Assembly: GCF_011317445.1 (NCBI RefSeq)
Contig: NZ_JAAAPL010000001.1
Coordinates: 806,001 to 870,000, forward strand
DNA: 64,000 nucleotides
Direction: 5' to 3'
Origin: Chelativorans multitrophicus
GTDB lineage: Bacteria; Pseudomonadota; Alphaproteobacteria; Rhizobiales; Rhizobiaceae
Positions 1 to 64,000 of this stretch are shown here, piece after piece (position 1 is the stretch's first letter; the number at the start of each line of letters is the position of its first letter). Made by a program: the position numbers and the translations under genes. The notes below the pieces were generated by a model. That model did not search any database, was not told the origin of the DNA, and worked only from the letters and a program-made list of their open reading frames with translations.

Positions 1-69
1 AAGGATTTGAGGCGGTTTGCCGTGGAGGTTTGAGAGTGGCGGCGTATCGAGGCTCCCCCTCTCTTGCGA

Positions 70-242
70 TTTCTAACACTTAGCCTGCGCGCTGCTTCGG
101 CTAAGATGTTGAAATCGCTTTCTCCCCCACCAAGGGGGGAGATAGGCACTCTGCACTTTCGCTTCTTGCAAATCGCGAACGTTCACGAATTGGCGGCAAG
201 GCCAGCGCCAAGGATATCTCCCCCTTGGTGGGGGAGAAAGCG
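70..242. repeat. Inverted pair of palindromic intergenic repeats
   Basis: This occupies the gene-free stretch before ccrM; I see no gene in positions 1-323. The left unit (70-144) begins with a hairpin whose arms are TTAGCC and GGCTAA (about 80-104), followed by a second hairpin at 116-144 with C-rich and G-rich arms ending in GAGATA. The right arm (215-242) is the reverse complement of 116-144 except for one G. The left unit recurs at 2358-2431 with most bases identical, so this is a dispersed element and not only a terminator of ccrM. It could still act as a transcription terminator or mRNA stabiliser. Confidence 0.8.
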
Positions 243-323
243 TTTTCCTGCAATTGCGAGCGGGCTCGTCCCGGAGCAAGTGCTTGGAAAACGCAAGAGG
301 GGGGGCCGGTTACACCCCCAGCC

Positions 324-1475
<1,152 letters not shown>

Positions 1476-1643
1476 TTATGGTTACCGAGGAGGGTAAATA
1501 TTTCCGTAAGACGGGGAACCAATTCGCTCTTATGAGAGTAGAAACCGCCGAGATAGGGCTTCACCCCTCACCGAGCCGGTTGATCCGTATGCGCTTCGGG
1601 GTTATGGCCTCGCGTCCCCTCCACTTTCGTTGATGTAGAGCCA

Positions 1644-2333
1644 ATGCCAAAACCTGATCTCGTCATTTTCGATTGCGACGGCGTGCTCGTCGATTCCGAA
1701 ATCGTCGCCGCTCGCGTCGAGGCGGAGATGCTGCGCGAGGCGGGCTACGACATCACTGCGGACGAGATTGCGGAGCGCTATTCGGGCCTTACCTTCAAGG
1801 ACATCATGATCCATATCGAGAAGGAGGCGCAGATGCTCCTACAGGCCTCCATGATCAAGCAAGCGGAGGCCAAGGTCGACGAGAGGCTGCGCGCGGAGGT
1901 GAAGGCGATACCGGGCGTAGCGGAGGCGGCCGCCTCGCTTTCAGTTAAAAAATGCGTCTGCTCCAATTCGAGCGAGGAGCGAATCGCCATCATGCTCCAG
2001 CGCACGAATCTCGCGCGCTTTTTCGAAGGTGTCATCTTCTCCTCGCTCGCCACGCCCACCAAGCGGCCGAAGCCGGCGCCGGACGTGTTTCTCTATGCGG
2101 CGGAGCAGATGGGCGCGGAGCCCGCGGGGACGATCGTGATCGAGGATTCCGTCCACGGGATCATGGGGGCGAGGACCGCCGGAATGCGCGTCATCGGCTT
2201 CACCGGCGCTTCCCACAGCCACCCCCGGCACGCTTCCATGCTGATGGAGGCGGGCGCCGAAACCACGATCAGCCGCATGGCCGACCTCAAGTCCACCATT
2301 GCCGCGCTTTCGGAGTGGTCGGAGGAGGGGTGA
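1644..2333 (+). CDS. HAD-superfamily hydrolase (phosphatase/mutase-like)
   Basis: Haloacid dehalogenase-like hydrolase of 229 residues, probably a soluble sugar- or glycolate-phosphate phosphatase. Motif I is FDCDGVLVDSE, with nucleophile Asp10 and acid/base Asp12. A helical cap follows at roughly 20-85. Motif II is CSNSS, motif III is the KRPKPAPD segment, and motif IV is VIEDSVHG. The order matches the beta-phosphoglucomutase/phosphoglycolate phosphatase group (subfamily IA). The substrate cannot be read from sequence. It stands alone between ccrM (divergent) and a repeat copy; the ribosome binding site is weak. Confidence 0.85.
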   Translation: MPKPDLVIFDCDGVLVDSEIVAARVEAEMLREAGYDITADEIAERYSGLTFKDIMIHIEKEAQMLLQASMIKQAEAKVDERLRAEVKAIPGVAEAAASLSVKKCVCSNSSEERIAIMLQRTNLARFFEGVIFSSLATPTKRPKPAPDVFLYAAEQMGAEPAGTIVIEDSVHGIMGARTAGMRVIGFTGASHSHPRHASMLMEAGAETTISRMADLKSTIAALSEWSEEG

Positions 2334-2357
2334 GGACCTGCCGTCATTGCCCTCACT

Positions 2358-2431
2358 TTTCTAACACCTAGCCTTCGCGTTGCTCCGGCTAACGCGTTGT
2401 AATCGCTTTCTCCCCCATCAAGGGGGAGATA
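2358..2431 (+). repeat. Single copy of the TTAGCC-type palindromic repeat
   Basis: Second copy of the roughly 75-base unit seen at 70-144. Both begin TTTCTAACAC, carry the TAGCC...GGCTA hairpin, share AATCGCTTTCTCCCCC, and close with a GGGGGAGATA arm. Here the unit is single, with no inverted partner nearby. It lies between the convergent HAD hydrolase and lipoprotein genes, where it may end both transcripts. Confidence 0.75.
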
Positions 2432-2498
2432 ACGCGGCAGTCAGCCCTTGCCGCCAGTCGCCATTATTGAGAGGGAGACCTCTGCTCTTCACAGCCGG

Positions 2499-3047
2499 CT
2501 ACCGCCCGTTGCCCTCGTCGAAGCCGACCTGCAGGGTGACGCCGCGGTCGATGCCGCCGGGCACCGGGACATCGGGCACGGTCAGCACGAATTGAGTCGC
2601 GCCGGAAATGTCGCTAACCGACACCGGATGGCGGTAAAGCTGGGAGAAGAGAACCTGATCCCCCCTCAACATGACGACGCGAAGCGGCAGGGCAACATTG
2701 CCCGCACGCCCCTTTGGCCCAGGCACGACCCTGCCCGCGATGGCGACGGTGACAGAGCCCGTCCCATAGTTGCAGGACCGGGTCGTCTCGGAGATCGAAG
2801 ACAGATAGATGACCCGGTTCGGGTCATCCTCGCCGCCGCGCTCATAGGTGGTGCTGAATGCCGTGCCATCGCGAACCGTGACCGCGGGGCAATAGGCCCG
2901 CAACTCACTTTCGCGCACCGCGGTATCAGCCCCTTGGGGTTGAGCGCCTGCGCCAGTCCCACCCGCGCCGGACCCGCCAGACTGGCAGCCGGCAAGCAAA
3001 GCCGAACCGGCCAGGACCATCCCCGCAGCAAAAACTTTCTTCAACAA
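2499..3047 (-). CDS. Putative lipoprotein, unknown function
   Basis: Predicted exported lipoprotein of about 182 residues. The N-terminus has MLKKVF, a hydrophobic stretch, and a lipobox LLAGC followed by a Gly/Ser/Ala-rich linker, so the mature protein should be anchored by a lipidated Cys. The rest is mixed beta-rich sequence with two further cysteines (AYCPAVTV and RSCNYGTGS) that could pair. I recognise no catalytic motif. No ATG fits the signal peptide; the TTG at 3047 has a G-rich ribosome binding site and is my choice, with 3044 and 3071 (both TTG) as alternatives. It is divergent from thrC. Confidence 0.7.
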   Translation of the reverse strand: MLKKVFAAGMVLAGSALLAGCQSGGSGAGGTGAGAQPQGADTAVRESELRAYCPAVTVRDGTAFSTTYERGGEDDPNRVIYLSSISETTRSCNYGTGSVTVAIAGRVVPGPKGRAGNVALPLRVVMLRGDQVLFSQLYRHPVSVSDISGATQFVLTVPDVPVPGGIDRGVTLQVGFDEGNGR

Positions 3048-3162
3048 ATGAACGCCCCCGAACTTTTCCAAGACAAGGTAGCTGTTCTATACCAACCGCT
3101 CGGTGAAATTTCGACTGCCTGTTAATAACTTCTCATGGGCGGCTCTCGCGCGGAGTAAATGA

Positions 3163-4566
3163 ATGGCAATGGAATATGTGAGTACCCGCGGCGAGGCGCC
3201 GGTGCTGGGCTTTTCGGACGTGCTTCTCGCGGGGCTTGCGCGCGACGGCGGTCTTTATGTTCCCCGCGAATGGCCGCGCTTCTCGCCGGAGGAAATCCGC
3301 GCCCTGCGGGGCCGCCCCTATGAAGAAGCCGCCCTCACCCTGATCCGGCCGTTCATCGGCGGGGAAGTTCCAGATCAGGAACTGAAGCGCATCATCGACG
3401 AGAGTTACGCCACCTTCCGCCACAAGGCGGTCTGCCCAATCGTCCAGACCGCGCCCGGCGAGTTCGTCCTGGAGCTCTTTCACGGCCCTACCCTTGCCTT
3501 CAAGGATGTGGCGATGCAGTTCCTCGCCCGCATTATGGACCACGTGCTCGCCGAGCGGGGGCAGCGCGTGACCATCGTCGGCGCGACCTCCGGGGACACC
3601 GGCGGTGCGGCCATCCATGCATTTGCCGGATCGAAACGGGCGGATGTCTTCATCCTCTTCCCGCACGGGCGCGTGTCGCCGGTGCAGCAGCGGCAGATGA
3701 CCACCTCCGGCGCGGCGAATGTGCAGGCGCTTGCGATCGAAGGGACGTTCGACGATTGCCAGGGGATGGTGAAGAGCCTCTTCAACGACCATGCCTTCCG
3801 CGACCGAATGTCGCTCTCCGGCGTCAATTCTATCAACTGGGCGCGCATCCTGGCCCAAATCGTCTACTACTTCACCTCGGCGATTTCGCTCGGCGCGCCC
3901 GACCGCTCCGTCTCCTTCACGGTGCCCACCGGAAATTTCGGAGACATTTTCGCCGGGTATGCGGCCAAGCGCATGGGCCTTCCGATCGACCGGCTGATCA
4001 TCGCCACAAACGAGAACGACATTCTCGCGCGCACGCTCGACGGCGGGGAATATGCGACACGCCCCGTTATCGCCACAACTTCGCCATCGATGGACATTCA
4101 GATTTCCTCGAACTTCGAACGGCTGCTCTTCGAGGCATCCGGAAGGAAGGCGGAAGAAATCCGTGCCTATATGGATGGTCTGAAACAGTCCGGAAGCTTC
4201 ACCCTGGGAAATGACACGCTCGCCAGGATCAGGGACGAGTTTGCCGCCGGCCGTGTGAGCATGGAGGAAACCGCCGCCACAATCGCCGGCACGCTTCGCG
4301 AGAGCGGATATCTCGCCGATCCGCATACGGCGACCGCGCTCAAGGTCGCGCGCGAGCACGCGCGGCCTCACGAAAACATGATCGTGCTTTCGACGGCGCA
4401 TCCGGCGAAGTTTCCGCAAGCCGTCGCAGAGGCCTGCGGGATTTCGCCCGCCCTGCCCCAGTGGCTGGGCGGCTTGATGGAGAGCACGGAGACTTACACG
4501 GTCCTTCCCTCGGACCTGAAAATGGTGGAAGATCACATCAGCCGCCACGCAAGGGCGGAAGGATAG
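3163..4566 (+). CDS. thrC: Threonine synthase
   Basis: PLP enzyme converting O-phospho-L-homoserine to L-threonine, the last step of threonine synthesis. It has 467 residues, the usual length of the long bacterial ThrC class. The N-terminal YVSTRGEAP segment is characteristic, the PLP lysine is Lys114 in GPTLAFKD, and the GATSGDTGGAA loop binds the cofactor phosphate. The partner thrB lies about 9 kb away on the other strand. The M16 peptidase gene follows after 14 bases, so the two are probably cotranscribed. CGGAG precedes the start; an ATG at 3169 is an alternative. Confidence 0.97.
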   Translation: MAMEYVSTRGEAPVLGFSDVLLAGLARDGGLYVPREWPRFSPEEIRALRGRPYEEAALTLIRPFIGGEVPDQELKRIIDESYATFRHKAVCPIVQTAPGEFVLELFHGPTLAFKDVAMQFLARIMDHVLAERGQRVTIVGATSGDTGGAAIHAFAGSKRADVFILFPHGRVSPVQQRQMTTSGAANVQALAIEGTFDDCQGMVKSLFNDHAFRDRMSLSGVNSINWARILAQIVYYFTSAISLGAPDRSVSFTVPTGNFGDIFAGYAAKRMGLPIDRLIIATNENDILARTLDGGEYATRPVIATTSPSMDIQISSNFERLLFEASGRKAEEIRAYMDGLKQSGSFTLGNDTLARIRDEFAAGRVSMEETAATIAGTLRESGYLADPHTATALKVAREHARPHENMIVLSTAHPAKFPQAVAEACGISPALPQWLGGLMESTETYTVLPSDLKMVEDHISRHARAEG

Positions 4567-4580
4567 AAAGCGAGTAACAT

Positions 4581-5873
4581 ATGGGCGTAGAAGTGAGCCG
4601 TCTTTCGAACGGCTTGACGGTGGCAACCGAAACTCTTCCGCATCTTGAATCGGTTGCTTTGGGCGTGTGGGTGAAATCCGGATCGCGGAACGAGCGGGAA
4701 GACGAACACGGCATTGCCCATCTGCTCGAGCACATGGCCTTCAAGGGCACAACGAAGCGCACGGCCCTTCAAATCGCAACTGACATCGAGGATGTGGGCG
4801 GGGAGATAAACGCCGCCACCAGCGTGGAAACCACGGCTTTCTATGCCAGGGTGCTGAGGGACGACATGTCGCTTGCCATCGACATCTTGGCCGACATCCT
4901 CACCGATTCCAAATTCGATCCGCACGAGCTCGAACGCGAGCAGCACGTGATCCTGCAGGAAATCGGCGCCGCCCACGACACGCCGGACGATGCGGTTTTC
5001 GACCGTTTCACCGAGACCGCTTTCCGCCACCAGGCGATCGGCCGCTCAATCCTCGGCACGCCGGACACGGTGGCGTCCTTCACGTCCCAACAGCTCCGCC
5101 GCTTCATGGAGCGCCAGTACGGCGCCGACCGCATGGTCGTGGTCGCGGCGGGTGGTGTGACCCATGACGAATTCGTGCGGGAGGTGGAGGCTAGGCTGGG
5201 CAGCTTCCGCGACAAGGCGGATACGGCCGTTCCGCAATATTCCAACTATGTGGGCGGGGACTACCGCGAGCACCGCGATCTGATGGACGCCCAGATCATC
5301 CTCGGATTCGAGGGCCGCGCCTATCATGTGCGCGACTTCTATGCCTCGCAGATGCTGTCGATGATCCTCGGCGGCGGCATGTCCTCGCGCCTCTTCCAGG
5401 AAGTCCGCGAGAAGCGGGGGCTCTGCTACTCGGTCTATGCCTTCCATTGGGGCTTTTCGGACACCGGCGTCTTCGGCGTCCACGCCGCGACCGGGCAGAG
5501 CGACCTGGGCGAACTCATGCCTGTGATCCTGGGAGAACTGCAGAAGGCCGGCGAGAGAATCGATCAGGCGGAACTCGACCGCGCGCGGGCGCAGTATCGC
5601 GCCGGCCTCATGATGTCGCGCGAGAGCCCCGCCAGCCGCGCATCGCAGGTCGCGCGTCAGCTTCTGCTCTATGGCAGGCCCATCGAGACGGAAGAACTCA
5701 TGGATCGCCTTGCGGGTATCACCGTCGAGCGGCTGGCGGATCTTTCCAACCGCCTTTTCTCCTCAAAGCCGACCGTCACGGCGATCGGGCCGGTGGGGTC
5801 GCTCGCACCCTTCGAGGCCATCCGCGATACGCTGGTAACTTCGCGTCCGGTGCTGCGCAAGCTCGCCGTCTAA
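4581..5873 (+). CDS. M16-family zinc peptidase (processing-peptidase-like)
   Basis: Zinc metallopeptidase of the pitrilysin/mitochondrial processing peptidase family, 430 residues. The inverted zinc motif HLLEH is at 47-51 and the third ligand, Glu127, lies in the ILQEIG segment, the exact HxxEH-x76-E spacing of the family. The C-terminal half keeps the inactive-fold motif VREKRGLCYSVYAF. The protein corresponds to the beta-type single-domain peptidase commonly found next to thrC in rhizobia; its substrate is unknown. No signal peptide is visible. The GNAT gene follows closely. Confidence 0.92.
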   Translation: MGVEVSRLSNGLTVATETLPHLESVALGVWVKSGSRNEREDEHGIAHLLEHMAFKGTTKRTALQIATDIEDVGGEINAATSVETTAFYARVLRDDMSLAIDILADILTDSKFDPHELEREQHVILQEIGAAHDTPDDAVFDRFTETAFRHQAIGRSILGTPDTVASFTSQQLRRFMERQYGADRMVVVAAGGVTHDEFVREVEARLGSFRDKADTAVPQYSNYVGGDYREHRDLMDAQIILGFEGRAYHVRDFYASQMLSMILGGGMSSRLFQEVREKRGLCYSVYAFHWGFSDTGVFGVHAATGQSDLGELMPVILGELQKAGERIDQAELDRARAQYRAGLMMSRESPASRASQVARQLLLYGRPIETEELMDRLAGITVERLADLSNRLFSSKPTVTAIGPVGSLAPFEAIRDTLVTSRPVLRKLAV

Positions 5874-5887
5874 CTGCCCGCGCCCGC

Positions 5888-6484
5888 ATGTTTCACTTTC
5901 CCTTCTCTCGCCGAGGCCTGCCGGCGCTTGAGGGCCCGAGAGTGCGGCTTCGCATGCCGATGGGGCGCGACTATGCCGAATGGGCGGCCCTGCGCGCCGA
6001 AAGCCGCGCTTTCCTCGAACCCTGGGAGCCCCGATGGGCTTCCGACGAGCTTTCCCACACCTCCTTTCGCCACCGGCTGCGGCGCGGCAAGCACGAATAT
6101 GAGCAGGGTACCGGCGTTCCTTTCTTCATTTTCGAAACGGCTGAGGGCCGGCTCGTGGGCGGGATTTCGCTCAGCAATATCCGCCATGGCGTAGCTCAGT
6201 CGGCGAGCATCGGCTACTGGATGGGCGAGCGATATGCGGGCAAGGGGCTCATGCACGATGCCCTTCAGCAGGTTATCCCCTTCGCATTCGACCGGCTGAG
6301 CTTGCACCGGCTGGAAGCGGCCTGTATTCCCGGCAATACGCGTTCGATGCGCCTGCTTGAAAAAGCCGGATTCCAGCGCGAAGGGCTATTGCGGTCCTAT
6401 TTGCGTATCAATGGCGTTTGGCAGGACCATCACCTTTATGCGCTGATTGCTGGGGAGTATCAGCCGCTACCAAGACGGGGTTGA
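5888..6484 (+). CDS. GNAT N-acetyltransferase, RimJ-like
   Basis: Acetyl-CoA-dependent N-acetyltransferase of 198 residues, closest in layout to RimJ/RimL, which acetylate ribosomal protein N-termini. The segments GPRVRLRMP, VGGISLSNIRHG, the acetyl-CoA loop region GYWMGERYAGKG and the RLEAACIPGNTRSMRLLEK helix are in family order. The ATG at 5888 follows the peptidase stop by 14 bases. Its stop codon overlaps a TTG that may start the next gene. The specific acceptor is unknown. Confidence 0.87.
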   Translation: MFHFPFSRRGLPALEGPRVRLRMPMGRDYAEWAALRAESRAFLEPWEPRWASDELSHTSFRHRLRRGKHEYEQGTGVPFFIFETAEGRLVGGISLSNIRHGVAQSASIGYWMGERYAGKGLMHDALQQVIPFAFDRLSLHRLEAACIPGNTRSMRLLEKAGFQREGLLRSYLRINGVWQDHHLYALIAGEYQPLPRRG

Positions 6485-9381
6485 GTTTGCTGAAGTCCAA
6501 GACCAGACCGCCGATGTCGGGTGCAATCGCCATGCTCCTATGGCTGGTGCTGGTTTTTGTTGCAGCTCCTGCATTCGCCGTCGAACCCATCAAGATCTCG
6601 CGCGAGGACGTCGCTCTCGACTTGTCGCAGGCGGTCGAGATCCACCGCGACCAGGGCGAGAATTTCCAGGTCTCCACAGCACCCGGCGCGGACGGTATCG
6701 TCAGGCGGATCGAGGTCGAGGCTCAGGATAGCCGTTCGACAGGCGACTGGGCCGTTTTCGCGCTTGCCAACACCACCGACGAGCAGCTCGACAGGCTCAT
6801 CGTAGCGCCGCATTTCCGGCTGGTCGGTTCCGGTATTATCTGGCCGGACCTGGGGTCGCAGCGCATCGCCGCCATCACGCCTTCGGAGGGTTTTGCCCTC
6901 GACCGTCAGCCAAGCAGCGATGCGGATGAATTCCTGGTTACCTTGAACCCAGGCACGGTGGTCACTTTCGTGGCGGAGCTCTCGTCCCCCAACCTGCCGC
7001 AGATCTATCTATGGGACCCGGCGGCCTACAAGGATACGGTGAACTCCTACACGCTGTTCCGGGGCATCGTGATCGGGATCGCCGGTCTGCCGGCGCTGTT
7101 CCTCACCGTACTTTTCGTCGTCAAGGGAACATCGATGTTTCCCGCCACGGCCGCGCTCGCCTGGGCGATCCTTGCCTATATCTCGATCGACTTCGGCTTC
7201 CTGTCACGCATCATCGATATATCGCCCGGCAACGAGCAGCTCTGGCGGGCGGGCACCGAGGTGGCGCTCGCAGCGACTTTCGTGGTTTTCCTCTTTGCGT
7301 ATCTGAACCTCGCCCGCTGGCGCAACCACTTCAGCTACGGAACACTGGCCTGGATACTCGTCCTCGTCATCATCGCCGGCGTTGCGGTTTTCGACCCGCC
7401 GATTGCGGCGGGGATCGCGCGCTTCTCTCTCGCCGCCACCGCCGTCATCGGCCTTGGCCTCATCGTTTATATGGGAATGCAGGGCTATGACCGGGCGATC
7501 ATGCTCGTCCCCAGCTGGCTAATGGTTCTGGTGTGGCTCACCGGGGCATGGATGGCGGTGACGGGAACGCTGAACAACGACATCCTGCAGCCGGCCATCA
7601 GCGGCGGTCTCATCCTGATCGTGCTTCTGATCGGCTTCACCGTCATGCAGCACGCTCTTTCCGGCAGCGCGATTTTCCAGGGCCTTTTCAGCGACATGGA
7701 AAGGCAGGCGCTGGCCATCAGCGGTTCCGGCGACGTTGTCTGGGACTGGGACGTGCTGCGCGACCGCGTGACCACCAAGCCCGATATCAGCAAACAGCTC
7801 GGCCTTGCGGCAAACACGCTGCACGGACCCGCACGAAGCTGGCTGCCGCTGCTTCACTCGGACGACCGGGATACTTTCCGCACGACGCTGGACATGGTGC
7901 TGGAGCACCGGCGCGGGCGTATTGCGCAGAATTTCCGGCTACGCGGCGCGGACGGACACTATCACTGGCTGTCCCTGCGGGCTCGCCCCGTGGTGGGCTC
8001 GGACGGCGAGGTGATCCGCTGCGTGGGCACTATGGTCGATGTCACCGAACAGAAGAAGGCAGAGGAGCGCCTGCTGCACGATGCCGTGCACGACAATCTC
8101 ACCGGCCTGCCCAACCGCGAGCTCTTCCTGAACCGGCTCGATGCCACCATTGCGATGGCCGGCAAGGAAAGGAAGATCCGTCCGACCGTGCTCGTCATCG
8201 ACATCGACCGGTTCAAGCACGTCAATGACGAACTCGGCATCTCCGCAGGCGACACCATCCTGCTGACGATTGCGCGGCGTCTGCACCGGCTTTTAAAACC
8301 CGGCGACGCGCTCTCGCGCGTGGCGGGCGACCAATTTGCGGTCATGCTTCTTTCCGAGCAGGAACCGGCACAAATCGCCGCCATCGCGGATGCCGTGCGG
8401 CTGGCCATAAGGTCCCCTATCACCTTCGCCAAGCGCGAAATCATCCTCACCGCCTCCATCGGCCTGGTTTCCTGGACCGCGGTTCAGGCTTCGGCGGAAG
8501 AAATGATCAAGGATGCGGAATTGGCCATGTACCAGGCCAAGCGTTTCGGAGGCGACAGGATCGAGCCGTTCCGTCCGGCCTTCCGTTCCATCGGCACAGA
8601 CCGGCTGCAGATGGAATCTGACCTGCGCCGGGCCGTGGACCGCAAGGAATTGAGGGTGGCCTATCAGCCGATCGTGCGGCTTGAAGACGGCACCGTCGCG
8701 GGCTTCGAAGCCCTGCTGCGCTGGGACCATCCGCGACGCGGGACGATTCCGCCGGCGGACTTCATCCCCATCGCCGAAAGCTCTGGCCTGATTGTCCAGC
8801 TTGGCCTGTTTGCGATGCAGCAGGCGGCGGAAGACCTTTATTCATGGCAGAAGCAGCTTGGGGACGTCCCGCTCTTTATGTCGGTCAACTTGTCCAGCCG
8901 TCAGTTCATCCGCCGCGACCTGGTGGGCGACGTGCGCTCCATCGTGGCGCGTGCGAACATCAAGCCGCGCTGCTTCCGGCTGGAGCTTACCGAATCCGTC
9001 GTCATGGATAATCCCGAGCAATCGTCCCACGTGCTGGCCAAACTGAAACAGCTCGGGATCGGCCTCTCCCTCGACGATTTCGGCACGGGCTATTCCTCCC
9101 TCTCCTATCTCACGCGCTTCCCCTTCGATACGATCAAGATCGACAAGACCTTTCTGAACAATCCGAGCTCGAAGGGAAACGTGCTGCTCAAATCCATGAT
9201 CACCATGGCCCATGACCTTGGACTTTCCGTGGTGGCCGAGGGCGTAACCGACGAGCATGACCTCTCTCAGTTGCGCCAGATGGGCTGCGAATACGGACAG
9301 AGCTTCTATCTCGGGGCGCCCTCCGATGCAGAGTCCTGCCTGAAGCTCCTGACGGAGCAAAATCCCGTCACCGCGAGCTGA
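6481..9381 (+). CDS. Membrane PAS-GGDEF-EAL protein, probable c-di-GMP phosphodiesterase
   Basis: Multidomain c-di-GMP signalling protein of about 966 residues. In order: signal peptide, a periplasmic sensor region of about 170 residues, seven or so hydrophobic helices (about 180-400), a PAS domain (about 410-525), GGDEF (about 535-690) and EAL (about 710-960). The GGDEF site reads AGDQF, so cyclase activity is probably lost. The EAL domain keeps EALLRW, the metal-binding LELTES and LDDFGTG, IKIDK, VVAEG and the distal GQSFYLG, so hydrolysis of c-di-GMP is expected. The start is uncertain: TTG 6481 overlaps the GNAT stop (TTGA) and gives a charged signal-peptide n-region; ATG 6514 is the alternative, and ATG 6418 would overlap GNAT by 67 bases. 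Confidence 0.88.
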   Translation: MSLLKSKTRPPMSGAIAMLLWLVLVFVAAPAFAVEPIKISREDVALDLSQAVEIHRDQGENFQVSTAPGADGIVRRIEVEAQDSRSTGDWAVFALANTTDEQLDRLIVAPHFRLVGSGIIWPDLGSQRIAAITPSEGFALDRQPSSDADEFLVTLNPGTVVTFVAELSSPNLPQIYLWDPAAYKDTVNSYTLFRGIVIGIAGLPALFLTVLFVVKGTSMFPATAALAWAILAYISIDFGFLSRIIDISPGNEQLWRAGTEVALAATFVVFLFAYLNLARWRNHFSYGTLAWILVLVIIAGVAVFDPPIAAGIARFSLAATAVIGLGLIVYMGMQGYDRAIMLVPSWLMVLVWLTGAWMAVTGTLNNDILQPAISGGLILIVLLIGFTVMQHALSGSAIFQGLFSDMERQALAISGSGDVVWDWDVLRDRVTTKPDISKQLGLAANTLHGPARSWLPLLHSDDRDTFRTTLDMVLEHRRGRIAQNFRLRGADGHYHWLSLRARPVVGSDGEVIRCVGTMVDVTEQKKAEERLLHDAVHDNLTGLPNRELFLNRLDATIAMAGKERKIRPTVLVIDIDRFKHVNDELGISAGDTILLTIARRLHRLLKPGDALSRVAGDQFAVMLLSEQEPAQIAAIADAVRLAIRSPITFAKREIILTASIGLVSWTAVQASAEEMIKDAELAMYQAKRFGGDRIEPFRPAFRSIGTDRLQMESDLRRAVDRKELRVAYQPIVRLEDGTVAGFEALLRWDHPRRGTIPPADFIPIAESSGLIVQLGLFAMQQAAEDLYSWQKQLGDVPLFMSVNLSSRQFIRRDLVGDVRSIVARANIKPRCFRLELTESVVMDNPEQSSHVLAKLKQLGIGLSLDDFGTGYSSLSYLTRFPFDTIKIDKTFLNNPSSKGNVLLKSMITMAHDLGLSVVAEGVTDEHDLSQLRQMGCEYGQSFYLGAPSDAESCLKLLTEQNPVTAS

Positions 9382-9520
9382 TCCAAGCATCGCTTGCAGA
9401 TTCCACGGGCCTTGGTTCCGCCAAGGCCGGGAATCGCAAGGCTCATGAAATACCAGCAATCGGGGCTACCTCTTCCCCGCCAAGGGAAGAGGAAACACAC
9501 TCGCTTGCCATCGCCGCGCC

Positions 9521-9543
9521 TATAGGGTACCCCCCTATGCTAT
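9521..9543 (+). promoter_or_regulatory. Predicted RcnR/DmeR-type operator over the dmeR start
   Basis: TATAGGG-TACCCCCC-TATGCTAT: a run of six Cs flanked by AT-rich TATA-like half-sites. Known sites of RcnR/DmeR-type nickel and cobalt repressors have a G/C tract between AT-rich inverted repeats, so autoregulation by the adjacent gene is inferred. The site reaches the start codon, and no Shine-Dalgarno sequence is visible upstream of that ATG. Confidence 0.7.
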
Positions 9544-9814
9544 GGCACATCTACAGAAGAACAATGCGAAACTGGTTGCGAGGGTTCGCCGACTGCGCGG
9601 CCAAATGGAGGCGGTGGAGCGGGCATTAGAGGGCGGCGCTCCCTGTGGCGAAGTTCTCCATCTCGTCGCTTCCGTGCGCGGTGCGGTCAACGGGCTTACG
9701 CTCGAACTCATGGAAGATCATATCCGCTTTCATGTCGTTGATCCGGACGGGGAGGCCCCTTCCGCCGAAGGCGCGGCGGAGCTCATTGCGGCGCTGCGCA
9801 CCTATATGAAGTGA
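9542..9814 (+). CDS. dmeR: Ni/Co-responsive repressor, CsoR/RcnR family (DmeR-like)
   Basis: Metal-sensing repressor of 90 residues that should release DNA when nickel or cobalt binds. The all-helical fold is recognisable from RVRRLRGQ near residue 14 and the final YMK. His3, Cys35, His60 and His64 match the four ligand positions of E. coli RcnR, which argues for Ni/Co rather than copper (CsoR) or formaldehyde (FrmR). Because His3 is needed, the ATG at 9542 is preferred although no ribosome binding site precedes it. The gene is followed at once by a CDF exporter, the dmeR-dmeF arrangement described in Rhizobium. Confidence 0.88.
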   Translation: MAHLQKNNAKLVARVRRLRGQMEAVERALEGGAPCGEVLHLVASVRGAVNGLTLELMEDHIRFHVVDPDGEAPSAEGAAELIAALRTYMK

Positions 9815-9821
9815 GGGACCG

Positions 9822-10775
9822 ATGAAAACGTATATGGATACCGATTCCTTCGGGCACGACCATGTCTTTCTGGGCGAGAGTCACAGGCGCAACGAGCGCC
9901 GCGTATGGCTCGTCATCGCTCTTACCGCCGCGATGATGCTGATCGAGATCGCCGCTGGCGTGATGTTCGGCTCCATGGCATTGCTGGCCGATGGCTTTCA
10001 CATGTCGACCCATGCGGCGGCCATGCTGATCGCGGCAGGTGCCTATTACTACGCGCGCAAGCATGCTCATAATCCACGCTTTACTTTCGGCACCGGCAAA
10101 TTCGGGGATCTTGCCGGCTTTGCGAGTGCAGTGATCCTGGCGCTGATCGCTCTTTTCATCGGTTACGAAAGCGTCATGCGCCTGACCGATCCCATTCCCA
10201 TATCCTTCGGCCAGGCAATCGCCGTGGCCGTCGTCGGCCTTGTGGTGAACCTTGTCAGCGCATGGGTTTTAGGTGGTGATCAATCGCACAGCCACGGCCC
10301 TGCCCATCACGGACACCATCATCACCATGGCCACGAGAAGCACGGCACCGATCACAATATCCGCGCGGCCTATCTCCACGTTCTTGCGGATGCGCTGACA
10401 TCCGCGCTCGCAATCATCGCGCTGACGCTTGGCAGCCTCTACGGCTGGATCTGGCTCGACCCGATCATGGGCGTGGTCGGCGCGCTGGTGATTGCCCGCT
10501 GGTCTTGGGGGCTTATCCGCCAGGCAGGCGCCGTTCTGCTCGACTATCTGCCGGAGGAGGAAGAACTGCCACAGGAAATTCGCGAGGCGATCGAGGCGGA
10601 GGGGGACCGGATCTCGGATCTTCATGTCTGGCAGATTGGCCCCGGCCATCATGCCGCGATCGTGTCGGTCGTTACCGAAGAACCGCGCTCCCTTTCCTTC
10701 TATCGGCAGAAGCTCGCACATATCCATGAACTGTCGCATCTGACGGTGGAGGTCGAGAGGCTTCAGCCGGCCTGA
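9822..10775 (+). CDS. dmeF: Cation diffusion facilitator, Co/Ni exporter DmeF
   Basis: Inner-membrane metal/proton antiporter of 317 residues. It has six predicted helices; the first metal site is in the helix carrying LLADGFHMSTH, and the second in the helix carrying HVLADALTSALA, as in CDF transporters. A long His-rich cytoplasmic loop (about residues 150-180, with runs of HHHHH) separates helices IV and V. The C-terminal cytoplasmic domain carries DLHVWQIGPGHHAA. The N-terminal SFGHDHVFLGESHRRNERR stretch is typical of DmeF. GAGGGA precedes the ATG, seven bases after dmeR, so the two form an operon controlled by the operator at 9521-9543. Confidence 0.93.
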   Translation: MKTYMDTDSFGHDHVFLGESHRRNERRVWLVIALTAAMMLIEIAAGVMFGSMALLADGFHMSTHAAAMLIAAGAYYYARKHAHNPRFTFGTGKFGDLAGFASAVILALIALFIGYESVMRLTDPIPISFGQAIAVAVVGLVVNLVSAWVLGGDQSHSHGPAHHGHHHHHGHEKHGTDHNIRAAYLHVLADALTSALAIIALTLGSLYGWIWLDPIMGVVGALVIARWSWGLIRQAGAVLLDYLPEEEELPQEIREAIEAEGDRISDLHVWQIGPGHHAAIVSVVTEEPRSLSFYRQKLAHIHELSHLTVEVERLQPA

Positions 10776-10795
10776 AATTCGGCACAGGGATTGTG

Positions 10796-11182
10796 ATGAA
10801 TGCCACGCTGGAGAGAATCAGGGTTTGGGCGAAGGCGCTCAAGCGCGACGTGCTGGCGCTCTGGATCGCAGCGGGGGACGCGCGAACGCCTTGGTATGCC
10901 AAGGCCGTCGCCGGAGCAGTGGCGGCCTATGCGCTGAGCCCGATCGACCTTGTACCCGACTTCATTCCCGTATTGGGATATCTGGACGATCTCATTATCG
11001 TGCCGTTCGGGATCTCGCTCGCGATAAGCCTCATCCCCGGCGATCTGATGTCGGAATACCGGCAGCAGGCTTCTTCCCGCGATGACCGACCGCGCAGCCT
11101 AACCGCCGCAACACTTATCATCGCTCTCTGGCTTTTCGCCCTAGCGGCAACTGGTTATTGGGCTTCCCTGAGGTTCCCATAA
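10796..11182 (+). CDS. YkvA-family membrane protein (DUF1232)
   Basis: Small membrane protein of 128 residues with the DUF1232 core: YAKAVAGAVAAYALSPIDLVPDFIP followed by LGYLDDLIIVPFGISLAI (described here in two parts), plus a C-terminal helix. The family is widespread and uncharacterised. It follows dmeF by 20 bases and may share its transcript, but I see no functional reason for a link to metal export. A GTG directly precedes the ATG and is an alternative start. Confidence 0.85.
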   Translation: MNATLERIRVWAKALKRDVLALWIAAGDARTPWYAKAVAGAVAAYALSPIDLVPDFIPVLGYLDDLIIVPFGISLAISLIPGDLMSEYRQQASSRDDRPRSLTAATLIIALWLFALAATGYWASLRFP

Positions 11183-11204
11183 GCCGCGGGGTCGGTACGC
11201 GAGG

Positions 11205-11813
11205 TCAAGCGTGACCGGCAACCTGGCTCAGATGCAAGGGATCGATGCCGTTTGCGGCGAGAATCCGATCGTAGATCGTATCGATCTCGGCATCGAAAAG
11301 CAGTTCCGGCGAAGCGGGACAGGCAAGCCAACCATTGTCCGCGATTTCGGCCTCCAGCTGTCCCGCGCCCCAGCCCGAATAGCCGAGCGCCATCAACGCC
11401 TGGCTCGGGCCGCGCCCCGTCGAGATGGCGCGCAGAATATCCACTGTTGCCGTGAGGCAAATCTTCTCGGAAACGGCCATGGAGGATTCGACGACGTAGT
11501 CGTCGCTATGCAGAACAAAGCCGCGGCTGCGGTCCACCGGACCGCCACTGCGGACGGCGATATTGCGCGCACGCGCCGGCAGACGGATCGACTGGCTTCG
11601 CTCCAGAATGCCAAGCTCGACCAGAATGTCCGTGAACCCGAGCTGCTGGCCGCGATTGATGATGATGCCCATCGCGCCTTCGGCATTGTGGGCGCACATA
11701 TAGATTACCGAACGCGCAAAGCGTTCATCGCGCATGCCAGGCATGGCGATGAGGAAATGGTTTTGCAGCGTGGCGCCGTAACCAATTCCGTCTGCGGAGA
11801 TCGTCTGTATCAT
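11205..11813 (-). CDS. YqgE/AlgH family protein (UPF0301)
   Basis: Soluble protein of 202 residues of the YqgE/AlgH family. Characteristic segments are NHFLIAMPGMRDERFARSV, the MGIIINR strand, FVLHSDDYV and the near-C-terminal ALGYSGWGAGQLE. The biochemical role is unknown; AlgH was named for alginate regulation in Pseudomonas. It is convergent with the YkvA gene and divergent from the DsbD-domain gene. Confidence 0.93.
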   Translation of the reverse strand: MIQTISADGIGYGATLQNHFLIAMPGMRDERFARSVIYMCAHNAEGAMGIIINRGQQLGFTDILVELGILERSQSIRLPARARNIAVRSGGPVDRSRGFVLHSDDYVVESSMAVSEKICLTATVDILRAISTGRGPSQALMALGYSGWGAGQLEAEIADNGWLACPASPELLFDAEIDTIYDRILAANGIDPLHLSQVAGHA

Positions 11814-11954
11814 GGCTTAAACCTACTCTTTTTCGGCGAAGCTTGAAAGACGCTAGGCTGTAGTGAGCGCTGCCTTCCATGATCACATCAAAATGAGTAG
11901 CGCAGTGCCTCGCACGCGTTGCAATCATCACGCTCCACCGCCATTGTGCGCGCC

Positions 11955-12758
11955 ATGCAATTTAGATTGACCGCCGCCCTGCCCATCCTTCTTGCCCTGA
12001 TTGCGCCGGCAACCGCTTCGTCTACATCATGGATGGAGAGCGACGGGGCCGCCATCCGCATCGTGAGTTCCGGCCTCAGCGACGAAAAGGGCGCGCTGCG
12101 CGGTGCGGTCGAGATCAGGCTGAAGCCGGGTTGGAAGACCTATTGGCGCGCTCCCGGGGAAGCCGGCGTGCCGCCCGAGATCGAGCTTGCGCCGACATCG
12201 GACGCGCGGTCCGCCGAGCTCTTCTTTCCCGCGCCCGAACGCATCAGCGACGCCTATGCAAGCTGGGCCGGTTACAAGCACCCCGTGAGCCTGCCGGTGA
12301 TCTTCGATTTTCCCAAGGCCGGCACTGCCGGGATCATCGAAGGTAAGATTTTCCTGGGCGTGTGCGAGACGGTCTGCATTCCGGTTGAATTACCCTTCTC
12401 TTTCGATGCGGGGACGGATCCGGACAATGCCGGCGACGCGATCGCCGTGGCGGCCGCATTCGCCGCGCTGCCTGGCCCGGCGCGCGAGGATTTCGGCGTG
12501 AGCGAAGTTCTTCGCGAACGATCTCACATGGAATTTCATGTGAAGCTGCCTCCCGACACGCAGCATCCTGCCCTTTTCGTGGCTCCGCCCGCGCAGGTGC
12601 AGATCACCATGCCCAAACTTCAGGAGCGGCAGGAGACGAGCGCCATCTTCACCGCCAAATCCTTGGGCGACCCCGCCCTATTCAAGGAGCCGCTGACAAT
12701 CGAATACACGCTGGTATCGGGGGGCAAGGCGGTGGCCGGGCAAATTGCTCTTCCCTGA
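11955..12758 (+). CDS. Periplasmic protein with DsbD alpha-like domain
   Basis: Exported protein of 267 residues. A signal peptide ending near TASSTSW is followed by a DsbD N-terminal (alpha) immunoglobulin-like domain, with a WKTYWRAPGEAG segment and the paired cysteines in GVCETVCIPVELPF that would exchange disulfides. It lacks the membrane and thioredoxin domains of full DsbD, so a partner must supply electrons. This stand-alone form is common in rhizobia. The ATG at 11955 fits the signal peptide; an upstream TTG is rejected. A peroxiredoxin gene follows, which suits a thiol-redox theme but proves nothing. Confidence 0.85.
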   Translation: MQFRLTAALPILLALIAPATASSTSWMESDGAAIRIVSSGLSDEKGALRGAVEIRLKPGWKTYWRAPGEAGVPPEIELAPTSDARSAELFFPAPERISDAYASWAGYKHPVSLPVIFDFPKAGTAGIIEGKIFLGVCETVCIPVELPFSFDAGTDPDNAGDAIAVAAAFAALPGPAREDFGVSEVLRERSHMEFHVKLPPDTQHPALFVAPPAQVQITMPKLQERQETSAIFTAKSLGDPALFKEPLTIEYTLVSGGKAVAGQIALP

Positions 12759-12845
12759 CCGATCGCCTATGGTGCCCGGCCGCAACAGCATCTTCGATCA
12801 GGAGTTGCGTCTTAAAAGTTCTCATTGATCCCAGGGAGATATTGC

Positions 12846-13331
12846 ATGACCATTTCCGTTGGCGAACGGCTGCCGAACGTCACCATCAAAAAGGCCACGC
12901 CCAATGGCGCCGAGGAGACGACCACGAGAGACTTCTTTGCCGGCCGCAAGGTGGTGCTATTCGGAGTGCCGGGCGCATTCACGCCCACCTGCAGCAACAG
13001 TCATCTGCCCGGCTTCATCGAAAATTACGATGCGATAGTATCGCGCGGCATCGACGCGGTGGCGGTCGTTTCGGTCAACGATGCATTCGTGATGGGTGCG
13101 TGGGCAAGGTTCACAGGCGCCGAGGACAAGCTGGTTTTCCTGGCGGACGGGAGCGGCGATTTCGCGCGCGCGGTCGGCCTCGATCTCGATCTTTCCGCGA
13201 GAGGCATGGGCCTGCGTTCGCAGCGCTATTCGATGATCGTCGAGGATGGCATCGTGAAGGCGATCAACGTCGAGGAAGTTCCCGGCCAGGCGGTGACGAG
13301 CGGCGCGGCCCGCATTCTGGAGCAGCTTTGA
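12846..13331 (+). CDS. Peroxiredoxin, Prx5-like
   Basis: Thiol peroxidase of 161 residues that reduces hydrogen or organic peroxides. The peroxidatic cysteine is Cys49 in the family motif PGAFTPTCS, and the ERLPNVT start and the MGLRSQRYSMIVEDG segment match the atypical Prx5 group. No second conserved cysteine is evident, so resolution probably relies on glutathione or glutaredoxin. AGGGAGA lies just upstream of the ATG at 12846. It converges on rnhA with a 13-base gap. Confidence 0.93.
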   Translation: MTISVGERLPNVTIKKATPNGAEETTTRDFFAGRKVVLFGVPGAFTPTCSNSHLPGFIENYDAIVSRGIDAVAVVSVNDAFVMGAWARFTGAEDKLVFLADGSGDFARAVGLDLDLSARGMGLRSQRYSMIVEDGIVKAINVEEVPGQAVTSGAARILEQL

Positions 13332-13344
13332 TCAACCTCATGCT

Positions 13345-13833
13345 CTAGCGGCGGCGCGCGCTTCCTTCCTCGGAAGAGGCCGTGTCGCCCCCCTTTTTCT
13401 TCTTGAACGGGGCCATGCCGGCGCGGGCCAAGGCATCGGCGCGCTCGTTCTCCGGGTGCCCGGCATGGCCGCGCACCCAGTGCCAGTGCACCTTGTGGCG
13501 CCGGCGAGCCTCATCCAGAGCCTGCCAAAGCTCTGCATTCTTCACCGGCTTCCTGTCGGCCGTCCGCCAGCCATTGCGCTTCCAGCCCTCGATCCAACCG
13601 GAAATGCCGTCGCGCAGGTAGTTGCTGTCCGTGTGAAGGTCGACCTCGCAGGGCTCCTTCAAGGCTTCCAGAGCCTCGATCGCTGCGGTCAGCTCCATTC
13701 GATTGTTGGTGGTGTCCGCCTCGCCGCCGTACAGTTCCTTTTCCGTGCCGTTGTAGCGCAGAATCGCCCCCCAGCCGCCCGGACCGGGATTGCCGGAACA
13801 AGCGCCATCGGTGAAGATCTCGATCCGCTTCAC
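13345..13833 (-). CDS. rnhA: Ribonuclease HI
   Basis: Endonuclease that cuts the RNA strand of RNA-DNA hybrids. It has 162 residues. The four catalytic acids are Asp9 ([11 protein letters not shown]), Glu47 (NNRMEL), Asp69 (HTDSNYL) and Asp133 (ERADALA), and the basic handle [15 protein letters not shown] is present. The GTG start overlaps the thrB stop (GTGA), indicating translational coupling to thrB, the usual rhizobial order. The C-terminal extension is Lys/Arg-rich. Confidence 0.96.
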
Positions 13834-14798
13834 GCCAGTTCGATCCCGTATTCAGAGGCGGTCCTGACCTGCCGGTGAAAGCGCAGCCGGCGCAGATATT
13901 CCAGCGGATCGCGCTTTTTCACCAGCGCGCCATCGGGGATCGTCAGCCAGTCATAAAGACGCGTCAGCATGAAACGGAGCGCGGATCCGCGCGCCAGCAG
14001 AGGCAGCATCTCGATCTCCTCCCGCGTCAGCGGACGCACCGCCTGGTAGCCTGCCAAAAGTGCAGCTCCCTTGGTGAGATTGTAGGAAATGTCCTTCTCG
14101 AAACACCAAGCGTTGAGGCAGGTGGCAAGGTCGTAGGCCAGGAGGTCGTTGCAGGCAAAATAAAAATCGATCAGCCCGGAAAGCTCGCCTCCCAAGAAGA
14201 AGACATTGTCGGGGAAAAGGTCAGCATGGATGACGCCGGAAGGCAGATCCTTGGGCCAGTCTCTCTCCAGGAGGGCAAACTCGGCATCCACCTCCCGGGC
14301 GAGGCCAGGCTCCACCTCATCCGCGCGCGCTTTTGCGCCCTCCCAAAGCCGCCGCCACCCTTCCGGGCCGAGCGCGTTTGGACGCTTCAAGGGGAAGTCC
14401 TCCGCGGCCTGGTGCAGGTCCGCAAGCGCCTTGCCCACCTGCCCGCAATGCAGGGCGGTCGGCCGGCGCATCCACATCCCTTCAAGAAAGGTAATGAGCG
14501 CGGCCGGCCGGCCGGCAAGCTCGCCGATCAGGCCGTCGTCAAGCCGTTTGACCGGCAGCGGGCAGGACACGCCCTTTCTCGCCAGATGCTCCATCAAGCC
14601 GAGGAAGAAGGGCAGATCGCTCCGGTCGACCCGCCGCTCATAAAGGGTCAGGATATAGGCGCCAGCCGTCGTGTGCAGGAGATAATTGGAGTTTTCCGTC
14701 CCTTCCGCGATGCCCTTGTAGGACAGAAGCTTGCCAACCGGATAATGGCGCAGGAATGCGGTAAGTTCCTCTTCGGAAATATCTGTATAGACGGCCAT
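13830..14798 (-). CDS. thrB: Homoserine kinase, ThrB aminoglycoside-kinase-fold type
   Basis: ATP-dependent kinase forming O-phosphohomoserine, the substrate of ThrC. The 322-residue protein belongs to the APH/choline-kinase-fold homoserine kinase of alphaproteobacteria and pseudomonads, not the GHMP-type E. coli ThrB. Supporting segments are GTENSNYLL (nucleotide loop), the catalytic [11 protein letters not shown] and the metal-binding [10 protein letters not shown]. It precedes rnhA with overlapping stop and start, and a repeat pair separates it from ispH. Confidence 0.95.
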
Positions 14799-14842
14799 TT
14801 AATGTACCAGGAGAAATCTGTGCAGAGGGTTCTGCCATTCTG

Positions 14843-15004
14843 CACCCCCCTCTGGCCTGCCGGCCATCTCCCCCTCAAGGGGGGAGATCGGCTGCCACGA
14901 TTGCTTTCGCCGAGTTTCACCGTTGCTGTGTCCATGCTGAAGCAAGCGGTCGGCGTAATCTCCCCCCCTGAGGGGGAGATGGCCGGCAGGCCAGAGGGGG
15001 GTGT
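14843..15004. repeat. Inverted pair of GGCC-type two-hairpin repeats
   Basis: Each unit has a small hairpin (GGCC-TGCC-GGCC) next to a larger C-rich/G-rich hairpin of the form ATCTCCCC...GGGGAGAT. The left unit is 14843-14888 and the right one, in opposite orientation, 14959-15004, separated by about 70 bases of unrelated sequence. The pair fills the gap between ispH and thrB on the minus strand, so any termination here would be inside a probable operon. Equivalent pairs occur at 23111-23274 and inside glyS at 49511-49635. Confidence 0.85.
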
Positions 15005-15049
15005 GAATAAGCGCCATCCTTCTCCACTCAGCCGAATGAGCCATTCGTC

Positions 15050-16054
15050 CTATCCCACGCCATTGACGAAGGCCATGTCCGCCTTGGTCAGCTCCACGTC
15101 GCGCAGTGCCCGCATAACGGGAAAATTCTCCGGTTCCTCCGCCGTGATGGCGAGTTCCACCGATACGTCATAACTGTCGGCAAAGGCGGCGATTATCTCG
15201 TCCACGATGATTTCCGGCGCCGAAGCCCCCGCAGAAAGCCCGAGCACCGAAAGGTCGGCGATTTCTTCCCACGGAATTTCCGAGGCCCGCTGCACCAGGA
15301 GCGCACGCCTGGCCCCTGCCCGTTCCGCCACTTCGACCAGGCGGCGGGAATTGGAGGAATTGGGCGCGCCAACGACCAGGAAAAGATCCGAACCCGGCGC
15401 GGCTGCCTTCACGGCGTTCTGCCGGTTGGTCGTCGCATAGCAGATGGATTCCGCAGCCGGAGCATGGATGTTATCGAATCTGCGCTCCAGCGCACTGATA
15501 ATTTCCGCCGTATCTTCCAGCGAAAGCGTGGTTTGACTTACATAGCCAAGCTCGACGCCCGCAGGCGGAGGGAAGTGAAGTGCATCCTCCACCGTCTCGA
15601 TCAGTGTGACGGCACCGTGAGGCAACTGGCCCATGGTGCCGATCACTTCCGGGTGGCCGGCATGGCCGATCAGAAGCACGTGGCGGCCGAGGCGCTGGTG
15701 CCGCATGGCCTGCTTGTGCACCTTCGAAACCAGGGGGCAGGTCGCATCGAGATAGAAGAGATTGCGCGCCTGGGCATCGGCCGGCACGGATTTGGGCACG
15801 CCGTGGGCCGAAAAGACGACCGGGCGCTCGCGATGCTCCTCGGGGATCTCGTCCAGATCCTCGATGAAGATGGCGCCGCGCTGCTGCAGACCTTCGACCA
15901 CGTAGCGGTTGTGCACGATCTCGTGGCGCACATAGACGGGGGGCCCGTATTTCTTGAGCGCGAGCACGACGATTTGGATCGCCCGGTCAACACCAGCGCA
16001 AAAGCCACGCGGGCCGCACAGCCTTATCGTCAATTTCTGCTTGTCCGCGCTCAT
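15050..16054 (-). CDS. ispH: 4-hydroxy-3-methylbut-2-enyl diphosphate reductase
   Basis: Iron-sulfur enzyme making IPP and DMAPP in the last step of the MEP isoprenoid pathway. It has 334 residues. The three cluster cysteines are Cys19 (RGFCAGVDRA), Cys106 (DATCPLV) and Cys205 (SICYATTNRQ). The substrate-binding region includes HGVPKSV and the SSNSRRLVE segment. The start chosen is MSADKQK at 16054; the frame stays open for about 100 codons upstream but that region overlaps surf1 in another frame. dxs and ispE of the same pathway are elsewhere in the window. Confidence 0.96.
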   Translation of the reverse strand: MSADKQKLTIRLCGPRGFCAGVDRAIQIVVLALKKYGPPVYVRHEIVHNRYVVEGLQQRGAIFIEDLDEIPEEHRERPVVFSAHGVPKSVPADAQARNLFYLDATCPLVSKVHKQAMRHQRLGRHVLLIGHAGHPEVIGTMGQLPHGAVTLIETVEDALHFPPPAGVELGYVSQTTLSLEDTAEIISALERRFDNIHAPAAESICYATTNRQNAVKAAAPGSDLFLVVGAPNSSNSRRLVEVAERAGARRALLVQRASEIPWEEIADLSVLGLSAGASAPEIIVDEIIAAFADSYDVSVELAITAEEPENFPVMRALRDVELTKADMAFVNGVG

Positions 16055-16104
16055 TCGATGCCTCTGTTTCACCGCCGGTAAGTGGGAGTGGCCGGCATTC
16101 CCTG

Positions 16105-16857
16105 TCAAGCCTGTTCGCGACCCCCGTTCCGCCCGCGGCGGAACCAGACCACCAAAACGCATACCAAAGCAAATGCCAGCCCGTACCAGGTGAGCGCATA
16201 TTGCAGGTGGTTGTTGGGCAGGTTTATGAGGGTGACACCGCCCACGGGCAAGCCGCCGGGATTGGGAGCGTCGCCGGCATCCACATAAAAGGGATAGGTT
16301 TCCGACGCGTCGAGCCCCGCCGAAGCGGTCATCGCGCCGAGATCCTTCCAATAGAAGATGTTCTTGGCCAGATCATTGTCGGGAACCAGGAAAGAAGGTT
16401 TTTGCGCCGGCGCGGCGCGCGCCAGCCCGACGATCGCGATCTCGCCTCCCACCTGCCCCTGCTGCCGCACCGCGGGGTCTTTGCGGTCATAGGGTACGAA
16501 GCCGCGATTGACAAAAATATACCTGCCGTTCCCGAGCCGAAGAGGGGTGTGCACGAAGAAGCCGGACTGGCCCTCCCAGGTGGCAAGATAATGGCGCTCG
16601 CGCTCATGCAGGAATGTGCCCGAAAGAACGACCGGGCGGTAATCGACATCCCCTCCCCGCTCATAAACGCTGGAAATTTCGTCGAGCGGCACCGGCTCAG
16701 AAGCGATGCGCTCATCGATCCGGGCAAGCAGATCCTCCTTCCAGTGGAGACGCTGGACCTGCCAGGTGCCGAGCGCGAGCAGAATGAGCAGAACGGGGAC
16801 ACTGAAGGCAAGCAGCAGCCAGACACGCCGTCTTTCACCATTATGCTCAACAGTCAT
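16105..16857 (-). CDS. SURF1-family cytochrome oxidase assembly protein
   Basis: Inner-membrane assembly factor for heme insertion into aa3 cytochrome oxidase subunit I. It has 250 residues with one helix near the N-terminus (about 12-32) and one near the C-terminus (about 218-240), flanking a periplasmic domain. The family segments GTWQVQRLHWKEDLL, the PVVLSGTFL and GFFVHTPLRL strands, FVNRGFVPYDRKDP and the final NNHLQYALTWYGLA are present. It lies between ctaE and ispH; a terminator-like hairpin precedes it, so it may have its own promoter or depend on read-through. Confidence 0.93.
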   Translation of the reverse strand: MTVEHNGERRRVWLLLAFSVPVLLILLALGTWQVQRLHWKEDLLARIDERIASEPVPLDEISSVYERGGDVDYRPVVLSGTFLHERERHYLATWEGQSGFFVHTPLRLGNGRYIFVNRGFVPYDRKDPAVRQQGQVGGEIAIVGLARAAPAQKPSFLVPDNDLAKNIFYWKDLGAMTASAGLDASETYPFYVDAGDAPNPGGLPVGGVTLINLPNNHLQYALTWYGLAFALVCVLVVWFRRGRNGGREQA

Positions 16858-16900
16858 TCGGCCGGTCCAAGCACTCTTTCCGCCCTATTGCGGTATTCCA

Positions 16901-16942
16901 AAAAGCAAGGGGCAGCCGCCTTCCCAGCGGCCGCCCCCTTTG
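16901..16942 (-). terminator. Probable rho-independent terminator after ctaE
   Basis: Read on the minus strand, a GC-rich stem of about 13 bp (arms AAGGGGGCGGCCGC and GCGGCTGCCCCTT) with a seven-base loop is followed by GCTTTTTGG. It begins 18 bases after the ctaE stop codon. It is the clearest intrinsic terminator in the window and should separate the oxidase genes from surf1-ispH-thrB-rnhA, at least partly. Confidence 0.75.
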
Positions 16943-16957
16943 CATTCAAAGCTCTTC

Positions 16958-17839
16958 CTAATGCGCGATTGTGGCACCCGCCGACGCCCAGACATAGATG
17001 AAGGCGAAGAGGAACAGCCAGACCACGTCGACGAAGTGCCAATACCAGGCCGCAGCCTCGAAACCAAAGTGCTGCTTCGGCGTAAACTGCCCCGCCATGG
17101 CCCGAAGAAGGCAGACGGCAAGGAAGATGGTGCCGACGATCACGTGGAAACCATGGAAGCCGGTCGCCATGAAGAAGGTAGCGCCATAGATGGAATCGCT
17201 GAAGGCAAACGGCGCGTGCATATATTCATAGGCCTGCACGAAGCTGAAGAGGATGCCAAGCGCCACGGTGACGGCAAGCCCGGCCACGAGCCCCTTGCGG
17301 TCGTTCTCAAGCAACGCATGGTGCGCCCAGGTGACCGTCGTGCCCGACAGCAGCAGGATGATCGTGTTGTAAAGCGGCAGGTGGAAAGGATCGAGCACTT
17401 CCACCCCGTGCGGCGGCCAGGTTCCGCCCGTGAACTCCGCGCGGCTTACCTGAGATGGATCGCCAGGGAAGAGGCTTGCATCGAAAAACGCCCAGAACCA
17501 CGCCACGAAGAACATAAGCTCGGAGGCGATGAACATGATCATGCCGTAGCGCAGATGAAGCGATACGACAGCCGTATGATGCCCTTCCTGCCCTTCCCTG
17601 ATCGTGTCGCTCCACCACGAGAACATGGTGTAGAGGATGATCAGGAGGCCGATCAGGAACAGCCAGAACCTTGATGCCGCAAGGTCGATCCCGAAGACCG
17701 GGAACGAGCTGCCCTGTGCCGCTTTCATCCACGCGATGGCACCCAGCGCCATGACTAGCGCGCCGACGGAGGCGATGAATGGCCAGGGGCTCGGATCGAT
17801 GATGTGGTAATCGTGTTTTTTTGCGTGGGCGTCTGCCAT
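16958..17839 (-). CDS. ctaE: Cytochrome c oxidase subunit III
   Basis: Membrane subunit of the aa3-type terminal oxidase, 293 residues with seven predicted helices. The start [12 protein letters not shown], the [14 protein letters not shown] helix, the [10 protein letters not shown] loop and the [12 protein letters not shown] end are standard for subunit III. The chosen start, [12 protein letters not shown], sits one base after the ctaG stop, so the two genes are tightly linked. Confidence 0.97.
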
Positions 17840-17840
17840 T

Positions 17841-18449
17841 TTATCCCCCGAGCTTCTGGGTCTTTGCCGCACCTTCAGCCGGCCCTTCCGCCGACTCCTG
17901 ATTATTCGGGTAGAAGGTGTAGGAAAGCGTGATGGTCTTCAGATTTTTCAGTTCCGGTACGTTCACGATCTCTGGATCGACAAAGAACTGCACCGGCATT
18001 TCATAGGTTTGCCCCGGCTCCAGCGACTGTTTTGTGAAGCAGAAGCATTCGATCTTGTTGAAATAGGCTCCCGCCAAAGCGGGCGCGACATTGTAGGTGG
18101 CCGTGCCCGTTGTCGTGGTCGGGGCGTTGTTGCGGGCGACATAGGCGATTTCCGTCGTCTCGCCGATCCGCAGCGTGATCTCGCGCTGCTTGGGCTTGAA
18201 CTCCCAGGGAACGCCGCTGGTGTTCGCATCGAAACGCACATTGATCGTCCGGTCGAGGATGGTGTCCGAATACTGCTCCACCCGCTGGGTCGTGCCTCCG
18301 TAGCCAGTGACCTGGCAGAAAAGCCGGTAAAGCGGCACGGCGGCGAAGGACATGCCCACCATCGCCACGAAAACCCCGGCGCAGACAAACGCGACACCGC
18401 GGTTGCGCCGGTCGCGAGTGACTTCGGAAGGATTGGCAGGGCTCGTCAT
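17841..18449 (-). CDS. ctaG: Cytochrome c oxidase assembly protein CtaG (Cox11)
   Basis: Copper chaperone that loads CuB of subunit I. It has 202 residues. A single N-terminal helix (about 18-40) anchors a periplasmic domain with the copper-binding pair in [18 protein letters not shown] just after the helix is a further family marker. The C-terminal [23 protein letters not shown] pattern is typical (given here as landmarks, not a full motif). It lies between the small CoxF-like gene and ctaE, all on the minus strand with gaps below 10 bases. Confidence 0.96.
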
Positions 18450-18456
18450 CCTATCC

Positions 18457-18615
18457 TCACATCCCCCGGCTAAAGACGGCCGGGCCAAGCTTGAGCACCG
18501 TACCCAGGTAAACGATGACCACGAAGGCGATCAGCGCAAGAGCGATCGCAATCGACCGGCTGCGTCGGGCCTTCAACTGAGCCTCCGTCGGCTTCACGCG
18601 ATCCTTGTCCGGCAT
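18457..18615 (-). CDS. Small CoxF-like membrane protein
   Basis: A 52-residue protein with a charged N-terminus ([19 protein letters not shown]) and one hydrophobic helix (about 22-43). It is wedged between ctaB (one-base gap) and ctaG (seven-base gap), exactly where rhizobia and relatives carry a tiny gene often called coxF. The role is unproven; its place suggests help in assembly or stability of the oxidase. Confidence 0.82.
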
Positions 18616-18616
18616 C

Positions 18617-19549
18617 TCAGGCTCCGAACCGCTCGACAAGGCCGTCACACAGCAGCGCAGCGAAGATGGCGAAGAGGTAGAGAACCGAATAGCCGAAAAG
18701 CGCCTTTTCGGGCCGCAGCGCCGGGTCCTGCCCCTTGGCCGCCAGCACGCGCCAGGAATACCAGACAAAAGCGACGCCGAGCGCCGCGGCAACAGCACCG
18801 TAAGACAGGCTCGCGAACCCCATGGCCGTGGGCAGAACGCCGCTCACTGCCACCAGAACAGAATAGGCAAAAATTTGCCTGCGCGTCGAAGCGGCACCCG
18901 CGACATTGGGCATCATCGGGACACCCGCCCGCTCATAATCGCCTTCCTTGAAGAGAGCGAGCGCCCAGAAATGCGGCGGGGTCCAAAGGAAGATGATCAG
19001 GAAAAGCACCAGGCTTTCCAAACTGACGCTTCCGGTCATGGCCGCCCAGCCGACAACCGGGGGCAGCGCGCCCGCGGCCCCGCCGATCACGATGTTCTGC
19101 GCCGTCGAGCGCTTCAGCCACATCGTGTAGATCACCACATAGAAGAAGATGGTGAAGGCAAGCAGGCTCGCGGCGAGCCAATTGGCCATCAGCCCGAGTG
19201 TGCCGACGGAGAAGGCCGAAAGAAAAAGACCGAAGCCCAGCGCCTCGCCGGGGGCGATGCGGCCAGCGGGCACCGGTCTTCCGGCCGTGCGCGCCATCAC
19301 GGCATCGATATCGGCATCGTACCACATGTTGAGCGCGCCCGACGCCCCCGCGCCCACGGCAATGGCCAGGATGGAAATCAGCGCGAGGAACGGGTGAGGA
19401 TTTGCGGGCGCCAGCACCATGCCCACAAAGGCGGTGAAGACGACGAGCGACATGACGCGCGGCTTCAAAAGCGCGATGAAGTCGCCGGCAGTCGCCTCGG
19501 AGAGGCGGCCCGCGTCTTCCTTCATATGCTCGCGCTCGACCAGTGCCAT
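18617..19549 (-). CDS. ctaB: Protoheme IX farnesyltransferase (heme o synthase)
   Basis: Membrane prenyltransferase that adds farnesyl diphosphate to heme b to make heme o, the precursor of heme a. It has 310 residues with about nine helices. The first Asp-rich motif is in [15 protein letters not shown] and a second prenyltransferase loop carries the [17 protein letters not shown] region. Prenyl diphosphate is supplied by the MEP pathway genes also in this window. It is 59 bases downstream of ctaD. Confidence 0.96.
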
Positions 19550-19608
19550 GCTTTTCTGTCGCCTATAACTAGCGCGGCCCGGGATCTATCCAGGCCGCGC
19601 GATGCTCC

Positions 19609-21264
<1,656 letters not shown>

Positions 21265-21297
21265 CTACCGCTCCATTATCCTTTGGTCGCTCTGCCG

Positions 21298-22173
21298 CTA
21301 CTGGGCGGCGGCGATCTTGTCCTTGCCGTTTTCGATTGCCGCCATCAAAGCGCGATTGGCGCCGGTAAGATCCTGCTGCGCGGCGGCATACCAGGTCTGG
21401 TACTGTTCCTGCGACACGACGCGAATGGCAATCGGCATGAATGCGTGGTCCTTGCCGCAAAGCTCCGAGCACTGACCGTAGTAAAGCCCCTCTCGCTCAG
21501 CCTTGAACCAGGTCTCATTGATGCGCCCCGGAACGGCGTCGACCTTTATGCCGAAGGAGGGCATGGCGAAAGCGTGGATGACGTCGCTCGCCGTCACCAG
21601 CAGGCGCACCGTCGTGTTGACCGGCACAACAACCTCGTTGTCGACCGCAAGAAGGCGCGGATACTGCGCCACATTTTCCTTGCCGGCGCCTGCACGGTCA
21701 CCATCCTGCAGCAAAAGCGAGGTGAAGCTGAGCGGGTTTTCCGCATCCTGGTATTCATAATCCCAGTACCACTGCACGCCCGTCGCCTTCACCGTCAGCG
21801 TGGGTTCCTCATCGGGCGTGTACTGATGGGTCAGGAGCTGGAAGGAAGGAATCGCAAGGAACAGGAGCACCACCACGGGTCCGACGGTCCACAGCACCTC
21901 GATCAGCGTATTGTGGCTGGTGCGCGAGGGCACCGGATTGGCGCTCGCGCGGTAGCGGAAGATACACCAAGCCAGCAGCGCCATCACGAGGAGCACGATC
22001 GGGCCGACAAACCAGAGCGTGTATTCCTCAAACCAGGTGATTTCCCGCATAATTTCCGTCGCGGCACTCTGGAAGCGCATTTCCCAAGGCTGCGGCTGTG
22101 CGGCGAAAGCACCGCTCGCGGAAAGCGACAGAGCCCCAACGCCTGCTGCAAATTTCTTCATCACCCTCGTCAT
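21298..22173 (-). CDS. ctaC: Cytochrome c oxidase subunit II
   Basis: Subunit II accepts electrons from cytochrome c at the CuA centre. It has 291 residues: signal peptide (about 1-25), two helices (about 50-72 and 93-112) and a periplasmic cupredoxin domain. The CuA ligands are His200, Cys235, Cys239, His243 and Met246 (YGQCSELCGKDHAFM). The aromatic patch VQWYWDYEY for cytochrome c docking is intact. It heads the oxidase cluster; a second ATG at 22161 with a G-rich leader is an alternative start. Confidence 0.97.
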   Translation of the reverse strand: MTRVMKKFAAGVGALSLSASGAFAAQPQPWEMRFQSAATEIMREITWFEEYTLWFVGPIVLLVMALLAWCIFRYRASANPVPSRTSHNTLIEVLWTVGPVVVLLFLAIPSFQLLTHQYTPDEEPTLTVKATGVQWYWDYEYQDAENPLSFTSLLLQDGDRAGAGKENVAQYPRLLAVDNEVVVPVNTTVRLLVTASDVIHAFAMPSFGIKVDAVPGRINETWFKAEREGLYYGQCSELCGKDHAFMPIAIRVVSQEQYQTWYAAAQQDLTGANRALMAAIENGKDKIAAAQ

Positions 22174-22510
22174 CTCCCGATCAACCCGCCTACCGCGGCT
22201 GCTCGATTGCGCTATGGCAAAATGCAGCGCCCCCGGAAAGCCCTGTTGAGATTCCTGGCTCTTATGGGCGCGTTCAAATCATACTCTTATAAGAACCGCA
22301 AGAAAGGCGTCTTGCCTCAGATGCGGCATTTTTGCGCTGGCGCCATGGCAGGCATGGGAGGCGCGGGTGCAAGGCCGCGCCGCAGTTCTGTCCGATTCCT
22401 GGGGAAATGTGAGAGTAACGCATGGCCGCCCGGTCGATCCTGCGCAGCGCCCTTCCCGCCTGGCGAGCGGCAGGGTAAATTGTCCCGATTCGGAGAGTAG
22501 TGAGGTTCCT
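22174..22510. other. Divergent intergenic region, ctaC / ialB
   Basis: This 337-base gap should hold the promoters of the oxidase operon (leftward) and of the IalB gene (rightward). I see a short palindrome CTTATAAG near 22283-22290 but no confident promoter boxes, no riboswitch and no coding frame with a credible start. A GAGG ribosome binding site for ialB lies at 22502-22505. Confidence 0.5.
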
Positions 22511-23029
22511 ATGCGTCTGTTGGCATGTGCGGCGACGATTGCCCTGATCCTGAGCACGGCACTTCCTTCTGCCGCCCAACAGCAACAGCCTCAGCAAAGC
22601 GGCAATGTGCGTTCCACCCATGGCGCCTGGTCGATCGTCTGCGATACGCCGGCAGGCGCTTCCAGCGAACAATGCGCGATGATGCAGAATGTGGTGGCGG
22701 AAGACAGGCCGGAGGTTGGCCTTTCTGTCGTCGTTCTTCGCACCGCCGACAACAAGGCCGAGCTCCTGCGTGTTCTGGCGCCGCTCGGCGTGTTGCTCCC
22801 CAACGGGCTCGGGCTGAACGTGGACGGCAAGGATATCGGCAGGGCCTATTTCGTCCGCTGCTTCCAGGACGGCTGCTATGCGGAAGTTATTCTGGAAGAT
22901 CAGCTTCTGCAGACGCTCAGGACCGGGAAGTCGGCCACTTTCATCGTGTTCCAGACGCCGGAGGAAGGAATCGGCATTCCTGTCGACCTCAACGGTTTCG
23001 GCGAAGGCTTCGACGCCCTGCCGCGCTAG
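22511..23029 (+). CDS. IalB-family periplasmic protein
   Basis: Secreted protein of 172 residues of the invasion-associated locus B family, named from Bartonella but general in rhizobia. A signal peptide ends near LPSAAQ; a Gln-rich linker precedes the domain. Family landmarks are [18 protein letters not shown], the hydrophobic [12 protein letters not shown] strand and [13 protein letters not shown], giving four cysteines that likely form two disulfides. Molecular function is unknown, and invasion should not be inferred from the name. GAGG precedes the ATG. Confidence 0.9.
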
Positions 23030-23110
23030 CCGCATTTCACTGCGCCGTTGGGGGGCAGGTAATTGTCCTGAACTTTGATGGACGCATCATGGGACAGGTT
23101 CTTGCCTCTT

Positions 23111-23274
23111 CGCGCCCCCCTCTGGCCTGCCGGCCATCTCCCCCACGAGGGGGGAGATCGGCTGTCATCAGCACTTTCGCCAATCACTGGCGTTGCAGAA
23201 AGAGTGGAGAGACGGCGGCCGGCATAATCCCCCCCCTTGTGGGGGAGATGGCCGGCAGGCCAGAGGGGGGCGCG
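23111..23274. repeat. Inverted pair of GGCC-type two-hairpin repeats
   Basis: The same element as at 14843-15004, in the 360-base gap between ialB and tldD. The left unit is 23111-23158 and the right 23227-23274; both keep the GGCC-TGCC-GGCC mini-hairpin. The loop of the large hairpin differs (ACGA here against TCAA there) while the stem is kept. The rest of the gap shows no coding frame I trust; the tldD leader lies at its right end. Confidence 0.85.
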
Positions 23275-23389
23275 AAGGGGCTCAGCATCTCCACGCAAGG
23301 CAAATTCGGGCCAAAGCAATCCGCGCAAGGGCTGGATCATCCCGCCGCTCCTCTCTACATGGATGAGGTGAAAAAGAGGATACCGCCCC

Positions 23390-24805
23390 ATGTCCCGTTC
23401 CCTCATCGATTCGTTCGACACCTCGCCCGAAAAGCTCAAATCCATCGTATCGCAGACCATTTCCGGCGCGGATGACGGCGAATTGTTCCTGGAATACCGC
23501 GAGGGCGAGGCGCTGGTCTTCGACAATGGACGGCTGAAAACGGCGAGCTTCAACACCGACATGGGTTTCGGATTGCGCGCCGTTGCCGGCGAGGCGACGG
23601 GCTATGCCCATTCTCGCGATCTGTCCGAGGCGGCGCTGCTGCGCGCGGCCGACGCGGTTTCCGCCGTAAAGCACGGCTATTCGGGCACTCTGGCCGCACC
23701 ACCCGCCGGCACGAATCAGCACCTTTATGGCGAGGACAATCCAATCGCCGCTCCCGGCTTTGAGGAAAAGGCGAAGCTCCTTCAGGACATCGACGGCTGG
23801 CTGCGCGCCAAGGACCCCCGTGTGCGGCAGGTCACCGCCTCGCTCGCCGCTTCGTGGCAGCAGGTGGAAATCCTGCGCGCGGACGGGCATATCGCGCGCG
23901 ATATCCGCCCGCTGGTGCGCATGCATATTTCCGTGGTGGTCGGCGACGGAGACCGGCAGGAAAGCGGCTCCTACGGGATGGGCGGGCGCAAGAGCTTCAG
24001 CGAATTCATCGCCGAAGATTCCTGGCGCCACGCGGCGGGCGAAGCGCTGCGGCAGGCGCTTGTCAATCTGGAGGCCGTCCCCGCCCCGGCCGGCACCCTC
24101 GACATCGTGCTTGCCAATGGCTGGCCCGGCGTGATGTTGCACGAGGCGGTGGGCCACGGGCTCGAGGGCGACTTCAACCGCAAGAAAACCTCTGCCTTTG
24201 CCGGTCTGATGGGGAGCCAGGTGGCCGCCAAGGGCGTAACAGTCGTGGATGACGGCACCATCGCCGAGCGGCGCGGATCGCTTACCATCGACGACGAGGG
24301 CACGCCCACCAACCGCACGGTGATGATCGAGGATGGCAAGCTGGTGGGCTATATGCAGGACCGGTTGAATGCCCGGCTCATGGGTATGCGGCCGACCGGC
24401 AACGGCCGCCGCGAATCCTACGCCCATGTGCCCATGCCGCGCATGACCAACACCTATATGCTAGGCGGCGACCGAACGCCGGAGGAGATCATCGCCTCCG
24501 TCAAGAAGGGCATTTATGCCGTGTCCTTCGGCGGCGGACAGGTGGACATCACCTCGGGCAAGTTCGTCTTCGACTGCACCGAGGCCTATATGATCGAGGA
24601 CGGCAAGGTGACACGACCGGTCCGCGGTGCAACGTTGATCGGCAACGGACCGGAGGCCATGAAGCGCGTCTCCATGATCGGCAATGACATGAAGCTCGAT
24701 ACGGGCATCGGCATGTGTGGCAAGGCGGGGCAAGGCGTTCCCGTCGGCGTCGGCCAGCCGCATTTGAGAATGGACCAGATGACCGTGGGCGGCACGCAGG
24801 CCTGA
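23390..24805 (+). CDS. tldD: Metalloprotease TldD
   Basis: Subunit of the TldD/TldE(PmbA) zinc protease that trims peptides such as microcin B17 and antitoxin CcdA in E. coli. It has 471 residues, the family length. The zinc motif HEAVGH is at 251-256, within [12 protein letters not shown], and the C-terminal half has the [18 protein letters not shown]-type barrel and [13 protein letters not shown] segments. The PmbA partner is not in this window. It is followed by an AT-rich gap, unlike the tight spacing elsewhere. Confidence 0.96.
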
Positions 24806-24858
24806 GCCTTCTGCCTCTGGAAAGTTAAGCGGATCAATCTCCAACCATGGGTAGGCAT

Positions 24859-24886
24859 CTACTCCGCACTAGACTACGCGGAGTAG
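24859..24886. repeat. Perfect 9-bp inverted repeat downstream of tldD
   Basis: CTACTCCGC, ten bases, then GCGGAGTAG. The stem is followed by AAAAA and, eleven bases on, by TTTTT, so it is not a textbook terminator for tldD. It could be an operator for the downstream PLP-enzyme gene or a hairpin at the end of the tldD message. Confidence 0.55.
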
Positions 24887-25054
24887 AAAAAGCCATGTTT
24901 TTGTCTTTAAAACTGTATTTTTCTCACAATCAAAGATTGCGGGATATCCAAAAACAACATCACAAATACTTCAATTTCACGAATTCTATATAATAAATTA
25001 ATAGAACCGTTATTAACATTGATTAGTCCTTCATTTGTCATGTAGGAGGGCATC
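24887..25054 (+). promoter_or_regulatory. AT-rich leader of the orphan PLP enzyme
   Basis: This stretch is markedly richer in A and T than anything around it. A TATAAT is present at 24989-24994, though I see no good -35 box at standard spacing. The ribosome binding site AGGAGGG at 25044-25050 is near ideal. The base composition suggests a horizontally acquired or recently placed promoter region. Confidence 0.5.
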
Positions 25055-26524
25055 ATGAACGAGTATCCATTTACTCAATCAAAACACACCGTTTCTTCGT
25101 CATTTTTGCAGAGCCATATACGCGGCGCGGCGGACCATCTCGCCAATGATTCAGAGGAACTGCGTCAATGCTCCCCGGAACAAGTTCTTTATAAAGAATA
25201 TGTCGATGCCGGCTCGCCGCACGGACCGGCTCTCTATGCGGTCAAGGGTGAGCACTGGAACGGAGTGAGTCCAAAGTTCCTGGAATTCGTAAATGAATTC
25301 CGCTTTTCACGCGAAGTCATGGGCTATTCCGAATGCGGATATGGCATCCAGCGCCACCGTGACTTCATGCGTGATTTGATCTTGCGCGAGCACGATTTGC
25401 AGGGCCGTACAGCGCCTGGAAGCCTGGACATCGATGTCGGCTGCCTTGCGATGACGACGCGCATGGCCATGTACGACATGGCCAAGGTGGCCATCAAACA
25501 TTCGCGCCAGGTCTTTCCGGGCAGGAAGCCCGTTGCTCTTGTTCCCACTCCGGGCTGGGATTACCGCGGCATCTTTAAGGATGTGGGCTTCGAAGTCGTT
25601 TATCTTCCGATTCGGCCCGACAATGGCTGGCAGCCCGATATCGACGAGTGGAAATTCATTGTCCAAGGGCTCCAGGATCAGGACGGGGTTCATATCGCCG
25701 TCGCCGTAAGCAACCCGCAGCACAATCCAACCGGAATGCAGTGGCCGATCGAGATCACGACCTTCCTGCTGGAACTTTGCGCAGAGACGTCGGGATATCT
25801 GCTGCTCGACGATGCCTATTACAAGGTGCATGATCCGCGCGTGCCGCTTGTCAATCACCTCAAAGGCATTCTCGGCCGATTCGATGAGCTGAACGGCAAT
25901 AATGCTCTGGTGCGTTCAGGCGCCTTCGATCGCTGGATGGCGACGCGCCCATTCGGCAAGCAGTTCAGCAGCAACACAATGGGCGTGGCCGCGATCACCA
26001 CCTCGCCGAAGCTCCTGCGGCAGCTTGCACGGGAATCGTGGATCAATCGCTACCATTGCAATACGCATAACGCCGAACTGATGTGCGCTTGGCTTGCAAC
26101 CAAGGAAGCCGCCGAGTGGACCTTGGAGACAGGTCTTTTTTACGCACGGCAGAAAGCCTATGTGCGCCAGCAATTGGTGGAAACGATGGGCTGGCCTCGC
26201 GAAAGCGTGTGCGTCGGTCCCTCGACTTCCTACATGCTTTTTGAAGTTCCAGCCATTTACCAGACGCCTGAGGCGGGAATCGACCGATTCCGTGACGATT
26301 TATTCTATGCCACCGGCACCCTGCTCTGTGCGTCTCTCTTCAATCAGGCCGCCCCGGCGCCTTATGTGCGGCTGCATCTTGGCAGCCATTACGATGTGAT
26401 CGACGAGTTCCTTGCCCGCTGGCGCGCCGCCGGCCTGAACTATCATCAAAAGGAGCTCTTTCCGGGGCGTGCCGCCTTGAACCAACCTGTGGGAGCGCAG
26501 GAAATGCACCGGCTCGCTTCCTAA
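25055..26524 (+). CDS. Fold-type I PLP-dependent aminotransferase-like enzyme, unknown substrate
   Basis: A 489-residue enzyme of the class I/II aminotransferase fold. Visible features are the N-terminal MGYSECGYG region, the pyridine-contacting NPQHNPTG (220-227), the cofactor Asp in LLLDDAYY (252-256), and a likely Schiff-base lysine, Lys302, in RPFGKQFSSNTMG. The lysine context departs from the usual SxSK-x6-GxRxG of common aminotransferases, so substrate or reaction may be unusual (desaturase, lyase or hydroxylase chemistry is known in distant relatives). No biosynthetic neighbours are present; it stands alone between conserved housekeeping genes with a strong ribosome binding site and AT-rich leader. 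I cannot name its substrate. Confidence 0.75.
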   Translation: MNEYPFTQSKHTVSSSFLQSHIRGAADHLANDSEELRQCSPEQVLYKEYVDAGSPHGPALYAVKGEHWNGVSPKFLEFVNEFRFSREVMGYSECGYGIQRHRDFMRDLILREHDLQGRTAPGSLDIDVGCLAMTTRMAMYDMAKVAIKHSRQVFPGRKPVALVPTPGWDYRGIFKDVGFEVVYLPIRPDNGWQPDIDEWKFIVQGLQDQDGVHIAVAVSNPQHNPTGMQWPIEITTFLLELCAETSGYLLLDDAYYKVHDPRVPLVNHLKGILGRFDELNGNNALVRSGAFDRWMATRPFGKQFSSNTMGVAAITTSPKLLRQLARESWINRYHCNTHNAELMCAWLATKEAAEWTLETGLFYARQKAYVRQQLVETMGWPRESVCVGPSTSYMLFEVPAIYQTPEAGIDRFRDDLFYATGTLLCASLFNQAAPAPYVRLHLGSHYDVIDEFLARWRAAGLNYHQKELFPGRAALNQPVGAQEMHRLAS

Positions 26525-26554
26525 GGTCGGGGGGAGCGGTTTGGTAGCGGGGCC

Positions 26555-27796
26555 TCAGCCTCGCTTACCAGGCCGCTCCAACAGCGCCACCACCTCCACA
26601 TGCGGCGACCAGAGGAACTGGTCGATTGGCGTGACCTTCGCTATGCGGTAACCGCCTTCCACCAGGATCGAGAGATCGCGGGCGAGCGTGCCGGGATTGC
26701 AGGAGACGGCGGCGACCCGGTTGACCGTCGAGCGGGCAAGCTGCCGGCATTGAGCCTCCGCGCCGACCCGAGGGGGGTCGAAGACGAGCCCATCATATTG
26801 CGCAAGCTCTTTCGCCAGGATCGGGCGGTTGAACAGGTCGCGCCGTTCCACGGAGACCGGCTTCAGGCCCGAGGCGCCCTTGGCTGCATCTTCCAGCGCG
26901 GCAAGCGCCGCCCCCTCACTTTCTACCGCGTGTACACGGGCTTGGCGGGCTAGTCGCAACGCAAACGTGCCGCTGCCGGCAAAGAGATCCGCGACATGCT
27001 TGGCACCCTTAAAATGCGCGGTCACGAGGCCCGCCATGGCCTCTTCCGCCTGCTCGGTCGCCTGGAGAAAACCACCCGGTGGAATGGCCACCGGCACGTC
27101 GCCGAACATCACCACCGGCTTTTCCCGCTCCACAAGCACCTCGCCGCCGACCGAGAGCCGCGCGAAACCCTTGGCCAGTGCGAACTGCAGGGCTTTCTGG
27201 CGTTTCTGCTCGCCCAGCCTGCCCGATTCCTCGGCGGCGATATCGAGCCCCGTGCGGGTGGCGGTGACGGTGATGTGGAACGGCTTGGATCCCGCCGCGA
27301 TCAGGCCGACGAGCAAGCGCAGATCGGGGAGTGCGGCAACGATCTGCGGGACGGCGATCGCGCACTCTTCTATCTCGACGATCTGGTGCGATTGCGCGGC
27401 GTTGAAGCCGAGCAGCGTGCGGCCGCCCGCCGAGCGCGCCGTCAGGGTCACGCGGCGGCGGGACGCGGGTGGACACAGGACAAGGGGGGCGACTTCCGCC
27501 TCCAGCCCGCGACTCCGAAGCGCGCGCACCACCTTATCCCGCTTCCATTCCGCATAGGCCAGGGGCGCCAGGTGCTGAACAGAGCAGCCACCGCAAATGC
27601 CAAAATAAGGACTCGCCGGCTCGACGCGCAGCGGAGACGGCTTTTCCACCGACAGCAGCGTCGCGCGCTGCTTCTCCACGCGGGCGGTGACCTCCTCACC
27701 GGGCAGCGCGAAAGGAACATAGACCGGCCCGGCCGGCGTGTGCGCGATGCCGTCGCCTTGCGCGCCCAGTTCAACGATGGTGAGCCGCTCGCTCAT
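26555..27796 (-). CDS. RNA (uracil-5)-methyltransferase, RlmD/RumA-like
   Basis: SAM-dependent RNA methyltransferase of 413 residues in the TrmA/RlmD group. It has an N-terminal TRAM-like barrel, the region FGICGGC, a Rossmann core with LFAGSGTFAL, and the catalytic cysteine in VSCNPGTLARDL followed by a C-terminal GYRIAKVTPIDQF. The iron-sulfur site is incomplete: the usual first cysteine of C-x5-C-x2-C is Ser62 here, leaving Cys68 and Cys71. The rRNA or tRNA target cannot be assigned. Its ATG overlaps the tlyA stop (ATGA), so the pair is coupled. Confidence 0.9.
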   Translation of the reverse strand: MSERLTIVELGAQGDGIAHTPAGPVYVPFALPGEEVTARVEKQRATLLSVEKPSPLRVEPASPYFGICGGCSVQHLAPLAYAEWKRDKVVRALRSRGLEAEVAPLVLCPPASRRRVTLTARSAGGRTLLGFNAAQSHQIVEIEECAIAVPQIVAALPDLRLLVGLIAAGSKPFHITVTATRTGLDIAAEESGRLGEQKRQKALQFALAKGFARLSVGGEVLVEREKPVVMFGDVPVAIPPGGFLQATEQAEEAMAGLVTAHFKGAKHVADLFAGSGTFALRLARQARVHAVESEGAALAALEDAAKGASGLKPVSVERRDLFNRPILAKELAQYDGLVFDPPRVGAEAQCRQLARSTVNRVAAVSCNPGTLARDLSILVEGGYRIAKVTPIDQFLWSPHVEVVALLERPGKRG

Positions 27797-28551
27797 TCTT
27801 TCCGCCCCGCCAGCAGGAATTCGCGTGCGCCGTCGCCGCCTTCGATAGGCGATGGCTCAAGGCCAATCACCCGCCACCCTTCATTCATGCTGAGCCATTC
27901 CGCGATATTGCGGGCAATCTCTTCAGCCTTATCAGGCTCGCGCAACAAGCCACCCTTTCCGATCGCCTCGCGCCCCGCCTCGAATTGCGGCTTAACGAGG
28001 AAAAGGCCCCAAGCGCCCTTCTCCGCCATTTCGAGCGCGGGCGGCAGTGCGAGTTTCAGCGAGATGAAGCTGACATCGGAGACGAGGAAATTCGGCCTGC
28101 GGCCGCCGATCATCCCGAGTGTTAGGTAGCGGGCATTGATGCCTTCGAGGCAGGCGACTCGCGGATCCTCTCGCAGCCTCGCGTCCATCTGGCCGGTGCC
28201 CACGTCGATCGCCGTCACATGGGCGGCACCGCGCTCCAGAAGCACCTGCGTGAAGCCGCCGGTCGAGGAGCCGATGTCGAGCGCAAGGGCGCCGTGGGGA
28301 TCGAGGCCGAACGCATCCAGCCCATGGACGAGCTTCAGCGCCGCCCGCGAGACATAGCGGCGGGCCGGGTCCTCGACCGTGATCTGCGCATCGGCCGGGA
28401 AAAGCTGGCCAGGCTTTTTCACTGTCTGCCCTGCCACCTGAACCGTACCGCGCAGTACGGCATCGCGGGCGCGCGCACGGCTTTCAAAAAAGCCGCGCTC
28501 CACCAGAAGCTGGTCTAGGCGAAGGCGGGCATGGACGGCTTGGGCAGTCAT
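27793..28551 (-). CDS. tlyA: TlyA-family RNA methyltransferase / hemolysin-like
   Basis: Protein of 252 residues with an N-terminal S4 RNA-binding domain (RLDQLLVERGFFESRARARD) and an FtsJ-type methyltransferase domain, whose SAM motif is ALDIGSSTGGFTQVLLERGA (about 85-105). In mycobacteria TlyA 2'-O-methylates 16S and 23S rRNA; hemolysin activity is a historical label. It is cotranscribed with the downstream RNA methyltransferase and sits below dxs, the usual rhizobial order. Confidence 0.93.
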   Translation of the reverse strand: MTAQAVHARLRLDQLLVERGFFESRARARDAVLRGTVQVAGQTVKKPGQLFPADAQITVEDPARRYVSRAALKLVHGLDAFGLDPHGALALDIGSSTGGFTQVLLERGAAHVTAIDVGTGQMDARLREDPRVACLEGINARYLTLGMIGGRRPNFLVSDVSFISLKLALPPALEMAEKGAWGLFLVKPQFEAGREAIGKGGLLREPDKAEEIARNIAEWLSMNEGWRVIGLEPSPIEGGDGAREFLLAGRKE

Positions 28552-28635
28552 GGGTGATCAGTGAAGGATGAGGGGCGGCGTGGCAAGCGTCGGCTCTGTT
28601 AAATGCATCTATAAGGACGAAACCGGAAATGCCGC

Positions 28636-28690
28636 GCCCCTTCACGCCCCCCCCTCTGGCCGGGAGGCCAAAGGGAGGGCGCGAAAGGGC
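28636..28690. repeat. Single degenerate palindromic repeat between dxs and tlyA
   Basis: Two imperfect arms (GCCCCTTCACGCCCC.. and ..GGGCGCGAAAGGGC) close on the small hairpin GGCC-GGGA-GGCC. It resembles one small-hairpin half of the pairs at 14843 and 23111 but lacks the ATCTCCCC large hairpin, so it is a decayed or distinct subtype. It lies in a 165-base gap in which I see no gene. Confidence 0.6.
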
Positions 28691-28716
28691 ACCTAATCCC
28701 GCCAATTCAAACCCAC

Positions 28717-30669
28717 TCAAGCCCTTGCCGCCTGCTCCGCCTGGCCGAGCGCGGCGAAAACCGTCTTCACGATGCCCGCCGCGTCGAGCCCAGCCTTGGC
28801 ATACATCTTTTCCGGCTTCGCCTGATCCATGAAGATGTCCGGCATTACGAGCGGGCGAACCTTGAGCCCATTTTCGAGAAGGCCCTCATGCGCCAGGAAG
28901 TGCAGCACATGCGCACCGAAGCCGCCGATGGAGCCTTCCTCGACGGTGACAAGAACCTCATGCTCGCGCGCAAGCCGGCGGATAAGGTCCGCATCGAGCG
29001 GCTTTGCAAAGCGAGCATCGGCAACGGTGGTGGAAAGACCCGCCGCCTCAAGCTCTTCGGCCGCAATCATGCAGTCAGCAAGGCGTGTGCCGAGCGAGAG
29101 GAGCGCGATCTTGCTGCCCTCGCGGACGATACGGCCCTTGCCGATTTTCAGGATCTCGCCGCGCTGAGGCAGCGGAACGCCTGTGCCCTCTCCGCGGGGA
29201 TAACGGAATGCGATGGGACCTTCGTCATGGTCAGCAGCGGTGCGAACCATGTGCTTCAGCTCGGCCTCATCCGCGGCCGCCATGACGACCATATTGGGCA
29301 GTGTGGCGAGATAGGCGACATCGAAAGCACCGCAATGGGTGGCGCCATCGGCGCCGACGAAGCCCGCGCGATCGATGGCGAAGCGGACGGGCAGGTTTTG
29401 GATCGCCACGTCATGCACCACCTGGTCATAGGCGCGCTGCAAAAAGGTGGAATAGATCGCCGCAAAGGGCCGATAGCCCTCGGTGGCGAGGCCGGCGGCG
29501 AAGGTCACCGCGTGCTGCTCGGCAATGCCGACATCGAAGCTGCGGTCCGGAAACTCCTTTTCGAACAGATCAAGACCCGTGCCCGAGGGCATGGCCGCCG
29601 TGATGGCCACGATCCGTTTATCCTCCCGCGCCTCCTGGACAAGCGCCTGGGCGAACACTTTCGTGTAGCTCGGCGCGCCCGCAGGTGATTTGGCCTGAGC
29701 GCCGGTGATCACGTCGAACTTTGCGACGCCGTGATACTTATCCGCCGCAGCTTCCGCCGGCGGATAGCCCTTGCCCTTTTGGGTAACCACGTGGATCAGC
29801 ACCGGGCCCGTGCCATTGTCGCGCACATTGCGGAGCACCGGCACGAGCGCCTCCAGATCGTGGCCGTCGATCGGGCCGATGTGGAAGAAGCCCATCTCCT
29901 CGAACAGAGTGCCGCCCGTCACAAAACCGCGCGCGTGCTCCACGGCGCGGGTGATGGCGCGGTCAAACGACTTGCCCAAATGGGAGGTGAGTTTTTTGCC
30001 GACGTCACGGATTCCCCGATAAGCGCGGCCTGAGGCAAGGCGCGCCAGATAAGTGCTCATCGCACCCGTGGGCGGCGCAATGGACATATCGTTGTCGTTC
30101 AGGATGACGATCAGCCGCGCATCAAGCGCGCCGGCATTGTTCATGGCCTCATAGGCCATGCCCGCCGAAAGCGCTCCATCGCCGATGACGGCGATCACGT
30201 GGCGCTGGCCGCCGGAAAGCTCCCTCGCCACGGCCATGCCGAGCCCGGCGGAGATCGACGTGGAGGAATGGGCTGCGCCGAAAGGATCGTATTCGCTCTC
30301 CGAACGCTTGGTGAAGCCGGAAAGCCCGTCCTCCTGACGCAGGGTGCGGATGCGGTCGCGCCGGCCGGTGAGAATCTTGTGCGGGTAGGCCTGATGGCCG
30401 ACATCCCAGATCAGCCGGTCATGCGGCGTATCAAAAATGTAGTGCAGCGCGACCGTAAGCTCGACGACGCCCAGGCCAGCGCCCAGATGCCCGCCCGTCT
30501 GCGAAACCGCATCGATCATCTCCGCCCGCAACTCCTCGGCGAGCTGCGGCAGATCCTCCTCGGGAATCTGCTTCAGATCCGAAGGGAACCGGACACGGTT
30601 TAACAGAGGCGTTTCGGGCGGCGACTTCAAATGGCCCGTTTCTCGCTTATCGTTTTTTATCTTGGACAT
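28717..30669 (-). CDS. dxs: 1-deoxy-D-xylulose-5-phosphate synthase
   Basis: Thiamine-diphosphate enzyme condensing pyruvate and glyceraldehyde 3-phosphate in the first step of the MEP pathway. It has 650 residues. The N-terminal domain carries [15 protein letters not shown], the TPP/Mg motif beginning [16 protein letters not shown], and the GPIDGHD loop; the pyrimidine domain has [15 protein letters not shown] with its catalytic Glu; the C-terminal domain is a transketolase C fold. A 30-residue polar N-terminal extension may include alternative starts. Confidence 0.97.
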
Positions 30670-30716
30670 AAGATCTCGTTCGCTGCGTGCGGCCGTGGCG
30701 CGTTATTTGCTCTGCC

Positions 30717-31637
30717 TTACTTCTCCGGCAAGGGGGTGAACTCCTCTTCGTCACCGGGAACGGTGTCGAAGCGGCCCGTGCGCCATTCCTCCTTCGCCTG
30801 TTCAATGCGTTCCTTAGAGGAAGAAACGAAATTCCACCAGATATAGCGCCGCGAGCCGAGTGCCGCACCACCCACCAGCATAAAATGTGCTCCCGTTTCC
30901 GCCCTCACTACAATTTCATCGCCGGGGCGGAAGACCAACAGCCGATCGGAGGGAAACTTGTCGCCCGAAATCTCGACCGTTCCTTCCAGAACATAAATGG
31001 CGCGTTCCTCGGTATCCGCAGGAATTTGAAAGGCGGCGCCGGGCGCGAGCCTGATATCGGCATAGAGCGTTTCCGCGGCGGTCTTGACCGGCGAGCGAAG
31101 TCCATGAAGCGCGCCAATAATCAGACGGCCGGAGACACCCTGCGCATCCAGCAGGGGAAGATCCCCCCGCAGGACATGCGAAAAATCGGGCTCCACCTCC
31201 TCGCCGCCATCCGGCAGCGCCAGCCATGTCTGCAAGCCCGATATCGACAGCGGACCGCCGCGCATCTCTTCAGGGCTGCGCTCCGAATGGACGATGCCTC
31301 GACCCGCGGTCATCAGGTTCAGGTCGCCCGGCTCGATGACCATTTCCGTTCCAAGTGAGTCGCGGTGCCGGATGAAGCCGTCGAAAAGATAGGTGACGGT
31401 GGCAAGCCCGATATGCGGATGCGGCCTCACATCCACGGCCTGGCCAGGCCGCAGGACGGCCGGCCCCATGCGATCGAAGAAGATGAACGGCCCGACCAGC
31501 CGCCGCCGGGCCGATGGCAAGGCACGGCGCACCTGAAACTCGCCGACATCGGCCGAGCGCGGAACGATGAGGGTCTCGATCGCGTCGCAAGCAAAGGCAT
31601 CGCCCGCTTCGGGATCCCTGCCGGGAAAGAAACTCAT
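30717..31637 (-). CDS. Pirin-family protein
   Basis: Bicupin protein of 306 residues. The N-terminal cupin carries the pirin metal site in VRPHPHIGLATVTYLF and the VHSERSPEEMRGGPL segment; the C-terminal cupin has AIYVLEGTVEISG. Bacterial pirins act as quercetinases or as regulators of pyruvate metabolism; which applies here is unknown. MSFFPGRDP at 31637 is the preferred start; upstream codons lack family similarity. Confidence 0.88.
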   Translation of the reverse strand: MSFFPGRDPEAGDAFACDAIETLIVPRSADVGEFQVRRALPSARRRLVGPFIFFDRMGPAVLRPGQAVDVRPHPHIGLATVTYLFDGFIRHRDSLGTEMVIEPGDLNLMTAGRGIVHSERSPEEMRGGPLSISGLQTWLALPDGGEEVEPDFSHVLRGDLPLLDAQGVSGRLIIGALHGLRSPVKTAAETLYADIRLAPGAAFQIPADTEERAIYVLEGTVEISGDKFPSDRLLVFRPGDEIVVRAETGAHFMLVGGAALGSRRYIWWNFVSSSKERIEQAKEEWRTGRFDTVPGDEEEFTPLPEK

Positions 31638-31716
31638 GGACACACCTCGCGCCGGGAGCCAGCGGAGCTTAGACCTCTTCCGGGGAGCGGAACAGCCACT
31701 TTTCAGAGAATCAAGA

Positions 31717-31983
31717 TCACTTGGGGTCAAGCGGCTCGGTGCCGACCGGCGCCCCTTCGCGGGACAGCCGGATTTTTTCCACCTTGTCCTCGGCCGCTTT
31801 CAGCAGCCGGTCGCAATGGGCCTTCAAAGCCTCTCCACGCTCATAAATGCGGATCGATTGCTCCAGAGGCACATCGCCCCGCTCCAGGTCGTTCACGATG
31901 CTTTCAAGTGCCTCCAGCGCCTGCTCGAAGCTCATGGCCTTGATGTCGTCATTCGTCCCGGCGGTGTCGTTTCCGGTTGTCAT
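31717..31983 (-). CDS. xseB: Exodeoxyribonuclease VII small subunit
   Basis: Small helical subunit of the ExoVII nuclease that degrades single-stranded DNA with XseA. It has 88 residues; the core [27 protein letters not shown] (in two family blocks) and [15 protein letters not shown] are diagnostic. xseA is not in the window. It starts three bases after the stop of the upstream deacetylase-like gene, the common rhizobial order that continues towards dxs. Confidence 0.95.
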
Positions 31984-31986
31984 GCT

Positions 31987-32913
31987 TTACCCTTTCATCA
32001 AGCGTCCCACATGAGCGGCTACCGATAGGCCCAGCCCTTCCAGGTCGTAGCCGCCTTCCAGCAGGCTGACAAGCCGGTTGGACGACCAGCGCCCGGCGCG
32101 CTCCATCAGCATGGCGGTTGCCCAGCCGAAATCCCGCTCGTCGAAATTGAGCTGGGCCAGCGGATCGCGGTAATGGGCATCGAAACCCGCCGAAATGATG
32201 ATGAGGTCCGGCTGAAATTCGTTGATGCGGGGAAGGATCACCGCCTCCAGCGCTTCCCGAAAATCCCCACCGTCCGCGCCCGGTGCGAGCGGAACGTTGA
32301 CGATGTTGCCTGCTCCCGTTTCGGATTCAGTTCCCGTACCGGGATAGAGCGGCATCTGATGCGTGGAGCAATAAAGAACCGAAGGATCGTCCCAGAATAT
32401 GTCCTGAGTGCCGTTGCCATGGTGCACATCCCAATCCACGATGGCGACACGCTCGGCTCCGTGCGCCTTCTGAGCGTGGCGGGCCGCAATCGCCGCATTG
32501 TTGAACAGGCAGAAGCCCATCGCCCTGTTCCTCTCCGCGTGATGGCCAGGCGGGCGAGCGGCGACGAAGGCGTTGTCCGCGCGGCCGGTAAAGACGTCAT
32601 CGACCGCAGCAAGGGCCCCGCCAACGGCCGTAAGCGCCGCATCCCAGCTAATCGGACTCACCACCGTGTCCACATCGATGCGGACCATGCCCTCGGCCGG
32701 AATCTCACGCTCCATGCGGCGGATATAAGCGTCCATATGCGCGAGAAGGGCGGCCGACGAATCCGCCATGGGCGCCGACACGCGGTCGAGCGGATTGAAG
32801 ACATCGTGAGCGAGGACTTTTTCAATCGCGCGCAGCCGATCCGGCCGCTCCGGATGGCCGGGCGGCACCAAGTGCTCCAGAAAAATGGGGTGGGTGTATA
32901 ATCTAGTTGGCAT
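31987..32913 (-). CDS. Histone-deacetylase-family hydrolase
   Basis: Zinc amidohydrolase of the class II HDAC/acetoin-utilisation superfamily, 308 residues. The active site is well preserved: RPPGHHAERNRAMGFCLFNN with tandem histidines, the zinc ligands in DWDVHHGNGTQD, and the distal SAGFDAHYRDPLAQL. Bacterial members deacetylate acetylpolyamines or proteins; the substrate is unknown. It lies upstream of xseB with a three-base gap, so they share a transcript. Confidence 0.92.
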   Translation of the reverse strand: MPTRLYTHPIFLEHLVPPGHPERPDRLRAIEKVLAHDVFNPLDRVSAPMADSSAALLAHMDAYIRRMEREIPAEGMVRIDVDTVVSPISWDAALTAVGGALAAVDDVFTGRADNAFVAARPPGHHAERNRAMGFCLFNNAAIAARHAQKAHGAERVAIVDWDVHHGNGTQDIFWDDPSVLYCSTHQMPLYPGTGTESETGAGNIVNVPLAPGADGGDFREALEAVILPRINEFQPDLIIISAGFDAHYRDPLAQLNFDERDFGWATAMLMERAGRWSSNRLVSLLEGGYDLEGLGLSVAAHVGRLMKG

Positions 32914-33031
32914 AGCCCGATATAGGTACTTAAGCGGCGCTTGGCCACGCTGAGCAAAGCGCCCTCAAGAGCCTGCAGCGCCGTACGTCCATCAACTGAC
33001 GAGCCGCACCGTTAGACAGACACGTGGCTCA

Positions 33032-34117
33032 TCAGAGGATTTCGGTGGATGCGATCTCGATCCCAAAACCCTCGAGGCCCACATAGTGGCGTTCACGGGA
33101 AGCGAGCAGCCGGATCGACGTGATACCGAGATCCTTCAGGATCTGGGCGCCCAGGCCAATTTCACGCCATTCGTTCTCACGCCGCACTGCCTCTTCGTGA
33201 TCTTCCCCGCCAGCCAGCCGGCGCTGCTGATGGGCCACGCCAACCGATCCCGCCCGCAAATAGACCAGGACTCCGCGGCTTCCCATGCGCTCCATGATCT
33301 GCTGCAACCGTCTTTCCATGCCGAAGACATCCTGGACGACATTCTCGGTATGCAGCCGGACCGGCACATCCTGCCCGTCGCGGATGTCGCCGAAGACGAT
33401 CGCCAGATGCTGCATCACCTCCCAAGGCAGGGTGTAGGCATAGGCCGTCGCCTGGCCCGCGGCAGTGCTGACCGGGAAAGACGCTACACGCTCGACAAGC
33501 GTCTCCTTCCGCTGGCGATAGGCTATGAGATCGGCGACGGAAACCTGCTTGAGCCCGTGCTTTTCGGCGAAGGCCGTTACCTGAGGGCCGCGCATCACCG
33601 TGCCGTCGTCGTTCACCAACTCGCAGATGACACCGACCGGCGGCAGACCGGCCAGGCGGCAAAGATCCACCGCCGCTTCCGTATGGCCGGAGCGCATGAG
33701 TACGCCGCCCTCCCGCGCCACCAGCGGGAAGATATGGCCCGGCCGCACAAAATCCTGCGCGCCGACATTGGGGTTTGCGAGATTCCGCACGGTGAGCGTC
33801 CGGTCCTCCGCGGAAATGCCCGTTGTCGTGCCGTGCCTGAAGTCAACGCTGACGGTGAAGGCGGTCTGATGAGGCGCATCGTTCTCGGCAACCATGGGCG
33901 CCAGGTTCAGCCGGCGTGCTTCCTCGCGCGGCATGGGCGCGCAGACGATGCCGGAGGTGTGGCGGACGATGAAGGCCATCTTCTCGGGCGTGCAGTGCAC
34001 CGCGGAAACGATCAGGTCGCCTTCATTCTCGCGTCCATCATCGTCCATGACGACGACGATCTCGCCGCGCTCGAAAGCACGCAGGGCCTCGACGACATGT
34101 TTCTGATCATAAGGCAT
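33032..34117 (-). CDS. ribB: 3,4-dihydroxy-2-butanone-4-phosphate synthase with degenerate GTP cyclohydrolase II domain
   Basis: Riboflavin-pathway enzyme of 361 residues with a RibBA layout. The N-terminal RibB domain is intact: [12 protein letters not shown] metal and substrate loop, [25 protein letters not shown] and the [14 protein letters not shown] end. The C-terminal RibA-like domain has lost its zinc site: where active enzymes have HSEC and a CDC pair, this one reads [16 protein letters not shown] with no cysteines. GTP cyclohydrolase activity is therefore not expected and another gene must supply it. MPYDQKHV at 34117 is the start. No FMN riboswitch is seen upstream. Confidence 0.9.
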
Positions 34118-34195
34118 ATAGGTTTCCGTTCTGAGCAAGTAGCGAATAGGGAGCAGCGAATGGAAAGTCCGGCAAGGTTACTCCTCCCCGTTCGC

Positions 34196-35290
34196 TCATC
34201 CTTTCCCCGTCTGCCCCCTGTGGCGCAGATAATGATCGGCAATGGCGCAGGCGACCATCGCCTCGCCAATCGGCACGGCGCGAATGCCCACGCAGGGATC
34301 GTGCCTGCCCTTGGTCACAACTTCGACCTCCGCCCCTTTCCGGTCGATCGAGCGGCGGGGTGTCAGGATCGAGGACGTCGGCTTTACCGCGAAGCGCGCA
34401 ATGATGGGCTGCCCTGTCGAGATACCGCCGAGAATCCCGCCGGCATTGTTGGAGAGGAAGCGCGGATATCCATCATTGCCCGAGCGCATCTCGTCGGCAT
34501 TTTCCTCACCGTGGATGCGCGCAGCCTGGAAGCCGATGCCGATCTCGACGCCCTTGACCGCATTGATCGACATCAGGTTGGCGCAGATATCCTGATCGAG
34601 CTTGCCATAGAGGGGCGCGCCAAGGCCCGCCGGCACTCCTTCGGCCACGATCTCGATCACCGCGCCTACGGAGGAGCCCGCCTTTCGCACACCGTCCAGA
34701 TAATCAGCAAATTCGGAAACGGATTTCGGGTCGGGCGTGAAGAATGGATTTTCCGGGTCGTGGAGGAAATCCCAATCCCAATTGGCGCGGTCGATCTCCT
34801 TCTCACCCATGGAAATGAGCGCGCCGCGAACGACCATGCCCGGCACGATCTTGCGAGCGAGCGCGCCTGCCGCCACGCGGGTCGCTGTTTCGCGCGCGGA
34901 TGAACGGCCGCCGCCACGATAATCCCTGACCCCGTATTTCGCGTCATAAGTATAGTCGGCGTGACCGGGTCGGTACCGTTCGGCGATTTCTCCGTAATCC
35001 TTGGAGCGCTGGTCGACATTTTCGATCAGCATGGAGATGGGCGTGCCGGTGGTCACCAGCGTTTCGCCGTCCTGCATGACGCCGGAGAGAATCTTTACCT
35101 CGTCTGGCTCGCGGCGTTGAGTGACGAAGCGGGATTGGCCGGGCCTGCGGCGATCGAGATCTGCCTGTATCTCGGCCTGCGTGAAATGAATGCCGGGCGG
35201 GCAGCCATCCACAACGCAGCCGATGGCGGGGCCATGGCTCTCGCCCCATGTGGTGACGCGAAAAAGATGCCCGAATGTGTTGTGCGACAT
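34196..35290 (-). CDS. aroC: Chorismate synthase
   Basis: FMN-dependent lyase forming chorismate from EPSP, the last common step to aromatic amino acids. It has 364 residues. Signatures are the N-terminal [17 protein letters not shown], the [20 protein letters not shown] segment and the C-terminal [18 protein letters not shown]. The start MSHNTFGH at 35290 matches the family N-terminus. It precedes ribB by about 80 bases. Confidence 0.97.
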
Positions 35291-35445
35291 AAAAAGCTTC
35301 CTTCCCCATAAGGGGCCGGCCATGCTTCTATGTCGGTTTAGCGATGCGGTCAAACCGCGCATTGCGCAAGTTTGGACACATTTGCGACTTATACTCTTTT
35401 TATACTGTCACGCTCTGTCCCGTCTTATTCGATGAGGTTCGAATC

Positions 35446-35694
35446 ATGCGAATCGCAATTGCAGTTCTTGTCCTCGGGCTCCTTGGCTCCCCTGCGCTGG
35501 CCGCGGATGCGGAAGGAAAGATCGCTTCGGTCGATCCGAAGGCAATGACGATAACGCTGGACGACGGCGCCACGTACAAGCTGCCGCCGGAAACGGATGT
35601 GGAAGCGATCAGCGATGGAGCCGAGGTCGTGATCGCCTATCAGGTGGACGACAACGGCGAGCGGCAGATCACTGACATGTTCCTGTCCGAATAA
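35446..35694 (+). CDS. DUF1344 small secreted protein
   Basis: An 82-residue protein with a clear signal peptide (MRIAIAVLVLG.. ending SPALAA) and a mature domain of about 60 residues with alternating beta strands (GKIASVDPKAMTITLDDG, then TYKLPPE). DUF1344 proteins are frequent in rhizobia and of unknown function; the fold is probably a small beta barrel. It is divergent from aroC and convergent with the histidine phosphatase. Confidence 0.82.
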   Translation: MRIAIAVLVLGLLGSPALAADAEGKIASVDPKAMTITLDDGATYKLPPETDVEAISDGAEVVIAYQVDDNGERQITDMFLSE

Positions 35695-35738
35695 TTTGCT
35701 CAACGGTTGGCTGTTTCGGCCGTTTGCGAGAATATGGC

Positions 35739-36326
35739 TTAAAGCCACTCCAGCCTGTTGTTCTCCACCCGCAGGATGCGGTCCTGCGGTATATCGAGCC
35801 TCGCGGCCTCATCACCGGGCATGTTTTCCAGCCAATGGAATATGGCACGCATGACCCCGCCATGCGTCACGCAGATCGTGGGTCTTTCAATCTCGTCCAG
35901 CCACGAGCGGATGCGCAGCGCCATCGTCTCATAGCTTTCCGCATCCACGCCCGGCGGCACGAATCGCCACTTGCTGCGCGTGCGCTCCGCCGTGCAGCCC
36001 GGCGAACGCGCCTCAAGCTCGGCATAGGTGAAGCCCTGCCAGTCGCCGAAATGCACTTCCATCAGGCGCGGGTCGACGCGGAAATCGGAAGGAGAAAGGC
36101 CAAGCCTGGCGCGAATGCGCTCCATGGTCTCGCAGGTACGCCGGAGGGGGCTTGCAACAAAATCGAATGACGAGGGATTCGGCACGATTTCCGCAAGACG
36201 CTCGCCGTTGCGGTCGGCCTGGAGGCGGCCGCGTTCGTTGATATCCGTATCCGCCTGACCCTGCAGGCGCGCCTCGCCGTTCCAATCGGTCTCGCCGTGA
36301 CGCACGATATATAGCAGCGGAAGCAC
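35739..36326 (-). CDS. Histidine phosphatase family protein
   Basis: Phosphatase of the phosphoglycerate-mutase-like superfamily, about 195 residues. The catalytic histidine is in IVRHGETDWN; the second arginine is in SPLRRTCETM, the acid in MEVHFGDWQG, and the second histidine in VTHGGVMR. The physiological substrate is unknown. The GTG at 36326 follows GAGGG and starts right before the first strand; a TTG at 36356 is an alternative. Confidence 0.88.
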   Translation of the reverse strand: MLPLLYIVRHGETDWNGEARLQGQADTDINERGRLQADRNGERLAEIVPNPSSFDFVASPLRRTCETMERIRARLGLSPSDFRVDPRLMEVHFGDWQGFTYAELEARSPGCTAERTRSKWRFVPPGVDAESYETMALRIRSWLDEIERPTICVTHGGVMRAIFHWLENMPGDEAARLDIPQDRILRVENNRLEWL

Positions 36327-36439
36327 AGTTGCCCTCGCGATAGGGCGCCCCGCCAAATTCGGACTACAGCGCCGAGCGTCCTTTAGAACGCACCAAGGGC
36401 GTTGTAAATTATTGAATCCAGCGCCCAGGTTTCGATGCG

Positions 36440-37258
36440 TTAGTCACCGTTCACCGTGATATCGGGCGCATCCACCGCCTTCATACCAACCACGTGATAA
36501 CCGGAATCGGCATGCAGCACCTCACCTGTCACGGCGCGCGAAAGATGTGACAGCAGGTAAAGCGCGGTATCGCCCACCTCCTCGATAGTCACCACGCGCT
36601 TCAACGGTGAATTGTATTCGTTCCAGCGCAGGATGTAGCGGAAGTCGCCGATGCCCGAGGCGGCGAGTGTCTTGATCGGCCCGGCCGAAATCGCATTGAC
36701 GCGAATGTTGCTGCCGCCGAGGTCAACCGCCAGATAGCGGACGCTTGCCTCAAGCGCGGCTTTCGCCACACCCATCACGTTGTAGTGCGGCATGACCTTC
36801 TCCGCACCATAATAGGTGAGCGTGATGATGGACCCGCCATCCGTCATGAGAGGTTCGGCTCGCTTTGCGACGGCGGTCAGCGAATAAACGGAAATATCCA
36901 TTGTGCGCAGGAAATTCTCCCGCGTGGTCTCGACATAACGGCCGGTCAGTTCGTCCTTGTCGGAAAAGGCTACAGCGTGAACGAGGAAGTCCAGCTTGCC
37001 CCAGCGCTTCTCCACCTCGGCAAAGACCGCATCGATCGACGCCGGATCGGTGACGTCGCAATGGCCGACGACTATGGCGCCGAGCTCGGCGGCCAGCGGC
37101 TCCACCCTCTTTTTCAGTGCATCGCCCTGGTAGGTGAGCGCTAGCTCTGCGCCCTCTGTGGCGCATGCCTTGCAAATGCCCCAGGCAATCGAGCGGTTGT
37201 TTGCAACGCCGAGAACGAGCCCCCGTTTGCCGGCCATCAGGCCATTCCCACCTGCCAT
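36440..37258 (-). CDS. fabI: Enoyl-[acyl-carrier-protein] reductase (NADH)
   Basis: Last reductive step of each fatty-acid elongation cycle; target of triclosan. It has 272 residues in the SDR fold with the FabI-type cofactor motif GVANNRSIAWGICKA. The catalytic Tyr-x6-Lys is in YNVMGVAK, preceded by TLTYYGAEKVMPHYN. Like many alphaproteobacteria, a second FabI may exist elsewhere. It follows the DnaJ-type gene on the same strand. GGAGAA precedes the ATG; an internal ATG at 37237 is possible. Confidence 0.95.
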   Translation of the reverse strand: MAGGNGLMAGKRGLVLGVANNRSIAWGICKACATEGAELALTYQGDALKKRVEPLAAELGAIVVGHCDVTDPASIDAVFAEVEKRWGKLDFLVHAVAFSDKDELTGRYVETTRENFLRTMDISVYSLTAVAKRAEPLMTDGGSIITLTYYGAEKVMPHYNVMGVAKAALEASVRYLAVDLGGSNIRVNAISAGPIKTLAASGIGDFRYILRWNEYNSPLKRVVTIEEVGDTALYLLSHLSRAVTGEVLHADSGYHVVGMKAVDAPDITVNGD

Positions 37259-37367
37259 ATCGATTCTCCGAACTCAAATTGCGGCGGACGCCGTATCGCA
37301 CAGTGGCAGAATTGCATCAAGCGCGCGACCGGGAAAGCCTGCCGTGAGGTTTTGCTCGGAAAAGTTG

Positions 37368-38276
37368 TCAGGCGTCTGCCTTACGGAACAGTGCCTCCAG
37401 CGCAGGGTCGCCCCCCTCGGGCAACATGATGCGCACATGAGTGTAAAGATCGCCGTTGCCGCCGGCTTTAAGCGGCAGCCCGCGCCCTTTCAGCCGCAAC
37501 GTTCGATCGGAACTGGACCAGGCCGGGATCGTCACCGCCACCTTTCCGGTCGGGGTGCCGACCGCAACCTTGGCGCCAAGGACCGCATCGCGCAGACTTA
37601 CCGGGAGATCGACGTGGAGATCGCGCCCTTCCACCCGGTACTGCGGATGGGGTCGCAGGCGCAGCTTCACGAGCGCATCGCCCCGCTCGCCGAAAGGCGT
37701 TTCCGCGCCCTGTCCCTTCAGCCGGATTGTCTGGCCATCCTCCACATAGCGCGGCAACTTCACCGCGATGCGCCGCCCGTCCGGAAAAACCGCGTTGACC
37801 TTGGCTTCGGTGGCGATGTCCTCCACACTTACGTCGAGCGTGACGTTGATATCGCCGATTCCCTCGGGCCGGGCGCTTCGCGCGCCCTGGTTTCCGCGGA
37901 AGGCCTGACCGAAGATCTCGCTGAAAATATCGCCTGCATCTCCGCCAACGCCGCTCGTGCGGAACTCAAAATGCGCGCGACCCGGACCGCCGCCGCCACG
38001 GCGGAACCCTGCGAAGGGGTCAGCGCCAGCTTCTGCGAAATCCTGGTAGCGCGGCTTGCCCGCAGCATCGATCTCGCCATTGTCAAATGCCGTGCGCTTC
38101 TTCTCATCCCCCAGGATCTCGTAGGCCTGGTTGACCTCGGCGAAACGTTCCTTTGCCTGCGGATCGTCGGGCCGCTGGTCGGGATGATACTTCTTCGCCA
38201 GACGGCGAAAGGCCGCCTTTATGTCCTTGGCCGACGCGCTCTTCGACACGCCCAGCACTTCATAAGGGTCTCTCAT
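37368..38276 (-). CDS. DnaJ C-terminal domain protein (CbpA-like co-chaperone)
   Basis: Hsp40 co-chaperone of 302 residues. The J domain occupies residues 1-66 ([20 protein letters not shown] with the HPD tripeptide in KKYHPDQRP). A Gly/Phe-rich linker follows, then two beta-rich substrate-binding subdomains ([20 protein letters not shown] and the later [18 protein letters not shown]). The cysteine-rich zinc domain of true DnaJ is absent, which marks the CbpA type. fabI lies 109 bases downstream. Confidence 0.92.
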
Positions 38277-38397
38277 TTCTGCCTTGCCCAACGGCGGCAG
38301 GAAAGCGCCGCAAAGAATGTTTTTGCCAACAGTTTCAGCATTCAACGATTATATGCGTATTCGGCTGGCGGAATTCCAGTGCACAGGAATGAGGGCG

Positions 38398-38823
38398 CTA
38401 ATGCTGCTCGAACATGCGCATGCGCAGATTGCCGGCCATATCCCGGCAGGCCTTGCCCCGATAGAGACCTATGCCGTCAAAGCTCTCGCGCGTGGTGGTG
38501 AAGGCGAAGCAGCCTGCTTCGCCGCTATAGGCGGTAATCAAGCCGCGAGCGCCGCTTTCCGGGTTTTCCCACCAAAGACCGGTCGCTTCCTCCGGATTTG
38601 CCGAGAGAGCGGCAAGAATCGCCTGGCCATCCTTTGCCAGATTCTCATCGGGAAATACCGCCACTCGCGGCGGAACGGAGCCCGTGGTGAGAACCGTATC
38701 GACAGCGGCCTTTTTCCCGCCGATGACACAGGCCTGAACCGCAACGGACATGACGAAAAGAGCCGCAGCCTTCCGAAGGGCGCGCAGGGCCAAACGGCCA
38801 ACTGTTTCTGTCTCTTGCGTCAC
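38398..38823 (-). CDS. Putative lipoprotein, RT0821/Lpp0805-like surface protein
   Basis: Small exported protein of about 141 residues. An Arg/Lys-containing start and hydrophobic run end at a probable lipobox, VAVQAC. The mature part has NPESGARGLITAY and GKACRDMAG, a spacing reminiscent of the RT0821/Lpp0805 surface-protein family, though the match is by eye. No ATG is available upstream of the signal peptide; the GTG at 38823 is my choice and TTG codons at 38853 or 38793 are alternatives. It is divergent from pdxH with a very short shared leader. Confidence 0.6.
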   Translation of the reverse strand: MTQETETVGRLALRALRKAAALFVMSVAVQACVIGGKKAAVDTVLTTGSVPPRVAVFPDENLAKDGQAILAALSANPEEATGLWWENPESGARGLITAYSGEAGCFAFTTTRESFDGIGLYRGKACRDMAGNLRMRMFEQH

Positions 38824-38856
38824 TCCCAACAATCGGCAATCTCCCAATGACAATAG

Positions 38857-39486
38857 ATGAGCAGAACGATGATTAAAAACGACTTAAAGCAGACCGACTT
38901 TACCGAGGCAGGAGAGCCATTCCGCCTGTTTGCCGAATGGCTTCGGGACGCAGAACAATCCGAACCCAACGACCCAAACGCCACCGCGCTCGCAACCGTG
39001 GACCCGGAGGGGATGCCCAATGTGCGGATGGTCCTGCTCAAGGGATTCGATGAACAGGGATTCGTTTTCTATACCAACTTTGAAAGCGCAAAGGGACAAG
39101 AAATTTTGTCCTCTATGAAAGCCGCGATGTGTTTCCACTGGAAAAGCCTGCGCCGTCAGGTGCGGGTGCGTGGCCCGGTGGAAAAAGTGACGGACGAGGA
39201 GGCCAACGCCTATTATGCTTCCCGGCCGCGCGGCAGCCGGATCGGCGCCTGGGCTTCGAAGCAATCCCGGCCGCTGGAAGGTCGCTTCGCCCTCGAGAAG
39301 GCGGTTGCCGAGTACACGGCCAAATACGCGGTGGGGGAAATACCCCGGCCCGACTACTGGTCAGGCTTCCGCATCAAGCCTGTGAGCATTGAATTCTGGC
39401 ACGACCGCCCCTTCAGGCTGCATGACCGCATTCTCTTCGAGCGGGAGAGCGGCGGGTTATGGACGAAAACGCGTCTTTATCCCTGA
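38857..39486 (+). CDS. pdxH: Pyridoxine/pyridoxamine 5'-phosphate oxidase
   Basis: FMN oxidase that makes pyridoxal 5'-phosphate, the cofactor of thrC and the aminotransferase in this window. It has 209 residues. FMN-binding segments are [19 protein letters not shown] in near-canonical form, [15 protein letters not shown], and the C-terminal signature [14 protein letters not shown] and [13 protein letters not shown] 38857 is used; ATG 38869 is nearly as good. Confidence 0.95.
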
Positions 39487-39552
39487 CAGGGCGAGCACAC
39501 GCGCGGCGACGATCAGTACCGCCTCGCGGCGCTTCAGCCTGGATTTGACCGC

Positions 39553-41328
39553 TCATGCCATCTCTTCCAGACCGTCTGCCGCCGCGAGCAGGCTTTCTCC
39601 GCCCGTCATAACCGCGCGTTTCAAAGAGGCGGTCTCGCCAAGATGGTTTTCCGCCGCAAAGCGGCAAAGCCGGGCAAGGCCGGCATCGGAACTGGAGACC
39701 GCCGCGCGGGAGATCAGGACGTTGCCGGCGGCAAGCGCGAAAAGCCGCAGATACGGTGTGGCGCCACAAAGGGCGATCTCCAGATTCCCCTCTTCTAGGA
39801 GGCTCAGGAGGTGTTCGGTGGCCTGCTCCAGATCATCGAGGGCCGCCGTAAGCGCCATCCCGGCCTCAGCGAATTCCGGCATATTGCTGCCGCGCATGGT
39901 TTCCACGTCGCGCCGCAGCTCGGAGATATAGCCGCGTACGTGGTCTCCGCCCGACTGGGGAAGCTTGCGCATTACCAGATCGATGGCCTGGATGCCGTTC
40001 GTCCCCTCATAAATGGGGGCGACGCGTATGTCGCGATAATAGACGGCGGCGCCGGTCTCCTCGATGAAGCCCATGCCGCCGTGAACCTGAATGCCGAGCG
40101 AGGCAGCCTCGACGCCCCCATCCGTGGCAAAGGCCTTCGCAACGGGAGTGAGCAAATTGGCACGCTCCTGCCAATGCGTTCTTCGTTCGGGCTCGGCGAG
40201 CCGGGCCATGTCCACGGCGTGCGCACAGGAATAGGTGATGGCCCTGGATATCTCGGCAAGGGATTTCATCGAAAGCAGCATGCGCTTTATATCGGGATGC
40301 GCAGCAATCGGGCTCATGCCCTCGCCGCTCCAGCCTGGCGCGCGGCCCTGGCGGCGCTCCTTCGCATAGGCCAGAGCCTTCTGGTAGGCCGCTTCCGCCA
40401 CGGCCACGCCCTCCATGCCGACGGCAAGCCGCGCATTGTTCATCATGGTGAACATGCAGGCGAGGCCCCTGTTCTCCTCGCCCACCAGCCAGCCGACCGC
40501 TCCCGGCTCGTCGCCGAACCTGCCATCGCCATAAATCATGGTGCAGGTGGGCGAGGCGTGAAGGCCGAGCTTGTGCTCGATCGAGGCGCAGAAGACATCA
40601 TTGCGTGGACCAAGCGAGCCATCCTCGCCCACAAGGAACTTGGGAACGAGAAAAAGGGAGATGCCTTTGCTGCCAGCCGGCGCGTCGGGCAGCCGCGCCA
40701 ACACCATATGCACGATGTTCTCTGTCAGGTCGTGCTCGCCATAGGTGATGAAGATCTTCTGGCCGAATATGCGGTATGTGCCGTCACCGGCGCGCTCGGC
40801 ACGCGTGCGCAGGGCGCCTAGGTCGGAGCCGGCCTGCGGTTCCGTCAGGTTCATCGTGGCCATCCACTCGCCGGAAACGAGCTTTTCCATATAGGTCTGC
40901 CTGAGCGCATCGGTTGCATGCCGCTCCAGCGCCTCCACCGCGCCCATGGTAAGCGTCGGCCCCAGCGCGAAAGCCATGGATGCGGAGTTCCACATTTCGA
41001 GGGCGGCAACCGAAAGCATCGTGGGCAGGCCTTGGCCGCCCCATCGCGTCGGCGCGGCGAGCGCGTTCCATCCGCCTTCGCACCATCTGCGGTAGAGCGC
41101 GGGCCAGCCCTTGGGCGTCGTCACCACGGCGTTTTCCAGCCTTGCTCCTTCCACATCTCCAATCTCAGCAAGCGGGGCGATTTCCTCACCCGCAAACCGG
41201 GCGGCTTCCGCAAGCACGGCCCGGACGAGATCAGGTGACAGACCTTCGACAAGGCCCTGATCCAGGATGTCTTTCAATCCCATCGCGTTCAGGGTTCGAA
41301 TGATGGCCTCGACCGGCGCGCGATACAT
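39553..41328 (-). CDS. Acyl-CoA dehydrogenase, long (DmdC/FadE-like) type
   Basis: FAD-dependent dehydrogenase of 591 residues that introduces a double bond into an acyl-CoA. The N-terminal helix YRAPVEAIIRTLNAMG, the central MNLTEPQAGSDLGALRT, and QVHGGMGFIEETG with the catalytic Glu in IYEGTNGIQAIDL are present, plus a C-terminal extension of about 120 residues. This size and layout match the group that includes DmdC (methylmercaptopropionyl-CoA dehydrogenase) and PA0507-like enzymes; chain length is undetermined. It is a single gene, convergent with pdxH. Confidence 0.92.
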   Translation of the reverse strand: MYRAPVEAIIRTLNAMGLKDILDQGLVEGLSPDLVRAVLAEAARFAGEEIAPLAEIGDVEGARLENAVVTTPKGWPALYRRWCEGGWNALAAPTRWGGQGLPTMLSVAALEMWNSASMAFALGPTLTMGAVEALERHATDALRQTYMEKLVSGEWMATMNLTEPQAGSDLGALRTRAERAGDGTYRIFGQKIFITYGEHDLTENIVHMVLARLPDAPAGSKGISLFLVPKFLVGEDGSLGPRNDVFCASIEHKLGLHASPTCTMIYGDGRFGDEPGAVGWLVGEENRGLACMFTMMNNARLAVGMEGVAVAEAAYQKALAYAKERRQGRAPGWSGEGMSPIAAHPDIKRMLLSMKSLAEISRAITYSCAHAVDMARLAEPERRTHWQERANLLTPVAKAFATDGGVEAASLGIQVHGGMGFIEETGAAVYYRDIRVAPIYEGTNGIQAIDLVMRKLPQSGGDHVRGYISELRRDVETMRGSNMPEFAEAGMALTAALDDLEQATEHLLSLLEEGNLEIALCGATPYLRLFALAAGNVLISRAAVSSSDAGLARLCRFAAENHLGETASLKRAVMTGGESLLAAADGLEEMA

Positions 41329-41483
41329 TCGTCACTCCTTCGGATGTATGCATTGCAAAGCTAACGGTGAAGCTGCTGCTCCGCCAGCCAGAAAGGAACT
41401 ATTGCTTACGTAAAGGTCAAATCACTCCCCGTTGAGCATGCCCGGTCGAGGGATTAAAGGAGAGAGACTGAATAGGAGACGCC

Positions 41484-41720
41484 ATGCTCGCCCGGCCGGA
41501 AAAGTTCAAATGCGTCGAATGCGGCAGGGCGATGGGCACGCCCGGTTTCGCCTATTATCACGGCCTGATCGAGAAAGGACCGGCCTACTGGTCCGACCGG
41601 GGCATACTGTGCTCAATCGAATGCTCGCTCGCGCATCACCGAAAGCGCTTGGCCGAAGGAACCTTGCCCACCAGCCCCGCGCCGGACCCGTTTGACGGCG
41701 ATCAGGATTCCAACGTTTAG
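41484..41720 (+). CDS. Small protein with two CxxC-like pairs, putative zinc ribbon
   Basis: A 78-residue soluble protein. Cys10 and Cys13 (KCVECG) and Cys43 and Cys47 (LCSIECS) suggest a metal-binding fold with about 30 residues between pairs, resembling a treble-clef or ribbon. The C-terminus is acidic and probably disordered. Function is unknown; it could be a regulator or an adapter. It is divergent from the acyl-CoA dehydrogenase. Confidence 0.72.
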   Translation: MLARPEKFKCVECGRAMGTPGFAYYHGLIEKGPAYWSDRGILCSIECSLAHHRKRLAEGTLPTSPAPDPFDGDQDSNV

Positions 41721-41770
41721 CCCCGTTCCTTCATATGAACACCGCGATTGCGGTGACAAACTGCTGCTAC

Positions 41771-42613
41771 TCAGAAAGCGTTAACACCCAGCAGCCCTGC
41801 TCCGCCCAAAATCAGGACCGCGCCAGCGAAGCGTGAGAGAACTCTGCCGGTGGGCAGGATTTTTTCGGCAAGAACGAAGATTGCGATGGCAGCAATCCAG
41901 AGCACATTCATCACGCCGCCCACGAACAGGAGTCCCATAAGCGCCCAGCAGCACCCTATGCAATAAAGCCCGTGCCTAAATCCGATGCGCAGCGAGCCGA
42001 AAGCGTCGCGTCGGAAGCCTCCATGACGCTGAATGAAGGATAGCGGCGCCTGGCAATTTGCCAGACAGGTGTCTTTCAGCGGTGTCCACTGATAAAGCCC
42101 CGCCACGACGAGGATGATCCCGCTAATGGCGCTGCTGGCGCTCGCCATGGCCGGATTGAGCAAGAGCCCCTTCTCAAGCCCCCATTGGCCTATTGTCGCG
42201 AACAGCGAAAATACGAACCACGCAAGCAGGTATCCGCCGGCAAAGAAACCGGTGGCGGCTAAGGGTTTTCCCGCCAGAGCCGCATGACGGCCCACGCGGG
42301 CATATAGGAGGATGATTGGCGCGGCCGATGGCGTCATCATGCCGATCATCATCACCGCCCACATCGCAAACATGAAGGCGAACTCGGCCGCGCTCCATTG
42401 ATGCACTTCCGGCTGCATGATCGAGCTGGGGCCCGCAGGTTGGCCTGGCATTGCCATACCCGGCATATTCGCGTCCGCACTCGCTCCTTCCATGCCCATG
42501 GAACGGGCAAGCCAAAAGATGTAGGCCCAAGCTAGAACAACGAGCGTTGCCAGGGCGCCGGCGACAATGATCCGGTCGCGCCGCAACGCTGTTTCGATGG
42601 CAATGCCGTTCAT
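41771..42613 (-). CDS. DUF2182 predicted metal-binding integral membrane protein
   Basis: Membrane protein of about 280 residues with six or seven helices. A Met-rich periplasmic loop (NMPGMAMPGQPAG) precedes the family core AMWAVMMIGMMTPSAAPIIL. Later features are TPLKDTCLANCQAPL, HGLYCIGCCWALM and a C-terminal LAEKILPTGR helix. Met, Cys and His placement suggests copper or similar metal handling but this is unproven. It starts within a few bases of the DUF1326 stop, so the two are coupled. GTG at 42631 would overlap the upstream gene. Confidence 0.85.
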   Translation of the reverse strand: MNGIAIETALRRDRIIVAGALATLVVLAWAYIFWLARSMGMEGASADANMPGMAMPGQPAGPSSIMQPEVHQWSAAEFAFMFAMWAVMMIGMMTPSAAPIILLYARVGRHAALAGKPLAATGFFAGGYLLAWFVFSLFATIGQWGLEKGLLLNPAMASASSAISGIILVVAGLYQWTPLKDTCLANCQAPLSFIQRHGGFRRDAFGSLRIGFRHGLYCIGCCWALMGLLFVGGVMNVLWIAAIAIFVLAEKILPTGRVLSRFAGAVLILGGAGLLGVNAF

Positions 42614-42617
42614 GGCA

Positions 42618-43253
42618 TTAGTGGACGACACCAGCTCCCGTCATATGCAAGCGGGCGAAATGCGCGTGCGAATCTCCAAGACTGAGCGCTATCGGTCCCT
42701 TGGTCTCGGCCCAACCTCGGCCCGCTTCGCAAACGTCGTACTCGAAGCCTCTCGGCAGGTTGATCCGGGCGCGGTGTTCGTCGCCGGTCACCGGATTGAG
42801 GATCGGTTCACCGCGTGCTTCAACCAGTCCCGGCACGTTCACGCGCGCCGTGCGGGTATCGACATCGATCTCGAACTCGATATCCGCGAATACGGGATCA
42901 TGGACCTTCTCGAAGGTAGTCGAGAAAACCTGAAAGAAGGTCGCGCCCGGTTCGGTGTCCTCGCCTGTCATGATGCGCAGCAAAGCCTGCCGCTGCTCAT
43001 CCGACGCGCGCTCGTCAACAATCGGGACGACTTCTCCCCGGCCTTCGTGAATAGCGCCCGGCCATTGCAAGATCATACCGATCTTCAAACCATCGAGTTG
43101 CGTGTCGCCATGTCGGCCTTCGTCGATTTGAACGAATCCGACGGCGCGGCAACTTCCTTGGGTTGGGCGTGCAGCAAATTGGCAGGGACAACCGTAGGCG
43201 CAGCTGCAGTGTATGAACTCTCGGCCTTTGATAACCCATTCCGTGTCGGGCAT
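42618..43253 (-). CDS. DUF1326 domain protein
   Basis: Soluble 211-residue protein of DUF1326. Its N-terminal cysteine cluster, HCSCAYGCPCQF (four Cys in eight positions, about residues 15-25), is the family hallmark and could bind metal or do thiol chemistry. DUF1326 and DUF2182 genes occur as a pair in many proteobacteria and have no established function that I know. The ATG at 43253 is preceded by GGAGGAGAT, an excellent ribosome binding site; the open frame continues far upstream but only this start fits the family. Confidence 0.85.
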   Translation of the reverse strand: MPDTEWVIKGREFIHCSCAYGCPCQFAARPTQGSCRAVGFVQIDEGRHGDTQLDGLKIGMILQWPGAIHEGRGEVVPIVDERASDEQRQALLRIMTGEDTEPGATFFQVFSTTFEKVHDPVFADIEFEIDVDTRTARVNVPGLVEARGEPILNPVTGDEHRARINLPRGFEYDVCEAGRGWAETKGPIALSLGDSHAHFARLHMTGAGVVH

Positions 43254-43273
43254 GATCTCCTCCTCTTCTTGGC

Positions 43274-43294
43274 CGCCGCCATATGATGGCGGCG
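43274..43294. repeat. Perfect inverted repeat in the DUF1326 leader
   Basis: CGCCGCCAT, three bases, ATGGCGGCG: nine-base arms, 21 bases upstream of the DUF1326 start codon. It would form a strong hairpin in the 5' untranslated RNA, or serve as a dimeric-regulator site. The remaining gap to purD shows no gene. Confidence 0.6.
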
Positions 43295-43402
43295 AACGGA
43301 TCATTGTCCCTTCAAGATCAACCCACAATCTTGCAACACAGGTGAGAGCCTGTCGACTTGACCAAACGGCGTAGATACGGGATCGCGATGCCGTGAACGC
43401 CG

Positions 43403-44683
43403 TTACGTGTTCCGGGATTCCCGCTCGATCGCCCGCCAGCCGATGTCGCGGCGGCAAAAACCTTCCGGCCAGTCGATCCGGTCCACGGCGCGATAGGCCT
43501 TGTCGCCTGCCTCCGTCACCGTGCGGCCAAGAGCGGTCACGTTCAGGACCCGCCCGCCATTGGCAACGAGCGCGCCGTCCTTCAGCGCCGTCCCGGCGTG
43601 GAAAATCTCCGCGCCCTCGGCGGCCGCGGCGTTCAGCCCGCCGATAATGGAGCCTTTCTCCGGCGTTCCGGGATAGCCATTCGCAGCCATGACCACGGTC
43701 AGCGCCGCATCGTCGCGCCAGCGCACGGACATATGCGCAAGCTGGCCGTCGACCGCGCCCTTCATGAGGGCCAGCAGATCGTCCTTGAGCAGAAGCATCA
43801 GGACCTGGCACTCGGGATCGCCGAAGCGCACATTGTATTCGATGAGCTTCGGCCCCTCTTTCGTGATCATGAGGCCGGCATAGAGCACGCCCACAAAGGG
43901 CGAGCCCATCTCCTCCATACCTTTCAAGGTCGGCTCAATGATCTCGCGCATGACCTGCGAAACCATGTCGGACGTCATCACGGGGGCCGGCGAATATGCG
44001 CCCATCCCGCCGGTGTTTGGGCCTGTATCCCCCTCGCCCACGCGCTTGTGGTCCTGCGCGGTGCCAAAGGGCAGCGCCGTCTTGCCGTCGCACAGGCAGA
44101 AGAAGCTCGCTTCCTCGCCAACAAGCAATTCCTCCACCACCACCTCCGCGCCCGAATCGCCGAAGACGCCGGAGAAGCAATCGTCCACCGCTGCGAAAGC
44201 CTCCTCCTCCGTCACGGCGATGGTGACGCCCTTTCCGGCCGCCAGTCCATCGGCCTTGATGACGATCGGCACGCCCACCTTGCGGATATAATCTTTGGCG
44301 TGCGCAGCATCTTGGAAGCGGGCATAGCCAGCGGTCGGGATATCGTAGCGCGCGCAGAGATCCTTGGTAAAACCCTTGGAGCCTTCGAGACGGGCAGCAC
44401 TCGCGGTGGGGCCGAAGACCGGGATCCCGGCGGCAATCAGGTCGTCGGCAAGGCCGGCCACCAGAGGGGCCTCAGGACCGACGACGACGAAGCCGATCCC
44501 GTGGTCCCGGCAGAAACCAATCACCGCCTCATGATCCCGGATGTCGAGCGACACGCATTCGGCATGTTCGGCAATTCCCGGATTGCCGGGCGCGGCAAAA
44601 AGCTTCTCCAGAAGAGGCGAGGCCGCCAGCTTCCACGCCAATGCATGCTCGCGCCCGCCCGAACCGATGAGAAGAACTTTCAT
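43403..44683 (-). CDS. purD: Phosphoribosylamine-glycine ligase
   Basis: ATP-grasp enzyme of purine synthesis joining glycine to phosphoribosylamine. It has 426 residues. Landmarks are the N-terminal [16 protein letters not shown], the ATP-grasp [28 protein letters not shown], the [20 protein letters not shown] signature in two pieces, and [10 protein letters not shown]. It is divergent from ubiA. Confidence 0.97.
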
Positions 44684-44837
44684 GGACCTGCTCGTGCCTC
44701 AAATTTCCTGCGATGGGGCTATGGCCGAAAAGGCCGGAGGTCAAGCCGCAGCGAGACATATCAAGAAGGATTGGCTTGACGCGGGCCGCCCCTCTTGCCA
44801 CTCCACTCAAACCATCGAAATGGGAAAGAGAGGGCAG

Positions 44838-45821
44838 ATGGATATCATCCAGTCCCGGCGGATGCGGGGCCGCGTCGCCGATGCACCGTCGGGCCATTGG
44901 GTTTATCGCCTTTTGCCGCGCGGCGCCTGGCCTTATGCCCAGCTTGCCCGCTGGGACCGCCCTATCGGCTGGAAACTTCTGCTATGGCCGTGCTGGTGGT
45001 CGCTCGCCCTGGCGTCAGCCGCGGGCGCCACGCCCGGCACGCCGCTTCTGGACGTCATTCCGTCGCTCTGGCACCTCCTGCTTTTCCTCCTGGGCGCCAT
45101 TGCGATGCGCGGTGCTGGCTGCACCTATAACGATATCGTTGACCTGGATGTGGACGAGAAGGTGGAGCGGACGCGCTCGCGCCCGCTGCCTTCGGGCCAG
45201 GTTTCCCGAAAGCAGGCCTGGGCGTTTCTCGTGGCGCAGGCGCTCGTCGGCCTTGCGGTGCTCCTGCAGTTCAACGGCTTTGCCATCCTGGTGGGGCTGG
45301 CATCGCTCCTGACGGTGGCGGTCTATCCCTTCGCGAAAAGATTCACCGACTGGCCGCAATTCTTTCTGGGGCTTGCGTTTTCCTGGGGCGCCCTGATGGG
45401 CTGGGCCGTCCATTTCGGTGCCCTGTCGCTCGCCGCTTTCCTGCTCTACTGCGGCAGCATTCTGTGGGTGATCGGTTACGACACGATCTATGCCCATCAG
45501 GACAAGGAGGACGATGCGCTGGTAGGCGTCCGCTCAACCGCGCGCCTCTTTGGCGAGCATACGAAACGCTGGCTTGTTGCGCTCTACGGGGGAGCGCTCC
45601 TCTTTTTCGCCGTCGCCTTTGCACTTGCGGCCGTGCCTATGCCGGCGCTTGCCGGACTTGTTGCCGCCGGCGCACATATGTCGCGGCAGATCCGGGTGCT
45701 CGACATCGACGACCCGGACCAGTGCCTTGCCCTTTTCAAGTCCAACTCGGTTGTGGGCTGGCTGATCTTCCTGGGGCTCCTGGGCGGAGGCGCCTGGGCG
45801 ACGATCAGCCCTTATTTCTGA
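44838..45821 (+). CDS. ubiA: 4-hydroxybenzoate polyprenyltransferase
   Basis: Membrane enzyme attaching the polyprenyl tail to 4-hydroxybenzoate in ubiquinone synthesis. It has 327 residues and eight or nine helices. The two Asp-rich magnesium motifs are CTYNDIVDLDVDEKVERTRS and GYDTIYAHQDKEDD. The prenyl donor would come from the polyprenyl synthase at 55-56 kb. The ATG at 44838 after GGGCAG is chosen; the frame is open upstream over the purD 5' region but lacks family similarity. Confidence 0.93.
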   Translation: MDIIQSRRMRGRVADAPSGHWVYRLLPRGAWPYAQLARWDRPIGWKLLLWPCWWSLALASAAGATPGTPLLDVIPSLWHLLLFLLGAIAMRGAGCTYNDIVDLDVDEKVERTRSRPLPSGQVSRKQAWAFLVAQALVGLAVLLQFNGFAILVGLASLLTVAVYPFAKRFTDWPQFFLGLAFSWGALMGWAVHFGALSLAAFLLYCGSILWVIGYDTIYAHQDKEDDALVGVRSTARLFGEHTKRWLVALYGGALLFFAVAFALAAVPMPALAGLVAAGAHMSRQIRVLDIDDPDQCLALFKSNSVVGWLIFLGLLGGGAWATISPYF

Positions 45822-45832
45822 TGTAGAGACAA

Positions 45833-46396
45833 TCAGCCGCGGGCGGTGATCTCCTCGCCATCAACAACCAGACGCAGGCCGAGCGAGCCCTTGCGGCGGC
45901 GAGCCAGGAAGCGCGGACGGCGCCGGGCCACGGTGCTGCCCTGGCGGCGCTCCTGCGCCGCGCGCTTCTTTACGTTGCCCAGCGATTCCTCGAGCGTGCG
46001 GGCCACGCCGTCGGATTCCACCAGCAGCATCGGCAGGCGGTAGGCTTCGGCCCAGGCGCGCCAATCGGCGGCCACATCATCAAGATCCCCGGCCACGAGC
46101 AGCGGCACGGAGAGCTTGGCGTCGGCATGCAGAAGTTCCAGTGTGATCGTCACCTGGCCATCCTCATCCTCGATGGCGCGGGCAGCCACGCCGCGGAATG
46201 CGGAGGGTGGCAGGGCGAAGGTGACGGGCAGCTGGGCCTTGTCCAGAACCCGGCGCATGCGGACTCCGCGCACGCCGATTGTAAACGTCACCTCGCCAAA
46301 ACTGTCCTGAGTTGCGTAGCTCACCACCTGCGGGAGGTGAAAAGGATCGAGCCGCAGGGCTCGTCCAGCCCAGACCGGTTTCAGACCAATTGACAT
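45833..46396 (-). CDS. DUF6101 family protein
   Basis: Protein of 187 residues found in rhizobia, with function unknown. The N-terminal domain is beta-rich (LKPVWAGRALRLDPFHLP, then SFGEVTFTIGVRG). The centre has DWRAWAEAYRLPMLL, and a very basic segment near the C-terminus (QERRQGSTVARRRPRFLARRRKG, given as landmarks) could contact nucleic acid or the ribosome. No signal peptide or membrane helix. It converges on ubiA with an 11-base gap. Confidence 0.8.
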   Translation of the reverse strand: MSIGLKPVWAGRALRLDPFHLPQVVSYATQDSFGEVTFTIGVRGVRMRRVLDKAQLPVTFALPPSAFRGVAARAIEDEDGQVTITLELLHADAKLSVPLLVAGDLDDVAADWRAWAEAYRLPMLLVESDGVARTLEESLGNVKKRAAQERRQGSTVARRRPRFLARRRKGSLGLRLVVDGEEITARG

Positions 46397-46425
46397 ATGT
46401 GCCTTCCTGTTGCTCCCGAGAGCCG

Positions 46426-46461
46426 GTTACCCGGTTCTCCCCGACCAGTTGACCCGGTCTC
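46426..46461 (-). promoter_or_regulatory. Direct repeat upstream of the DUF6101 gene
   Basis: GTTACCCGGTTCTC and GTTGACCCGGTCTC lie 22 bases apart start-to-start, close to two helical turns. They sit 30-65 bases upstream of the start codon, between the hydroxyacid dehydrogenase gene and DUF6101. A regulator binding one face of the helix is possible; no factor is identified. Confidence 0.4.
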
Positions 46462-46594
46462 TTATGGAGGGAAGACTAGCGCCTGGGTTCTTACTTCCGG
46501 GCTTAGAAAGTCAGTTAAATTTTGCTGATCACGCGGCCGCGCATTTTACGACAAAATAAGCTTTGTAAAGAACCTTCTAACCAAAGTGCCGGCC

Positions 46595-48025
46595 TCAGAT
46601 CACCTTGCCGGGATTCATGATGCCCTGGGGATCGAAGGCCGCCTTGACGCGGCGCATGAGATCCGTCGCGACGGCCGGCTGAGTGGCAAGAAGTTCCGCG
46701 CGTTTCATGCGGCCGATGCCGTGTTCGGCCGAGAACGAGCCGCCAAGTTCCCGCACGAGCGCATGTACGGCATCATTCATCGCGCGGTAGTGCGTTAGAA
46801 ACTCCTCTTTCGAGGCACCGGCTGGCTGGGAAATATTGTAATGCAGATTGCCGTCGCCCATGTGGCCGAAACAGACCGGCCGCACCCCCGGAACCACCTC
46901 CTGAACGATTTTCGCGGCGCGCTCTATGAACTCTGGGATGGCCGCAACGGGCACGGATATGTCATGCTTGATGGAGCCGCCTTCGGGGCGCTGGGCATCC
47001 GACATGTCCTCACGCAGCTGGCGCAACTGGAGCTGCTGCGTTTCGTTCTGGGCGATCACCGCGTCGGTCGCCCAGCCCGCCTCGAAGCCTGCCGCAAGGA
47101 TTTCCTCCATCAGGAAGCGGGCATCTTCAGCGGAGCGCCCCGAGGAAATTTCAATCAGGGCGTTCCAGGGATGGCTTTCGGCCAGCGGAGCTCGGGCTTG
47201 CGGAATATGCCGCAGGACGAAATCGAGCGGCGTTTTCTCGATGAGCTCGAACATGGTCAGCGCCCTGCCCGCCTTCTCGTTCGCGAGCTCAAACAGCCTC
47301 AGCGCGTCCACCGGCGAACCGAGCCCGACCCAGGCAAGATCCCGGCCCTTCGGCATCGGGTAGAGCTTTACGACCGCCGCCGTGATGACGCCCAGCGTGC
47401 CCTCGGCGCCGATGAAGAGATCCTTCAGATCATAGCCGGTATTGTCTTTCTTGAGCTTGCGAAGATCATCGAAGATCTCGCCTGTCGGCAGCACGACCTC
47501 GAGCCCCAAGCAGAGGTCCCGCGCCACGCCATAGGCAAGAGCACCCACGCCACCTGCATTGGAAGAGAGATTGCCGCCAATCTGGCAGGAGCCCTGCGCG
47601 CCGAGCGACAGGGGGAAGAGCCTGTCGTTTTTCGCCGCCTCCTCCTGGAGAACCTGAAGCACCACACCTGCCTCCACGGTGGCCGTATTGGAGGAAAGGT
47701 CGACCTCGCGGATGCGGTTGAGGCGCGAAGTGGAAAGAATGACCTCGCGGCCGGTCGCGTCGGGCATTTGCCCGCCGACCAGCCCCGTATTCCCGCCTTG
47801 CGGCACGATGGGCGTTCCGGTCTCGGTGGCGAGCTTCAAGATCCGGCTCACCTCCTCGGTGCTTCCCGGCTTCAATACCAGAAGGCTGCGCCCGCCCCAG
47901 AGGCCGCGCGGCTCCACCAGATGTGGCTCGATGTCACCTTCATCCCTGAGCGCATGGCGCTCGCCGACAATGGCCGCAAAGCGATCCGCAAGCGCTGGAT
48001 CAAGCGTGTTCGTCTCAGCGTTCAT
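46595..48025 (-). CDS. FAD-binding oxidoreductase (D-2-hydroxyacid dehydrogenase type)
   Basis: Flavoenzyme of 476 residues in the GlcD/D-lactate and D-2-hydroxyglutarate dehydrogenase family. The PCMH FAD domain has VPQGGNTGLVGGQMP and IGGNLSSNAGGVGAL; the C-terminal domain has the metal-binding FGHMGDGNLHYN and the closing FSAEHGIGRMK. No GlcE or GlcF partner lies nearby, which favours a single-subunit D-2-hydroxyglutarate or D-lactate dehydrogenase. tsaC lies 14 bases upstream, so the two are probably cotranscribed. Confidence 0.9.
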   Translation of the reverse strand: MNAETNTLDPALADRFAAIVGERHALRDEGDIEPHLVEPRGLWGGRSLLVLKPGSTEEVSRILKLATETGTPIVPQGGNTGLVGGQMPDATGREVILSTSRLNRIREVDLSSNTATVEAGVVLQVLQEEAAKNDRLFPLSLGAQGSCQIGGNLSSNAGGVGALAYGVARDLCLGLEVVLPTGEIFDDLRKLKKDNTGYDLKDLFIGAEGTLGVITAAVVKLYPMPKGRDLAWVGLGSPVDALRLFELANEKAGRALTMFELIEKTPLDFVLRHIPQARAPLAESHPWNALIEISSGRSAEDARFLMEEILAAGFEAGWATDAVIAQNETQQLQLRQLREDMSDAQRPEGGSIKHDISVPVAAIPEFIERAAKIVQEVVPGVRPVCFGHMGDGNLHYNISQPAGASKEEFLTHYRAMNDAVHALVRELGGSFSAEHGIGRMKRAELLATQPAVATDLMRRVKAAFDPQGIMNPGKVI

Positions 48026-48039
48026 CGGCGGTCACCTCT

Positions 48040-48996
48040 TCACTGATCCCTCGGCGCGGCGGCGCGGGCCAGACGGTCGTTGATCGCCTCGCCCAGCCCG
48101 TGCCGCGGCACGGGCTCGACTGCAATGGTTTTGGCGCCCCCAGCATCGAGCGTGGCAAGGTGAGAAAAGAGGTTCGCCGCGGCCTCACGCAGATCGCCCG
48201 AAGGCGAAAGATTGAGCACCATCGCCGCTTGATCCGCGCCCTTCGCCCGGTCCGGCCCGAAACCAAGCAGGGCTTCGCCCGCCAAAACCTCGGAAGCGTC
48301 GAGCCTGATCGCGGCATGCGGTGCATAATGCGACGCCAGCATGCCAGGGGCCTGCACGCCATTTGCGCCGCGTTTCAGGGACATGCCGGCAACACGCTCG
48401 ATCTCCTCCGCCGCAAGCCCTCCGGGGCGCAAAAGAATGAGCGTTTCGTCCGCCACTTTCACAATGGTGGATTCCAGCCCGACCCTTGCGGGTCCCCCAT
48501 CAACGACAAGCCTGATGCGATCGCCCAGCGCGGCGTTCACCGCCTCAGCCGTGGTGCCCGTCACGCGGCCGGAAATGTTGGCGCTGGGGGCCGCGAGCGG
48601 GCGGCCGAACCGTGCAATGACATTGGCTGCAAAGCCCTGGGGGCAACGGAGCGCCAGGGTGTCGAGCCCGGCGGTCACCAGCGGGTGGATGCCCAAATCC
48701 GGGCGATGGGGAAGCACGAGCGTAAGCGGGCCGGGCCAGAAGGCCTGCGCGAGGCGCAGGGCCAGCGGAGAAAAAACCGCGAAGCGCCCTGCCATTTCGA
48801 GATCGGCCATATGGGCGATCAACGGATTGAAGCGGGGCCTGCCCTTCGCCTCGAAAATCCGCGCGACCGCCTCTCCATTGCGTGCATCCGCGGCAAGGCC
48901 GTAAACCGTCTCCGTGGGGATCGCAACGGGCTCTCCCGCCGCCAACAGGCGGCAGGCTGCGTCAAGGGCAATCTCCTCACGCAGAATTTCGGCCAT
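48040..48996 (-). CDS. tsaC: Threonylcarbamoyl-AMP synthase (Sua5/YrdC type)
   Basis: Makes L-threonylcarbamoyl-adenylate for t6A37 of tRNA. At 318 residues it is the long Sua5 form: a YrdC domain (about 1-200; IPTETVYGLAADARN, KGRPRFNPLIAHMAD, APSANISGRVTGT) followed by the extra Sua5 domain. Two steps are visible as family knowledge only: it uses threonine, bicarbonate and ATP. It precedes the flavoprotein gene. Confidence 0.93.
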   Translation of the reverse strand: MAEILREEIALDAACRLLAAGEPVAIPTETVYGLAADARNGEAVARIFEAKGRPRFNPLIAHMADLEMAGRFAVFSPLALRLAQAFWPGPLTLVLPHRPDLGIHPLVTAGLDTLALRCPQGFAANVIARFGRPLAAPSANISGRVTGTTAEAVNAALGDRIRLVVDGGPARVGLESTIVKVADETLILLRPGGLAAEEIERVAGMSLKRGANGVQAPGMLASHYAPHAAIRLDASEVLAGEALLGFGPDRAKGADQAAMVLNLSPSGDLREAAANLFSHLATLDAGGAKTIAVEPVPRHGLGEAINDRLARAAAPRDQ

Positions 48997-49075
48997 GCTC
49001 TTTTCCCTTTACCTTCCAGGGTGCCTATCCCGATGGAAGGCCGGGAGCAAGGCTTTGCATGGATAGAACCCTGCT

Positions 49076-51361
49076 TCAGCCAGCGATCTTCGAGAAATCC
49101 GCCACCCGGCCGGTCGCCTCGCGAATGCGCTGCAGGAGCGCCAGGCGATTTGCGCGAATTGAATCATTCTCGTCATTTACGAGGACTTTTTCAAAGAATG
49201 AATCAATCGGCTCGCGAAGCGCGGCAAGCGCCGTCATGGCGGCGGAAAAGTCTTGTTTCTGAATCGCTTCGCCGGCTTCCTTCTCGGCCTGATTCACCGC
49301 GCTGAAAAGCCTGATTTCCTGCTCTTCCTTGAGAAGCGCGGGATCGACGGCTTCCGCAATCCGGGTACCCTTCTTCTCCTCGGCCGCGAGAATATTGGCC
49401 GCGCGCTTGGTGCCCGCGAGCAGGTTCTGGCCCGTCTCCGTGCCCAAGAGATCGGAAAGCGCTTCCACGCGGCGGACGATCAGGAGGAGGTCATCGTTGG
49501 ATGAAGGCGTGATCTCCCCCCTTGAGGGGGAGATGCCCGGCAGGGCAGAGGGGGGTGTGACAGACTGAGATGTTGGCGGGACAGCGCCCCCCTCTGTCGC
49601 CTTCGGCGACATCTCCCCCTCAAGGGGGGAGATCGGGCGGCCACTCGCCAGCACCGCGTCGATGAGATCGTGCCGGGCACCTTGATCGCGGAGATAAACC
49701 TTCAGCCGGTCATGGAAGAAAGAGAGGAGGTCTTCCGTATTCTCGGCGCTCACATTCCTAGCTTTGCGGAACGCTTTCAAAAGCGCCAGCCTTACCCCAT
49801 TCTCCACCACAATCCTGATCACGCCCAAGGCAGCGCGGCGAAGGGCGTAGGGGTCCTTCGAGCCCGTCGGCTTCTCGTCGATAGCCCAGAAGCCCACAAG
49901 CGTGTCGAGCTTGTCGGCGAGTGCCACGGCCACGGAAACCGGATCGGTCGGCACGATGTCGGATGGGCCGAGCGGCTTATAATGCTCTTCAAGAGCGCGG
50001 GCGACAGACGGGTGCTCGCCCTGGAGCTCGGCATATTTGCGGCCCATGGCGCCCTGAAGCTCGGGGAACTCGCCCACCACCTCGGTCGTAAGGTCCGCCT
50101 TGGCGAGCACCGCCGCGCGCTCGGCCAGATCCGGGTCCGCGCCCACAATCGGAGCAAGTTCGCGCGCCAACCGGCGGATGCGCTCAACCCGCTCGCCTTG
50201 GGTGCCAAGCTTGGCATGGAAGGTAACGTTCAGATGTTCGAGCCGCGCCATGCGCTGGTCGAGCGGCTTGTTCAGGTCGAGGCCAAATTTCTCTGCCGAG
50301 CCTTTCAGCCGGTCGATGTCCGGCAGGTCGGCCTGGTCCGTCTTCCAGAAGTAGAGCGCGTCGGACAGGCGCGCGCGCACAACCTTGCCGTTGCCGTAGG
50401 CGATCTCCTTGCCGCCGTCCGTGGCCTCGATATTGGCCGTGATAATGAAGCGGTTGGAGAGCTTTTCCAGCTCACCTTGCGGCCGCGTGACAAAACATTT
50501 CTGATTGGCGCGGATGGTCAGGCGGACGACCTCGGCCGGGATCTCCAGATAAGCCTCCTCGAATTCTCCCATCAGTACGACCGGGTACTCAACAAGGCCG
50601 GAAACCTCTTCCAGAAGCCCCTCGTCCTCGACCAGCTCAAGGCCGTTGGCGAAGGCGAGGTTCTTCGCATCGTCCAGGATGATGTGCTTGCGCCGCTCGG
50701 CGTCGAGCACGACCTTCGCCTGCTCCAGCTTCTCCACATAGTCGTCGAAGCGGCGCACGGTGATGGCTTCAGGCGCGTGGAAGCGATGACCATAGGTGAC
50801 GTTGCCCGCGCGGATGCCGTCGATCTCGAAATCGACCACCACCGGCTCTTCCGTTTCCGGGCCAAAGGTGCAGACGATGGATTGAAGCGGGCGCACCCAG
50901 CGCAAGCTGCCGGGATTGCGGGAGGCCTTGCCCCAGCGCATGGATTTGGGCCATGGAAAATTGCGGATGACGGCAGGCATCAGCTCGGCGATGATCTCCT
51001 CGGCCGGCCTGCCATTCTTTTCGATCACCGCGACGTAAAACCCACCCTTCTTGGGGTCGGTGTGCACGTGCGCCTGGGCAATATCAGTGAGGCCGGCCTT
51101 GCGGAGGAAGCCTTGTATCGCCTGTTCCGGCGCGCTGGTCGACGGCCCCTTGATCTCCTCACGCACATCACGGGAGCGGGCGGTGACGCCGCGGATATCG
51201 AGCGCCAGGCGGCGGGGGGTCCAGTATTCGGTCGCCGCCTCATAAGTGAGGCCCGCTTCCACCAGACCGTCGGTCACGAGCTTCTTCAGGTCGCCCGCCG
51301 CCTTGCGCTGCATGCGGGCGGGGATTTCTTCGCTGCGAAGTTCAAGAAGAAGGTCGGGCAT
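49076..51361 (-). CDS. glyS: Glycyl-tRNA synthetase beta subunit, with repeat-derived insertion
   Basis: Beta subunit of the tetrameric bacterial glycyl-tRNA synthetase, 761 residues against 689 in E. coli. The N-terminal [15 protein letters not shown], the central [10 protein letters not shown] and the C-terminal HDLIDAVL and [13 protein letters not shown] helices are clear. Between those last two helices, residues of about 576-618 (from ISPLEGEM to SRGEITPSS) are encoded by an inverted pair of palindromic repeats, yet the frame stays open and homology resumes after it. The insertion lies in the anticodon-binding region, presumably in a surface loop. glyQ is upstream but separated by about 420 bases. 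The start MPDLLLEL is the family start. Confidence 0.95.
49511..49635. repeat. Inverted pair of palindromic repeats inside glyS
   Basis: The left unit (49511-49557) and the right unit (49584-49635) are in opposite orientation, each with the large ATCTCCCC...GGGGAGAT hairpin and a small hairpin. The small stems are GCCC/GGGC on the left and GTCGCC/GGCGAC on the right, differing from GGCC/GGCC in the intergenic copies yet fully paired. The whole element is translated in frame as part of glyS. Confidence 0.9.
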
Positions 51362-51600
51362 GGATTGTTCTCGTGTGCGGGCTCGCGCGGGCAATAGCAA
51401 ACTCGACCGGCCGCTGAAACCTTTTTGTAACGGAATTGGAAACATCGGAAACGCTTACGATACAGCCGAATCAAAAGAAACGTTGCCTTCCGTGTCGGAT
51501 CGGCGGGCGATCGTCCGTCCTTGGAGCGAAATCACTCAACCCCAAAGAAAGGCGCTGAAGCACGAGCGCTTCAGGCGGCGAAGCTTTGTCCGGAACGGCC
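51362..51600. other. Gap between glyS and glyQ
   Basis: Part of a 424-base separation between two genes whose products form one enzyme. It contains a hairpin, CTGAAGC...GCTTCAG (about 51555-51574), with no T tract, and leads into a small rightward reading frame. I see no promoter boxes I would defend. Confidence 0.4.
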
Positions 51601-51774
51601 ATGAAAACGGTATCGACACTTCTGCAACTGTTCGCATTGATGGCCTGCTTTGCCGCGCATCAGGCGTTTTCGGACGAGATGACGGGCGTGCGGCGGGCTA
51701 TCGAGACGACGGCCGGGAAAGGCAAGTCGGAAGGGTTTTCCGCGCCCGCCTTCTATTTCTGCCCCGACTCGTAG
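51601..51774 (+). CDS. Possible small secreted peptide
   Basis: A 57-residue frame with an N-terminus that looks like a signal peptide (MKTVSTLLQLFALMACF.. ending near HQAFS), then a short polar segment with a single late Cys (FYFCPDS). It lies opposite to glyQ and glyS. No family is recognised and the ribosome binding site is weak; it may be non-coding. Confidence 0.35.
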   Translation: MKTVSTLLQLFALMACFAAHQAFSDEMTGVRRAIETTAGKGKSEGFSAPAFYFCPDS

Positions 51775-51785
51775 GAAGCTGTCGT

Positions 51786-52742
51786 TCAGGCGGCAGTCGC
51801 CAATGTGGCCCCGCCTCCCTCGGTGTTGAGAAAAGCTTCGCCGCAGGCTTTCGCCAGATCGCGGACGCGCAGGATATAGCTCTGCCGCTCCGTAACCGAG
51901 ATTACGCCGCGAGCATCCAGAAGATTGAAGACGTGGGAAGCCTTGATGCACTGGTCGTAGGCCGGGAAGACCATGCGATGTAGCGCGGCATTGTCGCTAG
52001 GGCGTGGCGCGCCGGCTTCAAGAAGCGCACGGCATTCCCGCTCCGCATCCTCAAAGTGGCGGAAAAGCATTTCGGTATTCGCATATTCGAAATTATGCCG
52101 CGAATATTCCTGCTCGGCCTGCAGGAAAACCTCGCCATAGGTGACTTTGTCCGAGCCTTCGAGCCCGTTGAAATTCAGATCGTAGACATTGTCGACGCCC
52201 TGCACATACATGGCCAGCCGCTCGAGCCCATATGTCAGCTCGCCGGAAACTGGGGCGCATTCGATGCCGCAGACCTGCTGGAAGTAGGTGAACTGGGAAA
52301 CCTCCATGCCGTCGCACCAGCACTCCCAGCCGAGCCCCCAGGCGCCGAGCGTGGGGCTTTCCCAGTCGTCCTCCACAAAGCGGATGTCGTGCAGCAGGGG
52401 GTCCAGCCCGATGGCGGCAAGCGAGCCCAGATAGAGCTCCTGCAGGTTGGGCGGGTTGGGCTTCAGGATCACCTGATATTGGTAATAATGCTGCAGCCTG
52501 TTCGGGTTTTCACCGTAGCGACCGTCCTTCGGCCGGCGCGAAGGCTGCACATAGGCCGCGTTCCACGGGCGCGGCCCCAGGGAGCGGAGCGTGGTCGCCG
52601 GATGGAAGGTGCCCGCGCCCACCTCCATGTCATAGGGCTGGAGGATGACGCAGCCCTGCGCCGCCCAATAGCTGTGCAGCGTCAGGATCAGGCCCTGGAA
52701 GGACCTGGAGGGATGCATGTGCGGAAGGGCGCTGGCGTTCAC
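51786..52742 (-). CDS. glyQ: Glycyl-tRNA synthetase alpha subunit
   Basis: Catalytic alpha subunit of the alpha2-beta2 glycyl-tRNA synthetase. It has 318 residues. Class II motifs are visible: [39 protein letters not shown] and [16 protein letters not shown], followed by [15 protein letters not shown]. The GTG at 52742 is preceded by GGAGAA; an in-frame ATG at 52721 is possible. glyS follows on the same strand. Confidence 0.97.
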
Positions 52743-52914
52743 GCGGCTTCTCCGAGGGCTTTGGCTCGGCCCGTCCTATTGCGGGGTTGGTCAGGCGTCA
52801 AGCGAGTGACGCCTTCACTTGTGAAGCCGAGCCCTTCGCGCGCCCATCTGTCCTACAGGGCAGAAGGGTGGCAACGTAGGGCAGAAACCTAAGCTATCGT
52901 CCTGTGGCCTTTGG

Positions 52915-54948
52915 CTACTGCCCCGCTGTCGGCAGCTTCAGTTCCAGGCCAGGCCTGATGCGGTTGGGATCACCCCTCAGGACCGGGTTCAAATCGAGAA
53001 TCTCGCGAAAGCGTTCGCCATTGCCCAGTTCCTCGACGGCGATCGACCAGAGGGACTGGCCGGGCTTTACCCTATAGGTAGCCTCCGTCTCGGCAGTTGC
53101 GCCTTGCGCGGGCTCAGCGGGCGCGGCCGGCTGGGCCTGCGGCTGCTCCGGCTGCCGGGCAGGCTCGGAGGGCGCGCCGTCGCTGACGGTGCGTGCGTTG
53201 CCTGCAGCGTCAGCCACCTTCTCGCCATCCACGGGCGGCAGGCCGTTCTTCAACTTCTCCTCGATCTGGGCCAGAAGGTCGGGCTCAGGCTCAAGGGTCT
53301 TTACCTGCGACCATTGATAGCGCGCTTCGAGATGGCGGCCGACGCGCCAATAAACGTCGCCCAGATGGTCGTTCAGGACCGCATCTTCCGGACGCAAGGA
53401 AACCGCCCGTTCCAGATGCTCCACCGCTTCGTCGTACTGGCCGAGCTTGTAATAGGCCCAGCCGAGCGAATCGACGATGTAGCCGTCACTTGGCCGCAGC
53501 TCCACCGCCTTTTTGATCAGTTCCATGCCCTCTTCGAGGTTCATGTTCATGTCGATCCAGGAATAGCCGAGATAATTCAGCACCTGGGGATGATCGGGAT
53601 AAAGCTCCAGCGCCTTCTTGAAATTGGGTTCGGCCTTGGGCCACTCCTTAAGCCGCTCATAGGCGATGCCGCGCTGATAGAAGATGTTCCAGTGCTCGCG
53701 CCCCGGCTCCGGAATTTCAGCCACTGCATCATCGTAGAGTTCGGCGGCCGCCTTGTAGTTCTTCTGGCTGGAATAGACGCCGCCCAGGGCGAGATAGGCG
53801 CGCAGGTCCTTGGGGTCGGCTTCCAAAACCTTCTTCAGATGCGCGACCGCTTCATCGTTCCGCTCAAGGTCGGCCAGGTTGAGGCCGATCTGAAATTCCG
53901 CAAAGCGCGTCCAGGGAGAATCCTTTTCGATCATGCGATAGATCGCGATCGCCCCTTCGCCATCCTGCTGCCGCTCGGCAACATGGGCAAGCTGCACGAG
54001 AACGGCGTCGCCATGCGGGCGCAGCGCACGAGCAAGCTGCAGATAGACACGGACATAGGAATCACCACCACCGCTCGCGAGCTCGGTGGCGACATTGAGC
54101 AGGATCTCGGCCGCTCCATCCGAGGCGTTCGCCACGACCGAATCGAGCTTCCCGCCAGTTTCCAGTTTGGCGCGAAGTTCCGGAATGGTCGCGATACCGC
54201 CGCCAGTCTCCTCTGCCTGCTGGAGGACAGCAAGCGCACGCTCCTTCTCGCCGCGGCTCGACAAATAGGAGGCATAGACCTCGGCGAGCCGGCCAAGAGT
54301 GTCCGGCGCCACAGAGCGTGGAGCAAGCTCGCTGATCACCTGGTCGAAGGCTGCATCCGCCTCTTCGGTACGCCCCTCATTGGCCAGAATGAGCGCACGG
54401 TGATAGGCCTTGAACAGCTCATACCACGGCGGGCCGCTCAGATTCTCCAGGCTCGTGAGCCCGCCGTCCGCATCGCCCTGCCCCACCTTCGCCCAGCTCG
54501 TCATGATGCCGGTAATGAGGCGGTCGAGATCCGATTCCAGAACGAGGTTCAACCAGCGCTCGGCCGCAGCAAAATCGTTCTTGCGGAACGAATCGACCGC
54601 AAGCGTGAGGCGGGAGAAGCGCTCCACCTCCGGAACGGCTTTCAGCTTGTCCGCGTAGGGAAGCGCCTTGTCCACCTCGCCTTGCGATACCAGCGCCAGC
54701 AGCAAAGTGCGCTGCAGATCCGTATTGTCGGGATCGAGCGAGAGCGCGCGCTCGTAATAGGTCACAGCGCTCTTCAGGTCGTCGTCAAACTCGGCCGCTC
54801 GCCCTGCCAGATAAGCACCCGAGAAAGTGAGGGTCTGAACCGGGCCGGCCGTATCCCCAGTTTCCTTGGCGACCCCGGCCTGCGCGGAAAATGCCATGAA
54901 GACCGCGAGTGCCGCCGTCGCTTTAAGTGTTGCCCTGGTTAGCCGCAT
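52915..54948 (-). CDS. Exported TPR protein with C-terminal LysM domain
   Basis: Secreted or periplasmic protein of 677 residues. After a signal peptide (ending near SAQAGVAKE) come about a dozen tetratricopeptide repeats in two blocks (roughly 30-300 and 330-570), such as GDAVLVQLAHVAERQQDGEGA and DGYIVDSLGWAYYKLGQYDE (short landmarks). A Pro/Ala/Glu-rich linker leads to a LysM motif near the end (YRVKPGQSLWSIAVEELG), which should bind peptidoglycan. It may scaffold envelope complexes. MRLTRATLK at 54948 is the start; it is divergent from no gene, since the polyprenyl synthase lies upstream on the same strand. Confidence 0.85.
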   Translation of the reverse strand: MRLTRATLKATAALAVFMAFSAQAGVAKETGDTAGPVQTLTFSGAYLAGRAAEFDDDLKSAVTYYERALSLDPDNTDLQRTLLLALVSQGEVDKALPYADKLKAVPEVERFSRLTLAVDSFRKNDFAAAERWLNLVLESDLDRLITGIMTSWAKVGQGDADGGLTSLENLSGPPWYELFKAYHRALILANEGRTEEADAAFDQVISELAPRSVAPDTLGRLAEVYASYLSSRGEKERALAVLQQAEETGGGIATIPELRAKLETGGKLDSVVANASDGAAEILLNVATELASGGGDSYVRVYLQLARALRPHGDAVLVQLAHVAERQQDGEGAIAIYRMIEKDSPWTRFAEFQIGLNLADLERNDEAVAHLKKVLEADPKDLRAYLALGGVYSSQKNYKAAAELYDDAVAEIPEPGREHWNIFYQRGIAYERLKEWPKAEPNFKKALELYPDHPQVLNYLGYSWIDMNMNLEEGMELIKKAVELRPSDGYIVDSLGWAYYKLGQYDEAVEHLERAVSLRPEDAVLNDHLGDVYWRVGRHLEARYQWSQVKTLEPEPDLLAQIEEKLKNGLPPVDGEKVADAAGNARTVSDGAPSEPARQPEQPQAQPAAPAEPAQGATAETEATYRVKPGQSLWSIAVEELGNGERFREILDLNPVLRGDPNRIRPGLELKLPTAGQ

Positions 54949-55054
54949 GCTGTCCCTTCCGTCGGTTCGGCCCTTCCCTTGCGGAAACCTGCTAGCCGCA
55001 GAGGATGGCCTTTTTACGATGGTGCCGCAATCGTAAATAGAGAACCAACCAGCT

Positions 55055-56071
55055 CTAAGACACCCTGCTAATGCAGAAATCGATGACATCGAACAGCGCC
55101 GCCTTCTGCGGTGTGCTCTTCAGAGGAGCCAGCGCATCTCGCGCGATCTCGCCGAAATGGCGGGCGCGCGCAATCGTGTCGCCGATCGAGCCGTGCCGAT
55201 TCATCAGGCCGATCGCTTTTGCGAGCGCGTCGTCGTCGTTCTGGTTCTCTTCGATGGCGCGCTTCCAGAATAGCCGCTCTTCCTCCGAACCGCGCCGGTA
55301 GCTGAGAATAACCGGCAGCGTTACCTTTCCCTCACGGAAATCGTCGCCGACATTCTTGCCGAGATCGCGGCTGCTGCCGCCATAGTCCAACGCGTCATCC
55401 ACAAGCTGGAACGCGAGCCCGAGATTTATGCCGAAGGAGCGGAGCGCTGCCCGGTCATTGCGGGAAGCCTCTGCGATGATCGGCCCCACCTCCGCGGCGG
55501 CGGAAAACAGAGCGGCGGTCTTGGCCTTGATGACGCTCAGATATTCGTCCTCGGTGGTCTCCAGGTTCTTGGAGACGCCAAGCTGCATCACCTCGCCTTC
55601 GGCGATAATGGAAGCCGCCGACGAAAGCACATCCAGCGCTTCCAGCGAGCCAACATCGACCATCATTCGGAACGCCTGGCCCAGAAGGTAATCCCCCACG
55701 AGCACGCTGGCCTGATTGCCCCAAATCGTCCGCGCGGTCTTCTTGCCGCGCCGCATATCGCTTTCGTCGACCACATCGTCATGCAGCAGCGTGGCCGTGT
55801 GCATGAATTCAACACTCGTGGCGAGCTTCACATGCCCCTCGCCCGAATAGCCGAACATCTGGGCAGCCGCGAGGGTGATCATCGGGCGCAGCCTTTTGCC
55901 GCCCGAGGAAATGAGATGGCGCGCAAGCTGAGGGATCAGCTCGACATCCGATCCCGCCTTGGACAGGATCAGATCGTTGACGCGCGCCATGTCGTCCTTC
56001 GTCAGGCCGATCAGGCGCTCGATGGAGGCACCATTGCGCTTGCCGTCTTCGAGGTTCAACACTACGCCCAC
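55055..56071 (-). CDS. Polyprenyl (octa/decaprenyl) diphosphate synthase
   Basis: Trans-prenyltransferase of 338 residues that builds the ubiquinone side chain. The first Asp-rich motif is LLHDDVVDESDMRRG and the second LVDDALDYGG; GGKRLRPMITLA is the allyl-binding segment. Residues before the first DDxxD lack a bulky chain-length block, consistent with a long product, but eight or ten units cannot be decided. A GTG at 56071 after GGAGAG gives the family-like start VGVVLNLEDGK. Confidence 0.92.
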   Translation of the reverse strand: MGVVLNLEDGKRNGASIERLIGLTKDDMARVNDLILSKAGSDVELIPQLARHLISSGGKRLRPMITLAAAQMFGYSGEGHVKLATSVEFMHTATLLHDDVVDESDMRRGKKTARTIWGNQASVLVGDYLLGQAFRMMVDVGSLEALDVLSSAASIIAEGEVMQLGVSKNLETTEDEYLSVIKAKTAALFSAAAEVGPIIAEASRNDRAALRSFGINLGLAFQLVDDALDYGGSSRDLGKNVGDDFREGKVTLPVILSYRRGSEEERLFWKRAIEENQNDDDALAKAIGLMNRHGSIGDTIARARHFGEIARDALAPLKSTPQKAALFDVIDFCISRVS

Positions 56072-56200
56072 CGGTGCTCTCCTTCCATTCCTGGAATGTA
56101 TGGTCGCAGCCCGCCCGACCGCAAGCGGCGAGTTGGCGCGGTTTGGGTAAGGCAAGCGGCGCTCATTTACAAGTAGACACGGACCTGCCAACGTCGCGTA

Positions 56201-56425
56201 ATGATCGAACTCATCCGCACCAACGACGCCGTCGCCCTTTCCTTCATCGAGAGCCTGCTGCGCGATGCAGGAATCAATTATCTCATAGCCGACCAGAATA
56301 TGAGCATCATGGAAGGCTCGCTCGGCGTGCTGCCGCGGCGGGTGCTGGTGGCCGAAGACCAAGCAGACGAGGCACGCCAGATACTCGGCGATGCCGGCTT
56401 GATGGAGATCGGACGCAAGGAGTGA
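56201..56425 (+). CDS. DUF2007 family protein
   Basis: A 74-residue soluble protein with the DUF2007 ferredoxin-like fold: MIELIRTNDAVALSFIESLL, a central DAGINYLIADQNMS, then PRRVLVAEDQADEARQIL. The function is unknown; family members are often called signal-transducing because of distant PII similarity. It is divergent from the polyprenyl synthase and precedes the methyltransferase by about 90 bases. Confidence 0.85.
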   Translation: MIELIRTNDAVALSFIESLLRDAGINYLIADQNMSIMEGSLGVLPRRVLVAEDQADEARQILGDAGLMEIGRKE

Positions 56426-56516
56426 TAGCCGCGTGAGGGAGGTTGGAGCAGGTCGTACTCCTTTGCCGGTGGACTTGAATTCGGGCCAAAAGCCTTTCCA
56501 AATTTCTGCCAGGCCT

Positions 56517-57293
56517 ATGAATCCTAACCCGGACTATACGATCGACGCCTTCCATCGCGGCGCGTTTCACCTCGTCCAGCCCGCCAATAAGGGACATCGG
56601 GCGGGGCTCGACGCAATGCTCCTGGCCGGCGCGGTGCCCAAGGGCTTCAGCGGGCGGGTGGCGGATCTCGGCGCGGGGGCAGGTGCTGCTGGTTTTGCGG
56701 TTGCGGCCCGCTGCCCGGCTGCAAGCGTGCTCCTGGTGGAGCATGCCGCGGAGATGGTGGGATGCGCCCGGCAAAGCCGCGATCTTCCCGCAAATACCGG
56801 CCTCGCCGGCCGAATCGACGTGCTGCAGGCCGATGTGGAGCTTTCCGGCCCTGCCCGCAAAAGCGCGGGGCTGGCCGACCGCTCCTTCGATTTCATCATC
56901 ATGAATCCGCCCTTCAACGCAGCGCGGGATCGAGCGACGCCCGACCAGCTCAAGCGCGCCGCCCATGTGATGACGGAGGGCCTTTTCGAGCGGTGGATCC
57001 GAACCGCATCGGCGATCGGGCGGGCAAGGGCGGAGGTGGCGATCATCGCCCGGCCGGCCTCGCTCGCCGATATCCTCGCCGCACTGGAAGGCCGGTTCGG
57101 CAGCCCGCGCTGCCTTCCGATCCATCCTCGCCCCGACGCGGAGGCAATCCGAATCATCGTCCGGGCGCGCAAGGGCGCACGCGGGGCTTTGACCCTGGCC
57201 GCGCCACTGATTTTGCACGAGGGCGGCGGCCGCGACTTTACCATGCGTTCGGACGCCATCATCAACGGCAGGGAAACACTTTTCGTTGAATGA
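56517..57293 (+). CDS. tRNA1(Val) A37 N6-methyltransferase-like protein
   Basis: Class I SAM-dependent methyltransferase of 258 residues. The SAM loop is VADLGAGAGAAGFAVAARCP, the second acidic strand VEHAAEM, and the catalytic N6-adenine motif NPPFNAARD. The N-terminal GAFHLVQPANKGHRAGLDAMLL matches TrmN6 (YfiC), which methylates A37 of tRNA1Val, so that role is likely but not certain. MNPNPDYTID at 56517 is the start. Confidence 0.87.
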   Translation: MNPNPDYTIDAFHRGAFHLVQPANKGHRAGLDAMLLAGAVPKGFSGRVADLGAGAGAAGFAVAARCPAASVLLVEHAAEMVGCARQSRDLPANTGLAGRIDVLQADVELSGPARKSAGLADRSFDFIIMNPPFNAARDRATPDQLKRAAHVMTEGLFERWIRTASAIGRARAEVAIIARPASLADILAALEGRFGSPRCLPIHPRPDAEAIRIIVRARKGARGALTLAAPLILHEGGGRDFTMRSDAIINGRETLFVE

Positions 57294-57368
57294 AGTTGTG
57301 CCGGGACGCCCATTGCGTCCCCGATGCCGATGCCTACATGAACGCAACAAAGCCTGGAGACATCCTAC

Positions 57369-58229
57369 GTGAAAGAATCGCTGGCGCGCCTCCTGCCGAA
57401 GTCCCTTCGTTCCGACTCCGTTACCATCCCCGTTGTCCGGCTGCATGGCACGATCATGGCAGGCGGCAGCCCCATGCGGCAGTCGCTTTCGCTGGCCTCG
57501 ACGGCCGGCCTTCTCGAAAAGGCATTCTCCTTCTCCGCGCCGGCGGTCGCGATCTCTATCAACTCGCCGGGCGGATCGCCCGTGCAATCGCGCCTGATCT
57601 ATCGGCGGATTCGCGATCTGGCGGAGGAGAGAAAGAAGAACGTCTTTGTCTTCGTCGAGGATATCGCGGCGTCCGGCGGCTATATGATTGCGCTTGCGGG
57701 CGACGAAATCATCTCGGACCCCTCTTCCATCGTCGGCTCGATCGGCGTCGTTTCAGCGGGCTTCGGCTTCCAGGATCTCATCAAGAAGATCGGCGTGGAA
57801 CGGCGGGTGCACACATCCGGGCGCAACAAGGCCATTCTCGACCCTTTTCAGCCGGAAAAGGAGGAGGATGTGGAGCGGCTCAAGGCACTGCAGGAGGAGG
57901 TGCATCAGACCTTCATCTCGCTTGTCAGGGAGCGGCGCGGTGCGAAACTTGCCAACGATGACGATCTTTTCACCGGCCTCTTCTGGACAGGGGAAAGAGG
58001 ATTGTCCCTCGGCCTGGTGGACGCCGTCGGCGACATGCGCTCCTTCCTAAAGCACCGCTATGGGGAAAAGACACGCCTCAAGCTCGTGAGCCCCCCGCGC
58101 GGCCTTTTCGGGCGAAGACTGGGATTTTTCGGCTTGGATATGAAGGAAACCGATATCGCCGCCGCTGCCGCGAGCGGGCTTGTCCAGGCGCTCGAAGAGC
58201 AGGCGCTTTGGCGCCGCTATGGGCTTTGA
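57369..58229 (+). CDS. S49-family signal peptide peptidase (SppA-like)
   Basis: Serine peptidase of 286 residues in the SppA/protease IV family. Catalytic Ser102 lies in DIAASGGYM and the general base Lys154 in TSGRNKAIL, the typical dyad spacing. The core INSPGGSPVQS is also diagnostic. It lacks an obvious N-terminal helix, so membrane attachment is not evident. The GTG at 57369 has GGAGA upstream. It runs in the same direction as the neighbours trmN6-like and the small membrane protein. Confidence 0.9.
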   Translation: MKESLARLLPKSLRSDSVTIPVVRLHGTIMAGGSPMRQSLSLASTAGLLEKAFSFSAPAVAISINSPGGSPVQSRLIYRRIRDLAEERKKNVFVFVEDIAASGGYMIALAGDEIISDPSSIVGSIGVVSAGFGFQDLIKKIGVERRVHTSGRNKAILDPFQPEKEEDVERLKALQEEVHQTFISLVRERRGAKLANDDDLFTGLFWTGERGLSLGLVDAVGDMRSFLKHRYGEKTRLKLVSPPRGLFGRRLGFFGLDMKETDIAAAAASGLVQALEEQALWRRYGL

Positions 58230-58291
58230 CGCCTTGCTGCGGTCGCAAAGTGCCATAATATGAGGGAGTCTGCCAAAGGAGGCATTCGGCC

Positions 58292-58477
58292 ATGCCGCAA
58301 ATCATCTTCTTCGCCCTCATAGCCACCGTGGCAATCGCGGGCTATCGCCTCTTCCTGCGGGAGGCGGAACGCGTGACGAAGCGGATGGAGCGTGTCCGTA
58401 AGGAGACAGCCACCGGCAGCATGGGCACGCTCGTCAAGGATCCGAGGACCGGTGAATATCGCCTGGCCAAGGACTGA
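58292..58477 (+). CDS. Small single-pass membrane protein
   Basis: A 61-residue protein with one N-terminal helix (residues 4-20) and a basic, helical tail (EAERVTKRMERVRKET) ending in TGEYRLAKD. The ribosome binding site AGGAGG is strong. It lies between the S49 peptidase and ispE; similar small proteins occur at this place in rhizobia. No function is known. Confidence 0.75.
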   Translation: MPQIIFFALIATVAIAGYRLFLREAERVTKRMERVRKETATGSMGTLVKDPRTGEYRLAKD

Positions 58478-58490
58478 GCGCGCCCCTGAC

Positions 58491-59372
58491 ATGAAGCTGG
58501 AATGCATTGCTCCGGCAAAAATAAATCTTGCGCTGCACGTCATCGGCCGCCGGACTGACGGCTATCATCTTCTGGAATCCCTTGTCGCCTTCGCTGCATT
58601 CGGCGACCGGCTCTCGGTCGAGAAGGCAGAAGCTGACACGTTTCTGTTGGCAGGACCGTTCCGCGACGGGCTTGAGGGATCAGGCAATTTTGTCCTCAAC
58701 GCGCGTGACCTCCTCAGAGAAAAGTTCGCAAGCCGGGCGAGCAGTCCCGTCGCCATCACATTGGAGAAGAACCTGCCGGTGGCATCAGGAATCGGCGGCG
58801 GGTCGAGTGATGCGGCGACGGGGCTCAAGCTCCTGACGCGTTATTGGGAAATCGAAACCGAACCGGCCGAACTTGCGCAGATCGGGCTGGGGCTTGGAGC
58901 CGACGTTCCGATGTGCCTTTTTGGCCAGCCGCTGATCGCAAGCGGCATCGGCGAGAAGCTGGAGCCGGTTTCAACGCTCCCTTCTCTTCCCATCCTTCTT
59001 GTCAATCCCGGCCTTCCGTTGGCGACGCCCGCTGTTTTCTCGTCGCTTGTCGAGCGCGAGAATGCACCTCTCCCGCCTGCTCCGCGCAATAAGAGCGCCG
59101 CCGAGCTTGTAAATTGGCTCAGGCTTACCCGAAACGATCTCGAACCGGCGGCACTTTCAATCATGCCGGTTATCGGCATCGTGCTCAGACTTCTGCAGAC
59201 GGAGGGCGCACTCATCGCCCGGATGTCCGGCTCCGGGGCCACCTGCTTCGGGATTTTCGAAACCGCGAGCAAAGCCCGGCAGGCGGGCGAGATGATCTCC
59301 CGGAGACATCCCGGCTGGTTTGTCCGCGCGACCCAGACGAGGGCCTCCATGCCGGAGTTGAGTCATGTCTGA
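58491..59372 (+). CDS. ispE: 4-(cytidine 5'-diphospho)-2-C-methyl-D-erythritol kinase
   Basis: GHMP-family kinase of the MEP isoprenoid pathway, 293 residues. The N-terminal APAKINLALHVIGRRTDGYH, the ATP loop LPVASGIGGGSSDAATGL and the C-terminal ARMSGSGATCFGIFE define it. The ATG at 58491 follows the small membrane gene closely. Its end overlaps the moaB start by eight bases. dxs and ispH are elsewhere in the window. Confidence 0.96.
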   Translation: MKLECIAPAKINLALHVIGRRTDGYHLLESLVAFAAFGDRLSVEKAEADTFLLAGPFRDGLEGSGNFVLNARDLLREKFASRASSPVAITLEKNLPVASGIGGGSSDAATGLKLLTRYWEIETEPAELAQIGLGLGADVPMCLFGQPLIASGIGEKLEPVSTLPSLPILLVNPGLPLATPAVFSSLVERENAPLPPAPRNKSAAELVNWLRLTRNDLEPAALSIMPVIGIVLRLLQTEGALIARMSGSGATCFGIFETASKARQAGEMISRRHPGWFVRATQTRASMPELSHV

Positions 59373-59907
59373 ACGGCAGTTCATTCCCGTGCGATTCGCG
59401 GTGCTCACCATTTCCGACACGCGCACCATGGAGAACGACAAGTCCGGCCAGACCTTGGCTGATCGCATAGAGCAAGCCGGCCATGAGCTGGCCGGCCGCG
59501 CCATCGCGCCGGATGAGGCTGGGGTAATCAGCCGCCAGGTGCTCTCCTGGTGCGCGGATCCGCATATCGACGCCGTAATCACCACGGGCGGAACCGGCTT
59601 TACGGGGCGCGATGTGACGCCGGAGGCGCTGGAGCCGCTCTTCGAAAAGCGCATGGACGGCTTTTCACAGGTTTTCCACAGGGTTTCTTTCGAGAAGATC
59701 GGCACCTCCACCATCCAGTCCCGAGCCACCGCGGGGCTCATCAACCAGACGTTCGTCTTCATCCTTCCGGGCTCTCCGGGCGCCTGCCGCGACGCCTGGG
59801 ATCTCATCCTGAAGGATCAGTTCGACTACCGGCACATGCCCTGCAACTTCGTGGAAATCATGCCGCGCCTGGACGAGCATCTGAAACGCGGCGCCAGCTC
59901 CGCCTGA
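59365..59907 (+). CDS. moaB: Molybdenum cofactor biosynthesis protein B
   Basis: MoaB/Mog-fold protein of 180 residues acting on molybdopterin adenylylation. Landmarks are FAVLTISDTRTMENDKSG, DAVITTGGTGFTGRDVTPEAL and FILPGSPGACRDAWD. The MPT-binding GGTGFTGRD and the Asp-rich start are intact. It overlaps ispE by eight bases and so is translationally coupled to it. Confidence 0.94.
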   Translation: MSERQFIPVRFAVLTISDTRTMENDKSGQTLADRIEQAGHELAGRAIAPDEAGVISRQVLSWCADPHIDAVITTGGTGFTGRDVTPEALEPLFEKRMDGFSQVFHRVSFEKIGTSTIQSRATAGLINQTFVFILPGSPGACRDAWDLILKDQFDYRHMPCNFVEIMPRLDEHLKRGASSA

Positions 59908-59969
59908 TCTTGTTATCCACAGCTTTTCCTCCCTCCCATCTCCCGCCCGTTCCGATCTGATCGCGAAAA

Positions 59970-59984
59970 GTTCTTGATTTGTTC
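59970..59984 (+). promoter_or_regulatory. Predicted LexA (SOS) box
   Basis: GTTC, seven bases (TTGATTT), GTTC: an exact match to the alphaproteobacterial LexA consensus of direct GTTC repeats. It lies 63 bases upstream of the radical-SAM start codon and after the moaB stop. The inference is DNA-damage control of the downstream gene. Confidence 0.65.
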
Positions 59985-60046
59985 CATATCAGAAGATAGG
60001 AATAGATTCATCCAAGGACATCGGCCCGGCAGCGCGGAGGCAGACG

Positions 60047-61201
60047 ATGGAACAGATCGCAAAGGCAGACACTGCCGCTTTCAGCGGCGGAGGGTCCGCC
60101 ATGGCAAACGCGATCATAGACGAGGCGGGGCTGCGTGTCGGTGACGACCGCCGCAGAGGGCGTGGCGCCGGCATCAATCCCAGCGGACGCTTCGAGCCAC
60201 TCACCCGCCATGTTTTCGACGACGGGTGGGAGACATTGGAGGAATTGCCCCCCTTCAGGACCGAAGTGCAAATCGAAAAGCCGCGCACCATAATTACGCG
60301 CAACACCTCGCCCGATATTTCCTTCGACCGCTCAATCAATCCTTATCGTGGCTGTGAGCACGGTTGTGTCTATTGCTTCGCCCGACCGACGCACAGCTAT
60401 ATGGGTCTTTCACCCGGCTTGGATTTCGAATCAAAGCTATTCGCGAAGCCCGATGCACCACGGCTCCTGGAAAAGGAGCTCGCCAAGCCCGGCTATGAGC
60501 CGCGCACAATCGCGATCGGCACAAATACGGACCCGTACCAGCCGGTCGAAAAGAAGTGGCGCATCATGCGCGACATACTCGAAGTGCTCGATGCGCATAA
60601 CCATCCGGTTGGGATCGTCACCAAATCGGCGCTGGTGATGCGCGACATCGATATCCTCTCGCGCATGGCGGAACGGGGGCTGGCCAAGGTGGCGCTCTCG
60701 GTCACAACGCTTGACCGCCAGCTTGCCCGGACGATGGAGCCCAGGGCCGCCACGCCGACGCGGCGGCTGGAGGCGATGCGCGCGCTGAACGAGGCGGGCG
60801 TTCCCGCATCCGTGATGATCGGGCCTGTCATCCCCGGTCTGAACGACAGCGAGATCGAGCGCATTCTGGAATCAGCCCATGCGGTCGGCGCCAAAGAGGC
60901 GGGCTACGTAATCCTTAGGCTGCCTCTGGAGGTAAGCCCGATCTTTAAGGACTGGCTCCTGCGGCATTACCCGGACCGCTACCGGCATGTGATGTCGCTC
61001 GTGCGCTCCATGCGCGGAGGCAAGGATTACGATTCCGAATGGGGCAAGCGCATGAAGGGCACAGGCCCCTATGCCTGGCAAATCGGGCGCCGGTTCGAGA
61101 TCGCGGCGCGGAGAATAGGACTTAATCTCGAACGGCGGAAGCTTCGCACCGATCTCTTCAAGGCAGGAAAGGGCGAGGGGGAACAGCTCAGCCTGCTTTA
61201 G
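60047..61201 (+). CDS. PA0069-family radical SAM protein (SplB-like)
   Basis: Radical SAM enzyme of 384 residues in the COG1533 group, related in sequence to spore photoproduct lyase. The iron-sulfur cysteines are Cys103, Cys107 and Cys110 (RGCEHGCVYC). The SAM-binding AIGTNTDPYQPVEKK, RDILEVLDAHNHPVGI and the late LPLEVSPIFKDWL match the family. The reaction is unknown, but a LexA box upstream suggests a role in DNA damage. A CGGAGGC ribosome binding site precedes the ATG. Confidence 0.88.
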   Translation: MEQIAKADTAAFSGGGSAMANAIIDEAGLRVGDDRRRGRGAGINPSGRFEPLTRHVFDDGWETLEELPPFRTEVQIEKPRTIITRNTSPDISFDRSINPYRGCEHGCVYCFARPTHSYMGLSPGLDFESKLFAKPDAPRLLEKELAKPGYEPRTIAIGTNTDPYQPVEKKWRIMRDILEVLDAHNHPVGIVTKSALVMRDIDILSRMAERGLAKVALSVTTLDRQLARTMEPRAATPTRRLEAMRALNEAGVPASVMIGPVIPGLNDSEIERILESAHAVGAKEAGYVILRLPLEVSPIFKDWLLRHYPDRYRHVMSLVRSMRGGKDYDSEWGKRMKGTGPYAWQIGRRFEIAARRIGLNLERRKLRTDLFKAGKGEGEQLSLL

Positions 61202-61438
61202 CGGAAGCGGCAGGGCAAGCTCCGCCGGATGGCCGAAGCACTCGGGTCCGGCAATGAAACCTTGCCTAATGATATGCCGGCAGCAGTCCCATGCCCTGCC
61301 CTATTCAAGATTGCAGTTCCGGGACGGTATTGCCCCACCTCCCGGATTACCCGTCGAAGCCCTCGCCCCCGGGCCGACGGCGCCTTCCCCGCTTTTTTGT
61401 CCTGAGCACGGGGAAAGGCTTGCGGAGAATCGGAAGCG

Positions 61439-62215
61439 ATGCAAGCATTGCTTATGGCTTCCTCGCAATCCGATTCTCCGCCCCTCTTCGATCTGCCGGT
61501 GCGCCCGGATTTCACTATTGAGTGGAAGATCATGCGCGAGGGCTTGGCGCCAGTGGCCGGGCTGGACGAAGCCGGCCGGGGGCCGCTGGCGGGACCGGTG
61601 GTCGCGGCAGCGGTGGTGCTCGACCCGGACCGCATTCCGGAAGGGCTTGACGATTCCAAGCGGCTGACGGCAGAGGCACGCGAAAGGCTGGTTCAGGAAA
61701 TTTTCGAGGTCGCAGCCGCCGTTTCCGTCGCGTCCCTTTGCGCAGCCAGCATCGATGAATCGAATATCCTGAAGGCCAGCCTGGAAGCGATGCGCCGCGC
61801 GCTCGACGGACTTTGCGTGCGCCCGGCCTATGCGCTCGCCGACGGGAGGGATATTCCGCCTGGCCTTCCTTGTCCCTGCCGGGCCGTGGTCAAGGGCGAT
61901 CAAAGGTCCCAGTCGATCGCCGCGGCGTCCATTGTCGCCAAAGTCGTGCGTGACCGGATGATGGTCAGGACCGGCACCCTCATGCCCCATTACGGTTTTC
62001 ACAGCCATGTGGGCTACGCCACGGAGCGTCATCGCGAAGCCATCACCGCCTATGGGCCGGTCACACGGCTCCACCGGATGAGTTTCTCGCCCTTCAAAAC
62101 GTCTGGCGAGGAGGACCGGATATTGGCAAGCGGGGATGCCGCAGAGCTTATCGCCAGCGCTTTCTCTGCGGCAGACGGGTTAAATGGGCGAGACGCCGAA
62201 AAGGAGCCGGTGTAG
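61439..62215 (+). CDS. rnhB: Ribonuclease HII
   Basis: Removes RNA primers and misinserted ribonucleotides from DNA. It has 258 residues. The catalytic set begins with Asp-Glu in [20 protein letters not shown]; further acids lie in the DDSKRLT helix and [19 protein letters not shown]. The C-terminal residues overlap the nnrU 3' end by 36 bases, convergently. The ATG at 61454 (MASSQSDS) is an alternative start. Confidence 0.94.
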
Positions 62216-62749
62216 CCCGGCAACGAAGATCGCGTAGATAACTAGCCCTCCGACAACAGCCATCACGTCGTTTCTCGGGGACGGCTTGCCCTTAGCCACC
62301 GGTTCGCGGGGCCGCTGAACGGAGGAAACCCAGTCCACCGTTCCCCAGACAGCTATCCCACCGAACAGCAACAGGTCGGCCAGCGTCCCGTTCGCCAGGA
62401 GATGCGCCAAACCCCATATCACGGTGCCGAGGAGCATAGGATGCCCGACGGCGGTGCTTATCCTTCCCGGCCGATGCGAAGCGGCCATGAGCGGGAAAAC
62501 GGGAAGCATCAGCAGCAGTGTCAGGTGCTGCATCCACGTGGCGGGCGTGTAGAGCACGACAGGGTTCTGCCGTGCCAGCCAATACCCCCAGACAATCAGC
62601 ACGAGGCCGAGGAATGCAGCCAGACTATAGATGCCTTTCCAAGCACCCAGGCCGCGACTGCCCACGACGCGGTCGCGAAATTGCGGCGCCGCAATGCGGA
62701 CGGAGTGCACTCCCAAAAAAAGAACAAGGCCAAGGACAAGCACCAGCAT
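62180..62749 (-). CDS. NnrU-family membrane protein
   Basis: Membrane protein of 189 residues with five or six helices ([15 protein letters not shown].., [31 protein letters not shown]). NnrU is linked to nitric-oxide reductase expression in Rhodobacter, but here there is no denitrification gene; NnrU-like proteins also occur alone. MLVLVLG at 62749 after GGTGGG is chosen. It is divergent from the TetR gene, and its 3' end overlaps that of rnhB. Confidence 0.85.
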
Positions 62750-62819
62750 AGCTTTCCCACCCGTCATCTTTGAAGCCGACGCGCCCGTATCGGCAGCGCC
62801 GTCTTGCTTGCGATATTCA

Positions 62820-62847
62820 CTAAAGTTAGATAATCTAACTAAAGTTA
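62820..62847. promoter_or_regulatory. Perfect 17-bp palindrome at the nnrU/tetR divergence
   Basis: AGTTAGAT-A-ATCTAACT (62824-62840), flanked by two direct copies of CTAAAGTTA (62820-62828 and 62839-62847). It lies 27 bases upstream of the TetR start and about 75 upstream of nnrU. Size and symmetry are those of a TetR-family operator, so self-control and control of nnrU are inferred. Confidence 0.65.
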
Positions 62848-62866
62848 TTTGCGCTAGCATGTCAAT

Positions 62867-63652
62867 ATGCCGATGAACGACAAAACAAACACCAAAATGA
62901 ATCGCAGGGACAAGCTTCGCGAGGCCACCATGGCCGAGATCCGGCACATCGCTCGCGAGTTGCTGGTCAGCAATGGTGCCCAGGCAGTTACCGTCAACGC
63001 GGTTGCCCGGAAAATGGGTATGAGCGGCCCGGCTCTTTACCGCTATTATTCCAGCCAAAACGAGCTGATCGAAGCGCTGCGGCTCGACCTCTATTCAGAG
63101 CTGGTCAACACCCTCACATCTGCGCGGGAACGCAGCGGCGCAACCGACCCGGAATGCCGCCTCCTCGCCATCTGCAGGGCTTTGCGCCAGTGGGCCGTCA
63201 CCCATCCTGCCGAATTCGGCTGCCTTTTCGCCACGCCTGCGCCCATGGGTCTCGAGAGGTGCACCAATGCCAGCCAGTCCGGCCGGGCGTTCGGACAGGT
63301 TTTCCTGGAGGAGATCGTGGCCATCTGGCGCACGAAGCGGTTTCCAATACCGAGCCTGGAGGATATGGATCCCTCCCTGGCCGAGCAGTTGTGCAAATAT
63401 TCCGAGAGAATTGACGGCGCGCTGCCGCCCGAGGCCGCCTATATCTTTCTTTCCTGCTGGATGCGGCTTTACGGCCTGCTCTGCATGGAGGTTCTGAACC
63501 AGATCGGCTTTGCCTACAGCGATCTGGAGCCCGTATACGAGGAATGCCTGCAGGACCTCTGCAGGCTCCTTGATATTCCCTATGAGGAGCCAGTGCCTGC
63601 CGGACACGCTGGCACCATCAGAAAGGACAGGCTGCGCGAGGCGGGTCTCTAG
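62867..63652 (+). CDS. TetR/AcrR-family transcriptional regulator
   Basis: Repressor of 261 residues. The N-terminal helix-turn-helix is at about 25-70 (VTVNAVARKMGMSGPALYRYYSSQNELI). The ligand domain includes a WHG-like C-terminal domain (LFATPAPMG, then FLSCWMRLYGLLCMEVLNQ). It is divergent from nnrU with a palindrome between them. No convincing Shine-Dalgarno is seen before the ATG at 62867; other ATGs at 62873 and 62897 are possible. Confidence 0.88.
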   Translation: MPMNDKTNTKMNRRDKLREATMAEIRHIARELLVSNGAQAVTVNAVARKMGMSGPALYRYYSSQNELIEALRLDLYSELVNTLTSARERSGATDPECRLLAICRALRQWAVTHPAEFGCLFATPAPMGLERCTNASQSGRAFGQVFLEEIVAIWRTKRFPIPSLEDMDPSLAEQLCKYSERIDGALPPEAAYIFLSCWMRLYGLLCMEVLNQIGFAYSDLEPVYEECLQDLCRLLDIPYEEPVPAGHAGTIRKDRLREAGL

Positions 63653-63678
63653 GTGGTCGGCTGCTCCTTTGCGGAGGC

Positions 63679-63961
63679 TTAGCGCTCGACAGAATCGAAA
63701 ACGCGGATCTTCAACCAAATCCGATTGGTCTCCGGGATGAAGTGGTTCACATGCGCGTCGGAGACTTGATACGCGTCATGTGCCTGCCTGCCGGAAAACA
63801 CCAGGTGAAAGGCTACGTCGAATGAGTCGTCGTTGAAGAGATATGTGACCTGCTTATGGCGCGTGAGGTCGTGCGCCAGCACCGTTGCGAGGAAGGAAAG
63901 CTCTCCGGGGTGGTTTGCCAGATATTTCTTTCCAAGTTTGAGTTGCTTTGAAAATAGCGTT
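63679..63961 (-). pseudogene. Dabb (stress-response A/B barrel) domain remnant
   Basis: About 92 codons resembling a Dabb domain of near-complete length: GKKYLANHPGELSF.., a beta strand FDVAFHLVFSGRQA, then YQVSDAHVNHFI and the last strand IWLKIRVFD. An in-frame stop (63961-63963) replaces the expected first strand and no ATG follows it; a GTG at 63882 would give only the C-terminal two-thirds. Either the gene is broken or starts at a codon I cannot recognise. It runs convergently with TetR. Confidence 0.4.
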
Positions 63962-64000
63962 TAGACACAACGGAGACCGCCGGAACCGTTTGCGCCGGTA

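What the first reader, a model, noticed from the sequence alone, without database searches (positions are those of the whole stretch)
49508..49640. A mobile-looking palindromic repeat pair is translated in frame inside glyS
Two inverted copies of the repeat family found between genes elsewhere (14843-15004, 23111-23274) lie within the coding sequence of the essential glycyl-tRNA synthetase beta subunit. They add roughly 40 residues (SPLEGEM.. to ..SRGEITP) between two conserved C-terminal helices, and the frame is preserved. The situation resembles Rickettsia palindromic elements inside proteins, but this family is different in sequence. It implies a repeat that can land in genes and survive translation, or one selected to be translatable.
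Basis: partly seen in the sequence, partly recalled or inferred. Interest (0 to 1): 0.78.

Follow-up and report, generated by a model that had tools for sequence, protein, structure and literature searches.

The report
Mobile repeats translated inside tRNA synthetases
A short palindromic DNA repeat has landed in frame inside an essential tRNA-charging enzyme, and relatives of this bacterium carry different repeats at the same loop, so the enzyme looks like a recurrent safe landing site for repetitive DNA that is then translated into protein.

Summary
GlyS (49076-51361, minus) carries about 45 extra, probably disordered residues (575-619), encoded by two inverted repeat units with 25-bp perfect arms. 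The family is dispersed in the same genome (26 units).

The segment is an insertion, and the site is re-used. Of 289 family genomes with a GlyS match, at least 57 have a long insert here. 54 of the 57 fit one of seven rough repeat classes; three of these (A, B, D) were shown to be dispersed repeats in their hosts. A tree of 183 GlyS (enriched for carriers) needs at least 34 presence/absence changes. Two more GlyS loops, two IleS loops and one UvrD loop also take in-frame repeats in more than one genus; 30 Dxs and 30 AlaS control genes had no paired repeat units.

Best reading: dispersed REP/BIME-like elements insert widely and survive in essential genes only in permissive loops, mostly in a neutral-to-acidic frame. 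In-gene copies of one family resemble each other more than intergenic copies, which hints at a coding-adapted sub-lineage.

In-frame palindromic repeats are known (Rickettsia RPEs; intragenic REPs, PMC3733652). This is a new variant: recurrent, multi-family, and seen above all in two aminoacyl-tRNA synthetases. The mobilising enzyme and any benefit are unknown.

The parts
49076..51361 (-). glyS, glycyl-tRNA synthetase beta subunit, 761 aa with the insert; 49076-49078 is the stop
   Evidence: TIGR00211, PF02092, PF05746
49505..49639 (-). translated insert, residues 575-619, disordered in the model, between the body domain and the anticodon-binding domain
49511..49555 (.). repeat unit 2 in coding order: palindromic head 49511-49535, small hairpin, tail 49547-49555
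49587..49635 (.). repeat unit 1 in coding order: tail 49587-49595, small hairpin, palindromic head 49610-49634
49556..49586 (.). spacer between the two tails; more variable between relatives than the units
   Evidence: by eye
14843..15004 (.). intergenic copy of the family, tail-out pair
23111..23274 (.). intergenic copy of the family, tail-out pair
51786..52742 (-). glyQ, alpha subunit, directly upstream and intact

Best explanation
A pair of inverted units of a dispersed, REP/BIME-like repeat family inserted in frame into the loop joining the body of GlyS to its anticodon-binding domain. This loop, two other GlyS loops, two IleS loops and one UvrD loop are permissive refuges. Repeats of whatever family the host carries insert widely by an unidentified mobiliser. 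In essential genes those survive that (i) hit a flexible loop, (ii) keep frame, and (iii) are mostly read in a frame that gives a disordered, neutral-to-acidic peptide poor in aromatic residues and cysteine. Over time the few suitable loops are hit again and again, sometimes by nested or successive families. After insertion the palindromic units change slowly at DNA level and the spacer drifts. Shown: presence/absence, recurrence, several families, loop position, frame use, low synonymous divergence. Inferred: movement itself, random insertion plus selection as the cause, and that the protein works normally.
For: Insertion, not ancestral loop: 289 of 297 genomes had a match to the 81-residue core. 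60 had two matches; 2 of these are two gene copies and 1 is split over contigs, leaving 57. I read all 57: in each the two halves share one stop-free frame although the search was by halves; 54 fit repeat classes, 3 do not. At least 34 presence/absence and 48 class changes on a tree of 183 GlyS, 23 of the former forced by starred branches. Repeat inserts also lie at loops near 292-299 and 403-410; by my motif test 47 of 183 GlyS have one site occupied, 17 two, 4 all three. Loops and junctions. Dispersed in hosts: 26 units of A in G000; BLAST matches (both strands, a palindrome can count twice) of D 76 / 57 / 57 in G071 / G232 / G165 and 0 in G000, of B 30 in G139 and 5 in G015. Controls: no paired hairpin units in 30 Dxs and 30 AlaS loci, single hairpins in 3 and 4; no listed full-length Dxs or AlaS match with an insert near 40 aa (largest excess about 20). 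Other genes in frame: IleS at two loops, UvrD in two genera, CobN, a nitrate-reductase-like protein in this genome. Frame, family A GlyS inserts (30): used frame net charge -1.9 with 0.4 W/F/Y/C, other five +13.0, +3.4, +8.0, -4.2, +9.3 with 3.0-4.9. pN/pS is higher in insert than flanks in 15 of 16 related pairs, so little constraint on the peptide.
Against: No mobiliser: PF01797 (RAYT-type) has no match in this genome and one partial match among the 13 genus members searched, own included. No target-site duplication is visible in the junctions. The GlyS arrangement (head-out) is the rare one here (1 head-out against 7 tail-out full pairs, one overlapping pair), which insertion of the common composite does not predict. 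Synonymous divergence of inserts is lower than in flanks in 15 of 16 pairs, more than neglect alone predicts. Outside GlyS I looked through open frames, so frame-breaking copies in other genes would not have been seen. Stops alone could explain the frame of family A (used frame open in 30 of 30, the others in 8-19 of 30). The Dxs and AlaS set has fewer carriers than the IleS set, and IleS genes were fetched for their length.
Confidence: 0.68

Rival explanations
1. The loops are DNA targets: the mobiliser prefers a sequence or structure in glyS (and ileS, uvrD), so recurrence reflects targeting, not survival.
For: Several sites in one gene are occupied, and repeats also lie just upstream of glyS in G139 and G087 and just downstream in G073.
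Against: The hit loops share no obvious DNA motif in the flanks printed (by eye only; no motif search was made), and classes with unlike ends use the same loop.
Confidence: 0.14
2. The insert is useful: its hairpin slows the ribosome at the boundary between body and anticodon-binding domain and helps folding, or the peptide has a role, so it is kept by selection.
For: Strong hairpin, position at a domain junction, heads identical in 15 of 23 family-A inserts with two intact heads against 6.1 in shuffles, synonymous divergence reduced. E. coli REPs close to a stop codon stall ribosomes (PMC5082802, passages, citing Liang 2015).
Against: Many relatives do without it; 14 of 37 family-A rows have fewer than two intact heads; peptide changes are tolerated. 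Matched heads also follow from insertion of a matched pair or from gene conversion, and relatedness was not removed.
Confidence: 0.15
3. The insert-bearing alleles spread by horizontal transfer or recombination of glyS itself, with few original insertions.
For: Family-A inserts of different genera share unit sequences and partly the 3' flank GGCCAATC.
Against: The tree built without the insert columns needs at least 20 changes for family A alone, 17 forced by starred branches, and unlike classes occupy one site within single genera. Transfer of a short stretch around the loop is not excluded.
Confidence: 0.08

Closest known systems
Rickettsia palindromic elements (RPE; seen through passages of PMC10969869, originals recalled)
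   Same: Palindromic repeats of about 150 bp in frame inside unrelated proteins of an alphaproteobacterium.
   Different: Different host order and, as far as recalled, different sequence (not compared here); here several families re-use the same loops of the same two synthetases.
Intragenic GTAG/CGTC REPs (PMC3733652, section 15 read, other passages by term)
   Same: REPs inside ORFs, including tRNA synthetases, UvrD/REP helicase and other repair genes, encoding 20-82 residues; different REPs at about the same site of recB in two Xanthomonas species.
   Different: Family A units hold no GTAG or CGTC on either strand (0 of 26) and no RAYT gene was found in this genome. 'Glycyl' and 'isoleucyl' do not occur in its main text, but its Additional file 3, which lists the target ORFs, was not seen. 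Recurrence of several families across many genera is not described in the parts I saw.
BIMEs (paired inverted REPs of enterobacteria; recalled)
   Same: Two inverted palindromic units with a spacer.
   Different: Sequence and host; coding location.
Rhizobial RIME and Brucella Bru-RS elements (names seen in listings and reference lists; sequences not seen)
   Same: Dispersed palindromic repeats of the same bacterial order.
   Different: RIME is described in its title as intergenic; identity with family A could not be tested.

Membership tests
RPE-like in-frame palindromic element (as a way of working) | repeat found dispersed and also in frame inside proteins, absent from orthologues | tested here: met
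Rickettsia RPE families (membership) | sequence similarity to an RPE family and Rickettsia host | not tested
   no RPE sequence was compared; the relatives found are Hyphomicrobiales
GTAG/CGTC REP superfamilies | GTAG or CGTC tag at one end of the stem-loop | tested here: not met
   0 of 26 family A sequences, both strands; other classes not checked
RAYT-associated REP | tyrosine transposase (PF01797) in the genome | tested here: not met
   0 in G000; 1 partial match in 13 genus members
BIME | two palindromic units in inverted order with a spacer | tested here: met
MITE | terminal inverted repeats | tested here: met
   25-bp arms at the ends of the GlyS pair
MITE | target-site duplication on insertion | tested here: inconclusive
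   none visible in the junctions; no close empty allele compared base by base
RIME / Bru-RS | sequence identity to the published elements | not testable with these tools
   no sequence in the passages seen

The most novel reading that the evidence does not exclude
A coding-adapted sub-lineage of palindromic repeats exists in Rhizobiaceae that spreads from gene to gene through loops of aminoacyl-tRNA synthetases and helicases, mostly in one benign frame. These loops are its refuge, and it is a continuing source of new disordered protein segments in essential enzymes.
Probability: 0.33. Interest if true: 0.85.

Novelty: new variant of a known kind. Interest (0 to 1): 0.72.

Why it matters
It turns a single curiosity into a replicated natural experiment: many separate insertions of unlike repeats into the same loops of the same essential enzymes. 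That makes testable how selfish repeats become protein sequence, which protein positions tolerate insertions of about 40 residues, and whether a repeat can adapt to being translated.

Tried and rejected
Ancestral loop: rejected. Pseudogene or paralogue: unlikely. Rfam: 16 matches, all below their gathering scores, mostly eukaryotic microRNA models, plain hairpin matches. RAYT mobiliser: not found. Long ORFs over other copies in G000: 8 of 9 tested have no Pfam domain; 1 is a nitrate-reductase-like protein. Of the ORFs spanning repeats in other genomes, 15 were family-tested (10, 5): 6 are real genes with the repeat inside, 7 have no family, and 2 have a domain on one side only (L350, L366), left open. 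Two-head covariation: not decisive. An error found and corrected: the row L182 tagged GlyS is the repeat just downstream of glyS, and the CobN row was tagged intergenic; one search drops the first and relabels the second. The family D charge figures contain that row and are not used. Literature: 8 searches. Their listings (titles, starts of abstracts, term counts) show no report of repeats in rhizobial GlyS or IleS; the library holds open-licence papers only. Papers: PMC3733652 section 15 and passages; PMC10969869, PMC2873474, PMC5082802 and PMC2267715 passages only; the rest listings.

Full report
Check. glyS is read on the minus strand (49076-51361 by homology, 761 aa), directly downstream of glyQ. 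The extra segment is residues 575-619, window 49505-49639. Two units face each other with 25 bp perfectly complementary outer arms. The transcript would fold far better than shuffles (-93.4 against a mean of -59.1 kcal/mol, z -7.9). The family pattern occurs 25 times (strict) or 26 times (relaxed) in the 4.8 Mb genome and never when read backwards. Seven full pairs are tail-out, the GlyS pair alone is head-out, and one pair overlaps (my reading).

It is an insertion. Among 29 readable GlyS of the first 30 loci, family A is in five: the window's own and L002, L003, L005 of its genus, and L004 of another genus. Among the 80 named loci it occurs in Mesorhizobium sp. SOD10, M. escarrei, Aquibium, Jiella and Aureimonas glaciei, while most Rhizobium, Ensifer and Shinella rows have only a few residues there. 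In a sample of 297 genomes of the family, 289 matched an 81-residue core spanning the site. 60 gave two matches; 2 of these are two gene copies and 1 is split over contigs, which leaves 57 with a long insert. This is a lower bound: of the 229 with one match the listing shows only a part, and among those I fetched G303 and G128 carry repeats (L216, L225) and G170 and G274 short remnants (L231, L232).

The site is re-used. The 57 inserts, sorted by my own peptide motifs: A 25, D 10, E 4, H 4, B 3, F 3, C 1, one each of B+C, A+E, A+H and C+E, and 3 unclassed (G143, G173, G290). The classes are rough: B, C and E have similar heads, and only A, B and D were shown to be dispersed repeats of their hosts. 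Within the window's genus four species have A (L001, L002, L003, L005), one B (L008), one H (L012), and nine have none (L006, L007, L009-L011, L013-L015, L024). L225 (D then A) and L171 (C then B) look nested or joined. A quick maximum-likelihood tree of 183 GlyS without the insert columns needs at least 34 presence/absence changes (23 forced by starred branches) and 48 changes of class. The rows were enriched for carriers, and gains and losses cannot be told apart.

More sites. Among 108 full-length GlyS repeats also sit near residues 292-299 (six clear: L062, L065, L070, L088, L107, L133; L080 and L114 unclear) and after 406 (L061, L070, L133). In 183 GlyS the motif test gives 61 carriers at the junction, 20 at the second loop and 12 at the first (183, 182 and 173 rows cover them); four proteins have all three. 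Aquibium GlyS (L070) is 944 aa with three inserts. In the AlphaFold2 model (mean pLDDT 85.5) the junction segment is disordered, and the other two sites fall in short loops, between strands 290-294 and 304-309 and between helices 388-406 and 410-419 (numbering taken as equal to L009 up to about 529).

Controls. With the same 61 relatives, listed full-length Dxs and AlaS matches show no extra 40 residues (largest excess about 20), and 0 of 30 loci each have paired hairpin units, with single hairpins in 3 and 4. The same scan of GlyS finds both heads in L001, L002, L004 and L005 of that set; L003 has one intact head, L008 a repeat by peptide only.

Other proteins. With the family D insert of G071 as query, matches were 76, 57, 57, 31, 18, 14, 4 and 0 in G071, G232, G165, G073, G139, G248, G087 and G000. 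I fetched 60 stretches (two of them chosen) and looked for ORFs spanning the repeat. Of 15 spanning ORFs family-tested, six are real genes with the repeat inside: IleS in G071, G232 and G165, UvrD/PcrA in G071 and G139 with the same flanking residues, and CobN in G165. In 50 IleS genes out of 60 carrier genomes (30 returned, 20 fetched because their span was long, so not a rate) I count 20 with repeat-like inserts at two loops, after residues about 337-341 and 481, again of several classes. In the window's own genome a nitrate-reductase-like protein has a tail-out pair in frame between its molybdopterin domains (L031).

How it works. Movement is inferred. For GlyS the search was by halves, and in all 57 the halves are in one open frame. 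Elsewhere I searched through open frames, so frame-breaking copies would be missed. Family A GlyS inserts are read in the one frame open in 30 of 30; the other five are open in 8-19 of 30, so stops alone could explain this, but the used frame is also slightly acidic and nearly free of W/F/Y/C. For family D, all 14 in-gene copies compared use one frame by their printed peptides; of the 12 with an anchor, three other frames are open in 9-11, and in 27 intergenic copies the used frame is open in 19 against 25 and 23 for two others. Since in-gene copies evolved in place, this is consistent with, not proof of, a protein-level filter. Against it: CobN uses another frame, and the D-type GlyS inserts L218 and L223, not among the loci compared (8 of the 13 D-type GlyS inserts were given), are read partly in another frame.

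A coding sub-lineage? Of the 14 in-gene family D copies outside CobN, 13 have another in-gene copy as nearest relative, often in another gene or genus (GlyS of G139 to GlyS of G248 0.97, IleS of G071 to GlyS of G139 0.95); label permutation reached this in 4 of 10000. In G165 intergenic copies are alike while its two GlyS copies are at most 0.76 to any of them. CobN is nearest to intergenic copies (0.95). Limits: the query was an in-gene copy, copies are related, four of the seven genomes with in-gene copies had no intergenic copy in the comparison, and mean identities are not striking (in-gene between genomes 0.77, in-gene to intergenic in the same genome 0.77).

Rate of change. In 15 of 16 related pairs the insert has lower synonymous difference than its flanks (L001/L003 0.13 against 0.41); non-synonymous difference is higher in 13 and lower in 3 (pairs overlap, counts are small, and not every pair is surely one insertion). 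The units are almost frozen and the spacer is free (by eye). Heads match exactly in 15 of 23 inserts with two intact heads (shuffle mean 6.1, 0 of 10000). Gene conversion, template switching at the hairpin, recent replacement or structural selection could each cause this.

Known or new. In-frame palindromic repeats are established, in Rickettsia and as intragenic REPs, including tRNA synthetases and a UvrD-type helicase (PMC3733652, section 15). New here, as far as the listings of eight paper searches and the passages seen show, is the recurrence: one loop of one essential synthetase used by unlike repeats in about a fifth of the sampled species.

Noticed in passing
GlyS residues about 529-543 (window about 49733-49777): A second, non-repeat hypervariable insertion point in GlyS: 51 of 108 full-length relatives have extra runs of 14-116 residues there (52 runs), many without visible likeness even within a genus, but some alike between distant rows (L003 and L062, Mesorhizobium sp. 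Root554), as if cassettes were swapped (by eye).
   Followed up: partly
L031 (G000:C1:96226-96267): Nitrate-reductase or formate-dehydrogenase-like protein in the same genome with an in-frame tail-out pair of the same family between its domains; orthologues without it were not examined.
   Followed up: partly
window 120-143, 215-238, 2408-2431: Further palindromes of the form ATCTCCCCCTTGGTGGGGGAGAA, similar to but distinct from the heads of this family.
   Followed up: no
L438 1432-1555, L439 1440-1556 (turned), L386 2360-2490: Repeats also lie just upstream of glyS in G139 and G087 and just downstream in G073, so the glyS region as a whole is repeat-rich there.
   Followed up: partly
window 49511-49634: Rfam reports several eukaryotic microRNA families here at low E-value but far below their gathering scores; strong hairpins mimic them.
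   Followed up: yes
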